IMG/VR virus record: IMGVR_UViG_3300025880_000030
Location: 1 to 41,686 of that record
Source: a virus
Length of the DNA: 41,686 bases
Direction: 5' to 3' (one strand)
Under the pieces are notes generated by a model. It was not told where the DNA came from, searched no databases, and saw only the letters and a list, made by a program, of their open reading frames with translations. Made by a program: the position numbers and the translations under genes. The first letter of the stretch is position 1. Each line of letters starts with the position of its first letter. Positions 1 through 41,686 of this stretch are shown one piece after another.

Positions 1-217
1 CTGCTTGTCTAAATAGTAAACTAATAGATTTACCTTTTTTACCACATACCCAACAATGCCAAGGGTTATGACCTTCTTTATTTTCAGTAAAATTAATTTC
101 TAATTTAGGTTTATGGTGGTTACAGTGGGGGCATTTATATGCCATGTTACCTCGAGCAGTTTTTTTACCTGTGCCTAATACGGAATTAACTAATGTTACT
201 AATGTATGATTGACCAT
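1..217 (-). CDS. DNA primase, N-terminal zinc-ribbon part (cut by window edge)
   Basis: The reading frame starts with ATG at 217 and is still open at base 1, so only the first 72 residues are seen. It carries a zinc-ribbon pattern: C29-x2-C32 followed by His34/His35, then W53-H-C55-W-V-C58-G. A basic stretch follows (KKGKSISLLFRQA). Spacing and sequence (RGN-x-A-x-K-CP-x-C near the start, WHCWVCGKKGK later) match the zinc-binding domain of DNA primases of T4-like marine phages (gp61 role), which make RNA primers for lagging-strand synthesis with the replicative helicase. Only 18 bases separate it from the upstream nuclease stop codon, so it is probably co-transcribed. No catalytic TOPRIM domain can be checked here, and another zinc-ribbon replication protein remains possible. 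Confidence 0.72.
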   Translation of the reverse strand, partial: MVNHTLVTLVNSVLGTGKKTARGNMAYKCPHCNHHKPKLEINFTENKEGHNPWHCWVCGKKGKSISLLFRQA

Positions 218-235
218 AGTCCGTAATATACGAAT

Positions 236-718
236 CTATTTTCGCTCAACCACAACATCTTCAAATATTTCTTCAGCTAAATCCTTTGTAAAAAATTTAC
301 CTAGAATATTATCGTTGAAAAAATCATCAGGTTTTTCTAGTACTTGATATAACATTTGATATTTAATTTCAAAATAAGTTAAGGATTTTTTAGTAAAGCA
401 CATCTTTAATATAGTACGCTCAAACTCATCTTTTTTACCTTCTAATAGTAATTGTTTAATATCTTTTTGGGAACCATAATATTTAAGCCAATCTGATTCT
501 TTAACTATTAATTTATATGAAGGTCGTCTACCAACTACCCCAGTTAGAGCAGCAAGTTCTTTCTTACCTAGTTTTTTCTTTTGATTATGAAATAATACTT
601 TCTTTCCAATATAAGATTTACCTGTGGGTTTATGTGTTGTTATATAGACAAAACCAAAGGTCTTATCTGGAAATTGAGTGATATCATTTATTTCATGTTG
701 TTTGTATATCCAATTCAT
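236..718 (-). CDS. SegE-type GIY-YIG endonuclease
   Basis: This is a 160-residue protein. Near the N-terminus it has GFVY (residues 22-25), then T-G-K-S-YIG-K-K (YIG at 36-38), which is the GIY-YIG nuclease signature in the divergent form seen in T4 Seg-like and phage SegE_GIY-YIG proteins. Further along are W-L-K-YYGS and a conserved-looking E in a helical stretch (YFEIKYQML), plausibly the catalytic Glu and its surroundings. I chose the ATG at 718, five bases after the upstream stop. The in-frame alternative at 736 is a TTG that would overlap the upstream gene. Seg proteins are freestanding homing or recombination nucleases, so this may be a mobile nuclease inserted between virion and replication genes. 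A role in phage recombination or host DNA cutting cannot be excluded. No DNA-binding tail domain is recognisable. Confidence 0.75.
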   Translation of the reverse strand: MNWIYKQHEINDITQFPDKTFGFVYITTHKPTGKSYIGKKVLFHNQKKKLGKKELAALTGVVGRRPSYKLIVKESDWLKYYGSQKDIKQLLLEGKKDEFERTILKMCFTKKSLTYFEIKYQMLYQVLEKPDDFFNDNILGKFFTKDLAEEIFEDVVVERK

Positions 719-723
719 ATATG

Positions 724-1113
724 TTATATTACACAAGGGTAAACATTAGTAACAACTCCTGAAGAGTTGGTAAGAACATAACTTAATGAATTTGATTTAA
801 TGTACCCAGCCCCAACAGTAGTAGTTCCCCCACTGTTAGTATAAATAGTATCATTAGTAGTTGGAAATGCTGCAGACCCATCATGGTAATATGTTACATT
901 TAAACTTTGGTTACATATCTTTTTTGTTCCTGATTGTTGTGCGCTTCCTTGATAAGAAGTTCCATTAAAATACCCATAAAAGTCACTATATTGATCTGGT
1001 GGTAAAAAACTTGCAGTATCGGCCATACCCCCTAGTGATATATTAGTGGCGGCAACACCAAGTTCATTTGCTATTTGACTCCCGCTTATTTGTCCTGATG
1101 ATGGTAATGCCAT
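724..1113 (-). CDS. small fibre-type virion protein (MALPSSG family)
   Basis: The 129-residue protein opens with MALPSSGQISGSQIANELG and continues to a D-Q-YSDFYGY segment. This N-terminal layout (MALPSSG, then a short helix with SQI..ELG, then S-[DE]-[FY]-YG) recurs on small tail-associated or adhesin-like proteins of marine phages. The rest is Ser/Thr/Gly/Asn-rich and looks beta-stranded, with two cysteines. No catalytic motif or signal peptide is visible. The start ATG lies 15 bases after the TPR-protein stop codon and follows the recurrent ATATTTATAA leader motif. It probably binds at the virion surface, but the exact position in the particle is unknown. Confidence 0.6.
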   Translation of the reverse strand: MALPSSGQISGSQIANELGVAATNISLGGMADTASFLPPDQYSDFYGYFNGTSYQGSAQQSGTKKICNQSLNVTYYHDGSAAFPTTNDTIYTNSGGTTTVGAGYIKSNSLSYVLTNSSGVVTNVYPCVI

Positions 1114-1128
1114 AATTATATATTTTTA

Positions 1129-1139
1129 TTATAAATATT
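1129..1139 (-). promoter_or_regulatory. Leader motif AATATTTATAA
   Basis: Exact copy that overlaps the last codons and stop of the TPR-like gene and ends 15 bases before the MALPSSG protein ATG. It is the leftmost copy in the window. Confidence 0.4.
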
Positions 1140-1710
1140 GTAAACCAAAATCCCTAATATTTTCAGAGATTATTTCTTTAAAATTTTGTGGTATGTCCTT
1201 TAATTCCCCTAATTCTAAAAACAAAGATTTCGATTGATCTCTTTTTCCTATATACCATCCTGTAAATGCTTTTTGAAAATCAAATACAAAATCACCTGGG
1301 TATCCTATATCGTAAGTTAATGGAATATTTTCTTTACTATTATCCTTACCTAAGCAAGCATACATATAAGATAACATCCACTCTTTTTTATTACTATGCC
1401 ATACACTTAAGTGATAATAAGCTTCTGGTCTATTAGGTGCATAGGCAATAGCAGCTTGAAGTTGTCCTTGTTCAAAATCAGGTCTTCTTGTAGTTATATT
1501 TAATTGCTTCCACGTTTTTAGAAAACAATTATAAGCCATTCTAGGATCACTATCGTGTAATAGTTCAGCTGCTCTTAAAAAATAAGAATGTGCTGCTGCT
1601 CCTTGTCCTATTTTTTCATATTCTTCCCCTAATTTAGCATTTATATAAGCGTCTTGAGGTGTTTGAATATAGTTATGTAGTTGTTTTTGTAGTTCTTTCA
1701 TTCTTCCCAT
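1129..1710 (-). CDS. TPR-like helical protein paired with the glycan propeller
   Basis: The 193-residue protein is rich in alternating aromatic and alanine helices typical of tetratricopeptide repeats. Examples are an A-Y-I-N-A-K-L-G-EEYEKIGQ segment, then AAAHSYFLRAAEL, then AIAYAPNRPEAYYHLS and YMYACLG. The P-N-RPEAYY-x-LS signature resembles the TPR part of phage and bacterial glycosyltransferase fusion proteins, where TPR helices sit beside a glycosidase-like propeller. Two starts are possible: ATG at 1710, or ATG at 1701, which overlaps the upstream stop as ATGA and would give translational coupling. Its neighbour 1698-2732 encodes the propeller, so the two likely act together. No glycosyltransferase catalytic domain is present here, and the function is inferred from context. 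Confidence 0.55.
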   Translation of the reverse strand: MGRMKELQKQLHNYIQTPQDAYINAKLGEEYEKIGQGAAAHSYFLRAAELLHDSDPRMAYNCFLKTWKQLNITTRRPDFEQGQLQAAIAYAPNRPEAYYHLSVWHSNKKEWMLSYMYACLGKDNSKENIPLTYDIGYPGDFVFDFQKAFTGWYIGKRDQSKSLFLELGELKDIPQNFKEIISENIRDFGLQYL

Positions 1711-2732
1711 TCTAATTTATCTAATAAACTTACTGGCATTTTTAAAGCGTATGCAGCATTATCCTGAAACCCATATGTTATAATAAAGTTACCATTTTTA
1801 ATTGCTAACCCAGTATTAAACTCTATCATCGCATCCATAAATTTAAATTGCTTAGATATTGATTTTAAATTCCAATCTTTATCCCAAATTAAAAATCTAT
1901 GGTAATAATGAGCATCTTTATGTCCTCCGGGGTGATAGAAGAAATCTACTTCATGGGTTATACAAATTCTATTACCTTCATTACCAAAGGGTATAACTTG
2001 AGAACTACCTCTAATACCTAAAGGCCCATTAAATTTTTCTTCTTTATTAATAACTGTTGTACTAGATACTTTATTTAAAATACCTTTTAGTACTACTTCT
2101 TTATATTTATCTTTTAAATTGACTTTAACTACCTCAACCGGATTAGACCATCTAACAAAATGAAAGGGCATATCCATAACGGGCATCCAATTTTTTTCTA
2201 AATAAGTATCCTTTGTTGGTGGATCAACTCTATCTCTGGTTAGTTCTATAGCATGGTCTTTTGTCCAATCAACTTCACAAAGTTCCATTCTACCTTCACC
2301 ATTGGGTTTTACATCTCTTCTTACACCACATATATAAAATTTACCATCCCATCGCATTACCCTAGCATCTTCTAAACCATGAAAATCCCATATAGGGGTA
2401 ATATCATTTTTAGATGTATCTACTTTTTGATATGATTCTACCTCTAAAGTATTATCATTTAATTTACATAAATAATTTCCTGTTATTAAATGAATATCAT
2501 CTTCAGGATTTAGGTAAGATAAAACTCCCCATTTACAGTAAAAGTTTTGATTAAATTCTGCATGGTATAAAGTATAGTGAACATGCCTAATGTTGGCTAG
2601 TATATCTCCATTATCGTCTATAAAAACAGAAACATTGCAAAGACCAGTACCATCTGTTAATTCACTTGGTATTATAAGAGGGGTTATTGATCCTCCATTA
2701 TCTAAAACTATTTTGGCTAAATTATTTATCAT
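1698..2732 (-). CDS. GH130/GH43-like five-bladed beta-propeller protein
   Basis: The 344-residue protein carries motifs of the glycosidase-type five-bladed propeller superfamily. G-L-E121-D122-A-R-V-M-RWDGKFY resembles the E-D-P/A-R motif with an acidic residue near the active site in GH130/GH43-like enzymes. Further along are EKNWMPV, RGSSQVIPF, and YYHRFLIWDKDW followed by M-IEFNTGLA and ITYGFQDNAAY near the C-terminus. In phage and bacterial proteins this module is often fused to TPR and glycosyltransferase domains. Here the TPR part is a separate downstream gene with an ATGA overlap. A role in making, trimming or binding glycans (modified virion glycans, or recognition of host surface sugar) is plausible. 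The substrate cannot be read from the sequence, and it could be a non-catalytic binding propeller. Confidence 0.6.
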   Translation of the reverse strand: MINNLAKIVLDNGGSITPLIIPSELTDGTGLCNVSVFIDDNGDILANIRHVHYTLYHAEFNQNFYCKWGVLSYLNPEDDIHLITGNYLCKLNDNTLEVESYQKVDTSKNDITPIWDFHGLEDARVMRWDGKFYICGVRRDVKPNGEGRMELCEVDWTKDHAIELTRDRVDPPTKDTYLEKNWMPVMDMPFHFVRWSNPVEVVKVNLKDKYKEVVLKGILNKVSSTTVINKEEKFNGPLGIRGSSQVIPFGNEGNRICITHEVDFFYHPGGHKDAHYYHRFLIWDKDWNLKSISKQFKFMDAMIEFNTGLAIKNGNFIITYGFQDNAAYALKMPVSLLDKLEWEE

Positions 2733-2795
2733 TAAAATTCATGAGTTTAATTTCATGTTATTATAATATAATAAAGATTTTTGGCTATACCAAAT

Positions 2796-5700
2796 TTATT
2801 TTGATTCTAAGACTTTTATTTTATTTTTTAATGAATCTATTTCTAGTTTTAATTCTTTAATTGCTTCAAGAAGTATAGGTGGTATACCTTGATGTCTCAT
2901 TGATAACATACCGTTTTCATTTTCTCTTACAAGTTCTGGGATTATCTTCTGTACATCTTGGGCTATAAATCCTACATCTTCTTTTATTTTTAATATACTA
3001 TCACTTTCTTTCCAATCAAAAGTAACTCCTTGAAGTTTCATTGCTTTATTTAAAGCTGACTCAATAGGTTTTATGTTCTCTTTTAATCTGATATCTGATG
3101 GAGATCCATATGCTATTATATCTGCATCTGCTGTTAATGTACCCGTACTACCAAATTCAAATTTTTCATTACCACTATGTAATATAAAAATATCATCACC
3201 ATCCCCTACAATATGAGCACCACCTCCTACTTCATCTATATCTCCTATTTTGAAGGTTCCACTAGTTGGATTTACTAAAAGACCACGATCTCCTGTATCT
3301 TCCACCTCCATATTACCATTTACATTAAATGTTCCTGCTGTAAAAGTTAAATCACTTTCCCCATTTATAACAGCAGACGTGTTTCCTCCAAGTATTACTC
3401 TATTAGTACCAGCATTAGTATATGTTGTTATACCTGCATTACTTCCTGTTGTACCTTTAGCACCTGTAGCACCTTTAGTACCTGGGGAACCTATACCTGT
3501 AATACCTTGAGCACCTTTAGCACCTGGTGCACCTTTAGCACCTGTAGCACCTTTAGAACCACCTCCACCTTGTGAACCTGTTATACCTTGAGCACCTTTA
3601 GCACCTGGTGCACCTTTTTGTCCGTTTAAACCACTTATACCTTGAGCACCTTTAGCACCTCCACCACCTTGTGAACCTGTAATACCTTGTGAACCTAGCT
3701 CACCTTTTTGTCCTTTAGCACCATTACTTCCATTAACACCTTTTTGTCCTTTTTGTCCTTTAGCACCTTGTGAACCTGTTATACCTTGTGCCCCCGTAGC
3801 ACCTTTAGCACCTTGAGAACCAGTTATACCTTGTGCCCCTGTTGCACCTTTCTGTCCCGTAGCACCTTTAGCTCCTTGTGAACCAGTTATACCTTGTGAA
3901 CCTGTAGCACCTTTAGCACCTTGAGAACCTGTAGTACCTTGTGAACCACCGCCACCTTGTGCACCTGTTATACCTTGTGCACCTGTTGCTCCTTTAGCAC
4001 CTGTTGCTCCTTTAGCACCTTGTCCACCTTGTGCACCTGTTATACCTTGAATACCTTGTGAACCTGTAGCACCTTTAGCACCTTGTGAACCTGTAGTACC
4101 TTGGGTACCTGTTGCTCCTTTAGCACCTTGCCCACCCTGTGAACCTGTTATACCCTGAATACCTTGAGCACCTGTAGCACCCTTTTGTCCTGTTGCTCCT
4201 TTAGCACCTTGTGAACCTGTAGTACCTTGAGTACCTGTTGCTCCTTTAGCACCTTGTCCACCTTGTGAACCTGTTATACCTTGAGCACCTGTTGCACCTT
4301 TAGCACCTTGAGAACCCGTTGTACCCTGAGAACCAGTAGCACCTTTAGCTCCTTGTCCACCTTGCGAACCTGTTATACCTTGTATTCCTTGTGCACCTGT
4401 ATTTCCTGTATTTCCTTTTTGTCCTTTTTGTCCCTTAGCACCCTGTCCACCTTGTGAACCTGTTATACCTTGAATCCCTTGAGCACCAGTAGCACCCTTA
4501 GCACCTTGTCCACCTTGTGAACCTGTTGTACCTTGAATACCTTGAATACCTTGTGCACCTGTTGCTCCTTTTTGACCAGTTGTACCTTGTGTACCAGTTG
4601 CACCTTTTTGTCCCGTAGCACCTTTAGCTCCCTGTCCACCTTGTGAACCTGTTATACCTTGGATACCTTGAATACCTTGAGAACCTTGTGCCCCAGTAGA
4701 ACCTTTAGCACCTTGTCCACCTTGTGAACCAGTAAATCCTTGAATACCTTGAGCACCAATAACACCTTTTTGGCCTGTTGTTCCTTGAATACCTGTAGCA
4801 CCCTTTTGTCCTGTTGCTCCTTTAGCACCTTGTGAACCAGTTATACCTTGTGCCCCCGTAGCACCTTTAGCACCTTGTGAACCAGTTATACCTTGTGCAC
4901 CTGTTGCTCCTTTAGCACCTGTTGCACCTTTAGCACCTTGTGAACCTGTAGTACCTTGAGTACCTACTTCACCTTTTTGTCCTTTTTGTCCTGTTGTACC
5001 TTGGGTACCAACTTCACCTTTTTGTCCTTTTTGACCCGTTATACCTTGAGCACCTGTAGCACCTTTTTGTCCTGTTGTACCTTGTGAACCAGTATTACCT
5101 GTTGAACCCTTATCTCCTCTATCACCTGTAGCAACAAATGATACAATTACATCTTCATTATTTGAAAATGGAGATGCTGTAGATGATGCTTGATCATTAA
5201 CATTTACTGTCCACCAACCTGTATTATTAGTTAGATTAGATATACTGAATAATATATATTGTGTAGCGTCTGTTCTATTTGATACTCTAACGTGACCTTT
5301 AACAGCGGATGTAACAGCATCTATTGATTGTAAAAACTCGTCTATATTACTAGCATTATCATCTGTAGAATCAATATACATCAAAGTTGATGCATTTTGA
5401 GTAGAACTATTTAGTCGTACTTTACCTGTTCCTGGATCTGTTCCTGATGTTGATGTTGAAAATGTATAGTCGAATGTAGCACCACCAAATGAACCATCTG
5501 TTCCTTGAGCACCTATTTCGCCTTTTTGTCCTTTTTGACCTGTTGTTCCTTGAGCACCTTTTTGACCTGTTGCTCCTTTAGCACCTGTAGTACCTTGAGT
5601 ACCTGTTATACCTTGAACACCAACTTCACCTTTTTGTCCTTTTTGTCCTGTTGTACCTTGAGCACCTTTTTGACCTGTTGCTCCTTTTTGACCTGTAGTA

Positions 5701-7421
5701 CCTTGAGTACCTGTTATACCTTGAACACCAACTTCACCTTTTTGTCCTTTTTGACCTGTTGTTCCTTGTGTACCAGTTGCTCCTTTAGCACCTTGTGAAC
5801 CTGTGGTACCTTGAGTACCCGTAATACCCTGAGCCCCAACTTCACCTTTTTGTCCTTTTTGACCTGTAGTACCTTGAATACCTATTGAACCTTTTTGTCC
5901 TGTTATACCTTGAGCACCTGTTGAACCTTTTTGTCCTGTTATACCTTGTGCTCCCGTAGCACCTTTAGCACCTTGAGAACCAGTTATACCTTGTGCTCCT
6001 GTATCACCTTTGGCACCTTGTGAACCTGTAGTACCTTGAATACCCTGTGCTCCTGTAGCACCTTTAGCACCTTGAGAACCAGTTATACCTTGTATTCCTT
6101 GTGCACCTGTTGCACCTTTTTGTCCTGTAGTACCTTGTGAACCTGTAGCACCTTTTTGACCTGTAATACCTTGAATACCTTGTGAACCTGTATCTCCTTT
6201 ATCACCTTGTTCTCCTGTTATACCCTGAGTACCAATAACACCTTTTTGACCGGTATTACCTTGAACACCAATTTCACCTTTTTGTCCTGTTGTACCTTGG
6301 GTACCTGTTATACCTTGTATTCCTTGTGCACCTGTTGCTCCTTTTTGGCCTGTAGTACCCTGTGAGCCTGTAGCACCTTTAGCACCTTGTCCACCTTGTG
6401 CACCTGTTATACCTTGAATACCTTGAGCACCAACTTCACCTTTTTGTCCTGTTGTTCCTTGAGTACCTGTAGTACCTTGAACACCAATTTCACCTTTTTG
6501 GCCTGTAGTACCTTGAGAACCAGTTATACCTTGAATACCTTGTGCACCTGTTGCACCTTTAGCACCTTGTGAACCAGTTATACCTTGAGCACCTGTTGCT
6601 CCTTTTTGGCCTGTATCACCCTTAGCACCTTGTTCTCCTGTATCACCTGTTATACCTTGTGTACCTGTAGTACCTTGAGTACCTGTGATACCTTGTATTC
6701 CTTGGGCACCTGTTGCGCCTTTAGCACCTTGTGAACCTGTAGTACCTTGAGTACCGGTTGTACCTTGAGTACCGGTTGTACCTTGAGTACCGGTTATACC
6801 TTGAATACCTTGTAAACCTTGTTCACCTGTTATACCTTGTGTACCTGTATTACCTTGAACACCAATTTCACCTTTTTGTCCTTTTTGACCTGTTTCACCT
6901 GTTATACCTTGAGCACCATCTTCACCTTTTTGTCCTTTTTGTCCTGTTGTACCCTGTAAACCAGTAGCACCTTTAGCACCTTGAGAACCAGTTATACCTT
7001 GTATCCCTTGTGCACCTGTTGCGCCTTTAGCACCTTGTGAACCTGTAGTACCTTGAGTACCAGTTATACCTTGTATCCCTTGTGCACCTGTTGCGCCTTT
7101 TTGTCCTGTAACACCTTGAGCACCTTTTTGTCCTATTATACCTTGAATACCTTGAACACCAACTTCACCTTTTTGACCGGTTGTACCTTGAGTACCAGTT
7201 ATTCCCTGTATTCCTTGTGCACCTGTTGCGCCTTTTTGTCCTTTTTGACCTGTTGTTCCTTGTGTTCCCTGAAGTGATAGGTTTGATCTCTTATATATGT
7301 TCCCGTTGTTATCTAATACTAAGATATCATTTACTGTAGTTGTAAGGGGAGTAGATGATAAGTTTAATGTGTTTAAAGTTGCGTCTGATCCGCTAACTAT
7401 AAGTTTCTTCCAGTTTGGCAT
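2796..7421 (-). CDS. Lys-rich collagen-like tail fibre with S74 intramolecular chaperone
   Basis: This is a 1541-residue modular fibre. Residues 1-51 are an N-terminal tag ([19 protein letters not shown]) shared with two other fibres here. Residues 52-643 are Gly-X-Y repeats rich in [12 protein letters not shown] and KGE/KGD. A globular beta domain ([10 protein letters not shown]... to GDRGDKG) spans about 645-765. A second Gly-X-Y tract runs about 766-1326, followed by a beta-rich segment ([13 protein letters not shown]). A C-terminal peptidase S74 chaperone starts near 1440: S1442-D-I-R-L-K1447-ENI has the Ser/Lys spacing of the self-cleaving endosialidase chaperone. The protein ends in a heptad-like coiled coil ([19 protein letters not shown]). 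It is expected to trimerise, fold from the C-terminal chaperone and shed it. Proline is almost absent from the repeats, and Lys at Y positions makes the shaft basic. The likely role is host contact. Confidence 0.88.
3444..5126 (-). repeat. Gly-X-Y triplet tract, distal shaft of the Lys-rich fibre
   Basis: Nine-base triplet codons in long runs encode about 560 residues of G-X-Y. Favoured blocks are [12 protein letters not shown] and GGQGAKG. The DNA is a patchwork of 18- to 36-base near-copies, so alleles of different length are likely. Boundaries are approximate. Confidence 0.85.
5127..5490 (-). other. Globular insert domain (copy A) between collagen tracts
   Basis: This segment of about 120 codons reads [14 protein letters not shown], then a DPGTGK..L-N-S..QNAS motif, DDNA, an [12 protein letters not shown] strand, NNTGWW, and ends N-N-ED-V-IVSF[10 protein letters not shown]. 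It is clearly homologous to the two inserts in the 2123-residue fibre. The conserved GWW/AWY and F-x-N-x-[ED]D-[VI]-I-[VI]-SF elements suggest a compact beta fold that may act as a joint or binding knob. It is known from other collagen-like phage proteins but has no assigned function that I know of. Confidence 0.7.
5493..7268 (-). repeat. Gly-X-Y triplet tract, proximal shaft of the Lys-rich fibre
   Basis: The tract encodes about 590 residues of uninterrupted G-X-Y with frequent QKG-EVG/EIG (KGE) pairs, which in collagens form axial Lys-Glu ion pairs. Three 18-base units follow one another at 6743-6796; the third differs from the first two by one base. These direct repeats are candidates for slippage. 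Confidence 0.85.
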
Positions 7422-7535
7422 GTTAATCTTTTTTATTATGGTTGGTTACTCAAATGAGTCCACTTCCGTTATGGCCTATAATATGGTTATACATATGAAT
7501 GTAAGAAGAAATAGTCAATAAGACAAAATATGTTT
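7422..7535 (-). other. 114-base spacer, largest gap in the window
   Basis: This spacer lies between the small propeller stop and the Lys-rich fibre start. It is AT-rich, has no credible ORF, and lacks the ATATTTATAA leader motif. A short inverted repeat (ACTCA-AA-TGAGT at 7449-7460) is present but too small to call a terminator. The coding strand contains CATATTATAGG about 60-70 bases before the fibre ATG, a possible but unsupported promoter. Confidence 0.4.
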
Positions 7536-8387
7536 TTAAACTGTATATTGTTCTAAATACTCAGTGGTTTGTCGTAATAAATAAAATTTAGTTAGATCGG
7601 TTTTATATTGGATTGCTACAGGTGAACCAGTATTTGGTATTACTTCATAACTAGTAGCAGATGCAGTAGAAATATCATAAGCTGTTGATAAAGTGTATAG
7701 ATATTTCCAATAGATAATTGGACTATTGAGGTCACTACCCATAACATACATTTTAGTACCACTATCAGTAAAAGTAAGTGATCTTGGAAGTTGGATTTCA
7801 GAACTAACATCTAATGCTTGACCATAAGATAAGGTAGATATTTCCCAAGCAGTAGACAGGTCACATTCTATTATTTTTTCATTTACGTCTTCTATAATAT
7901 AGGCTTTAGTACCACTACTATTAAAATTTAAATTTATACATGTTGCGGAGGTGGTATTTCCCACTAACCCAAATGAAGAAGATGATATTCTTGTATCTAT
8001 ATTCCATGCAGTAGTTAAAGTATGTTGGTAAATTTTATTAGCATTTAAATTTCCTTCAACTAAAACATAACAACTAAGACCATCAGGTTTAAAAGAAATG
8101 CCACAGGGGTATATAGAGTCCCAATCTGTGTCTGTTGATGAAGTATAATCTGTTTCAACAATACTACTAACATCCCATGCTGTAGGGACTTTCCATTCAA
8201 ATAAACTATCAGATGGTGTACCTGCAGTACACATACCATAAAATCGAGTACCATCAGGTTTAAAAGTACCAGCTGATACTATTGTAAAAGGTGGACTAAG
8301 GTCAACATAATCATCTCGTGTTGGATTTGATGGAGTTCCACCAATACCACTGGATTGTAGTACTCTAAAAAAGTTTATATTACTCAT
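7536..8387 (-). CDS. Small beta-propeller, candidate receptor-binding or fibre-tip protein
   Basis: The 283-residue protein is built of repeating blades. F-K-PDGT-R-FY (42-50), F-K-PDG-x-x-CY (99-107), F-NSSGT-K-AY (155-163), F-TDSGT-K-MY (206-214) and Y-KTDLT-K-FY (261-269) each precede a strand pair. TAWDVSS, TAWNIDT, TAWEIST and TAYDIST lie at 69, 126, 179 and 235, a period of 53-57 residues. This fits a five-bladed propeller. The ATG at 8387 overlaps the stop of the 2123-residue fibre gene as ATGA, so translation is probably coupled and the two proteins likely meet in the virion. No catalytic motif is seen. A receptor-binding role is inferred from position and fold type. Confidence 0.6.
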   Translation of the reverse strand: MSNINFFRVLQSSGIGGTPSNPTRDDYVDLSPPFTIVSAGTFKPDGTRFYGMCTAGTPSDSLFEWKVPTAWDVSSIVETDYTSSTDTDWDSIYPCGISFKPDGLSCYVLVEGNLNANKIYQHTLTTAWNIDTRISSSSFGLVGNTTSATCINLNFNSSGTKAYIIEDVNEKIIECDLSTAWEISTLSYGQALDVSSEIQLPRSLTFTDSGTKMYVMGSDLNSPIIYWKYLYTLSTAYDISTASATSYEVIPNTGSPVAIQYKTDLTKFYLLRQTTEYLEQYTV

Positions 8388-11300
8388 TTTATTTTTCTTC
8401 TCAGTTCTTCTATTTCACCTTGCTGTTCTTTAATAGCTTCAATTAATAAAGCAACCATTTTATCATATTTAACAGCTTTATACCCATTATCTCTTGTAGT
8501 AACTAATTCGGGTAATATAGCTTCAATTTCTTGTGCTATAACTCCTATATCTGCTCCTTCATTACCATGAATATGAATTTTTTCTTCTTTGGTTAGTGGG
8601 GTCCAATCAAAATACACACCATTTATTTGTTTTACTTTATCTACAGCCCATGGGATAGGTCTTATATTTTCTTTTAGTCTTTTATCTGATGTAGAATATG
8701 CTATTACATCATTTTTAGCTCTAATTAAACCATCTGTAGAATTAGTACCTGTAAAAGAAGAGCCAACATCTAAAGAATTTTTAACTGCTAAAAGATTACC
8801 TGTAAAAGTTAAATCAGACACTCCATCTATAGTGGCAGATGTATTTCCTCCTCTTATTAATCTGTTAGTACCAGCATTAGTATATGTTGTTATACCTGCA
8901 TTTTGACCTGTAATACCTTGAGCACCTTTAGTACCGGGGGCACCTATACCTGTAATACCTTGAGCACCTTTTGTACCTGTAATACCTTGAGCACCTTTTG
9001 CACCTGTAATACCTTGAACACCTTGAGCTCCTGTTCCACCTCCTGGAATTGACCAGTAGTAACTAGTACCATCATAATAAACACCTAATACATCAGTACC
9101 ACCACTTGCTGTTGTTGTAGTATAAGTACTACCCCCTATAATAACGGATCCACCTGGAAGTGTTACAGTATAGGTTGTACCTGATCCTTGTTTAACTAAA
9201 AGTACACCTGTATCACCTGTTACCCAACCTGACATTGCTAATGTTTTATTACCATTTAAAGTAACTTTAGCATTTGAACCTAATGATGAATTAAATGTAA
9301 TAGTAGATGTTGCATTACTTAATGTTTGTTGGTCAATAGTTATTTTACCATCAGACATTTGTAAATCTTGTTGCATTACAACATTTTTATGCAGGGTAAT
9401 ATCAGTAGCATCGTATTTTATTATGTCTGTTTCTGTACCACCTGGAGTTTTGGATATAAATTTGAATTTACCAAAATTTGTTCCAGTATCCCCTTGAAAT
9501 GCAAAATCTGTATTATCAGCACCATTACCTTTTATCTCAACACCATTACCACCATCTCTATAAATATTTAATTCACCATCAGTTCCATTCGCACCTTTTA
9601 TACTAAGGTTACTAGTACTAAATGTTAAATTTCCTTCAGCAACAAGTCCACCAGAACCATCTGATGTTAATACTTCATTATTATTTCCAGGTGCTGTTGG
9701 ATTAGTTCCTTGAGCACCTTTTGTACCTGTAATACCTTGAGCACCTTTTGTACCTGTAATACCTTGAGTACCTGTAATACCTTGGGCACCTTTATCACCA
9801 ACTTCTCCTACACCTGTAGTACCTTGTATACCTTGAATACCTTGTGTTCCTTGTGTACCAGTAATACCCTGTGAACCAGTTATACCTTGAGAACCCTTAC
9901 TACCTGTTAAACCTTGGGTACCTTGAGTACCTTGAGTTCCTGTTATACCCTGTGAACCAGTTATACCTTGTGTTCCTTGTGTACCAGTAATACCTTGAGT
10001 TCCTTGTGAACCAGTTATACCTTGTGCTCCTGTAATACCCTGAGTACCTTGTGTTCCTGTTATACCTTGTGTCCCTTGTGTTCCCGTTATACCTTGAGTA
10101 CCTGTAATACCTTGGGTACCTTGAGTTCCTTGTGTACCAGTAATACCCTGTGAACCCGTTATACCTTGTGATCCTGTAATACCCTGAGAACCATCTGTAC
10201 CTTGAATACCAGTTATACCTTGAGTACCATCCGTACCTTGTGTACCTGTAATACCCTGTGTTCCATCTGTTCCTTGAGTACCTGTAATACCTTGACTACC
10301 TGTAATACCCTGAGTACCTGTTGTCCCTTGTGTTCCTGTAATACCTTGAGTACCAGTTGTTCCTTGTGTTCCGTCTGTTCCTTGGGTTCCTTGTGTTCCA
10401 TCTGTTCCTTGGGTACCATCTGTACCTTGAGTACCTGTAATACCTTGGGTACCTTGAGTACCTTGTGTTCCTGTTATACCCTGAGAACCAGTAATCCCCT
10501 GAGCACCATCTGTACCTTGTGTTCCTGTAATACCCTGTGAACCTGTTATACCTTGAGTACCTTGGGTACCTGTAATACCTTGTATTCCTTGAGTACCAGT
10601 TGTTCCTTGTGTTCCATCTGTACCTTGTGTTCCTTGTATTCCTGTTATACCCTGAATACCCTGAGTACCTTGTGTTCCTGTTATACCTTGAGTTCCTTGT
10701 GTACCATCTGTACCTTGAGTACCTGTTATACCTTGAGTTCCTTGTGCACCAGTAATACCTTGTGAACCAGTTATACCTTGAGTACCTGTAGTACCTTGAG
10801 TTCCATCTGTTCCTTGTGTTCCTGTTATACCTTGAGTTCCTTGTATACCTGTTATACCCTGTGAACCAGTAATACCCTGTGAACCAGTAATACCCTGAGC
10901 ACCATCTGTTCCTTGAGTACCCTGTGTTCCATCTGTTCCTTGTGTTCCATCTGTTCCTTGAGTACCAGTTGTTCCTTGTGAACCTGTAATACCCTGAATA
11001 CCTTGTGTTCCTGTTATACCTTGAGTACCCGTAGTACCTTGAGTTCCATCTGTTCCTTGTGCTCCATCTGTACCTTGAATACCAGTTATACCTTGAGTAC
11101 CAGTTGTTCCTTGAGTACCCGTTGTTCCTTGCGTTCCATCTGTACCCTGTGTTCCTGTTATACCCTGAGTACCTGTAGTACCTTGTGTTCCTGTTATACC
11201 TTGTGCTCCATCTGTACCTTGAATACCAGTTATACCTTGAGTACCAGTTGTTCCTTGTGAACCTGTTATACCTTGAATACCTTGAGTACCTGTGATACCC

Positions 11301-14300
11301 TGTAAACCTTGTTCGCCTGTTATACCCTGTAAACCTTGTTCACCTGTTATACCTTGTGAACCTGTTATACCTTGGATACCTTGTGAACCTGTTATACCTT
11401 GAATACCTTGTGTTCCTGTTATACCTTGAGAACCGGTTATACCTTGAATACCTTGTGTTCCATCTGTTCCTTGTATACCTGTAATACCCTGTATACCTTG
11501 AATACCTACTTCACCTTTTTGTCCTTTATCTCCTCTATTACCTACAGTTGTAAATGATATAATTATATCTTCATTGTTTGTAAATGGGTTTGTAGTTGAT
11601 GATGATTGTTCATCTAGATCCAATGACCACCACCCAGTATTATCTGTTAAATCTGATATTGCAAATAGTATAAATTGTGTAGCGTCTGTTCTATTTGCTA
11701 TTCTAATATATCCCTTTATTGCTGATGTTACAGCGTCTATAGATAAGAGGAATGATTGAATTGAAGTACCATTATCGTCCGTAATATCTACATACCCAAC
11801 AGTAGAAGCGTTTTGTGTAGTATTATTTAATCTTATTTTACCAGTTCCAGGATCTGCTGCTGCTGTTGATGTATCAAAAGTATAATCAAAAGTAGCACCA
11901 CCAAAGGCACCATCTGTACCTTGTGTTCCTTCTTCACCTTTAGTACCTGTTATACCTTGTGTCCCTTGTGTACCAGTAATACCCTGAGCACCTGTTATAC
12001 CTTGAGCACCTGTTATACCTTGTGCTCCTGTTATACCCTGAGAACCAGTAATACCTTGAGTACCTGTTGTTCCTTGAATACCAGTAACCCCTTGTGTACC
12101 TGTAGTACCTTGAGTTCCATCTGTTCCTTGTGTTCCGTCTGTACCTTGAATACCAGTTATACCTTGTAAACCTGTTGTACCTTGAGTACCATCTGTACCT
12201 TGAGTACCTATTATACCTTGTGTTCCTTGTGTTCCTGTAATACCTTGTGTCCCTTGTATTCCTGTTATACCTTGTATTCCTTGTGAACCAGTAGTACCTT
12301 GAGTTCCATCTGTACCCTGTAAACCTTGTTCACCAGTAATACCTTGAATACCCTGTGAACCAGTTGTTCCTTGTAAACCTGTAATACCTTGAATACCTTG
12401 TGCTCCGTCTGTACCTTGAGTACCCGTTGTACCCTGTGTTCCATCTGTTCCTTGAGTACCTGTAATACCTTGGGTTCCATCTGTTCCTTGAGTTCCATCT
12501 GTACCCTGTGTTCCTGTTACACCCTGTAAACCTTGTTCGCCTGTTATACCTTGTATTCCTTGAGTTCCATCAGTTCCTTGAGTACCATCTGTACCTTGAG
12601 TACCAATAATACCCTGAATACCTTGTGAACCAGTAATACCTTGTGAACCAGTAATACCCTGAGCACCTGTTATACCTTGAGCACCTGTAGTACCTTGAGT
12701 ACCATCTGTTCCTTGAGTACCATCTGTTCCTTGAGTACCATCTGTTCCTTGGATACCCTGTAAACCTTGTTCACCTGTTATACCTTGAGCACCAGTTATA
12801 CCTTGTGGTCCTTGAGTACCTTGTATACCCTGAGCACCATCTGTACCTTGAGTACCTTCTATACCTTGTACACCTTGAGTACCTTGTGTTCCGTCTGTTC
12901 CTTGCGTTCCATCTGTACCTTGTGTTCCGTCTGTTCCTTGAATACCAGTTATACCTTGAGTACCAGTTGTTCCTTGTAAACCTGTTATACCTTGAATACC
13001 CTGAGCACCATCTGTACCTTGAGTACCTGTTGTGCCTTGTGTTCCATTAGTACCTTGAGTACCTGTTACACCTTGAGAACCTGTTACACCTTGAGAACCA
13101 GTAATACCTTGTGAACCAGTAATACCTTGAGTCCCGTCTGTACCTTGTGTTCCTGTTATACCTTGTGCTCCATCTGTTCCTTGTGCTCCATCTGTACCTT
13201 GAGTACCTGTTGTACCCTGAATACCTTGAATACCTTGTGATCCTGGGACTGTTGAATCTTCACCTGTTGTACCTTGAGTACCCTGTGTTCCTGTTATACC
13301 TTGAGAACCAGTAATACCTTGTGAACCTATAATACCTTGAGCACCATCTGTACCTTGGGCACCATCTGTACCTTGAGTACCCTGAGTACCATCTGTACCT
13401 TGTGTACCAGTTATACCTTGTATTCCTTGTAAACCTTGTTCACCTGTAATACCTTGTATTCCTTGAGAACCATCTGTACCATCCGTACCTTGTGTACCTG
13501 TAATACCCTGTGCTCCTTTAGTACCAGTTATACCTTGTGCACCATCTGTTCCTTGAGAACCATCTGTACCTTGAGAACCAACTTCTCCTTTTTGTCCTTT
13601 TAAACCACTTGTACCTTGAGTACCATCAATTCCCTTAATCCCTTGAACACCTTGAGAACCTTGTGTTCCAGTTATACCTTGAATACCTTGTGAACCAGTA
13701 ATACCCTGTGTACCTGTTGTACCTTGAGAACCTGTTATACCTTGAATACCTTGTGTACCATCTGTACCTTGAGTACCAGTAATACCTTGAACACCTTGAG
13801 CTCCTTTATCACCTGCATCACCTGTTACTTGAAAAGAAACTATTATGTCATCTCCATTAGCAAATGGACTTGATGTAGAAGATGCTTCTGAGGCTATAGT
13901 TAAAATGTACCAGGCATTTGTATCTTGTCCTGCTACTATAGTAATTTGATATAATATAAAATCGTCAGTATTACCTTTTTCTGATATTCTAACGTGTCCT
14001 TTTATTGTTGAAGTAGCGTTATCAATAGTTGTCATGAACTGAACAATGCTGTTTCCATTGTCATCCGTGGCATCTAAATATAAGCTTGTTGCGGCATTTT
14101 GGGTTGAATTATTTAATTGAACAATTCCTGTGCCTGGGTCTATTGGGGGAGAAGGTACTGTTGTACTAAATGTATAATCAAAGGAAGCACCTCCAAAATT
14201 ACCTGCTGTACCTTGAGCACCTTGTATTCCTTGTATACCTTGTGGGCTTTGAATACCTTGAATACCTTGAATACCTTGTGCACCTGTTATACCTTGTGCA

Positions 14301-14755
14301 CCTTGAGCACCTACTTCTCCTATACCTATTGTACCTTGTATACCTTGAGTACCCTGTACTCCGGTTATACCTTGAATACCTTGAGTACCATTTCCACCTG
14401 TTATACCTTGTGCACCAATTATACCTTGTATACCTTGTGCACCTGTTATACCTTGTGTTCCAGTTACACCTTGAGTACCTTGGGTACCATCTGTTCCTTG
14501 TGTTCCGTCTGTTCCTTGAGTACCTGTGATACCTTGAATACCCTGGGCACCTTGAGCGCCTGAAGCATTATCTATCCATTGTGAACCTGATACTGTAGAG
14601 GATAAAACTTGTCCTAAAGTACCTACGTTTCCATCTGTATCGTGAATTGATTGGGAGACTAAAAGAGACCCACTAATATTTGTATCATTATCTACCCCTA
14701 AGGTATTTAGTAAAGCATCTGATCCGCTTACTATTATTTCTCTCCAATTTGCCAT
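8384..14755 (-). CDS. Asp-rich collagen-like tail fibre with S74 intramolecular chaperone
   Basis: At 2123 residues this is the longest protein in the window. Residues 1-65 carry the MANWREIIVSGSDALLNTL tag. Gly-X-Y tracts cover about 66-187, 313-948, 1074-1680 and 1906-1948. Two homologous globular inserts sit at about 189-312 and 950-1073. A beta-rich region covers 1681-1905, followed by an [13 protein letters not shown] segment and the S74 chaperone with S2023-D-K-R-L-K2028-ENI and a C-terminal heptad stretch (LLIEAIKEQQGEIEELRRKI). Shaft triplets are mainly TQG, TDG, ITG, IQG and EQG, so acidic residues dominate and Lys is rare, the reverse of the 1541-residue fibre. A Gly-to-Ser break lies at residue 170. 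It is likely a trimeric host-contact fibre that loses its chaperone by self-cleavage. It follows a leader motif and overlaps a propeller gene. Confidence 0.88.
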   Translation of the reverse strand: MANWREIIVSGSDALLNTLGVDNDTNISGSLLVSQSIHDTDGNVGTLGQVLSSTVSGSQWIDNASGAQGAQGIQGITGTQGTDGTQGTDGTQGTQGVTGTQGITGAQGIQGIIGAQGITGGNGTQGIQGITGVQGTQGIQGTIGIGEVGAQGAQGITGAQGIQGIQGIQSPQGIQGIQGAQGTAGNFGGASFDYTFSTTVPSPPIDPGTGIVQLNNSTQNAATSLYLDATDDNGNSIVQFMTTIDNATSTIKGHVRISEKGNTDDFILYQITIVAGQDTNAWYILTIASEASSTSSPFANGDDIIVSFQVTGDAGDKGAQGVQGITGTQGTDGTQGIQGITGSQGTTGTQGITGSQGIQGITGTQGSQGVQGIKGIDGTQGTSGLKGQKGEVGSQGTDGSQGTDGAQGITGTKGAQGITGTQGTDGTDGSQGIQGITGEQGLQGIQGITGTQGTDGTQGTQGTDGAQGTDGAQGIIGSQGITGSQGITGTQGTQGTTGEDSTVPGSQGIQGIQGTTGTQGTDGAQGTDGAQGITGTQGTDGTQGITGSQGITGSQGVTGSQGVTGTQGTNGTQGTTGTQGTDGAQGIQGITGLQGTTGTQGITGIQGTDGTQGTDGTQGTDGTQGTQGVQGIEGTQGTDGAQGIQGTQGPQGITGAQGITGEQGLQGIQGTDGTQGTDGTQGTDGTQGTTGAQGITGAQGITGSQGITGSQGIQGIIGTQGTDGTQGTDGTQGIQGITGEQGLQGVTGTQGTDGTQGTDGTQGITGTQGTDGTQGTTGTQGTDGAQGIQGITGLQGTTGSQGIQGITGEQGLQGTDGTQGTTGSQGIQGITGIQGTQGITGTQGTQGIIGTQGTDGTQGTTGLQGITGIQGTDGTQGTDGTQGTTGTQGVTGIQGTTGTQGITGSQGITGAQGITGAQGITGAQGITGTQGTQGITGTKGEEGTQGTDGAFGGATFDYTFDTSTAAADPGTGKIRLNNTTQNASTVGYVDITDDNGTSIQSFLLSIDAVTSAIKGYIRIANRTDATQFILFAISDLTDNTGWWSLDLDEQSSSTTNPFTNNEDIIISFTTVGNRGDKGQKGEVGIQGIQGITGIQGTDGTQGIQGITGSQGITGTQGIQGITGSQGIQGITGSQGITGEQGLQGITGEQGLQGITGTQGIQGITGSQGTTGTQGITGIQGTDGAQGITGTQGTTGTQGITGTQGTDGTQGTTGTQGTTGTQGITGIQGTDGAQGTDGTQGTTGTQGITGTQGIQGITGSQGTTGTQGTDGTQGTDGTQGTQGTDGAQGITGSQGITGSQGITGIQGTQGITGTQGTDGTQGTTGTQGITGSQGITGAQGTQGITGTQGTDGTQGTQGITGTQGTQGIQGITGIQGTQGTDGTQGTTGTQGIQGITGTQGTQGITGSQGITGTQGTDGAQGITGSQGITGTQGTQGTQGITGTQGTDGTQGTDGTQGTQGTDGTQGTTGTQGITGTQGTTGTQGITGSQGITGTQGTDGTQGITGTQGTDGTQGITGIQGTDGSQGITGSQGITGSQGITGTQGTQGTQGITGTQGITGTQGTQGITGTQGTQGITGAQGITGSQGTQGITGTQGTQGITGSQGITGTQGTQGTQGLTGSKGSQGITGSQGITGTQGTQGIQGIQGTTGVGEVGDKGAQGITGTQGITGTKGAQGITGTKGAQGTNPTAPGNNNEVLTSDGSGGLVAEGNLTFSTSNLSIKGANGTDGELNIYRDGGNGVEIKGNGADNTDFAFQGDTGTNFGKFKFISKTPGGTETDIIKYDATDITLHKNVVMQQDLQMSDGKITIDQQTLSNATSTITFNSSLGSNAKVTLNGNKTLAMSGWVTGDTGVLLVKQGSGTTYTVTLPGGSVIIGGSTYTTTTASGGTDVLGVYYDGTSYYWSIPGGGTGAQGVQGITGAKGAQGITGTKGAQGITGIGAPGTKGAQGITGQNAGITTYTNAGTNRLIRGGNTSATIDGVSDLTFTGNLLAVKNSLDVGSSFTGTNSTDGLIRAKNDVIAYSTSDKRLKENIRPIPWAVDKVKQINGVYFDWTPLTKEEKIHIHGNEGADIGVIAQEIEAILPELVTTRDNGYKAVKYDKMVALLIEAIKEQQGEIEELRRKIK
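8912..9040 (-). repeat. Short Gly-X-Y tract near fibre tip
   Basis: About 43 residues of G-X-Y (GAQGVQG, then TKGAQGITG copies, with one GIGAPG stutter) lie between the beta-rich region and the S74-linked module. Boundaries are approximate. Confidence 0.75.
9716..11536 (-). repeat. Gly-X-Y tract 3 of the Asp-rich fibre
   Basis: About 607 residues are dominated by GTQ, GTD, GIT and GIQ triplets. Related triplet blocks recur with synonymous changes, so the protein repeat is more regular than the DNA. This suggests past duplication followed by codon drift. Confidence 0.85.
11537..11911 (-). other. Globular insert domain (copy B)
   Basis: It reads [53 protein letters not shown], a D-NTGWW strand and EDIIISF to GNRGDKG. 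It is closer to copy A (5127-5490) than to copy C: NRTDATQ and NTGWW are identical between A and B. Confidence 0.7.
11912..13819 (-). repeat. Gly-X-Y tract 2 of the Asp-rich fibre
   Basis: About 636 residues of Gly-X-Y with frequent TDG. It contains three perfect copies of an 18-base unit at 12693-12746 (CCTTGAGTACCATCTGTT on the plus strand, encoding GTQGTD in the fibre). One non-collagenous interruption, G-E-D-S-T-V-P, lies near 13250. Confidence 0.85.
13820..14194 (-). other. Globular insert domain (copy C)
   Basis: This is the most divergent of the three inserts: FGGASFDYTFSTTV, DPGTGIVQLNN, ATDDNGNSIVQF, TIKGHVRISEK, a D-TNAWY strand and DDIIVSF to GDAGDKG. It replaces NRTDATQ and GWW of the other copies with different residues. 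Confidence 0.7.
14195..14560 (-). repeat. Gly-X-Y tract 1 of the Asp-rich fibre
   Basis: About 122 residues of Gly-X-Y start right after the N-terminal tag. It contains the single-residue Gly-to-Ser break (AGC codon at 14246-14248) within IQGIQ-S-PQG. Confidence 0.82.
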
Positions 14756-14771
14756 ATTGTATTATATATAA

Positions 14772-14782
14772 TGATAAATATT
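14772..14782 (-). promoter_or_regulatory. Leader motif variant AATATTTATCA
   Basis: On the coding strand this variant of the recurrent ATATTTATAA motif ends 16 bases before the Asp-rich fibre ATG. Its role is unknown; see the finding on this motif. Confidence 0.35.
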
Positions 14783-14794
14783 AAAAGAATATGG

Positions 14795-14989
14795 TTAATC
14801 AACTTCTACAGGTGGAGGAATGGGTTGAGAATTTAGATGTTCTTCGATTTGTGTTATTTGATTTTGGAGTTTAATTTGTAAAGTTCCAATAAACATAGCG
14901 TCTACTCCCTTAATACTAATTTCTTTAATTCCTACTAATAAAGCTTTTATTTCTCTTAATGATAAGTCTTCTAATGTGTATATATCCAT
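14795..14989 (-). CDS. Small helical protein, paralogue of the next gene upstream
   Basis: The 64-residue protein is predicted to be two amphipathic helices (LEDLSLREIKALLVGIKEI and MFIGTLQIKLQNQITQIEEHL) with a proline-rich end (PIPPPVEVD). It aligns without gaps to the 67-residue protein at 14992-15195 over about 43 positions, sharing L..EI...L..I......G.....I..L..KLQ. It lies between two fibre genes, 2 bases after its paralogue. Small helical proteins in such positions can be fibre assembly chaperones or minor virion parts; that is inference, and no known family is certain. Confidence 0.6.
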   Translation of the reverse strand: MDIYTLEDLSLREIKALLVGIKEISIKGVDAMFIGTLQIKLQNQITQIEEHLNSQPIPPPVEVD

Positions 14990-14991
14990 AA

Positions 14992-15195
14992 CTATTTATT
15001 TTTAAATTTTTCTAAATCAAGATACATTTTTTGTAGTTTTAAAGTTAAACTATAAATTTCTTCCATTTCTTCCCCTGTAAAGGTTGATTTCCGGATTATA
15101 TTTAACATAAATAATATCTCTTTTCTAGTAAGAATTGGCAGACCCGATAATGGGTCTGCCTCTCCTATTCTTGTATTACCTGCTTTGAAACCCAT
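14992..15195 (-). CDS. Small helical protein, paralogue of the next gene downstream
   Basis: The 67-residue protein has a short N-terminal segment (GFKAGNTRIGEADPLSGLPI) followed by two helices, LTRKEILFMLNIIRKSTF-TGEE and MEEIYSLTLKLQKMYLDLEKF. It resembles the neighbouring 64-residue protein, so the pair probably arose by tandem duplication. It sits 10 bases after the 700-residue fibre gene, with no Shine-Dalgarno sequence. It may assist fibre assembly, but no function can be assigned from sequence alone. Confidence 0.6.
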   Translation of the reverse strand: MGFKAGNTRIGEADPLSGLPILTRKEILFMLNIIRKSTFTGEEMEEIYSLTLKLQKMYLDLEKFKNK

Positions 15196-15205
15196 TTACT
15201 TATTC

Positions 15206-17308
15206 TTATGAATAAATGTAAATGTCTTCATTATCTGCTACAAATATATTACCTTTTTTCTGGTATTTAGCTACTACTCCTGAAGGAACATTTACTCCTG
15301 TTCCACCTTCTACTACAGCTGCCATAAATGCATCTGGTGTATAAGCTTCTGTACTTGGATCAAATGATCCTGTCATACTCCATCTTGTAGTTGCTGCATC
15401 ATAAGCAAATGCTTCACCATTTGTAGGACCATCTTGTTGTACTACAATACCACCATCTCCAACTGCTGTTGAACCTGATGCCATTCTAATAAATCTATCA
15501 GCTACGTCTAAGTTTTGTGTGTTTTGGAAACTTGCTGTACCTGCAACTGTTAAGTTACCTGATACTACTGCATTTCTTCCAATTTGAACATCTCTTGTTA
15601 TAGTTAAATCCTGTCCAATTGTTACATCATCTGGTAAACCAATAGTTAAAGCAATATTTCCACCAATTGCTTGAGCGGAAGTATCTGATACTGTAACTTC
15701 GTTTGTTGTACCTGCAAATGTTGCAGTTGCGTTACCTTGTACTGCCGTGTTAGCAGTTGAACCATAATTTACTGCAATTGTTGGAGATGAACCTTCACCT
15801 GTATTAGATCCAATTGTTACACCAGTTCCAGATCCAAGTGTAGCAACATAGTTACCTGTTGTATCTGTTCCTAAAGCAACTGAGTTTGCAGCAACACCTG
15901 CTGCTTCTGTTGCAGTAGCGGCGTTACCTGTTGTATCTTGATTAAAGGTTGGGAAAGTATTTCCTGCACCTGTTAAATCTTTATTTGTTAATGCTTGTGT
16001 AGCAGCTAACTGAACAATATTACTATTTGTAATACTTGCTATTTTAGTAGCTGTATCAGCATTACCAGTTACATCACCAGTTAAATCACCTACAAATGCT
16101 GTAGAAGTTACACTTGATAATCCAACTAATGTTGTAGCAGAAGTACCTAAATCTATTTCTGTAGTACCTACTGTTACACTATCGTTTGTAAGGGCAGTAT
16201 TTGGAATTCCTGATAAGTTAGCTTCAACTACATTAATACCACTTGCACCTACTGCAATTGTATTATCTGCTGCTTCAACTGTAACTTGTATACCTGCTGT
16301 TCCTCCATTATAAGAGAAATCTGCGATACCATTACCATCTGTTAGTGGGTTAGGAACTGCATCAGATCCTGATACTACTCCTGTACCAGCTAATATTGTA
16401 GCTGCTGTAATTGATCCTCCTAATGAAATATCATTACCTGCAATTGTAATACCATCGTTTGCTAACATTCCGTTAGTAACACCTAGTGCTTTTACTCTTA
16501 GAGTATCTGTAGCTATTTCAAGTGAAGAATCATCTACGTTTACTGCTAATGCTGTACCAGCACCACCTGATAAACCTGCTCCTGCTACTGAAGATGCAAT
16601 TTGAGTTGCTGTAATTCCAGCATCTGCTACTTTTACACCACCTGCTCCTACTGTTAATGTAGAACCATCTGCTTGTACTGCAAATGTTGCTGCTGCTGCT
16701 CCATCGTAAGGACCACCTGTTAAACCATTACCTGATGTTAAATCTGGTAGGTTTGTTGTTCCAACAAATGAACCACTGAATGAACCAGTTGCTTCCACAT
16801 CAGTTAATACTAAACCATCAACTGTTCCAGCTGTTGCACCTAACGATACTGATGTATTACCTAATGTTACTGCACTGTTTGATAATTGTGAATTTGTAAC
16901 GTTTGCAAGTGAACCACCTAATGTAATAGTTGGGTTAACACTGTCTCCATCTGAAGTTAATGTTATTCCATTTTCATTACCAGTTGCTGATACAGATTGT
17001 ACTGTACCTGAGCCTAATCCTGAGGCTGCAATACTAATACCACCTGCTGTATTTGTTACAGAGATATTTGCACCACCAGTTAATGTTGCTAATACAGGAT
17101 CTGCACCAGTACTACCAATTAATAATTGACCGTTTGTAGCTTGACCTAGTGCAGTAATTGCGCCAGTTCCACTACCTAAAAGTACACCACCATCTGTAAG
17201 AGATTGTGCACCTGTACCACCCGAGGCTACGGGTAAGGCTGTATCTAAAGATAATGCTGATAAGTCAGCTGATGATCCGGATACAATTACTTTTTTCCAT
17301 GTTGCCAT
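15206..17308 (-). CDS. Repetitive beta-structured tail fibre or virion protein
   Basis: The 700-residue protein has very low aromatic and charge content. It opens with the tag MATWKKVIVSGSSADLSALSL shared with both S74 fibres. Repeating Ser/Thr/Gly/Ala/Val stretches follow: VASGGTGAQSL, NGLTGG, GDLTGDVTGNADTATK and VSGNLTVAGTASF. Elements such as GxLTGDVTGNADTAT are typical of phage long tail-fibre shafts that form beta-helical or trimeric beta folds. The C-terminus (VAKYQKKGNIFVADNEDIYIYS) is more polar and aromatic and could be a cap or tip. No S74 chaperone or collagen repeat is present, unlike its two tag-sharing relatives. A TATAAATG box lies 35 bases before its ATG. Confidence 0.75.
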   Translation of the reverse strand: MATWKKVIVSGSSADLSALSLDTALPVASGGTGAQSLTDGGVLLGSGTGAITALGQATNGQLLIGSTGADPVLATLTGGANISVTNTAGGISIAASGLGSGTVQSVSATGNENGITLTSDGDSVNPTITLGGSLANVTNSQLSNSAVTLGNTSVSLGATAGTVDGLVLTDVEATGSFSGSFVGTTNLPDLTSGNGLTGGPYDGAAAATFAVQADGSTLTVGAGGVKVADAGITATQIASSVAGAGLSGGAGTALAVNVDDSSLEIATDTLRVKALGVTNGMLANDGITIAGNDISLGGSITAATILAGTGVVSGSDAVPNPLTDGNGIADFSYNGGTAGIQVTVEAADNTIAVGASGINVVEANLSGIPNTALTNDSVTVGTTEIDLGTSATTLVGLSSVTSTAFVGDLTGDVTGNADTATKIASITNSNIVQLAATQALTNKDLTGAGNTFPTFNQDTTGNAATATEAAGVAANSVALGTDTTGNYVATLGSGTGVTIGSNTGEGSSPTIAVNYGSTANTAVQGNATATFAGTTNEVTVSDTSAQAIGGNIALTIGLPDDVTIGQDLTITRDVQIGRNAVVSGNLTVAGTASFQNTQNLDVADRFIRMASGSTAVGDGGIVVQQDGPTNGEAFAYDAATTRWSMTGSFDPSTEAYTPDAFMAAVVEGGTGVNVPSGVVAKYQKKGNIFVADNEDIYIYS

Positions 17309-17343
17309 TTAATTGTTTGTTTTTTTTGTGTTAATTAATGTTA

Positions 17344-17351
17344 CATTTATA
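17344..17351 (-). promoter_or_regulatory. T4-late-promoter-like box TATAAATG
   Basis: On the coding strand this 8-mer matches seven of eight bases of the T4 late consensus TATAAATA and lies 35 bases upstream of the 700-residue fibre ATG, inside an 81-base gap. A gp55-like sigma gene is in the same window. In AT-rich DNA one such box can arise by chance. Confidence 0.3.
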
Positions 17352-17389
17352 CATACGATAACCTATTTTTTTATTTAAAATTTTTATGT

Positions 17390-18397
17390 TTAATCTTTAA
17401 ATCCTATATAAGCAGATGATGTAGTAAAATACAACCCACCTTCAACTGCTGTTGGTGTTGAACCATCAGGTTGAACTCTAAATGTAGCTATACCCTCATC
17501 ACTTATTTTAAATAAACTTTGTGTGGGTGCTAATTCACTGTTAATTAGGAAATTTTTACTATCACCTAAGGATACAATACTACTACCTGTTACACTTAAA
17601 CTACCAGTTATTTGAGCTGATCCTGTAAATGGGAAAACTGCTGAAGCTGATATTAATGTTGCGAATATTGATCCTACTGCTGTTTGATAACCTGCTAAAC
17701 CTAATCCTTGACCACCATCAATATCTTGGAAACCAGCTATGGTTATAAGGTCATTTTGAATTTCGGATACAAGTAAATCACTTCCCCCTGCTGAAATTTG
17801 TGTTCCTTCATCTTCTATAAATGAAGGTAAAGTATCGCTTGCGGAAGCAAAGAAATTAATATTTTGTGAAGAATTTCTACTTACTATTTTTGTAATTTTG
17901 TACTGACCATACAAACCTTTAATTGTAGATGAAACACTACCTGTATAAGCTAAAGGAGCAGCTATACCCCATGCTGGTAAATTTGAATCATAATCCGTAT
18001 CTTCTGAACCTGTAATTGCTCTTGCATCAGTAGGATATCCATCTCCTATTTTTGTAAAAGAAGCGGAAATAAATAAATATTGTCCTTTAGGTGGTCTAAT
18101 TCTTGCAAGTGAACTTGTACCATTAGCAATAGCATTTTGATTAACTGTTATAGTATCTCCTGATATATCCGTAATAATAGCATCACCAGAAAGTTTACCA
18201 CTTGCTACTATAACCATTCCAACCATTAAGTCAGAAAATTCTAAGGGGCCTAGAGTAACAACACAATTCTGTATTGTAGGTTGTCCTGAAACAAAATCTC
18301 CAGTAATCCTAATATCATTAGGATTTTTTTCAAATGAAATAAAATCATTTGAACCATCATATCCTAAGGATGCAAAATTTATTATAGGTGTAGCCAT
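17390..18397 (-). CDS. Virion protein of unknown role (335 aa)
   Basis: I do not recognise a named family. The first half is beta-rich with regular SGD/TGD turns (ISGDTITVNQNAI, PPKGQYLFISASF). The second half carries FTGSAQITGSLSVTGSS, a strand repeat common in phage tail fibres. The end, GGLYFTTSSAYIGFKD, resembles short C-terminal tips of fibre-type proteins. There are no cysteines beyond one in the first 60 residues and no membrane segment. It lies between two fibre genes and probably forms part of the tail or a decoration. Its ATG follows a degenerate leader motif (AATATTTAAAA). Confidence 0.6.
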   Translation of the reverse strand: MATPIINFASLGYDGSNDFISFEKNPNDIRITGDFVSGQPTIQNCVVTLGPLEFSDLMVGMVIVASGKLSGDAIITDISGDTITVNQNAIANGTSSLARIRPPKGQYLFISASFTKIGDGYPTDARAITGSEDTDYDSNLPAWGIAAPLAYTGSVSSTIKGLYGQYKITKIVSRNSSQNINFFASASDTLPSFIEDEGTQISAGGSDLLVSEIQNDLITIAGFQDIDGGQGLGLAGYQTAVGSIFATLISASAVFPFTGSAQITGSLSVTGSSIVSLGDSKNFLINSELAPTQSLFKISDEGIATFRVQPDGSTPTAVEGGLYFTTSSAYIGFKD

Positions 18398-18413
18398 TTA
18401 TACTATATTTTTT

Positions 18414-18422
18414 TTAAATATT
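18414..18422 (-). promoter_or_regulatory. Degenerate leader motif AATATTTAA
   Basis: Weak relative of the recurrent leader motif, 16 bases before the 335-residue protein ATG. Listed only because of its position. Confidence 0.2.
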
Positions 18423-18428
18423 AATCTA

Positions 18429-20312
18429 TTAAAATCTTATTGTCGTCATTACTTCACTAAAATTACCAACACCTGATAACCCGATGATGTTAAAATTAGA
18501 ACCTAAATTGAAAGAAGTATCAATAGTTATATTACCAGAATTTCCAGTACCATCAAAGTTTTTACCTTCTACTGTAATTAGATTTATACTTGTTTTATCA
18601 CTATACCCACCTACTCCTTCATTTAGTCCTGCAGGTACTGTTATAGAATAATCATCTTCTTGGTTACTAGAATATATTGATAAATTACTTAATTGGGATG
18701 AACCATTTAATCCTCCTGGAGCTAAAATTGATAAAGCTGTAATATTCCCTCCAGATTGGGTAACTGTTGTACCAAATAAAGTTCCGTAAACAGCTTCACT
18801 ACCTGAAGTTCCACCTGTATCGGCACAAGTAAAGGTAAATGTATTTGTTGTTGCTGCTGTAATATCGGCTACTTGGTAATCTACATTAGCTGCTCTAAGT
18901 ACTACTTTATCTCCAACACTTAATCCATGAGAGTTAAAAGTAACAACCATACTAGTTGATGTTCTAGCCCATGCTACTGTAAATAAGTTTGTAGTTGCTG
19001 TTGCATATATTTTATAATCTGTACCTGAAGAATCAACTAAATATCTATATTGTGTGTTATATACATTTCCTGATCCACCACCTGAACCTTCTGTTCCTTG
19101 TATACCCTGAATACCTTGTGCACCTGTTATACCTTGTGATCCCGCACCTGTTATACCTTGAATACCTTGTGTTCCAGTTATACCTTGTGTTCCTGTTATA
19201 CCCTGTGCTCCTGTTATTCCTTGTATACCTTGTGCACCTGTTATACCTTGTACACCTTGTATACCTTGTACGCCTTGAGCACCTTGAGGTCCTACTACAG
19301 TTGAATCTTGACCGGTTATACCTTGTATACCTTGTATACCTTGTATTCCTTGTGTTCCAGTTATACCCTGTGCTCCAGTTATACCTTGTGATCCTGCACC
19401 TGTTATACCTTGTATACCTTGTACGCCTTGAGCACCTTGAGGTCCTACTACAGTTGAATCTTGACCAGTTATACCTTGTATACCTTGTACACCTTGGGCA
19501 CCTTGTGCTCCATCATTACCATCACCTCCTGTTATACCTTGAATACCCTGAATACCTTGAATACCCTGCGAACCTAATAAACCATCTGTTCCTTGAATAC
19601 CCGTTATACCTTGGATACCTTGTGCACCTGTTATACCTTGAATACCTTGAGAACCATCTGCACCTGTTCCATCAGTACCTTGAGTACCTTGTATACCGGT
19701 TATTCCTTGTGTTCCTGTAGTACCTTGGATACCTTGTGTTCCATTAGTACCATCCGTACCTTGAGTACCTTGTGCCCCATCATTACCATCACCTCCTGTT
19801 ATACCTTGAGCACCTGTTATACCTTGAATACCTTGTGTTCCTACACCTGTTATACCTTGAGTACCTGTAATACCTTGAATACCTTGTGTACCCGTTGTTC
19901 CCTGTATACCTTGTGAACCTAATCCACCCGTTATACCTTGGGTACCTTGAATACCTTGAATACCTTGGCTACCGTTTGTTCCTTGAATACCCTGAGTACC
20001 TGTTATACCTTGAATACCTTGAGCACCTTGTGATCCTCCAGCGGGTGCACCTTTAAAAAGCTCTCCATCAGGACCAATTAAGGTCATTGGGTAATTTAGT
20101 TCAGCTCCTGTAGCTGCATTTTCTTCTACTCCCTTTAAAGCTACAGAGCCTGTGGTTTTAAAAGATCCTGATATTTCTACTGATCCTGAAAGATTAAATT
20201 TTGTAAATCTACTATCTGTGAAAGCATCAACAATTTGTTTTACTTGTGCTGCCTCTACTGTTTGTCCCGTTACTATTCCTGAGGGACTTAAGGATGTTGG
20301 TTCTGCTGCCAT
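18429..20312 (-). CDS. Neutral collagen-like fibre protein
   Basis: The 627-residue protein has an N-terminal region (MAAEPTSLSPSGIVTGQTVEAAQVKQIVDAFTDSRF, then LSGSVEISGSFKTTGSV) that resembles virion-attachment segments. Gly-X-Y runs over about 93-407, mainly IQG, ITG, TQG and AQG and nearly uncharged. A beta-rich C-terminal domain covers 408-627 (FTVAWARTSTSMVVTFNSHGLSVGDKVVLR and beyond). Two copies of the interruption G-Q-D-S-T-V-V-G-P-Q break the collagen register. There is no S74 chaperone, so any chaperoning would be by the C-terminal domain or another protein. It differs from the two S74 fibres in tag, charge and tip. It is probably a separate fibre or whisker; trimer formation is inferred from the repeat. 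Confidence 0.78.
   Translation of the reverse strand: MAAEPTSLSPSGIVTGQTVEAAQVKQIVDAFTDSRFTKFNLSGSVEISGSFKTTGSVALKGVEENAATGAELNYPMTLIGPDGELFKGAPAGGSQGAQGIQGITGTQGIQGTNGSQGIQGIQGTQGITGGLGSQGIQGTTGTQGIQGITGTQGITGVGTQGIQGITGAQGITGGDGNDGAQGTQGTDGTNGTQGIQGTTGTQGITGIQGTQGTDGTGADGSQGIQGITGAQGIQGITGIQGTDGLLGSQGIQGIQGIQGITGGDGNDGAQGAQGVQGIQGITGQDSTVVGPQGAQGVQGIQGITGAGSQGITGAQGITGTQGIQGIQGIQGITGQDSTVVGPQGAQGVQGIQGVQGITGAQGIQGITGAQGITGTQGITGTQGIQGITGAGSQGITGAQGIQGIQGTEGSGGGSGNVYNTQYRYLVDSSGTDYKIYATATTNLFTVAWARTSTSMVVTFNSHGLSVGDKVVLRAANVDYQVADITAATTNTFTFTCADTGGTSGSEAVYGTLFGTTVTQSGGNITALSILAPGGLNGSSQLSNLSIYSSNQEDDYSITVPAGLNEGVGGYSDKTSINLITVEGKNFDGTGNSGNITIDTSFNLGSNFNIIGLSGVGNFSEVMTTIRF
19092..20036 (-). 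repeat. Gly-X-Y tract of the neutral collagen-like fibre
   Basis: About 315 residues. It contains an 83-base near-perfect direct duplication (19254-19336 and 19407-19489). Confidence 0.85.
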
Positions 20313-20333
20313 GGTATTATGGTTTTTATTTTA

Positions 20334-20344
20334 TTATAAATATA
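20334..20344 (-). promoter_or_regulatory. Leader motif TATATTTATAA
   Basis: Coding-strand copy of the recurrent motif, ending 21 bases before the ATG of the neutral collagen-like fibre. Confidence 0.4.
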
Positions 20345-20351
20345 TAAAGGG

Positions 20352-21410
20352 TTATTGTCTATCAATGTTTACTAAAATTGTTGTATCAGTAGTTCTTGAT
20401 GTGGGAAGAGGTTGTGCCATTTTCCCAATTGCTACTAATTCATTATTGTTATTGTATAAGCCTACTGTTGTAACATATGGGGAAAAATATGATCCCGTGA
20501 TATATGAATAAACAGTACCGTCATTGCTAGAACCTGATATAGTAGAAGGGTTTTGAGAATAATTAAAATCATTTTCTGCTATAGTACATTTATATTGCGT
20601 CTCATAAATAGTAAAAGAGGATGAAAAAGATACGGTTATATCAACAGTATTTATAAGATTTTCAACATCGTTATTCCCTATTGTTCTTCCACCATATATT
20701 CCATCTCCATATTCTGCACTACCCCAATATCCTAATTCTCCAATTCCTTCTTTTCTACTTCCTCCTGTAAAAACAATCATACCTTGACCGTAAATAATAT
20801 TACCTACTACGGTTGTAGTATCGTTTTCATTTGTTCTTATCAGTCTACCTTCACCATCATCATAATAACTTCCACTTGGTGTAGTAATATTAATAGAACT
20901 AGGTACAATATAATCCCCAAATAAAGATTTAGGTATTGATACTACTCCTATAGTTGGGTCGAATGTTGCAGGTGCACCATAAACATCTTCTCCGTATATG
21001 GCTTCCCCATATAAAGAACTTGTTAATATTTGTGCTGAATAAGAACTAGTGGGCCAGTATTTTTCTGGGTTTAGATCTGTTTGTTCAAAATTATCAAATG
21101 CGTTTGAATCTATTCTTCCTTGTGTAGTTCCGTCTGGGTTGGTTTTTTGTACATTTGCTATTTGTACTTCACCATTACTACTTGAGATATAATTTGAATA
21201 ATATAACTGTTGAGCAGAATAATATACAGAAGACTGTGAATATTCTGTTATATATCCTGTAGCACTAGAAGTTTGAAATTTTGCTCCTAAAAAACGATCA
21301 ACCCCCACATCAGAAGCAGTTAAAGCATTTCCAGTAAATGAAAATCCTTTAGTTAGCTCTAAAGGTGATATTATTATATCTTGTGAGTTTAATGTTTTGT
21401 ACGCCCCCAT
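20352..21410 (-). CDS. Virion protein with a duplicated C-terminal module (352 aa)
   Basis: The protein is Tyr/Ser/Gly-rich, with YGEAIYGEDVYGA and YWGSAEYGDGIYGG clusters. The last ~85 residues (ENDFNYSQNPSTISGSSNDGTVYSYITGSYFSPYVTTVGLYNNNNELVAIGKMAQPL...) match the end of the neighbouring 347-residue protein: FNYS-x-NPS-x-ISGS, Y-x-T-x-x-GLYN-[ND]-x-NELxAxxK-x-x-xPL. This shared module is a recognisable marine-phage virion element without an assigned role. The ATG at 21410 is 6 bases after the upstream stop; a nearby ATG at 21414 is out of frame. It is likely a tail or baseplate component. Confidence 0.65.
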   Translation of the reverse strand: MGAYKTLNSQDIIISPLELTKGFSFTGNALTASDVGVDRFLGAKFQTSSATGYITEYSQSSVYYSAQQLYYSNYISSSNGEVQIANVQKTNPDGTTQGRIDSNAFDNFEQTDLNPEKYWPTSSYSAQILTSSLYGEAIYGEDVYGAPATFDPTIGVVSIPKSLFGDYIVPSSINITTPSGSYYDDGEGRLIRTNENDTTTVVGNIIYGQGMIVFTGGSRKEGIGELGYWGSAEYGDGIYGGRTIGNNDVENLINTVDITVSFSSSFTIYETQYKCTIAENDFNYSQNPSTISGSSNDGTVYSYITGSYFSPYVTTVGLYNNNNELVAIGKMAQPLPTSRTTDTTILVNIDRQ

Positions 21411-21416
21411 CCATTC

Positions 21417-22460
21417 TTAAAAGTCTAATTTAACCCTTACTAAAGCTTCTTTTGTAAAATCTTTATTTAAAGGTTTTGATAATTTAGCTACTGCTAATAA
21501 TTCATTTGAATCATTATATAACCCAATCGATGTCATATATGTTTGTGGGTTGTTGATAAAATAATCATAAATAACTTCTCCAGTTGATCCTGAGATATAT
21601 GATGGATTTTCTGAATAGTTAAATTCACTATTTCTTGCTCTAACAAATACAAAATCTGATGTTATTGTTTCTTCTGAATTTAACGAAAAGTCTGCACCAA
21701 ATTGAAGTGCTGGTAGTAATAGTGTATTTACATTATCACCATTAGTATTTGGTGTTTGTATAGTACCTAAGTTAATTCCTCCATCAGCTGGGGCTTGATC
21801 TAAGGCATCTCCATTTAACAATATAGTTCCGATATCTGGTAAAAATAAACCATATGAACCTGAAGTTAAAGTATAACCATCAGCTGTGGTTCTATTTTCA
21901 GTTTCAAGTGCTGCATAACCATCTGATCCACTAATTACCTCATATGCTCTCATTGATCCATAATAAGTCGGAACATTAACCATATTAGAATTATCTGTTA
22001 AAGTTATTGGTAAACCATTAGCACCATTTTTTAATGTTAAATTTAAAGAACCAGGGAATAATGATTGTTTATAAGCTGATCTTTCTATACTTAAGGCATA
22101 AATTGAGCTACCTGTAACACCACCAAATACAAATGAAGAATTTTCATCTTCTAAAACTAAAGTTCTATATTGACCATAAATTGTAGATGCAGTTGAAACA
22201 CCAGGTGCTGCTACTTCATTATACGCAAGAGCTCCTCCTCCCGATTCATTACCATAAGCTATCTCAAATTGTGCTCTTGATTCTGGTTCAGTTGGGTTTA
22301 GGCTAAATATGGTTGTATAGTATTTTCCTGAAGTACCATTAACTTGGTTCGATTGAGTAAAAAACTGTGTTAATGTTGGTGAATTATTTGTCCAGCAAGT
22401 TGCAGTTTGTGCCTGTGCACTTACTACAAAATCATCTGCTTCTAATCTTTTAAATCCCAT
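21417..22460 (-). CDS. Virion protein with a duplicated C-terminal module (347 aa)
   Basis: The N-terminal two thirds are beta-rich with Ser/Thr/Gly turns (STIYGQYRTLVLEDENSSFVFGGVTGSSIYAL). The C-terminal ~85 residues (NSEFNYSENPSYISGSTGEVIYDYFINNPQTYMTSIGLYNDSNELLAVAKLSKPLNKD) are homologous to the end of the next gene downstream. Their N-termini do not obviously align, so either the C-terminal module is shared between two partners or the N-terminal parts diverged fast. Adjacent genes with such endings suggest interacting subunits. The function is not assigned. Confidence 0.65.
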   Translation of the reverse strand: MGFKRLEADDFVVSAQAQTATCWTNNSPTLTQFFTQSNQVNGTSGKYYTTIFSLNPTEPESRAQFEIAYGNESGGGALAYNEVAAPGVSTASTIYGQYRTLVLEDENSSFVFGGVTGSSIYALSIERSAYKQSLFPGSLNLTLKNGANGLPITLTDNSNMVNVPTYYGSMRAYEVISGSDGYAALETENRTTADGYTLTSGSYGLFLPDIGTILLNGDALDQAPADGGINLGTIQTPNTNGDNVNTLLLPALQFGADFSLNSEETITSDFVFVRARNSEFNYSENPSYISGSTGEVIYDYFINNPQTYMTSIGLYNDSNELLAVAKLSKPLNKDFTKEALVRVKLDF

Positions 22461-22470
22461 GTTTTATATA

Positions 22471-23136
22471 TTATGTTGTTGATTGAGTAATAGTAATTGG
22501 AATAGTAATTCTTGCACCACTATCTAAACCTGTAAATGTTAAAGTACTTAATAAAGTATTATTAGCACCAAACAATGTATTTACTGTAGTTGCTCTTAAT
22601 GTAACCTGTGTACCTGTTATAGTTGAAGAAACATTAGTTCCTAAGGTTGTTGTTGAATTAATATTTGCTGTTGAAGCTGCTGCAGTGTTAATACCAGTTG
22701 CTTCAAAAGTATTTAATAATCTAACATCTGCTATAGTTACACTATACCCTGATGTTTCAAATACTTGATCATTACCTAAATAATTTAGGGTTTGTGGTGT
22801 AATTGCTAATGTAGCACCTTGTTGAAGTGTTACAGCATCATACCCAATATTTAATACAGGTAATTTAGCTGTACCTCTAGGTAAAGTTGCTAGTTTGTAC
22901 TTCATTATCTGTGATTCATCAGGAAATGCTTCTAATAAAGGCATTCCATCTATGGCTTCTCCATAAAAGGCTGAACCTGAAACGTGTCTTGGATTATAAA
23001 GTGTATAATCAATTTCATCATCTGCTAAAGCAAATTGTGTGATTCTAAACGAACCATCGTTAGCAGCTAATAATTCTCTACCTTTTGTTGTTAAGATAGC
23101 ATCAATTGTTACTACTGAATTATTTAAATATCCCAT
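22471..23136 (-). CDS. Conserved marine T4-like virion protein (221 aa)
   Basis: The first ~110 residues (MGYLNNSVVTIDAILTTKGRELLAANDGSFRITQFALADDEIDYTLYNP, then FYGEAIDGMPLLEAFPDE) match a family repeatedly found among tail genes of marine T4-like phages. Its strict T-KGRELLA-NDGSF-ITQFALADDEIDY core is easy to recognise. The C-terminal half is Thr/Ser/Asn-rich and beta-type with no charge clusters. The family has no established role that I can name. Position between the 1524-aa protein and the paralogue pair suggests a tail or baseplate part. Confidence 0.75.
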   Translation of the reverse strand: MGYLNNSVVTIDAILTTKGRELLAANDGSFRITQFALADDEIDYTLYNPRHVSGSAFYGEAIDGMPLLEAFPDESQIMKYKLATLPRGTAKLPVLNIGYDAVTLQQGATLAITPQTLNYLGNDQVFETSGYSVTIADVRLLNTFEATGINTAAASTANINSTTTLGTNVSSTITGTQVTLRATTVNTLFGANNTLLSTLTFTGLDSGARITIPITITQSTT

Positions 23137-23155
23137 TTGTGTTTGTTGTTATATG

Positions 23156-23165
23156 TTATAAATAT
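23156..23165 (-). promoter_or_regulatory. Leader motif ATATTTATAA
   Basis: Exact copy of the recurrent motif on the coding strand, ending 19 bases before the ATG of the 221-residue virion protein and followed by an A/C-rich, Shine-Dalgarno-free leader. Confidence 0.45.
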
Positions 23166-23174
23166 ATATTCTTA

Positions 23175-26100
23175 TTAAGATTCTATTATTCTTCTAGTGA
23201 TTAAGTCATTTACTATAATAGAAGCACTTTCTATTAAATAATCTGTAGGGTAATCAGGGAATAATATACCAGGAGTAGTTGCGGTCTCCAAGCTACTAAA
23301 TGAAGAAGTATAAGAACCTGTAATTACACCTTCTCCGTTATCCCCATATACAAGTCCTATATTTCCTTCATTTGATACATTAGGTTTATTTTCTATTCCT
23401 ACAAATTCTGTAATAGATTGACTTAAACTTGCACTTGCTAATGCTGCATAAGGAAATTGACGTTCTAAATATAAAGTATTTGCAACTGTAATTGGTCTTC
23501 TTATATAAAAGAAATCAAAATTTAATTCTTGATTTACCTCTCTATCTAATACTATTCTTAATCTACCCTTAGTTACACCTCCATTTGTCATAAGATTCTC
23601 AGCAGGTGCAGAAACTTGTGTAATTGTATATGTAAAGTTTTCATTATTTGCAAATCTAATTTCATCTCCTTCTTTTAAAAGAATGGTATTTTCTATTCTA
23701 TCAAAAGCTGTACCTTCTGGTTCCATCCCACCAGGGAAATATGGTGAAGCTCCAGGTATATAAGGTGTATCACCTTGTTTAAAGTCTGTACCATAAGCCT
23801 CGTTAAGGTTTGATGAAGACATTATTAAAACTTGTTTTAACTCACTATCACTATATGTTGAAAAATTATTATCATTATTAACAGTTGGTAATGTCCAAAA
23901 TGGTGCTTGTGCTGTATTTGCTTCATCTAATAAATGATCATATGCTCCTTGACCTTTTATTGTTGCTGATGTATAAGGATTACTATCTGTAGGTGTATAT
24001 GATGATGGGAAAAAGAAACCTTGTGTGAATCCACCCCTAGCTTGTTTATAAAATCCTTTAAGTCTCCATTTTATTTTAGATCCAGATTTAATAGTATATT
24101 TACCTGAGTTTGCTGTAATTGTCCATGCTAAAGCTATTACTCCTCCATTACTTCTAGGTGCTCTTTCTCTCATTAAACCATAATCGTATAGAGTTTCATA
24201 CATTTCCCAATCAACTACACAATTAATACCATCTCCCCTAATTGGGACTCTCGAACGTACCCATCTTGGTATATTAACATTAAAACCAGCATTAGTTCTT
24301 ATTATTTCTGTTCTATAATCTTCAATATTAGACATACCAAACCAACCAAAGTCTAAAACACTTCCTATGTCTGTTGAAGATCCATCTATAGTATATACTC
24401 TACAAGTAATATCTTCTAAATTAAAAGGTTGATCTTCATTTGGATTAATATCATCAAACATTTTAAGTTGGAATTGGAGTTCTTGTCCCGTTCTTCTTGT
24501 TTCACTTACAAATGAGGTAACAAAAGTATGTTTTAATGATACAATTTGTTCATTTTGTAAATCTTTACCAAAGGCTCCCCAAGAGTTTGGATCATAGTAA
24601 GCAGATCCCGTACTAGGAGCACTTAAATTCCAAGGACTAGGGGTTAGGGATCCTTCAGGTATTACTACGGATTCTGTTGGGTTAATAATATATTCAACCT
24701 CTTGTTGATTAGAAGAGGGTGTTGGTATTGCTTGTCCTTCTGCTACAAATCGACCAAATACTTGAGCTTCACCATCCCCATTATCATATCTTGAAATATA
24801 TCCTGATCCTGATAATGACATTGTAGTTACATAATTATTACCTGAATTTTGTGTGTACAAAATAGGTGTTACGTAGTTCATTATACTTTTTATATTTGAA
24901 GGTTTTCCTAATTGTTTAAATTGATCTTTACCATCCCTAGCTGCTAATCTTCCTCTTGTAGTAGGTGGGAAAACTGCATTATATGTGTCTATACTTAATT
25001 GGTCCTCTAATGTAGGAGGTAAGGCATTACCTTGTTCATCAATTAAATAACTTAAATTAACTTTTGTTAAACCATTGATGTTTGGATATGGATCATCTAT
25101 ATCACTAAAATATCCGAAAAATGCATCTTTTAATTCAATGTTTGGTTTTTTACCAAATGTTCCTGTATCCCCTATACTCCAAAGATTTATTATTTGAGAA
25201 TTTGATCTTGAACCATCATATCTAGGATTAATACTCGTTAATTGAGTATAATTTGAAGCGGGTACTGAAGATTTTTGTGCTGATCCACTTAATATAGGTT
25301 GAAAATTAATAGGAGTGTAGGCATCTGTTGAATAATTTACTATTTGTATTTCTTTATTTATTCTTTCAGTTGTAACATTATTTAAAAAGGGTTGACATTC
25401 TGGGGCCTTATCAAAACCAAAAGATCCTGAAAAAGCATTTTCTATAAATGTTGGTACTAAACCGTCCCCTGTTTGTGGTCCAGGTGGTGTATTAAATTCT
25501 AGTTCATAATGTCTTACTACTAAAGAATTTTCTACTGAAGCCGAATTTGCTGACCCTGATGATACTTGTAATGCTAAAGATAAACAATCCTTAATATTAA
25601 TAGATTGAGAGGGTATTAAATAACTCATAGTAATAGCATAACCACCAAGATGAATTGAATCATTTTTAAATAAAGATTCTGTTACAAAATCATTAGCTGT
25701 TGTTGGAATATCAAAGGGGTAACTACCAGTATATAATCGAATTGAAGCGGTAGGCCAAGTTGGACCATCGCCTGCTTCACCCTCTCCATATACATCGGTA
25801 TTATATATAGCAGTCGCGTATTTTGCGCCTTCATCATCACTACCAGTCCACGCAGCTAAAAACATTGAAGCTGTTACTTGTACATCATTTTGTGGAAGTT
25901 GGTTAAAAATATATAAACCGTCTATACTAGAAGATAAAGATTGTGAAAATGAAATATAAGCATCACTCCATCTAGTTGCAAAGAAATCTGGTGGTGTTAA
26001 GCCACCTCTACCAACATTTCTGTTTGTTATTTGAATATTTAATCTATCAGAAGTATAAGTACCATCTGGTTCTTGACTTTGGTTGAGAGGGAATGAATAT

Positions 26101-27749
26101 CCTGAAACTGATACAGTTCCTATTAAGGCATCAATATCAGTATAAAACCCACCTTCTAAATCAAAAGTGTTAGGAATTAAAGTAGGAGTACTACTTGAAA
26201 AATTAACAGTTATAGGATCTTCTCCTACAAGAGGGTTATCATATGATATTCTATATCTTACAAAATAATTATATTCTGAACATAACCCAAACTGAGAAGT
26301 ACCAATAGCATCATTAGCATTTGGAACTGTTCCAGATGTTGAAAAGAAACTACTTGTATAAGTATAATCCCCATTTCTAAAACCATTAAATCCTACTGTA
26401 GGTTGTGAATTTAATGTTTGATTTTGAAATTGACCTATTGTATATTTTAAGTCACTATATTCGGATAAGGTAACTTTAATAGGGGCAGTATTATTAAGTG
26501 GTGAATATCCAGCACTTACTTGAGGGTTTGAAACTGATACTATTATATAAGAATCAGTACTAGAAATTGATTCTAAACCATCAATGTCCCATTTAACATT
26601 ATTAAGTGAATTAGTAAAATCAGCAACCTTTATTTTACCTGCATCTTTATTATAAATTTCTACTGATGAAGATAAGGTTAATAAGGTTTGATATATAGGA
26701 AAGGTAAAATCATCTTGACCTACATATATTTCTGACACATTATTAACGTCTGTGTTATTGTATTTTATACGTCCATTAAGTGGTGGTGGGGTTGTACCTG
26801 TTGAAAAATTTCCATTACCAGTTGATGTTACATTTTCTTTATATACTCTAAATATCGCACCAGCTGCTGGTGGGTTTTGGGATATAGTATTATATTGAGT
26901 AAAAACAAAAGGAACAACTTGCATTTCTTCATGGTGGACTACAAATGATCCACTTACAGGTTGGTTTACTTGAGTTACTCCATTTAAAACACCATTACCT
27001 ATTCTCCCCAATGTTCCTTCTATATAAACATTACTTATATTTACATTACTACCTTCATCGGCAGTAAATAAAGTACCACCTTCGGGTAAGTAAGGATTTG
27101 TTGGAGAACCTGAGGATGTTTCTGTTACAATATAAGCTTTATAAGGTCTATGTAAGTGTGGGTTATATCTATATGTATTTCCATCTCCACCATCAGTATT
27201 ATATCCTCTATATACCCATAATTCTTGGTCATTTCTAAGTGGAATTTCTGTAGAAGATGTTATTATATTATTTTCTGATAGAGTAATAACTATACCATTT
27301 GAAACACCTAAAAATCCTGCAAGTAATAATTCTCCTTGTGTAAAAGTAATTGTTTCTCCTACTTGATATCCTGATCCTATATCTGTAACTGTTATAGTTT
27401 GGATTATTCCTCCTAAAGATCTTAATTTAAATTCTGCTCCTACACCATTTAAACTTCCATTTTTTGTTATAAAAGCAGTATTGTTAACCGTTGTAGTTGG
27501 TGGGCTATATTGTAAGGTATTGTTTAATATTAAATTAGTAAACTCTTCCCCATTTTGTACTACATACGAAATATTATCTCCTAAGGCTGATATTTTAGTA
27601 GTATAATTACTATTAGCTACCGTTACCGGATCCTTAATAGCATTAAGTTTAATATTCATATCCGTTGCATTAGAAGAACCTGATACCAATATTTGGTTAG
27701 TTGTTTCTTTAAGATAATACTGTATGTCTGGTTGTGGGACTGCTGCCAT
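23175..27749 (-). CDS. Giant virion structural protein (1524 aa)
   Basis: I do not recognise a named family beyond its class. It opens MAAVPQPDIQYYLKETTNQILVSGSSNATDMNIKLNAI. It consists largely of beta-type segments rich in Ser/Thr/Asn/Tyr, with repeated TGSY, SGSFV, YTSSFFS and VYGEGEAGDGPTWP turns. A motif (LYLERQFPYAALASASLSQSITEF) comes near the C-terminus. It lies directly after the 1901-residue LamG protein and before smaller tail genes. It is most likely a baseplate-outer or tail-fibre-network component. No enzymatic motif, membrane segment or coiled coil is obvious. The start ATG follows a leader motif. Confidence 0.65.
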   Translation of the reverse strand: MAAVPQPDIQYYLKETTNQILVSGSSNATDMNIKLNAIKDPVTVANSNYTTKISALGDNISYVVQNGEEFTNLILNNTLQYSPPTTTVNNTAFITKNGSLNGVGAEFKLRSLGGIIQTITVTDIGSGYQVGETITFTQGELLLAGFLGVSNGIVITLSENNIITSSTEIPLRNDQELWVYRGYNTDGGDGNTYRYNPHLHRPYKAYIVTETSSGSPTNPYLPEGGTLFTADEGSNVNISNVYIEGTLGRIGNGVLNGVTQVNQPVSGSFVVHHEEMQVVPFVFTQYNTISQNPPAAGAIFRVYKENVTSTGNGNFSTGTTPPPLNGRIKYNNTDVNNVSEIYVGQDDFTFPIYQTLLTLSSSVEIYNKDAGKIKVADFTNSLNNVKWDIDGLESISSTDSYIIVSVSNPQVSAGYSPLNNTAPIKVTLSEYSDLKYTIGQFQNQTLNSQPTVGFNGFRNGDYTYTSSFFSTSGTVPNANDAIGTSQFGLCSEYNYFVRYRISYDNPLVGEDPITVNFSSSTPTLIPNTFDLEGGFYTDIDALIGTVSVSGYSFPLNQSQEPDGTYTSDRLNIQITNRNVGRGGLTPPDFFATRWSDAYISFSQSLSSSIDGLYIFNQLPQNDVQVTASMFLAAWTGSDDEGAKYATAIYNTDVYGEGEAGDGPTWPTASIRLYTGSYPFDIPTTANDFVTESLFKNDSIHLGGYAITMSYLIPSQSINIKDCLSLALQVSSGSANSASVENSLVVRHYELEFNTPPGPQTGDGLVPTFIENAFSGSFGFDKAPECQPFLNNVTTERINKEIQIVNYSTDAYTPINFQPILSGSAQKSSVPASNYTQLTSINPRYDGSRSNSQIINLWSIGDTGTFGKKPNIELKDAFFGYFSDIDDPYPNINGLTKVNLSYLIDEQGNALPPTLEDQLSIDTYNAVFPPTTRGRLAARDGKDQFKQLGKPSNIKSIMNYVTPILYTQNSGNNYVTTMSLSGSGYISRYDNGDGEAQVFGRFVAEGQAIPTPSSNQQEVEYIINPTESVVIPEGSLTPSPWNLSAPSTGSAYYDPNSWGAFGKDLQNEQIVSLKHTFVTSFVSETRRTGQELQFQLKMFDDINPNEDQPFNLEDITCRVYTIDGSSTDIGSVLDFGWFGMSNIEDYRTEIIRTNAGFNVNIPRWVRSRVPIRGDGINCVVDWEMYETLYDYGLMRERAPRSNGGVIALAWTITANSGKYTIKSGSKIKWRLKGFYKQARGGFTQGFFFPSSYTPTDSNPYTSATIKGQGAYDHLLDEANTAQAPFWTLPTVNNDNNFSTYSDSELKQVLIMSSSNLNEAYGTDFKQGDTPYIPGASPYFPGGMEPEGTAFDRIENTILLKEGDEIRFANNENFTYTITQVSAPAENLMTNGGVTKGRLRIVLDREVNQELNFDFFYIRRPITVANTLYLERQFPYAALASASLSQSITEFVGIENKPNVSNEGNIGLVYGDNGEGVITGSYTSSFSSLETATTPGILFPDYPTDYLIESASIIVNDLITRRIIES

Positions 27750-27762
27750 TTAGTGTCTTTTG

Positions 27763-27773
27763 TTATAAATATT
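27763..27773 (-). promoter_or_regulatory. Leader motif AATATTTATAA
   Basis: Exact copy of the recurrent motif, ending 13 bases before the 1524-residue protein ATG and followed by CAAAAGACACTAA. Confidence 0.45.
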
Positions 27774-27796
27774 TTAAAACTATTTTTTTATTAATA

Positions 27797-30700
27797 TTAT
27801 GGTTCATCATCACCTGGAATTGTAGCTCCACCAAACCATCCTTCTTGGGTATAAACCCCACAATACTGTTCATTTTCTGAGTTTGTAAAGTTAGCGACTA
27901 CAATTCTAAATTGTCTTTCACCTAATGGTGCTCCTGGATCTCCAATTGGGGGTTGGTTACCATCATTACCCGCTTGAAGTGTAATCGTAGCATTTCCAGT
28001 TCCTATTCCTCCATTAGGAGAAAAATTTGGGTTAGGGATTACAGTTGTTCCTATAGATACTAACCAGTTAGGAGTTGAAGGGGATGTTTCCCAACCATTA
28101 TTATCATTATATTCTACATACCATACCCATTGAGTTGTTGGATTACCATTTACATCAATAGTCATAGATCTTTGTCTTTCTAGGGCCGTTGCGGATGTTG
28201 AAATTGTATTATTAACTCCATTAACACAACTTGTATTAAGAAGACCAGGGGTTCCATTTGTTATAGTAAAATTTGGGGTTATTGTAACCATTGCAGGTGG
28301 AGAATATATATCAAAAGCTGGTCCAATAGGAACTGCTGATGCTGTTATATCACCATCGTATAAAGCTAATTTTGTTACTGATGGTGCCCCTCCTGCTATA
28401 GTAGATGAAGCACTTAAAGCTTGGTATGTTCCTTCTTTAACATTCATAAACCATGGTACTTCACTTAGAGCATTTGTATTATCCCCATCAAATTCTGTTG
28501 AACCTGTATTAAAGTTTCTAAAAGTATCTGTATTAAAGGTAGAGCCTGTTTCTACTCTATAAACTCCTCCAGCATCTGTGGTTTGGAAATAATTTGCTTC
28601 GTGCCATCCTTTAAAAAATGATTCTGTAGGGAATGTAGGTACTGGTGGAAAATAACCTTGTGAAAGTGATTCTGTAAATCCGGTTGAAGGAACTACATTT
28701 GGATCTTCTCCTGAAGATGTAGCGTAATAACTAAATACCCCACTTGCACTAAAAGTTAAATCGTAAAATGAATCATCAAAAGAATTAACAGCATCTGATG
28801 ATGGTAATTCATCTATTATTAGTAAAGTTGCATCTTCGGTATTAGGGAATCCATCATCTTGTAATGAAGTATTAGATATATACCATGTTTGAAATCCTTC
28901 TCTAACTGCATTTCTCCAATTTGATGCCCCCGTTAAAGTAAATATTACATATTCACTACTAGCAATATAGGGTTGAATTGTTTCAGAATTAACATCAACG
29001 TTAGACATTTTAATATACTTAACCTTGTTGGTTACATTATAAGCAACATCTCTAGTTAATAAGCGTATAATTATAGGTTGTGTAGCACTGTTATACCCTA
29101 AATTCTGTAATTCACTTACAGATATTTGTATTTCATCATTTACATCATATCCTGATCCTACATTTATTCCCTCAACTCTCACACTTAACCATGATTGGGC
29201 TTGTGTATTCGTGGATGTGAGTATTTTTAATATAGCACCTGTTCCACTACCATTTGTTGTAAAATTTGTAGTTGTTACAGTAGTATTAGAGGGGTAAGGG
29301 GTAAGTTGGAAGTTTTGAGTTACATTTAAATTATAACCATCTGTAAGTTGACCTAATTGGTTAACAGTATCTGCCCAAAACCATACATTTCCTTCTGTTG
29401 GGAGAAAGGTATTGGATAAAAACTCTTCTTCTGTTCTCGAATTGTAATTAAACCAATTAATTCTAAAGAAATAATCTATAATAGAGTCTTGCCCAAAAAA
29501 TGTTTTACAAATTTCGTTAGGTCCTACTTGTATATCATTACCAAATTCTCCGTCATAAAATTCTCTTTGATCTACCCTAGGATTATTTACGGGTGGAGTA
29601 CCATTTGTTGGTGTTTGGTCTTGGTTATATGGAAATGGAATTCCTAAAGAAGGTACTATAGTTTCACTCCATTGTTGTACAAATCCTGGGTATTGAGCAT
29701 AAAATTCAGAAGCGGAAACTTCAGATTCTGTTAAACCACTATAAGGTTCTCCATTAATTTCAAAACAAATTTGTACTTCTTCCCCGTCTGTAGGTGTAAA
29801 TCCTGAGTTCTCTATTACTAATAATTCGAAAAATACACTACTACTATAATTTATACCATATATTAAATCACCATAATCACTTCCATATCCATCGTATCCT
29901 CCCCCAAATCCAACTTTAGAAATTTTATATTTCATTTTATCTTCCCCGGATGCAGGACTATAATATAAGAAATTATCTTGTATTAAAGATGATGTTGATA
30001 ATGTTTGGAAAAATGTATAATTATTAAAACCAGATGTCCCTTTTATATTAAGACTCATAGTTGTAGGATTATTATCTATATTTGTTGAAAAGATAGATTC
30101 ACCTAAAGTATCATTTACATCTAATAAATTTGTAGATGAAGTATAAAAATAATTATATAAACAAGTATTTTGAGAAGATTGACTAACAGGAGCAGCAAAG
30201 TTATTATTAAAAGGTTCAAATGAACCTCCAGTACCACCACTAAATTTATATATAGCAGAACCACTAACATTACCATATTCGGGGAATGAGCTGCTAGAAT
30301 TAGGTACCTGGTAGTCTCTTGGAAAAGATTTAACACTACCTGAATATTCAGGGGTAGTATAAGACATTGATGGGGGTGCCTGTCTGTTTCTTTCTAATAA
30401 ATTTTGTTTTATTACAACACCAGAAGATAAACTTGTTCTAGCAGGTGTAAAATCCTCTATCATTTTAAATAATGAATTATCGAAGAATGATATTAATCTA
30501 ATAAAATCATTTACATCATAACTATTTATGTATTTTGTAAAATATGCATCTCTTAAAGCATCTAATTGTGGATAAGAATACCCAGATTCAGATATTTGTC
30601 TAGGATCACCTATATATTCTCCTAAATTAAAAGCACCTATTTGTGATATAATATCGTCATTAACCTGATCTGTAGGTGAGAATGCTATTTCTAAATAATT

Positions 30701-33502
30701 AATACTAGGATTACTACCACTTGGGTAAGTATCTTGTTGTATTGATCTATAAGGCGATAAAGTAGAACCAGAAGGTAAATTTTCTTGAACTATTTTAATT
30801 TGATCGTTTATTCTATTTTTAATACCTCCTGGTACTTGGTTTAAGAATATACTTTCTGTATTTTGTATGAATGAGCCAGTTACATAAAATTCACTGTTCC
30901 CGCTTGAAAAAGACTGTGTTGTTGCCCAAGATCCTGTAACTTTAGGATGTATTGAGGTTCTACTTGATGTTATTAACTGTGTACCTAAATCTGCTCTAAA
31001 AGCTAAATCTTGAGGTGTTATATTAATTGTATTACCTTGAGTTGAATAAGGATTAACTACATAATCATAAAATAAACTTTCACTTAATGCTGTATCCCAA
31101 TATCTTATTTCTTGATATGCTCCAGAAAAAGGTGTAGCCATTACTCCATTTACAGATACACTTTCGGTATTTGGGAATCTTGAAATTTGTACTGTATCCC
31201 AATATTGCCAGTTATGTAATATATTATCTGAGCCAGAATGTCCTATTTGATCTCCAATTCTGTTAGCAGCATACAAATAAGCTTTATCATTTCCTGCGTA
31301 ATCAACAGTAGCCATTACAGACCACCATCCACCATCAAAGAAAGGTAAATCAATACTTGCTGTTTTATCTAACCCATTGTTTCCATCTGGGTAAAATGTT
31401 AAAGTACCATATGCATTAGATTCTGAGGGAATTGATCCACTATAACTTGAAGTAGTCATTCCTGATCCTGTATAATCTAAAGTAATAAAGGATGTATTAT
31501 TATCACCAACCCATAAGTTCTGGTGTATAGGTGTAGCTGTTTCTGGTACTCCTGGGGTTTTAAATCTAAATTGTAAGGATTTTGGTCTTGTTTCTTGAGC
31601 AGAATCAGCAAAATCATCATTTAATTGGAATGAAGATGTAATTGTATTATTTAACCCATCAGAATGAAAAGCATAATTAAATACATCTTCACTATAATCC
31701 CAATCTTGGAAATCATTTTTATCTTTACCACCAAATTCATTTATTCTTAAAATAGTACTTGGGATACCATAAGCAGTAATTAATGCTCTTAAACCAGATA
31801 TTGTACCTTTTTTCTTAAGTAATAAGGGTATGTTATGGTAAATTCGTTTATATAACGACTTGTTAACGTCATCTAATGGGACTATATTATTAGATGCAGA
31901 TATTTCAGTATCCACGTACTCATACCCAGAAGGTGTATTAACTTCGCCACCAATTGACCCCGTCATATAAGGGAAAGGGAATGTACTACCTGAAGGAGTA
32001 ATTCCTAAAAAAGCTGTGTATAAATCATCAGAATTAAAATTATTTGAATATAATTTAATACCAAAATCCCTAATAGCATCTGCTACTAAATCCTTAGAAA
32101 TACCATAATCTAAACGGTTATCCGCGTCAAATCTAGTAGTAATATTTTTAGTATACAACCATGTATTATCATATTGTTGAGCAACCATATCAACGAATAA
32201 TTCATATTTTTCGTTATTAGGGTCTGATCTTAAATATTCTGGTATGGCATTGTATAAATAATCTTGATTATTTTCATCATAATTAGAAGCAGATAAAGCT
32301 TGTCCTCCATAAAAAGGGTCATCTGGGTCAGAGTTACCTAACCATGTTTTTACTTCATTACTACCTGTTGGCATTAATATGTAAGGTGGAGAGGTTGTTG
32401 ATTTAGGGTATGATTTATCTGATCCACTGTTGTAGTATAAAAAGTAATCATAACCATCAAAAGCTTCTATTATTTTAGTTGTTCTAGTTGATATTTCTGC
32501 TTTACTAGAACTATATGAAGATGCTTCTAAAGGTAAATTATTAATTGCTTCTTGATTAGCTTGGATTAAACTTACTTTATAATAAAAGTTTTCTAATCTA
32601 GTATTAGCAGAACTAAAATGTATAAAATTATTATAATCTGTATAATCAATGTTTATATTTATCTCTTTCCTATTTAAAATATTTTTAAGTTGGTCCGAAG
32701 AGCTTGTTATGTTTGTTCCTAGTAAAGTATTATAACTATATTCTTGAGTTGATTCTCCTACCTGTTGAGTTACTTTAATACTATAATTTGGACCCTTTAT
32801 AAATTGAAAGTCATTAGGTACAAAAGTAATTTCGGGAAATTCAACAATATATGCCTGTGGGGTTGAAATTTCTTCAACAACCCATAAAGTATCCTTTACA
32901 TTAAAATTAGAAGGTAAAGGTTCATATAATTTTACTAATAATGAAGGTTCAATTTCGGTTGTTACATCTAATCTTAGATTATTTGATATTATCTGTTGGT
33001 CATTACCAAAATTAAGTAAAAAATCGACAAAATAGTCTGCATTTTCCCTGTATTGGATAAAAGCATCAGATGAACTTATAATTAAATCTGAGGGTATTGT
33101 TGTACTTTTTAATCTAACTTCTGTTCTATCTCCACTAATTTCACTAATATAATAGTTATTAAATTGGTCAGATGATAATTGTTTTCTATAGAAATTGTAT
33201 GTGGAATAATAAGTACCATTATCATAACCTATACTGCTTAAATTTTCAGCAGGTTGTAAGATGGTATCTCCATCTATAACACTATAACTTCTTTGGTCAT
33301 ATATTTTTGAAGATGTATCTAAAGGAAAAACTAGATTTTTAGAATCATCGTATATATAATATTCAATATAATCCGTAGACATTGTAAATGCAGTATCTAA
33401 CCTTGAAGAAGATATTAGATTACTATCTTGTTCAGAGTATTCTTGATACTCAAATGTAGTTGGGTCTACTGGGTTTATTATAATGTTATTTTCGTCTACC
33501 AT
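27797..33502 (-). CDS. Giant virion protein with LamG/concanavalin-like domain (1901 aa)
   Basis: N-terminal segments include DYFLYYNSGSDKSYP. A conserved block near 540-595 (KRIYHNIPLLLKKKGTISGLRAL then GIPSTILRINEFGG) is recognisable among large phage tail proteins. It is followed by a jelly-roll domain at about 620-810 with FRFKTPG, GTLTFYPDG, GGWWSVMATVDYAGNDKAYLYA and YQEIRYWDTALSE, matching the LamG/concanavalin fold. The rest is long, beta-rich and Ser/Asn/Gly-rich. Near its end, AALERQRSMTIDVNGNPTTQWVWYVEYND suggests another beta sandwich. LamG folds bind carbohydrate, so glycan binding on the host surface is plausible. Position right after the baseplate genes fits an outer baseplate protein. 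Confidence 0.72.
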   Translation of the reverse strand: MVDENNIIINPVDPTTFEYQEYSEQDSNLISSSRLDTAFTMSTDYIEYYIYDDSKNLVFPLDTSSKIYDQRSYSVIDGDTILQPAENLSSIGYDNGTYYSTYNFYRKQLSSDQFNNYYISEISGDRTEVRLKSTTIPSDLIISSSDAFIQYRENADYFVDFLLNFGNDQQIISNNLRLDVTTEIEPSLLVKLYEPLPSNFNVKDTLWVVEEISTPQAYIVEFPEITFVPNDFQFIKGPNYSIKVTQQVGESTQEYSYNTLLGTNITSSSDQLKNILNRKEININIDYTDYNNFIHFSSANTRLENFYYKVSLIQANQEAINNLPLEASSYSSSKAEISTRTTKIIEAFDGYDYFLYYNSGSDKSYPKSTTSPPYILMPTGSNEVKTWLGNSDPDDPFYGGQALSASNYDENNQDYLYNAIPEYLRSDPNNEKYELFVDMVAQQYDNTWLYTKNITTRFDADNRLDYGISKDLVADAIRDFGIKLYSNNFNSDDLYTAFLGITPSGSTFPFPYMTGSIGGEVNTPSGYEYVDTEISASNNIVPLDDVNKSLYKRIYHNIPLLLKKKGTISGLRALITAYGIPSTILRINEFGGKDKNDFQDWDYSEDVFNYAFHSDGLNNTITSSFQLNDDFADSAQETRPKSLQFRFKTPGVPETATPIHQNLWVGDNNTSFITLDYTGSGMTTSSYSGSIPSESNAYGTLTFYPDGNNGLDKTASIDLPFFDGGWWSVMATVDYAGNDKAYLYAANRIGDQIGHSGSDNILHNWQYWDTVQISRFPNTESVSVNGVMATPFSGAYQEIRYWDTALSESLFYDYVVNPYSTQGNTINITPQDLAFRADLGTQLITSSRTSIHPKVTGSWATTQSFSSGNSEFYVTGSFIQNTESIFLNQVPGGIKNRINDQIKIVQENLPSGSTLSPYRSIQQDTYPSGSNPSINYLEIAFSPTDQVNDDIISQIGAFNLGEYIGDPRQISESGYSYPQLDALRDAYFTKYINSYDVNDFIRLISFFDNSLFKMIEDFTPARTSLSSGVVIKQNLLERNRQAPPSMSYTTPEYSGSVKSFPRDYQVPNSSSSFPEYGNVSGSAIYKFSGGTGGSFEPFNNNFAAPVSQSSQNTCLYNYFYTSSTNLLDVNDTLGESIFSTNIDNNPTTMSLNIKGTSGFNNYTFFQTLSTSSLIQDNFLYYSPASGEDKMKYKISKVGFGGGYDGYGSDYGDLIYGINYSSSVFFELLVIENSGFTPTDGEEVQICFEINGEPYSGLTESEVSASEFYAQYPGFVQQWSETIVPSLGIPFPYNQDQTPTNGTPPVNNPRVDQREFYDGEFGNDIQVGPNEICKTFFGQDSIIDYFFRINWFNYNSRTEEEFLSNTFLPTEGNVWFWADTVNQLGQLTDGYNLNVTQNFQLTPYPSNTTVTTTNFTTNGSGTGAILKILTSTNTQAQSWLSVRVEGINVGSGYDVNDEIQISVSELQNLGYNSATQPIIIRLLTRDVAYNVTNKVKYIKMSNVDVNSETIQPYIASSEYVIFTLTGASNWRNAVREGFQTWYISNTSLQDDGFPNTEDATLLIIDELPSSDAVNSFDDSFYDLTFSASGVFSYYATSSGEDPNVVPSTGFTESLSQGYFPPVPTFPTESFFKGWHEANYFQTTDAGGVYRVETGSTFNTDTFRNFNTGSTEFDGDNTNALSEVPWFMNVKEGTYQALSASSTIAGGAPSVTKLALYDGDITASAVPIGPAFDIYSPPAMVTITPNFTITNGTPGLLNTSCVNGVNNTISTSATALERQRSMTIDVNGNPTTQWVWYVEYNDNNGWETSPSTPNWLVSIGTTVIPNPNFSPNGGIGTGNATITLQAGNDGNQPPIGDPGAPLGERQFRIVVANFTNSENEQYCGVYTQEGWFGGATIPGDDEP

Positions 33503-33513
33503 TAATTATTTAT

Positions 33514-33957
33514 TTAAATATTTGCCCCAGATTGATTTAATTGAGATTTTATTTCTTTTAATGCTTCTTCATTACCTTCTTCATTATCAAGGTCTATACC
33601 TAAACTTTCTCCTGTTAATGCTTCTGCTTTATCAATTTGTGATTGTAATAGTTCTTTTCTTAATTGTGCTATTTCTCTTTGTAATGCTGTTATAATGTCA
33701 TTATTGGGTTCAAAATCTATATATTCTGTACTAGTAGTAATTAGATATTCATGTGATCTAACTCCTCCATAAGAAGGAATTTCATAAAATAATTTTGTGT
33801 ATAATTGAAAAAACTCTTCTACAGATACCTCAGCTTCTAATTGTTCATTAACAGAAATATTACCTAATTCATTAAAATTGGTATCAATTATTTTAGGATA
33901 TTCTGTTTTGGAATATACTTCTTTAATGAGGTCTATTCTTTCTCTTTTGTCTTTCAT
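33514..33957 (-). CDS. Coiled-coil virion protein (147 aa)
   Basis: The small acidic protein has a conserved-looking core, VSVEEFFQLYTKLFYEIPSYGGVRSHEYLI, as found in marine phage tail clusters. A heptad stretch (IITALQREIAQLRKELLQSQI, about 88-108) predicts a coiled coil. The C-terminal tail is Glu/Asn-rich. It is packed 5 bases from the 389-residue gene and 11 bases before the 1901-residue gene. It may connect or oligomerise baseplate parts; the family role is unknown. Confidence 0.65.
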   Translation of the reverse strand: MKDKRERIDLIKEVYSKTEYPKIIDTNFNELGNISVNEQLEAEVSVEEFFQLYTKLFYEIPSYGGVRSHEYLITTSTEYIDFEPNNDIITALQREIAQLRKELLQSQIDKAEALTGESLGIDLDNEEGNEEALKEIKSQLNQSGANI

Positions 33958-33962
33958 ATTAT

Positions 33963-35132
33963 CTACCCATTAACTACTTTAAAGTAATAATTTTCATCCA
34001 TCACTATAGTTTGACCCGCTATCTCAGTTTGAATCAATATACAATAATATCTTTCAGGTTCCAAACCATTCATGTAAACAGTAAAGAAACTTCCAGTTGA
34101 ATCACAACTAATATTTGTAAATTCTTTATCAAAATCTACAACAAATTCATTAGTATCTAAATCCTTAATAGCATATAAAGATTGTGAAGGTAAAGCATAA
34201 TTTGTTGTATAAACAGAAGCGGTTTGAAAACTACGAATTGGAAATTCGGGACGTACACTTAATCTAAAATTATTTATACTTTCACTATAAAATATACCTT
34301 GGTTATTATCTAATGCTACAAATAAATCAGGGGTATTAATGACATCTAAGGATCCTGTTTCATATACAGAATCATCCCACTTTATTTCTAATTGTGGTGG
34401 GTAGATTGTATTTGTATCTACTGAATAATAGCTTAATTGTGGAGATACTGCACTTGAGGTAATAAATTCTTTATCGGTTTCCCATTTTACTATAAACCCT
34501 TCGTTTGCTATTTCTATTTTACCAGCATTTAAACCCATAGATGAGGAATACCATACTCTTAATGCATCTGTTACATTAACATTTAAGTCTTTGTTACTTC
34601 TTAAATTAAAAGATTGTGTAAATTCTAAAGGACCAATTCCTTCATACCCACCTGATCCTGTGTACCATGTCCCACCTCCAGCATTGTTACTTCCAGAAAA
34701 GGAAGCTGTAATAAGTGGATTCCAACCTCCTGTTGACCATTTATTTGAACCTGAATAATCAGAGTATACCCAGCTTACACCTGTGGTATTTGTAGGTTTA
34801 TCTAAATATTGGCCTGATCCATTATTCCATGATCCTGATATAGGATAAACTTCTATATTTGATTTTAAAATAACATTAGTTGCTTTTGATACATTTAATT
34901 TTAAGCTCCCTGAAAAATTATTCCAAGATCCTGTTACTTTTGCTATATTATTAATTACATCGTTTATCTGTGATTGATCAAATTTAACTAGAGATCTTGC
35001 TACTTGAGCTACAGGGTTTATATCTGTTACTTTATTGTTTACATCTAATATAGGATCTAACCCAGTATTCATTGCCGGGTAAGCACTATATATTGAAGCG
35101 TCTTGGGAGGGAAATAATTTATATACTGCCAT
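33963..35132 (-). CDS. Virion protein of DNRLRE-like beta type (389 aa)
   Basis: It starts MAVYKLFPSQDASIYSAYPAMNTGLDPILDV and has repeated GSW-N-N and TGSWNNFSGSLKLNV, VYPISGSWNNGSGQYLD and NVNVTDALRVWYSS strands. The K-LFP-DASIYS-x-YP-x-MNTG start followed by V-RSLVKFD is a marine T4-like structural family with resemblance to the DNRLRE/disaggregatase-type beta domain. No enzyme residues can be claimed. It is located directly downstream of the gp6-like gene, so a baseplate role (gp7/gp8 neighbourhood) is inferred from gene order only. Confidence 0.65.
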   Translation of the reverse strand: MAVYKLFPSQDASIYSAYPAMNTGLDPILDVNNKVTDINPVAQVARSLVKFDQSQINDVINNIAKVTGSWNNFSGSLKLNVSKATNVILKSNIEVYPISGSWNNGSGQYLDKPTNTTGVSWVYSDYSGSNKWSTGGWNPLITASFSGSNNAGGGTWYTGSGGYEGIGPLEFTQSFNLRSNKDLNVNVTDALRVWYSSSMGLNAGKIEIANEGFIVKWETDKEFITSSAVSPQLSYYSVDTNTIYPPQLEIKWDDSVYETGSLDVINTPDLFVALDNNQGIFYSESINNFRLSVRPEFPIRSFQTASVYTTNYALPSQSLYAIKDLDTNEFVVDFDKEFTNISCDSTGSFFTVYMNGLEPERYYCILIQTEIAGQTIVMDENYYFKVVNG

Positions 35133-35134
35133 AA

Positions 35135-36976
35135 TTATAAGTTTACTACCCTTCCTTTTATATCAATGTTTGGGTATTTTAATTCAAATATACTTGGATC
35201 CAAAGAAGGGAATATTGTTCCATTTTGATTTGCACCATCCATATCGTAAGCCCATTCTGAATATCCTGATGTTACTCCTGCTATGTTTGTTATTTTTACT
35301 TTTTTAACGGTTTGTACTCCTTCTAAAGCATCTAATAATACAAAAAGATCGGGAACAATTATAGGTTGATTTAATTGCCATTTATCTATCATAAAGTAAT
35401 CTTTTAGTACTGTTATGCACCTTTCAATTACTTCATTACTATTAAAATTAGGGTAAGTTATTACTTCAAATTGAATTCCAAAGTTAATAATAAAAGCATC
35501 CTTAATACTAATAGTATCACCAATCATTCTATATTGGTTAATATATGTACGTAAGTTTTGTTTTAATGCGTTTGATGCTGTTGTTAATTTATCATTTAAA
35601 TTATTAGTTAAAATATATAAATCTAATGTTGTATTGGCGTCTTCAGCGTTTGGTTTTTGTGTTAATGCCTTAGATATAACACCATATTTAGGAGGCATAC
35701 TTAAAGCTCTTACTAAATAATCATCAGCTGTTACATTTCTCATTTGTGTAGAAAACTGTGATATTGAATTTTGTCTAATTTCTTCAATTGTATCTCCATC
35801 TTGACCACCACTTGCTGCTATAATGTTGTTTGCTGCTGTAGAGTCAAATATATAATTAGCTAATGTTGGTTCTAAACCACCCTTATTAAAGGTAATGTTT
35901 GAAGTGTTTAAATCTGTAACTGTGTTTGATAGTACATTTGAACTAACTCCTCCACCTGTATAATATCTAACTGTTAGATTAGTATTAGTAGGGGCAACAC
36001 CATAAGTATTTGTAAATATAAAATTAGTTGGACTAAATGCTGTGGTTAGTTTATCTTGTTGAAAAGGTAAACCTAAACCTACATTCATAGAATTTGGTAT
36101 TACATCTTCTGTTGTATCTTCAGGGTTACCAGCACCAAATTGTAACTGTAATTGGCTTGGAGTTATAAATCGAGTAGCAAATCTATTTTGTACGTTTTTA
36201 GTCTGTAATAGAAAGGGTGCATCTGTATCCTGATAGGTATTAGGGCTATTTATATTAGTATTTCTTAAACTATCATATACTAAATCTTGAGCTAAATAAT
36301 CTACTTCATACCATCTATTTCCATCTGAATCTGTAACATCTAATATTCCTGCTATGTTAGGAGCGTTTAGATTTATTGTAGAAAATTCTTGAGGGGGACC
36401 AAAAGTGTATGTTTCAGTATTTATAGTACCTGAGACTGCTTTTCTTGTTTTTCGTAGTAAATAATATACTGGAACACCCCCACTTGTTTGTGCTACTGTT
36501 ACTTCAGTAGGATCAGATGAACTAGATACTTCAAAATTAACTGGGTTTTCTATAGTAAAGTTTACAGGATTTCCAGATCTTGTTGATATTTTAGTATTTG
36601 CTGCAATAGTTAAAGCATATGAATAATCAGGTTGAGAAATATTATCTATTGTTATAGCAGGCAATTGTTGAAAAAATTCAATTGTAGTTTCAGATAAACC
36701 TGTTGCTTTTGGTTTATAACCGTACATATAAGCTAAATCATATAAACTATCATTTTGTCTAGCATATTGTATAAAATTTTCTTGAATTTGGTTATCAAGA
36801 TAAAAAGATAAAACATCACTAACATATGCTGCTTGTTCTATAAACATCATTCCAGGTGATGTTGCAGAAAAATCAGTATAAGTTGATGGGAAATATGTTT
36901 GAGAATAGTTTATTAACTGGTTCCTAAATTCCGGGAATTCTTTATTTATATAATTTATATTTCTTCTTATTGCCAT
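35135..36976 (-). CDS. Baseplate wedge protein, gp6/J-like
   Basis: The 613-residue protein begins MAIRRNINYINKEFPEFRNQLINYSQTYFPSTYTDFSATSPGMMFIEQAAYVSDVLSFYLDNQIQENF. This is the conserved N-terminal helix-rich block of T4 gp6 and related baseplate-J proteins. Later segments (DGDTIEEIRQNSISQFSTQMRNVTADDYLVRALSMP, and TTASNALKQNLRTYINQYRMIGD then V.DLF.LLDALEGVQTVKKVKI) match the middle and C-terminal baseplate-J features. gp6 forms the ring that dimerises and holds the wedges together. The ATG overlaps the gp25-like stop codon as TAATG, so the two are probably translationally coupled, as in T4 where gp25, gp6 and gp53 assemble in one wedge. Length is close to that of T4 gp6 (660). Confidence 0.88.
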   Translation of the reverse strand: MAIRRNINYINKEFPEFRNQLINYSQTYFPSTYTDFSATSPGMMFIEQAAYVSDVLSFYLDNQIQENFIQYARQNDSLYDLAYMYGYKPKATGLSETTIEFFQQLPAITIDNISQPDYSYALTIAANTKISTRSGNPVNFTIENPVNFEVSSSSDPTEVTVAQTSGGVPVYYLLRKTRKAVSGTINTETYTFGPPQEFSTINLNAPNIAGILDVTDSDGNRWYEVDYLAQDLVYDSLRNTNINSPNTYQDTDAPFLLQTKNVQNRFATRFITPSQLQLQFGAGNPEDTTEDVIPNSMNVGLGLPFQQDKLTTAFSPTNFIFTNTYGVAPTNTNLTVRYYTGGGVSSNVLSNTVTDLNTSNITFNKGGLEPTLANYIFDSTAANNIIAASGGQDGDTIEEIRQNSISQFSTQMRNVTADDYLVRALSMPPKYGVISKALTQKPNAEDANTTLDLYILTNNLNDKLTTASNALKQNLRTYINQYRMIGDTISIKDAFIINFGIQFEVITYPNFNSNEVIERCITVLKDYFMIDKWQLNQPIIVPDLFVLLDALEGVQTVKKVKITNIAGVTSGYSEWAYDMDGANQNGTIFPSLDPSIFELKYPNIDIKGRVVNL

Positions 36977-37383
36977 TATGTAAAATTTAATACGAGTTCA
37001 CCTTCAATAGATGTATTAACTACTTCATAGTATATTTGCACTGTTACTTCATTGTTATCAGCATTTGATAAAACATCTAATTTTTTAACATTAACATTTG
37101 GAAATTGGGATGCTATTTTTTGAGATACATCTTCCTTTAAAAAATCTAAATTATCTTCAGATATAGCTGAAAATATAAATCTTCTTAAACCCCCACCAAA
37201 TGTTGGGTTGCCTGGTCTTTCTCCTGGATTGGTTAAAAAATAGTTTATTAAGTTACTTTTAATAGATTCAGCAGTAGTATAATTTGGAGTAAAAACCCCA
37301 CCTTCATTAAAAGGTATATTAACACCTATACCTACACTAGGTAAAGTGTCGTTCGGGAATTGTTGTGTTGCTCCAAATGCCAT
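36976..37383 (-). CDS. Baseplate wedge protein, gp25-like
   Basis: The 135-residue protein contains NPGERPGNPTFGGGLRRFIFSAISEDN (residues 52-78). Its N-P-G-E-R-x-x-x-P-x-F-G-x-G-L-R-R core defines the gp25/GPW lysozyme-like baseplate family. This family sits at the sheath-baseplate interface and starts sheath assembly. The C-terminal strand (VTVQIYYEVVNTSIEGELVLNF) fits the family fold. The gene runs straight into the gp6-like gene with a one-base overlap and is one base from the gene upstream, confirming a wedge operon. It is not expected to be an active lysozyme; the family is structural. Confidence 0.9.
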   Translation of the reverse strand: MAFGATQQFPNDTLPSVGIGVNIPFNEGGVFTPNYTTAESIKSNLINYFLTNPGERPGNPTFGGGLRRFIFSAISEDNLDFLKEDVSQKIASQFPNVNVKKLDVLSNADNNEVTVQIYYEVVNTSIEGELVLNFT

Positions 37384-37384
37384 A

Positions 37385-37780
37385 TTATACTTTTCCTTTC
37401 ATTATATTAGTAATCATATCCATAGATACTTCACCTTGAGGTAATTGACCATTTGGAGATGTCGTATCCATACTACCCATTTGTAGTGGCATACTGTTGG
37501 TTGTTGCCTTTATATTACCATTAGCATCAGGCATCATAGATCCTAATACACTTTGTATATTTTCTCTCATAGCCATTCTACTATCTCCAGACATTGGGGT
37601 TTGGGCAACTGGATTCATTGGTCCAGGTGTTCCTATATCTGTTGAAGGTTTTGAAATTACTTTTTCAACAACTGTTTGTCTAGGAGCACGTACTGCTTCC
37701 ATTAGAATATCTTTCATTTCTTCTTGGATTGCTTCCCTTACGGCTTCTTTTACGATTGTTTTTAATTGATTTAGTTTCAT
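37385..37780 (-). CDS. Small helical virion-associated protein (131 aa)
   Basis: The N-terminus (MKLNQLKTIVKEAVREAIQEEMKDILMEAV) is an amphipathic charged helix, typical of small proteins in T4-like marine phage tail operons. The rest is Met/Pro/Gly/Asn-rich and probably disordered (PGPMNPVAQTPMSGDSRM, MPDANGNIKATTNSMPLQMGSMD). It is unusually rich in methionine (about 18 of 131). It lies between the hydrophobic 508-residue protein and the gp25-like gene. The function is unknown; a small assembly or interface role is possible. The ATG is 4 bases after a leader motif. Confidence 0.6.
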   Translation of the reverse strand: MKLNQLKTIVKEAVREAIQEEMKDILMEAVRAPRQTVVEKVISKPSTDIGTPGPMNPVAQTPMSGDSRMAMRENIQSVLGSMMPDANGNIKATTNSMPLQMGSMDTTSPNGQLPQGEVSMDMITNIMKGKV

Positions 37781-37784
37781 ATGT

Positions 37785-37795
37785 TTATAAATATT
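37785..37795 (-). promoter_or_regulatory. Leader motif AATATTTATAA
   Basis: Exact copy, the closest to a start codon (4 bases before the ATG of the 131-residue protein). At this distance a 5' UTR role is easier to imagine than a promoter. Confidence 0.4.
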
Positions 37796-37798
37796 AGA

Positions 37799-39325
37799 TT
37801 AAAATGCTTTTAAATTATTTTGTTCAATGTAAAATACTAATTCGTCAATTAATATTTGGTCTGTAGCGCTAAATGAAGGATCTCCTTTTAATATTATAAT
37901 ACCTTGAGAATTCTTTGCTACTGCTTGTCTTTGGTAATATTCATCTACGTTAGATTTTTCTACTACCTCTACAGACATAGTAAACCCATTTACATTAGCT
38001 ACTAAAGGACTTCCTTGATCCTCATCTTGTTTTTGTAATGCTAATAAACCTGCATCAATTTCTACCATTGATATTTCATCAGATTTTTCCACACATCCCT
38101 CTATTAACTCATCAATAACTTTTAAATATCTTAAGATTATTACTAAAGCTATAATTAAAAAAACTAAAGATATTAATAATGCTTTTTTAATGTCATCACT
38201 TATGTCTATAAATTTTTCTAATGCTTCTTTTATATCTTCAAAGGCTGCTACTAAAGAATATGGAACACCAACTCCAGGTGGAACTGATAAGGGAAGTGCT
38301 ATACTACTAATAACTCCCTTAAATTGTTTTAGTTGAAGTGATAAATAAAGAAATAAACCCGCTATTGCGGTGTTTGTTATAATTATTTTATACATATTAT
38401 TTATCTGTTTTACTACAGAATTTCTTTTTTTAATAATCCCTCTTAATACCTCATTATTAGGACATTTTGCTTCAGCTTGGTTTGCTTGTTCTTCTTTAGC
38501 TATACCAAATAATATAAAAAGTTCAAAAGCTAATGGTAATAATTTAGTCATTACTACATTAGCAAATGATAATATTTTAAGTCTAAGAACTACTAGGGTA
38601 GCATTGACAATACCTACTAAAAATTGGGCAGCTACACCCGCTAACCTTAATGCTTCCTTAACAGCTTGTTTTTTTGCTTCTTTGGCCGCTTCTTTTATAT
38701 TTAATAATGCTTTTATAGGTAATTCTTGTGGTACTTCACCATTACCATCTATTAAAACTTGTTTATCAGGAGCATATTTACCCTCATCATCAATATATAA
38801 ATTAAAAGGTTCTAACCCTAAAATTTTATCATCTAATCCTGGTATTACTGGTACACCAAACTGTAATTTAAATCTACCTTCATTATCTGTTTTAGTAAAT
38901 GGTTCTTTAGAATCATCCTCTGTCCATTTTAGATAATTTTGGGTTACTTCTATTTTAGGAACAATACCTAATTTATTAGGTTTACCATCAGGATCAGGGA
39001 TTTTAACTTTCCTTGATTTTTGTTCAGACTTTACAGGGTATAAAACAAATTTAGGTTCTACCTTAAAACCTACTATAGGTTCATTTTTCTTTTTATCATA
39101 TATTCTACCTTCAGTAGTATAAACCTTTATTACAGGTAGATATTTTCTAAATTTTTCTGGGTCATTTATGATTGCTTTAACTTCAGAAATAGGTAGAGAA
39201 TTATAGGTAGCAATTAATGCTTGACCCTGTGGGGATTGCATAAATACCGTTGCTAATTGTATTAAAGCATCCTTACCTTGTTTTTTTGCCTCTTCTTTAG
39301 CTGCTGCCTTTTCTTCTTCTGTCAT
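37799..39325 (-). CDS. Four-helix hydrophobic protein with carboxypeptidase-regulatory-like domain (508 aa)
   Basis: Residues 66-156 contain a beta-sandwich resembling the CarboxypepD_reg family: TTEGRIYDKKKNEPIVGFKV, then FTKTDNEGRFKLQF, with the G-x-V/I-x-D..x-P-x-x-G-x-x-V and T-D-x-x-G-x-F-x-L elements. An Ala/Lys-rich helix (about 205-228) precedes four hydrophobic segments near 228-248, 255-275, 313-333 and 382-400. The C-terminus (about 420-508) is charged. In the window it sits between the OB-type hub protein and the gp25-like wedge protein, hence probably in the baseplate or tail-tube initiator region. Hydrophobic helices in tail proteins may be held inside the particle and enter the host membrane on infection; this is inference. 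No named family is certain. Confidence 0.55.
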   Translation of the reverse strand: MTEEEKAAAKEEAKKQGKDALIQLATVFMQSPQGQALIATYNSLPISEVKAIINDPEKFRKYLPVIKVYTTEGRIYDKKKNEPIVGFKVEPKFVLYPVKSEQKSRKVKIPDPDGKPNKLGIVPKIEVTQNYLKWTEDDSKEPFTKTDNEGRFKLQFGVPVIPGLDDKILGLEPFNLYIDDEGKYAPDKQVLIDGNGEVPQELPIKALLNIKEAAKEAKKQAVKEALRLAGVAAQFLVGIVNATLVVLRLKILSFANVVMTKLLPLAFELFILFGIAKEEQANQAEAKCPNNEVLRGIIKKRNSVVKQINNMYKIIITNTAIAGLFLYLSLQLKQFKGVISSIALPLSVPPGVGVPYSLVAAFEDIKEALEKFIDISDDIKKALLISLVFLIIALVIILRYLKVIDELIEGCVEKSDEISMVEIDAGLLALQKQDEDQGSPLVANVNGFTMSVEVVEKSNVDEYYQRQAVAKNSQGIIILKGDPSFSATDQILIDELVFYIEQNNLKAF

Positions 39326-39326
39326 T

Positions 39327-40631
39327 TTAAATAGTTTTTACTTTGTCAGATAGAAAAGGAAATTTTGAAGAATCTTCTACATTTATTTCTTTTATCATGT
39401 CTATAATTAAGGTTGCAGTAGAGGCTGCTGCTGGTATCATTGATTCTTTAGATAGAGCTTCAACTAAAAGCTCCATAGCATCTAATAGAACTGCATAAGA
39501 ATTTGAAAACTCAGTTCCTCTTACTACAGGTTGTTCAGATGATAAACCACCTAATGATACAATTCCTTTGTCTGATTGTAAGGTTAAATTACCTTCTAAG
39601 GATTTCATACCAATATCTTCTCGGGCTTCAGCTAATATAGATTTTTGGGATGACATCATTATACAATCCAAAGTAGAGTTGAATAACAATCTCCCAGAAT
39701 TTAATACTACTTGAGGTGCATTATAGGATTTTGGAGATTGAAATTTTTTCTTAGATAAATTTGAAAATGGAACTACAGATCCTTCTCCTACCCCTTGAAT
39801 TGAAGAAGCTACTTCAATTGGAATTTTTTGTGTGGAGGTTAAATATATAGATGTTGGGTCTGTATTTATGTCTTCAACTATAGGTTCAAACCCTTTTGAA
39901 CTACCTGAAGAGGGTTGTCCATTTTTTAATATTGTAATAGGATCTCCATTTTCCCCTGTTTTAGACCAAGTATTTTGTAAGCCTCCTGTTTTTGATGTAT
40001 TACCTAATCTAATACTATTACCAAATCTACCTTCAAGTATATTATCTCCCGCATAAGGTAAAACCGGATGAATATTTCCTTTTTCACTAAATGTACCCCC
40101 ACTATTGCCATTTAAAGGTATAGTTGTGGGTTGAGTAGAAGGTTTTTTAGTACTACCTGCTAGAATTTCATCATTTGATTTATTCATAGAGGGTGATGAA
40201 TTCGTATTTGTAAAATAAGAGTCAGGATAAGCATTAATATGTTGATTACCCCAAATAGCAACAGTACTTATATAATAAAAATTTTTAGTATTTGTTATTT
40301 GTGTTTGACTAGTTGAAGGTCCTCTAAATATTAATACTAATTCATTTACTAAGGGATAACTTTTTAATTGTCCCGTAATAGGTTTAGCAAAAGTTGATTT
40401 TTCTTCATTTTTTGAACTAGGAGCTACTGATATATCTAGTTGTTGAAATTTAATAGAACCAATACCAGCCCACCCTCCTGAATTACTAAATATTTCAGAA
40501 TTACTATTAAGGGAAATATCAATTACCCTAGCAATAAAAAACATATTAGTGTCATTTTCTAAATTGCTTATAGAAGAAGCAATTGTAGATGTTGCAGAGT
40601 TATTTAAATATGAAAGACCAGTTTTTAACAT
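39327..40631 (-). CDS. Baseplate hub OB-fold protein, gp5-like
   Basis: The 434-residue protein has an OB-type beginning (FFIARVIDISLN, GWAGIGSIKFQQLDIS, KSYPLVNELVLIFRGPS) followed by FYYISTVAIWGNQHINAYP. A second block has LEGRFGNSIRLGNT, DPITILKNGQ, and EDINTDPTSIYLTSTQKIPI. That set is a recognisable hub signature in T4-like marine phages that keep the gp5 OB domain but often lack the T4 lysozyme domain. Consistently, no lysozyme catalytic motif is visible here. The late part (LNSGRLLFNSTLDCIMMSSQKSILAEAREDIGMKSLEGNLTLQSDKGIVSLGG) looks like a beta-helix spike. It probably forms the central hub and spike. Its ATG overlaps the upstream stop as TAATG. Confidence 0.75.
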   Translation of the reverse strand: MLKTGLSYLNNSATSTIASSISNLENDTNMFFIARVIDISLNSNSEIFSNSGGWAGIGSIKFQQLDISVAPSSKNEEKSTFAKPITGQLKSYPLVNELVLIFRGPSTSQTQITNTKNFYYISTVAIWGNQHINAYPDSYFTNTNSSPSMNKSNDEILAGSTKKPSTQPTTIPLNGNSGGTFSEKGNIHPVLPYAGDNILEGRFGNSIRLGNTSKTGGLQNTWSKTGENGDPITILKNGQPSSGSSKGFEPIVEDINTDPTSIYLTSTQKIPIEVASSIQGVGEGSVVPFSNLSKKKFQSPKSYNAPQVVLNSGRLLFNSTLDCIMMSSQKSILAEAREDIGMKSLEGNLTLQSDKGIVSLGGLSSEQPVVRGTEFSNSYAVLLDAMELLVEALSKESMIPAAASTATLIIDMIKEINVEDSSKFPFLSDKVKTI

Positions 40632-40984
40632 TACTTATCTTTATTAGCTTCATAATTATCGTTTAATTTATCAAGTTCTGCCATTAATTGTTCCTTTTCA
40701 GCATCTGTAATACCAGTAGGATCATCGCTAATTGAATTATTTAAAACACGTTGTATGATTGTAGCCATTTTTATTAGCTGTTCGTCATTTCGAACACCTA
40801 TTTCCATATATTCTTTGATAAGAGGAACAATTAAAGTAGCATCACCTATATCATTTATAAGTGGTTTTAATTCCGAAATAAGTCCTCCAATTTGTTGTTG
40901 TTTAGTTTTTTGGTTATCATATATCTCATTTAATATGTCTGAGAATTTTTTATTACCAAATACCACACTGTCTAATGCGCCCAT
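40631..40984 (-). CDS. Small conserved helical protein preceding the hub gene (117 aa)
   Basis: It reads MGALDSVVFGNKKFSDILNEIYDNQKTKQQQIGGLISELKPLINDIGDATLIVPLIKEYMEIGVRNDEQLIKMATIIQRV. This is a family found beside hub genes of T4-like marine phages (GNK-F-S-LL-x-x-IY-x-NQK, then LIVPL-KEYMEI-VKNDE-L-KMATI-QR). It is mostly helical with an acidic tail. The overlap with the hub gene implies a linked function, perhaps chaperoning or regulation. No verified function is known to me. A leader motif lies 12 bases before its ATG. Confidence 0.65.
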   Translation of the reverse strand: MGALDSVVFGNKKFSDILNEIYDNQKTKQQQIGGLISELKPLINDIGDATLIVPLIKEYMEIGVRNDEQLIKMATIIQRVLNNSISDDPTGITDAEKEQLMAELDKLNDNYEANKDK

Positions 40985-40996
40985 AATGTTGTTTTG

Positions 40997-41006
40997 TTAT
41001 AAATAT
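40997..41006 (-). promoter_or_regulatory. Leader motif ATATTTATAA
   Basis: Exact copy on the coding strand, ending 12 bases before the 117-residue protein ATG and followed by CAAAACAACATT; there is no Shine-Dalgarno sequence. It is the first unit boundary after the sigma gene. Confidence 0.45.
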
Positions 41007-41021
41007 GGATATAGGAAGGAA

Positions 41022-41684
41022 TTAGAATTTAGCGTATCCGTTCTCTAAATAAAATATATATTGTTGTTTAAAGATACCATGGAGTTTATCTGCAATTTTG
41101 GTTATTTTAGGAGTTTTTACATCTATAATTTCACGAATGTATATGTAAAGTGCTTTTTTATTAAAAACCTCTATAGTTTCTCGTTTACGAAATAATTCTA
41201 AAATTGCATCTGCTATTTGGGCATCATTCTTTTTAGGAAATAACTCGAAGATATTTGATGTAACATGGTCTACAAATATGTCAATGTATTTATCTAAGTC
41301 AGTTTTAACTTCTTCATCTCCCATTTTATATGTGTGAGTCGAATGCTCTCCAGTTAATACATCAACAGGTACTTTTTTAATTTTTTTATTATAATTTTTG
41401 GTATTGTATAGGATTAACCAACGTTTTACAATTGTTCCAAAATACGAGTATGCTTTGGCCCCTCTTGTTGGGTCAAATAAATGGATTTTAGATAATAAGA
41501 AAACAATTATCTCATGTTGAAGATGTTCTAAATTTTCTACTTCGGTATGGTAAAATTTAAATGTGTGGATAATGTTTTGAGTAAGTTTAAAGAAAGCATA
41601 ATGAATTTCTTTATCGTAAATTTTACTTCTTATTTCAGAACATTCAGTATTATTATATAATACAATAGCATCTTCTGTATCTTG
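41022..41684 (-). CDS. Late-transcription sigma factor, gp55-like (start beyond window)
   Basis: The frame is open from the window edge to a stop at 41022, giving at least 220 visible residues. A shorter reading from an internal ATG at 41324 would lose the sigma core, so I reject it as the start. The core reads LEHLQHEIIVFLLSKIHLFDPTRGAKAYSYFGTIVKRWLILYNTKNYNKKIKKV (visible residues 52-105). This matches sigma-region-2 of T4-like gp55, including the F-DP-x-[RK]-G-x-A-[FY]-[ST]-YF..I.K pattern. The tail (FNKKALYIYIREIIDVKTPKITKIADKLHGIF) resembles the helical C-terminus of marine phage gp55 proteins. gp55 directs host RNA polymerase to late promoters. It is placed at the head of the late virion genes it would switch on. 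Confidence 0.75.
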   Translation of the reverse strand, partial: QDTEDAIVLYNNTECSEIRSKIYDKEIHYAFFKLTQNIIHTFKFYHTEVENLEHLQHEIIVFLLSKIHLFDPTRGAKAYSYFGTIVKRWLILYNTKNYNKKIKKVPVDVLTGEHSTHTYKMGDEEVKTDLDKYIDIFVDHVTSNIFELFPKKNDAQIADAILELFRKRETIEVFNKKALYIYIREIIDVKTPKITKIADKLHGIFKQQYIFYLENGYAKF

Positions 41685-41686
41685 AG

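Follow-up and report, generated by a model that had tools for sequence, protein, structure and literature searches.

Collagen-like fibers of phages are usually treated as inert spacers, and phages of the T2/S16 type pair a gp37 fiber with a separate gp38 adhesin. Viral and bacterial collagens have little proline at the Y position of their Gly-X-Y triplets and carry many charged, Gln, and Thr residues (PMC3368898). Collagen peptides of opposite charge, moreover, have been used to build heterotrimers (PMC11203499, PMC7824840).

Here, we analyzed the viral record IMGVR_UViG_3300025880_000030 over its whole length of 41,686 nt (41.7 kb; hereafter, the window), which contains two neighboring giant fibers, F1 and F2. 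Judged from its sequence, the locus is a three-gene tail-fiber cassette of immutovirus-like phages, made up of the acidic F2, an NFFR protein with an exchangeable body, and the basic F1. Among relatives, the predicted shafts have had their repeats rewritten, yet each retains the sign of its charge. We found no report of such an oppositely charged phage fiber pair in the open-access literature.

Origin and gene content of the locus

The gene order of the window is that of Flavobacterium phage immuto, with the fiber cassette following the baseplate genes; synteny with the immuto baseplate genes places the collagen-like fiber genes in the tail/baseplate block. At 35135-36976, the window encodes a baseplate wedge protein with 42.5% identity to that of immuto along its full length. 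Closeness at the genus level was judged from this one protein and gene order, and because its 42.5% identity points to a more distant relation, we limit the label to "immutovirus-like". The data thus suggest an immutovirus-like phage fairly distantly related to Immutovirus. It is probably a marine phage, with a marine member of the Bacteroidota as its probable host. The features of the window that concern us are the following.

2796-7421, minus strand: F1, basic collagen-like fiber of 1541 aa (Gly-X-Y count, Pfam); tag 1-51, tract 52-648, insert 649-765, tract 766-1328, then a C-terminal region with S74 at 1442-1499
5127-5477, minus strand: F1 insert, a 117-aa beta domain breaking the collagen (model mean pLDDT 97.6)
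7536-8387, minus strand: NFFR protein of 283 aa, a putative swappable adhesin with the conserved start MSNINFFRVLQ and a repeat-bearing body
8384-14755, minus strand: F2, acidic collagen-like fiber of 2123 aa (Gly-X-Y count, Pfam); tag 1-65, tracts 66-190, 312-954, 1072-1685, and 1906-1952, inserts 191-311 and 955-1071, S74 at 2023-2086
11549-11893, minus strand: second insert of F2, with 66% identity to that of F1
13826-14185, minus strand: first insert of F2, with 48% identity to that of F1
15206-17308, minus strand: putative structural protein of 700 aa, encoded upstream of F2 in the module and bearing a version of the fiber tag (MATWKKVIVSGSSADLSAL)
18429-20312, minus strand: F3, third collagen-like protein, 627 aa, with 103 triplets and a net charge of -10

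An earlier, sequence-only reading had the coordinates and lengths of F1 and F2 right; it overlooked F3 and the NFFR gene. By their domains, F1 and F2 are collagen-like phage fibers with a putative S74 chaperone end. Both match Pfam Collagen (PF01391; E values of 1.8e-162 and 2.1e-201) and Peptidase_S74 (PF13884; 70.1 and 56.3 bits, curated cutoff of 22), and both close with an S74 domain bearing SDxRLKEN (SDIRLKEN and SDKRLKEN). Given a rise of 0.86 nm per triplet, their triple helices are predicted to be about 330 and 405 nm long, respectively. The N-terminal tags, previously described as the same, are similar and not identical (one reads MANWREIIVSGSDALLNTL), and the version on the 700-aa neighbor means that the phage carries this fiber tag on three proteins or more. 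That neighbor had no match in Pfam or PHROG. Insert domains and S74 do occur in both fibers, as had been noted; the number of inserts differs, with one in F1 and two in F2. F3 has tracts without Lys and has no S74.

The insert domain had no clear Pfam relative, and a fold search against the PDB returned no match with E <0.001 (best second-look Z of 5.8), so that no family was assigned. The best matches of its model among predicted viral proteins reach TM scores of 0.8 to 0.97, and many of these proteins are collagen-like. Insert-like domains are found in tailed phages, Synechococcus phages, and giant viruses (Marseillevirus LCMAC102, Klosneuvirus, and Indivirus), and relatives of the ~117-aa insert are encoded in 440 candidate viral stretches. 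A tree of insert domains was uninformative on F1/F2 ancestry: the inserts intermix, and those of a fused fiber described below (L095) resemble each other.

Two shafts of opposite charge

The shaft of F1 comprises 386 Gly-X-Y triplets (K88 R1 D9 E17) with a net charge of +63, divided between tract 52-648 (+21, 199 triplets) and tract 766-1328 (+42, 187 triplets). That of F2 comprises 472 triplets (K15 R1 D56 E12; tracts of 40/213/204/15 triplets) with a net charge of -52. This calculation of net charge and X/Y composition bears out the opposite charge that had been claimed for the two fibers, and the contrast recurs in relatives. Lys is confined to Y in F1, where it fills 23% of Y positions, and likewise in F2. 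The Asp residues of F2 also lie mostly at Y, as GTD, whereas most relatives carry their acid at X. Tandem arrays run all along both genes.

Lys/Arg-Gly-Asp/Glu junctions are enriched in F1 (17 observed versus 5.5 expected from triplet shuffling), which makes it plausible that Lys-Gly-Glu/Asp pairs stabilize this proline-poor helix. The KGE and KGD pairs noticed earlier are therefore a real enrichment, and their candidacy as stabilizers holds up, such over-representation being expected for a helix poor in proline; most of the 88 Lys residues nonetheless have no partner inside the chain. Proline is indeed nearly absent from X/Y (2 residues in F1 and 1 in F2, ~0.1 to 0.3% of positions). We reject this poverty as a special trait, since related cassette fibers span 0 to 11.6% (about 12%) proline. 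Low proline is common in the group, and its scarcity at Y has already been described for collagens of viruses and bacteria (PMC3368898), so it needs no explanation of its own.

The cassette and its charge contrast in relatives

Relatives were collected via the insert domain, the S74 end, and a 344-aa neighbor, that is, independently of shaft charge. The order F2-type fiber, NFFR gene, F1-type fiber was found on eight contigs from seven lineages: the window; L086; L107/L110; L116; L102; L106 and L122 (one contig); and L108. Contig L087 looks like the same phage as L086. F2-type tags read MA(N/Q)W(R/K)(E/K), NFFR starts M(S/A)(N/T)xNFFR, and F1-type tags MPNWKK.

F2-type shafts are net acidic in all seven lineages. 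The last tract of the F1-type fiber is basic in every lineage (+9.5 to +22.4 per 100 triplets), and each F1-type fiber has a distal tract more basic than its proximal one; taken as a whole, however, the F1 shaft of L108 comes out slightly acidic (-1.9 per 100 triplets). By comparison, the last tract of 14 other MP(N/S)WKK-tagged fibers without the cassette does not exceed +4.8 per 100 and is mostly near zero, L095 being the exception. The charge step at cassette pairs ranges from +15.5 to +39 per 100 triplets (n = 7), and that of 19 other adjacent collagen pairs lies mostly within 9 of zero, with two at +12.7 and +18.9 (Mann-Whitney test, P = 6 × 10−6, a value that overstates the independent evidence because the lineages are related). 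Some F2-type shafts (L128:9428-12685 and L106:9443-13447) have 44 to 48% charged X/Y positions in GEK/GDK runs and are near polyampholytes.

The sign of the charge outlasts the triplets that produce it. The window and L086 are closely similar in their tags and first inserts, yet their main F2 tracts, both acidic, share 17% of triplets versus 18% after shuffling; for the next F2 tract, the values are 24 and 18%. Usage has moved from GTQ/GTD in the window to GLQ/GEQ in L086, such that acid comes via GTD in one and GEQ in the other. F1 is more conservative between these two phages (41% of triplets shared versus 24% shuffled) and falls near the shuffled level with more distant members. That the sign of the charge has survived such turnover speaks for selection acting on bulk charge, although it falls short of proof. 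The contrast is thus probably useful to the phage. Common ancestry of all module phages could mean that the sign is partly inherited, mainly in F1.

An exchangeable NFFR gene between the fibers

In the window, the NFFR start codon and the F2 stop overlap by 4 nt, and in all seven lineages, the NFFR start lies at or over that stop. NFFR proteins have a conserved start of ~8 to 12 residues, the first ~8 common to all, followed by divergent bodies. L107 and L110, which have 88% of the triplets of the main F2 tract in common, share a 20-residue NFFR start followed by wholly different bodies. The body of L107 is a DUF5122 beta-propeller, those of L110 and the window have a repeat other than that of L107, and L102 and L108 share yet another. 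A recent body swap is seen between two near-identical phages (L171:7090-8268 and L110:7137-8438), which have the same 20-residue start and wholly different bodies. The window's own NFFR protein gave nothing above cutoff against Pfam, PHROG, or the PDB, a search for relatives of its body found none, and its structural model was too poor for use (pLDDT of 37). Receptor-binding parts are typically exchanged in this way between phages that are nearly identical elsewhere, which suggests that the NFFR protein is an adhesin.

Relatives with a single fiber

A relative with only one of the two fibers and no loss of fitness or contact had been named as a case that would refute the charge pairing. Single-fiber relatives were found in three forms among the contigs (L184-L186, L193, and L095). 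In the neighbor-gene tree, L184-L186 form the sister group of the window plus L086 (100/100 for all five) inside the module clade (92/90). No NFFR start was detected on their contigs (56 to 87 kb), and insert matches were marginal only. Their F1-type gene comes directly after the gene that corresponds to that of the 700-aa protein, and its shaft is short (26 to 110 triplets) and neutral. This pattern fits a coupled loss of partner and charge, but it may be simple truncation, as these fibers also lack the distal half. One and the same tagged fiber start is joined in these contigs to different C-terminal parts, in fibers of 284, 1049, and 679 aa (L186:1295-2146, L184:4296-7442, and L185:6953-8989, respectively). 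Outside the module clade, L193 has a single long acidic fiber with no Lys.

In L095 (5858-13969), one fiber of 2704 aa occurs with no separate F2 gene and no NFFR gene. It opens with F1-like residues, continues with ~35 that are F2-like, and ends in an F1-like C terminus (compare F1 of L108). Its tracts carry, in order, charges of -8, -2, -3, +8, and +17, so that the basic distal half is kept. It looks like a fusion of both fiber genes, acidic then basic.

What the charge contrast may do

We tentatively prefer a division of labor between the two shafts, a reading that we regard as possible rather than probable and place ahead of shaft contact and drift. Both fibers would be homotrimers, with Gly-X-Y helices holding the chains together and Lys-Gly-Glu/Asp pairs adding strength; the S74 chaperone would start folding, and the shared tag would dock the fibers on the baseplate. 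The C-terminal part of F1, the most basic part in seven of seven lineages, would form a cationic shaft, on the assumption that this end faces the host, and would stick weakly to the envelope of a Bacteroidota host, which is polyanionic. The acidic F2 would be a nonsticking rod carrying or positioning the NFFR adhesin, whose seat on F2 is likewise assumed. The fused fiber of L095 matches the cassette order, acidic then basic, without NFFR. Against a simple division of labor, F2 of L106 is nearly a polyampholyte and F1 of L108 is slightly acidic overall. Seawater screens charge beyond about 0.4 nm, which also counts against a division of labor based on charge.

Alternatively, mutual attraction could bring the basic and acidic shafts to lie alongside one another or to fold against each other in a parked state. 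The sign contrast kept in seven lineages despite shaft turnover is in keeping with such contact, as are its disappearance together with the partner in L184-L186, nested in the module clade, and the many charges unpaired within each chain. However, neither parallel nor antiparallel staggers do better than shuffled sequences in five phages; in 10 comparisons of axial charge register between F1 and F2, between 36 and 186 of 200 shuffles scored at least as high as the real shafts. The totals are also unmatched (-114 versus about +30 in L107 and -37 versus +27 in L106/L122), and no consistent match of tract length or total charge between partners emerged. L095 keeps its basic distal half without a separate F2 gene, the charge loss in L184-L186 is confounded with that of the distal half, and sticky fibers would risk clumping of virions. 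Without matched magnitudes or a register above shuffles, the side-by-side arrangement proposed by the sequence-only reading is unsupported, and we consider contact between the shafts unlikely.

Neutral drift, which we also find unlikely and rank after shaft contact, would have arrays growing by slippage and the two genes amplifying different founder triplets, leaving the contrast as an inherited accident of the clade. The tandem arrays of both genes, the placement of the module phages in one clade, and the great variation in size of partner charges all agree with this. Yet the acid sign of F2 survives complete rewriting, with other residues at other positions, and other adjacent collagen pairs tend to similar charge. 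Moreover, mutational bias could not easily give opposite signs to two genes on the same strand.

More doubtful again is an evolved complementary pair, its signs selected, packed on the virion as a heterotypic collagen bundle with the adhesin between. Mixed AAB/ABB trimers of F1 and F2 chains with cross-chain Lys-Glu/Asp pairs are highly improbable: the two genes have tag, insert family, and S74 in common, and heterotrimers have been made from oppositely charged peptides (PMC11203499, PMC7824840), but the differing inserts and tract lengths (199/187 with one insert in F1; 40/213/204/15 with two in F2) leave no common register in the window, and the excess of Lys-Gly-Glu/Asp junctions within each chain is what homotrimers would show.

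Two adjoining shafts here appear to have maintained their bulk charge whatever the exact repeats, as a trait tied to a gene cassette with a swappable adhesin-like gene. The role of shaft charge in adsorption or fiber packing thereby becomes a testable question, for which relatives with no partner, a fused fiber, or a near-polyampholyte fiber are natural contrasts.

Comparison with known systems

The nearest described phage is immuto (Immutovirus, MW353176), with which the window shares a syntenic baseplate block and the wedge protein; at the corresponding place, we saw no collagen-like fiber and no NFFR protein among the immuto products. The shafts resemble those of EPclA/EPclB of E. coli prophages in their long Gly-X-Y tracts, with Lys, Gln, and Thr at Y and proline scarce at Y (PMC3368898), and in most relatives of the window fibers, the acid lies mostly at X, as in fibers of that type. 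They differ in that proline is nearly gone from X too, in the Asp at Y of F2, and in the presence of two giant adjoining fibers of opposite net charge. The C-terminal domain of F1 and F2 is like the Peptidase_S74/endosialidase-type chaperone (PF13884) in position and in SDxRLKEN; here, as far as the sequence tells, it is joined to collagen shafts and not to a tailspike. The cassette also recalls gp37-gp38 of T2/S16 in that a small exchangeable protein is encoded directly 3' of a long fiber gene. Unlike that system, to which no sequence relation was found, at least one NFFR body is a beta-propeller, and an oppositely charged second fiber gene comes next.
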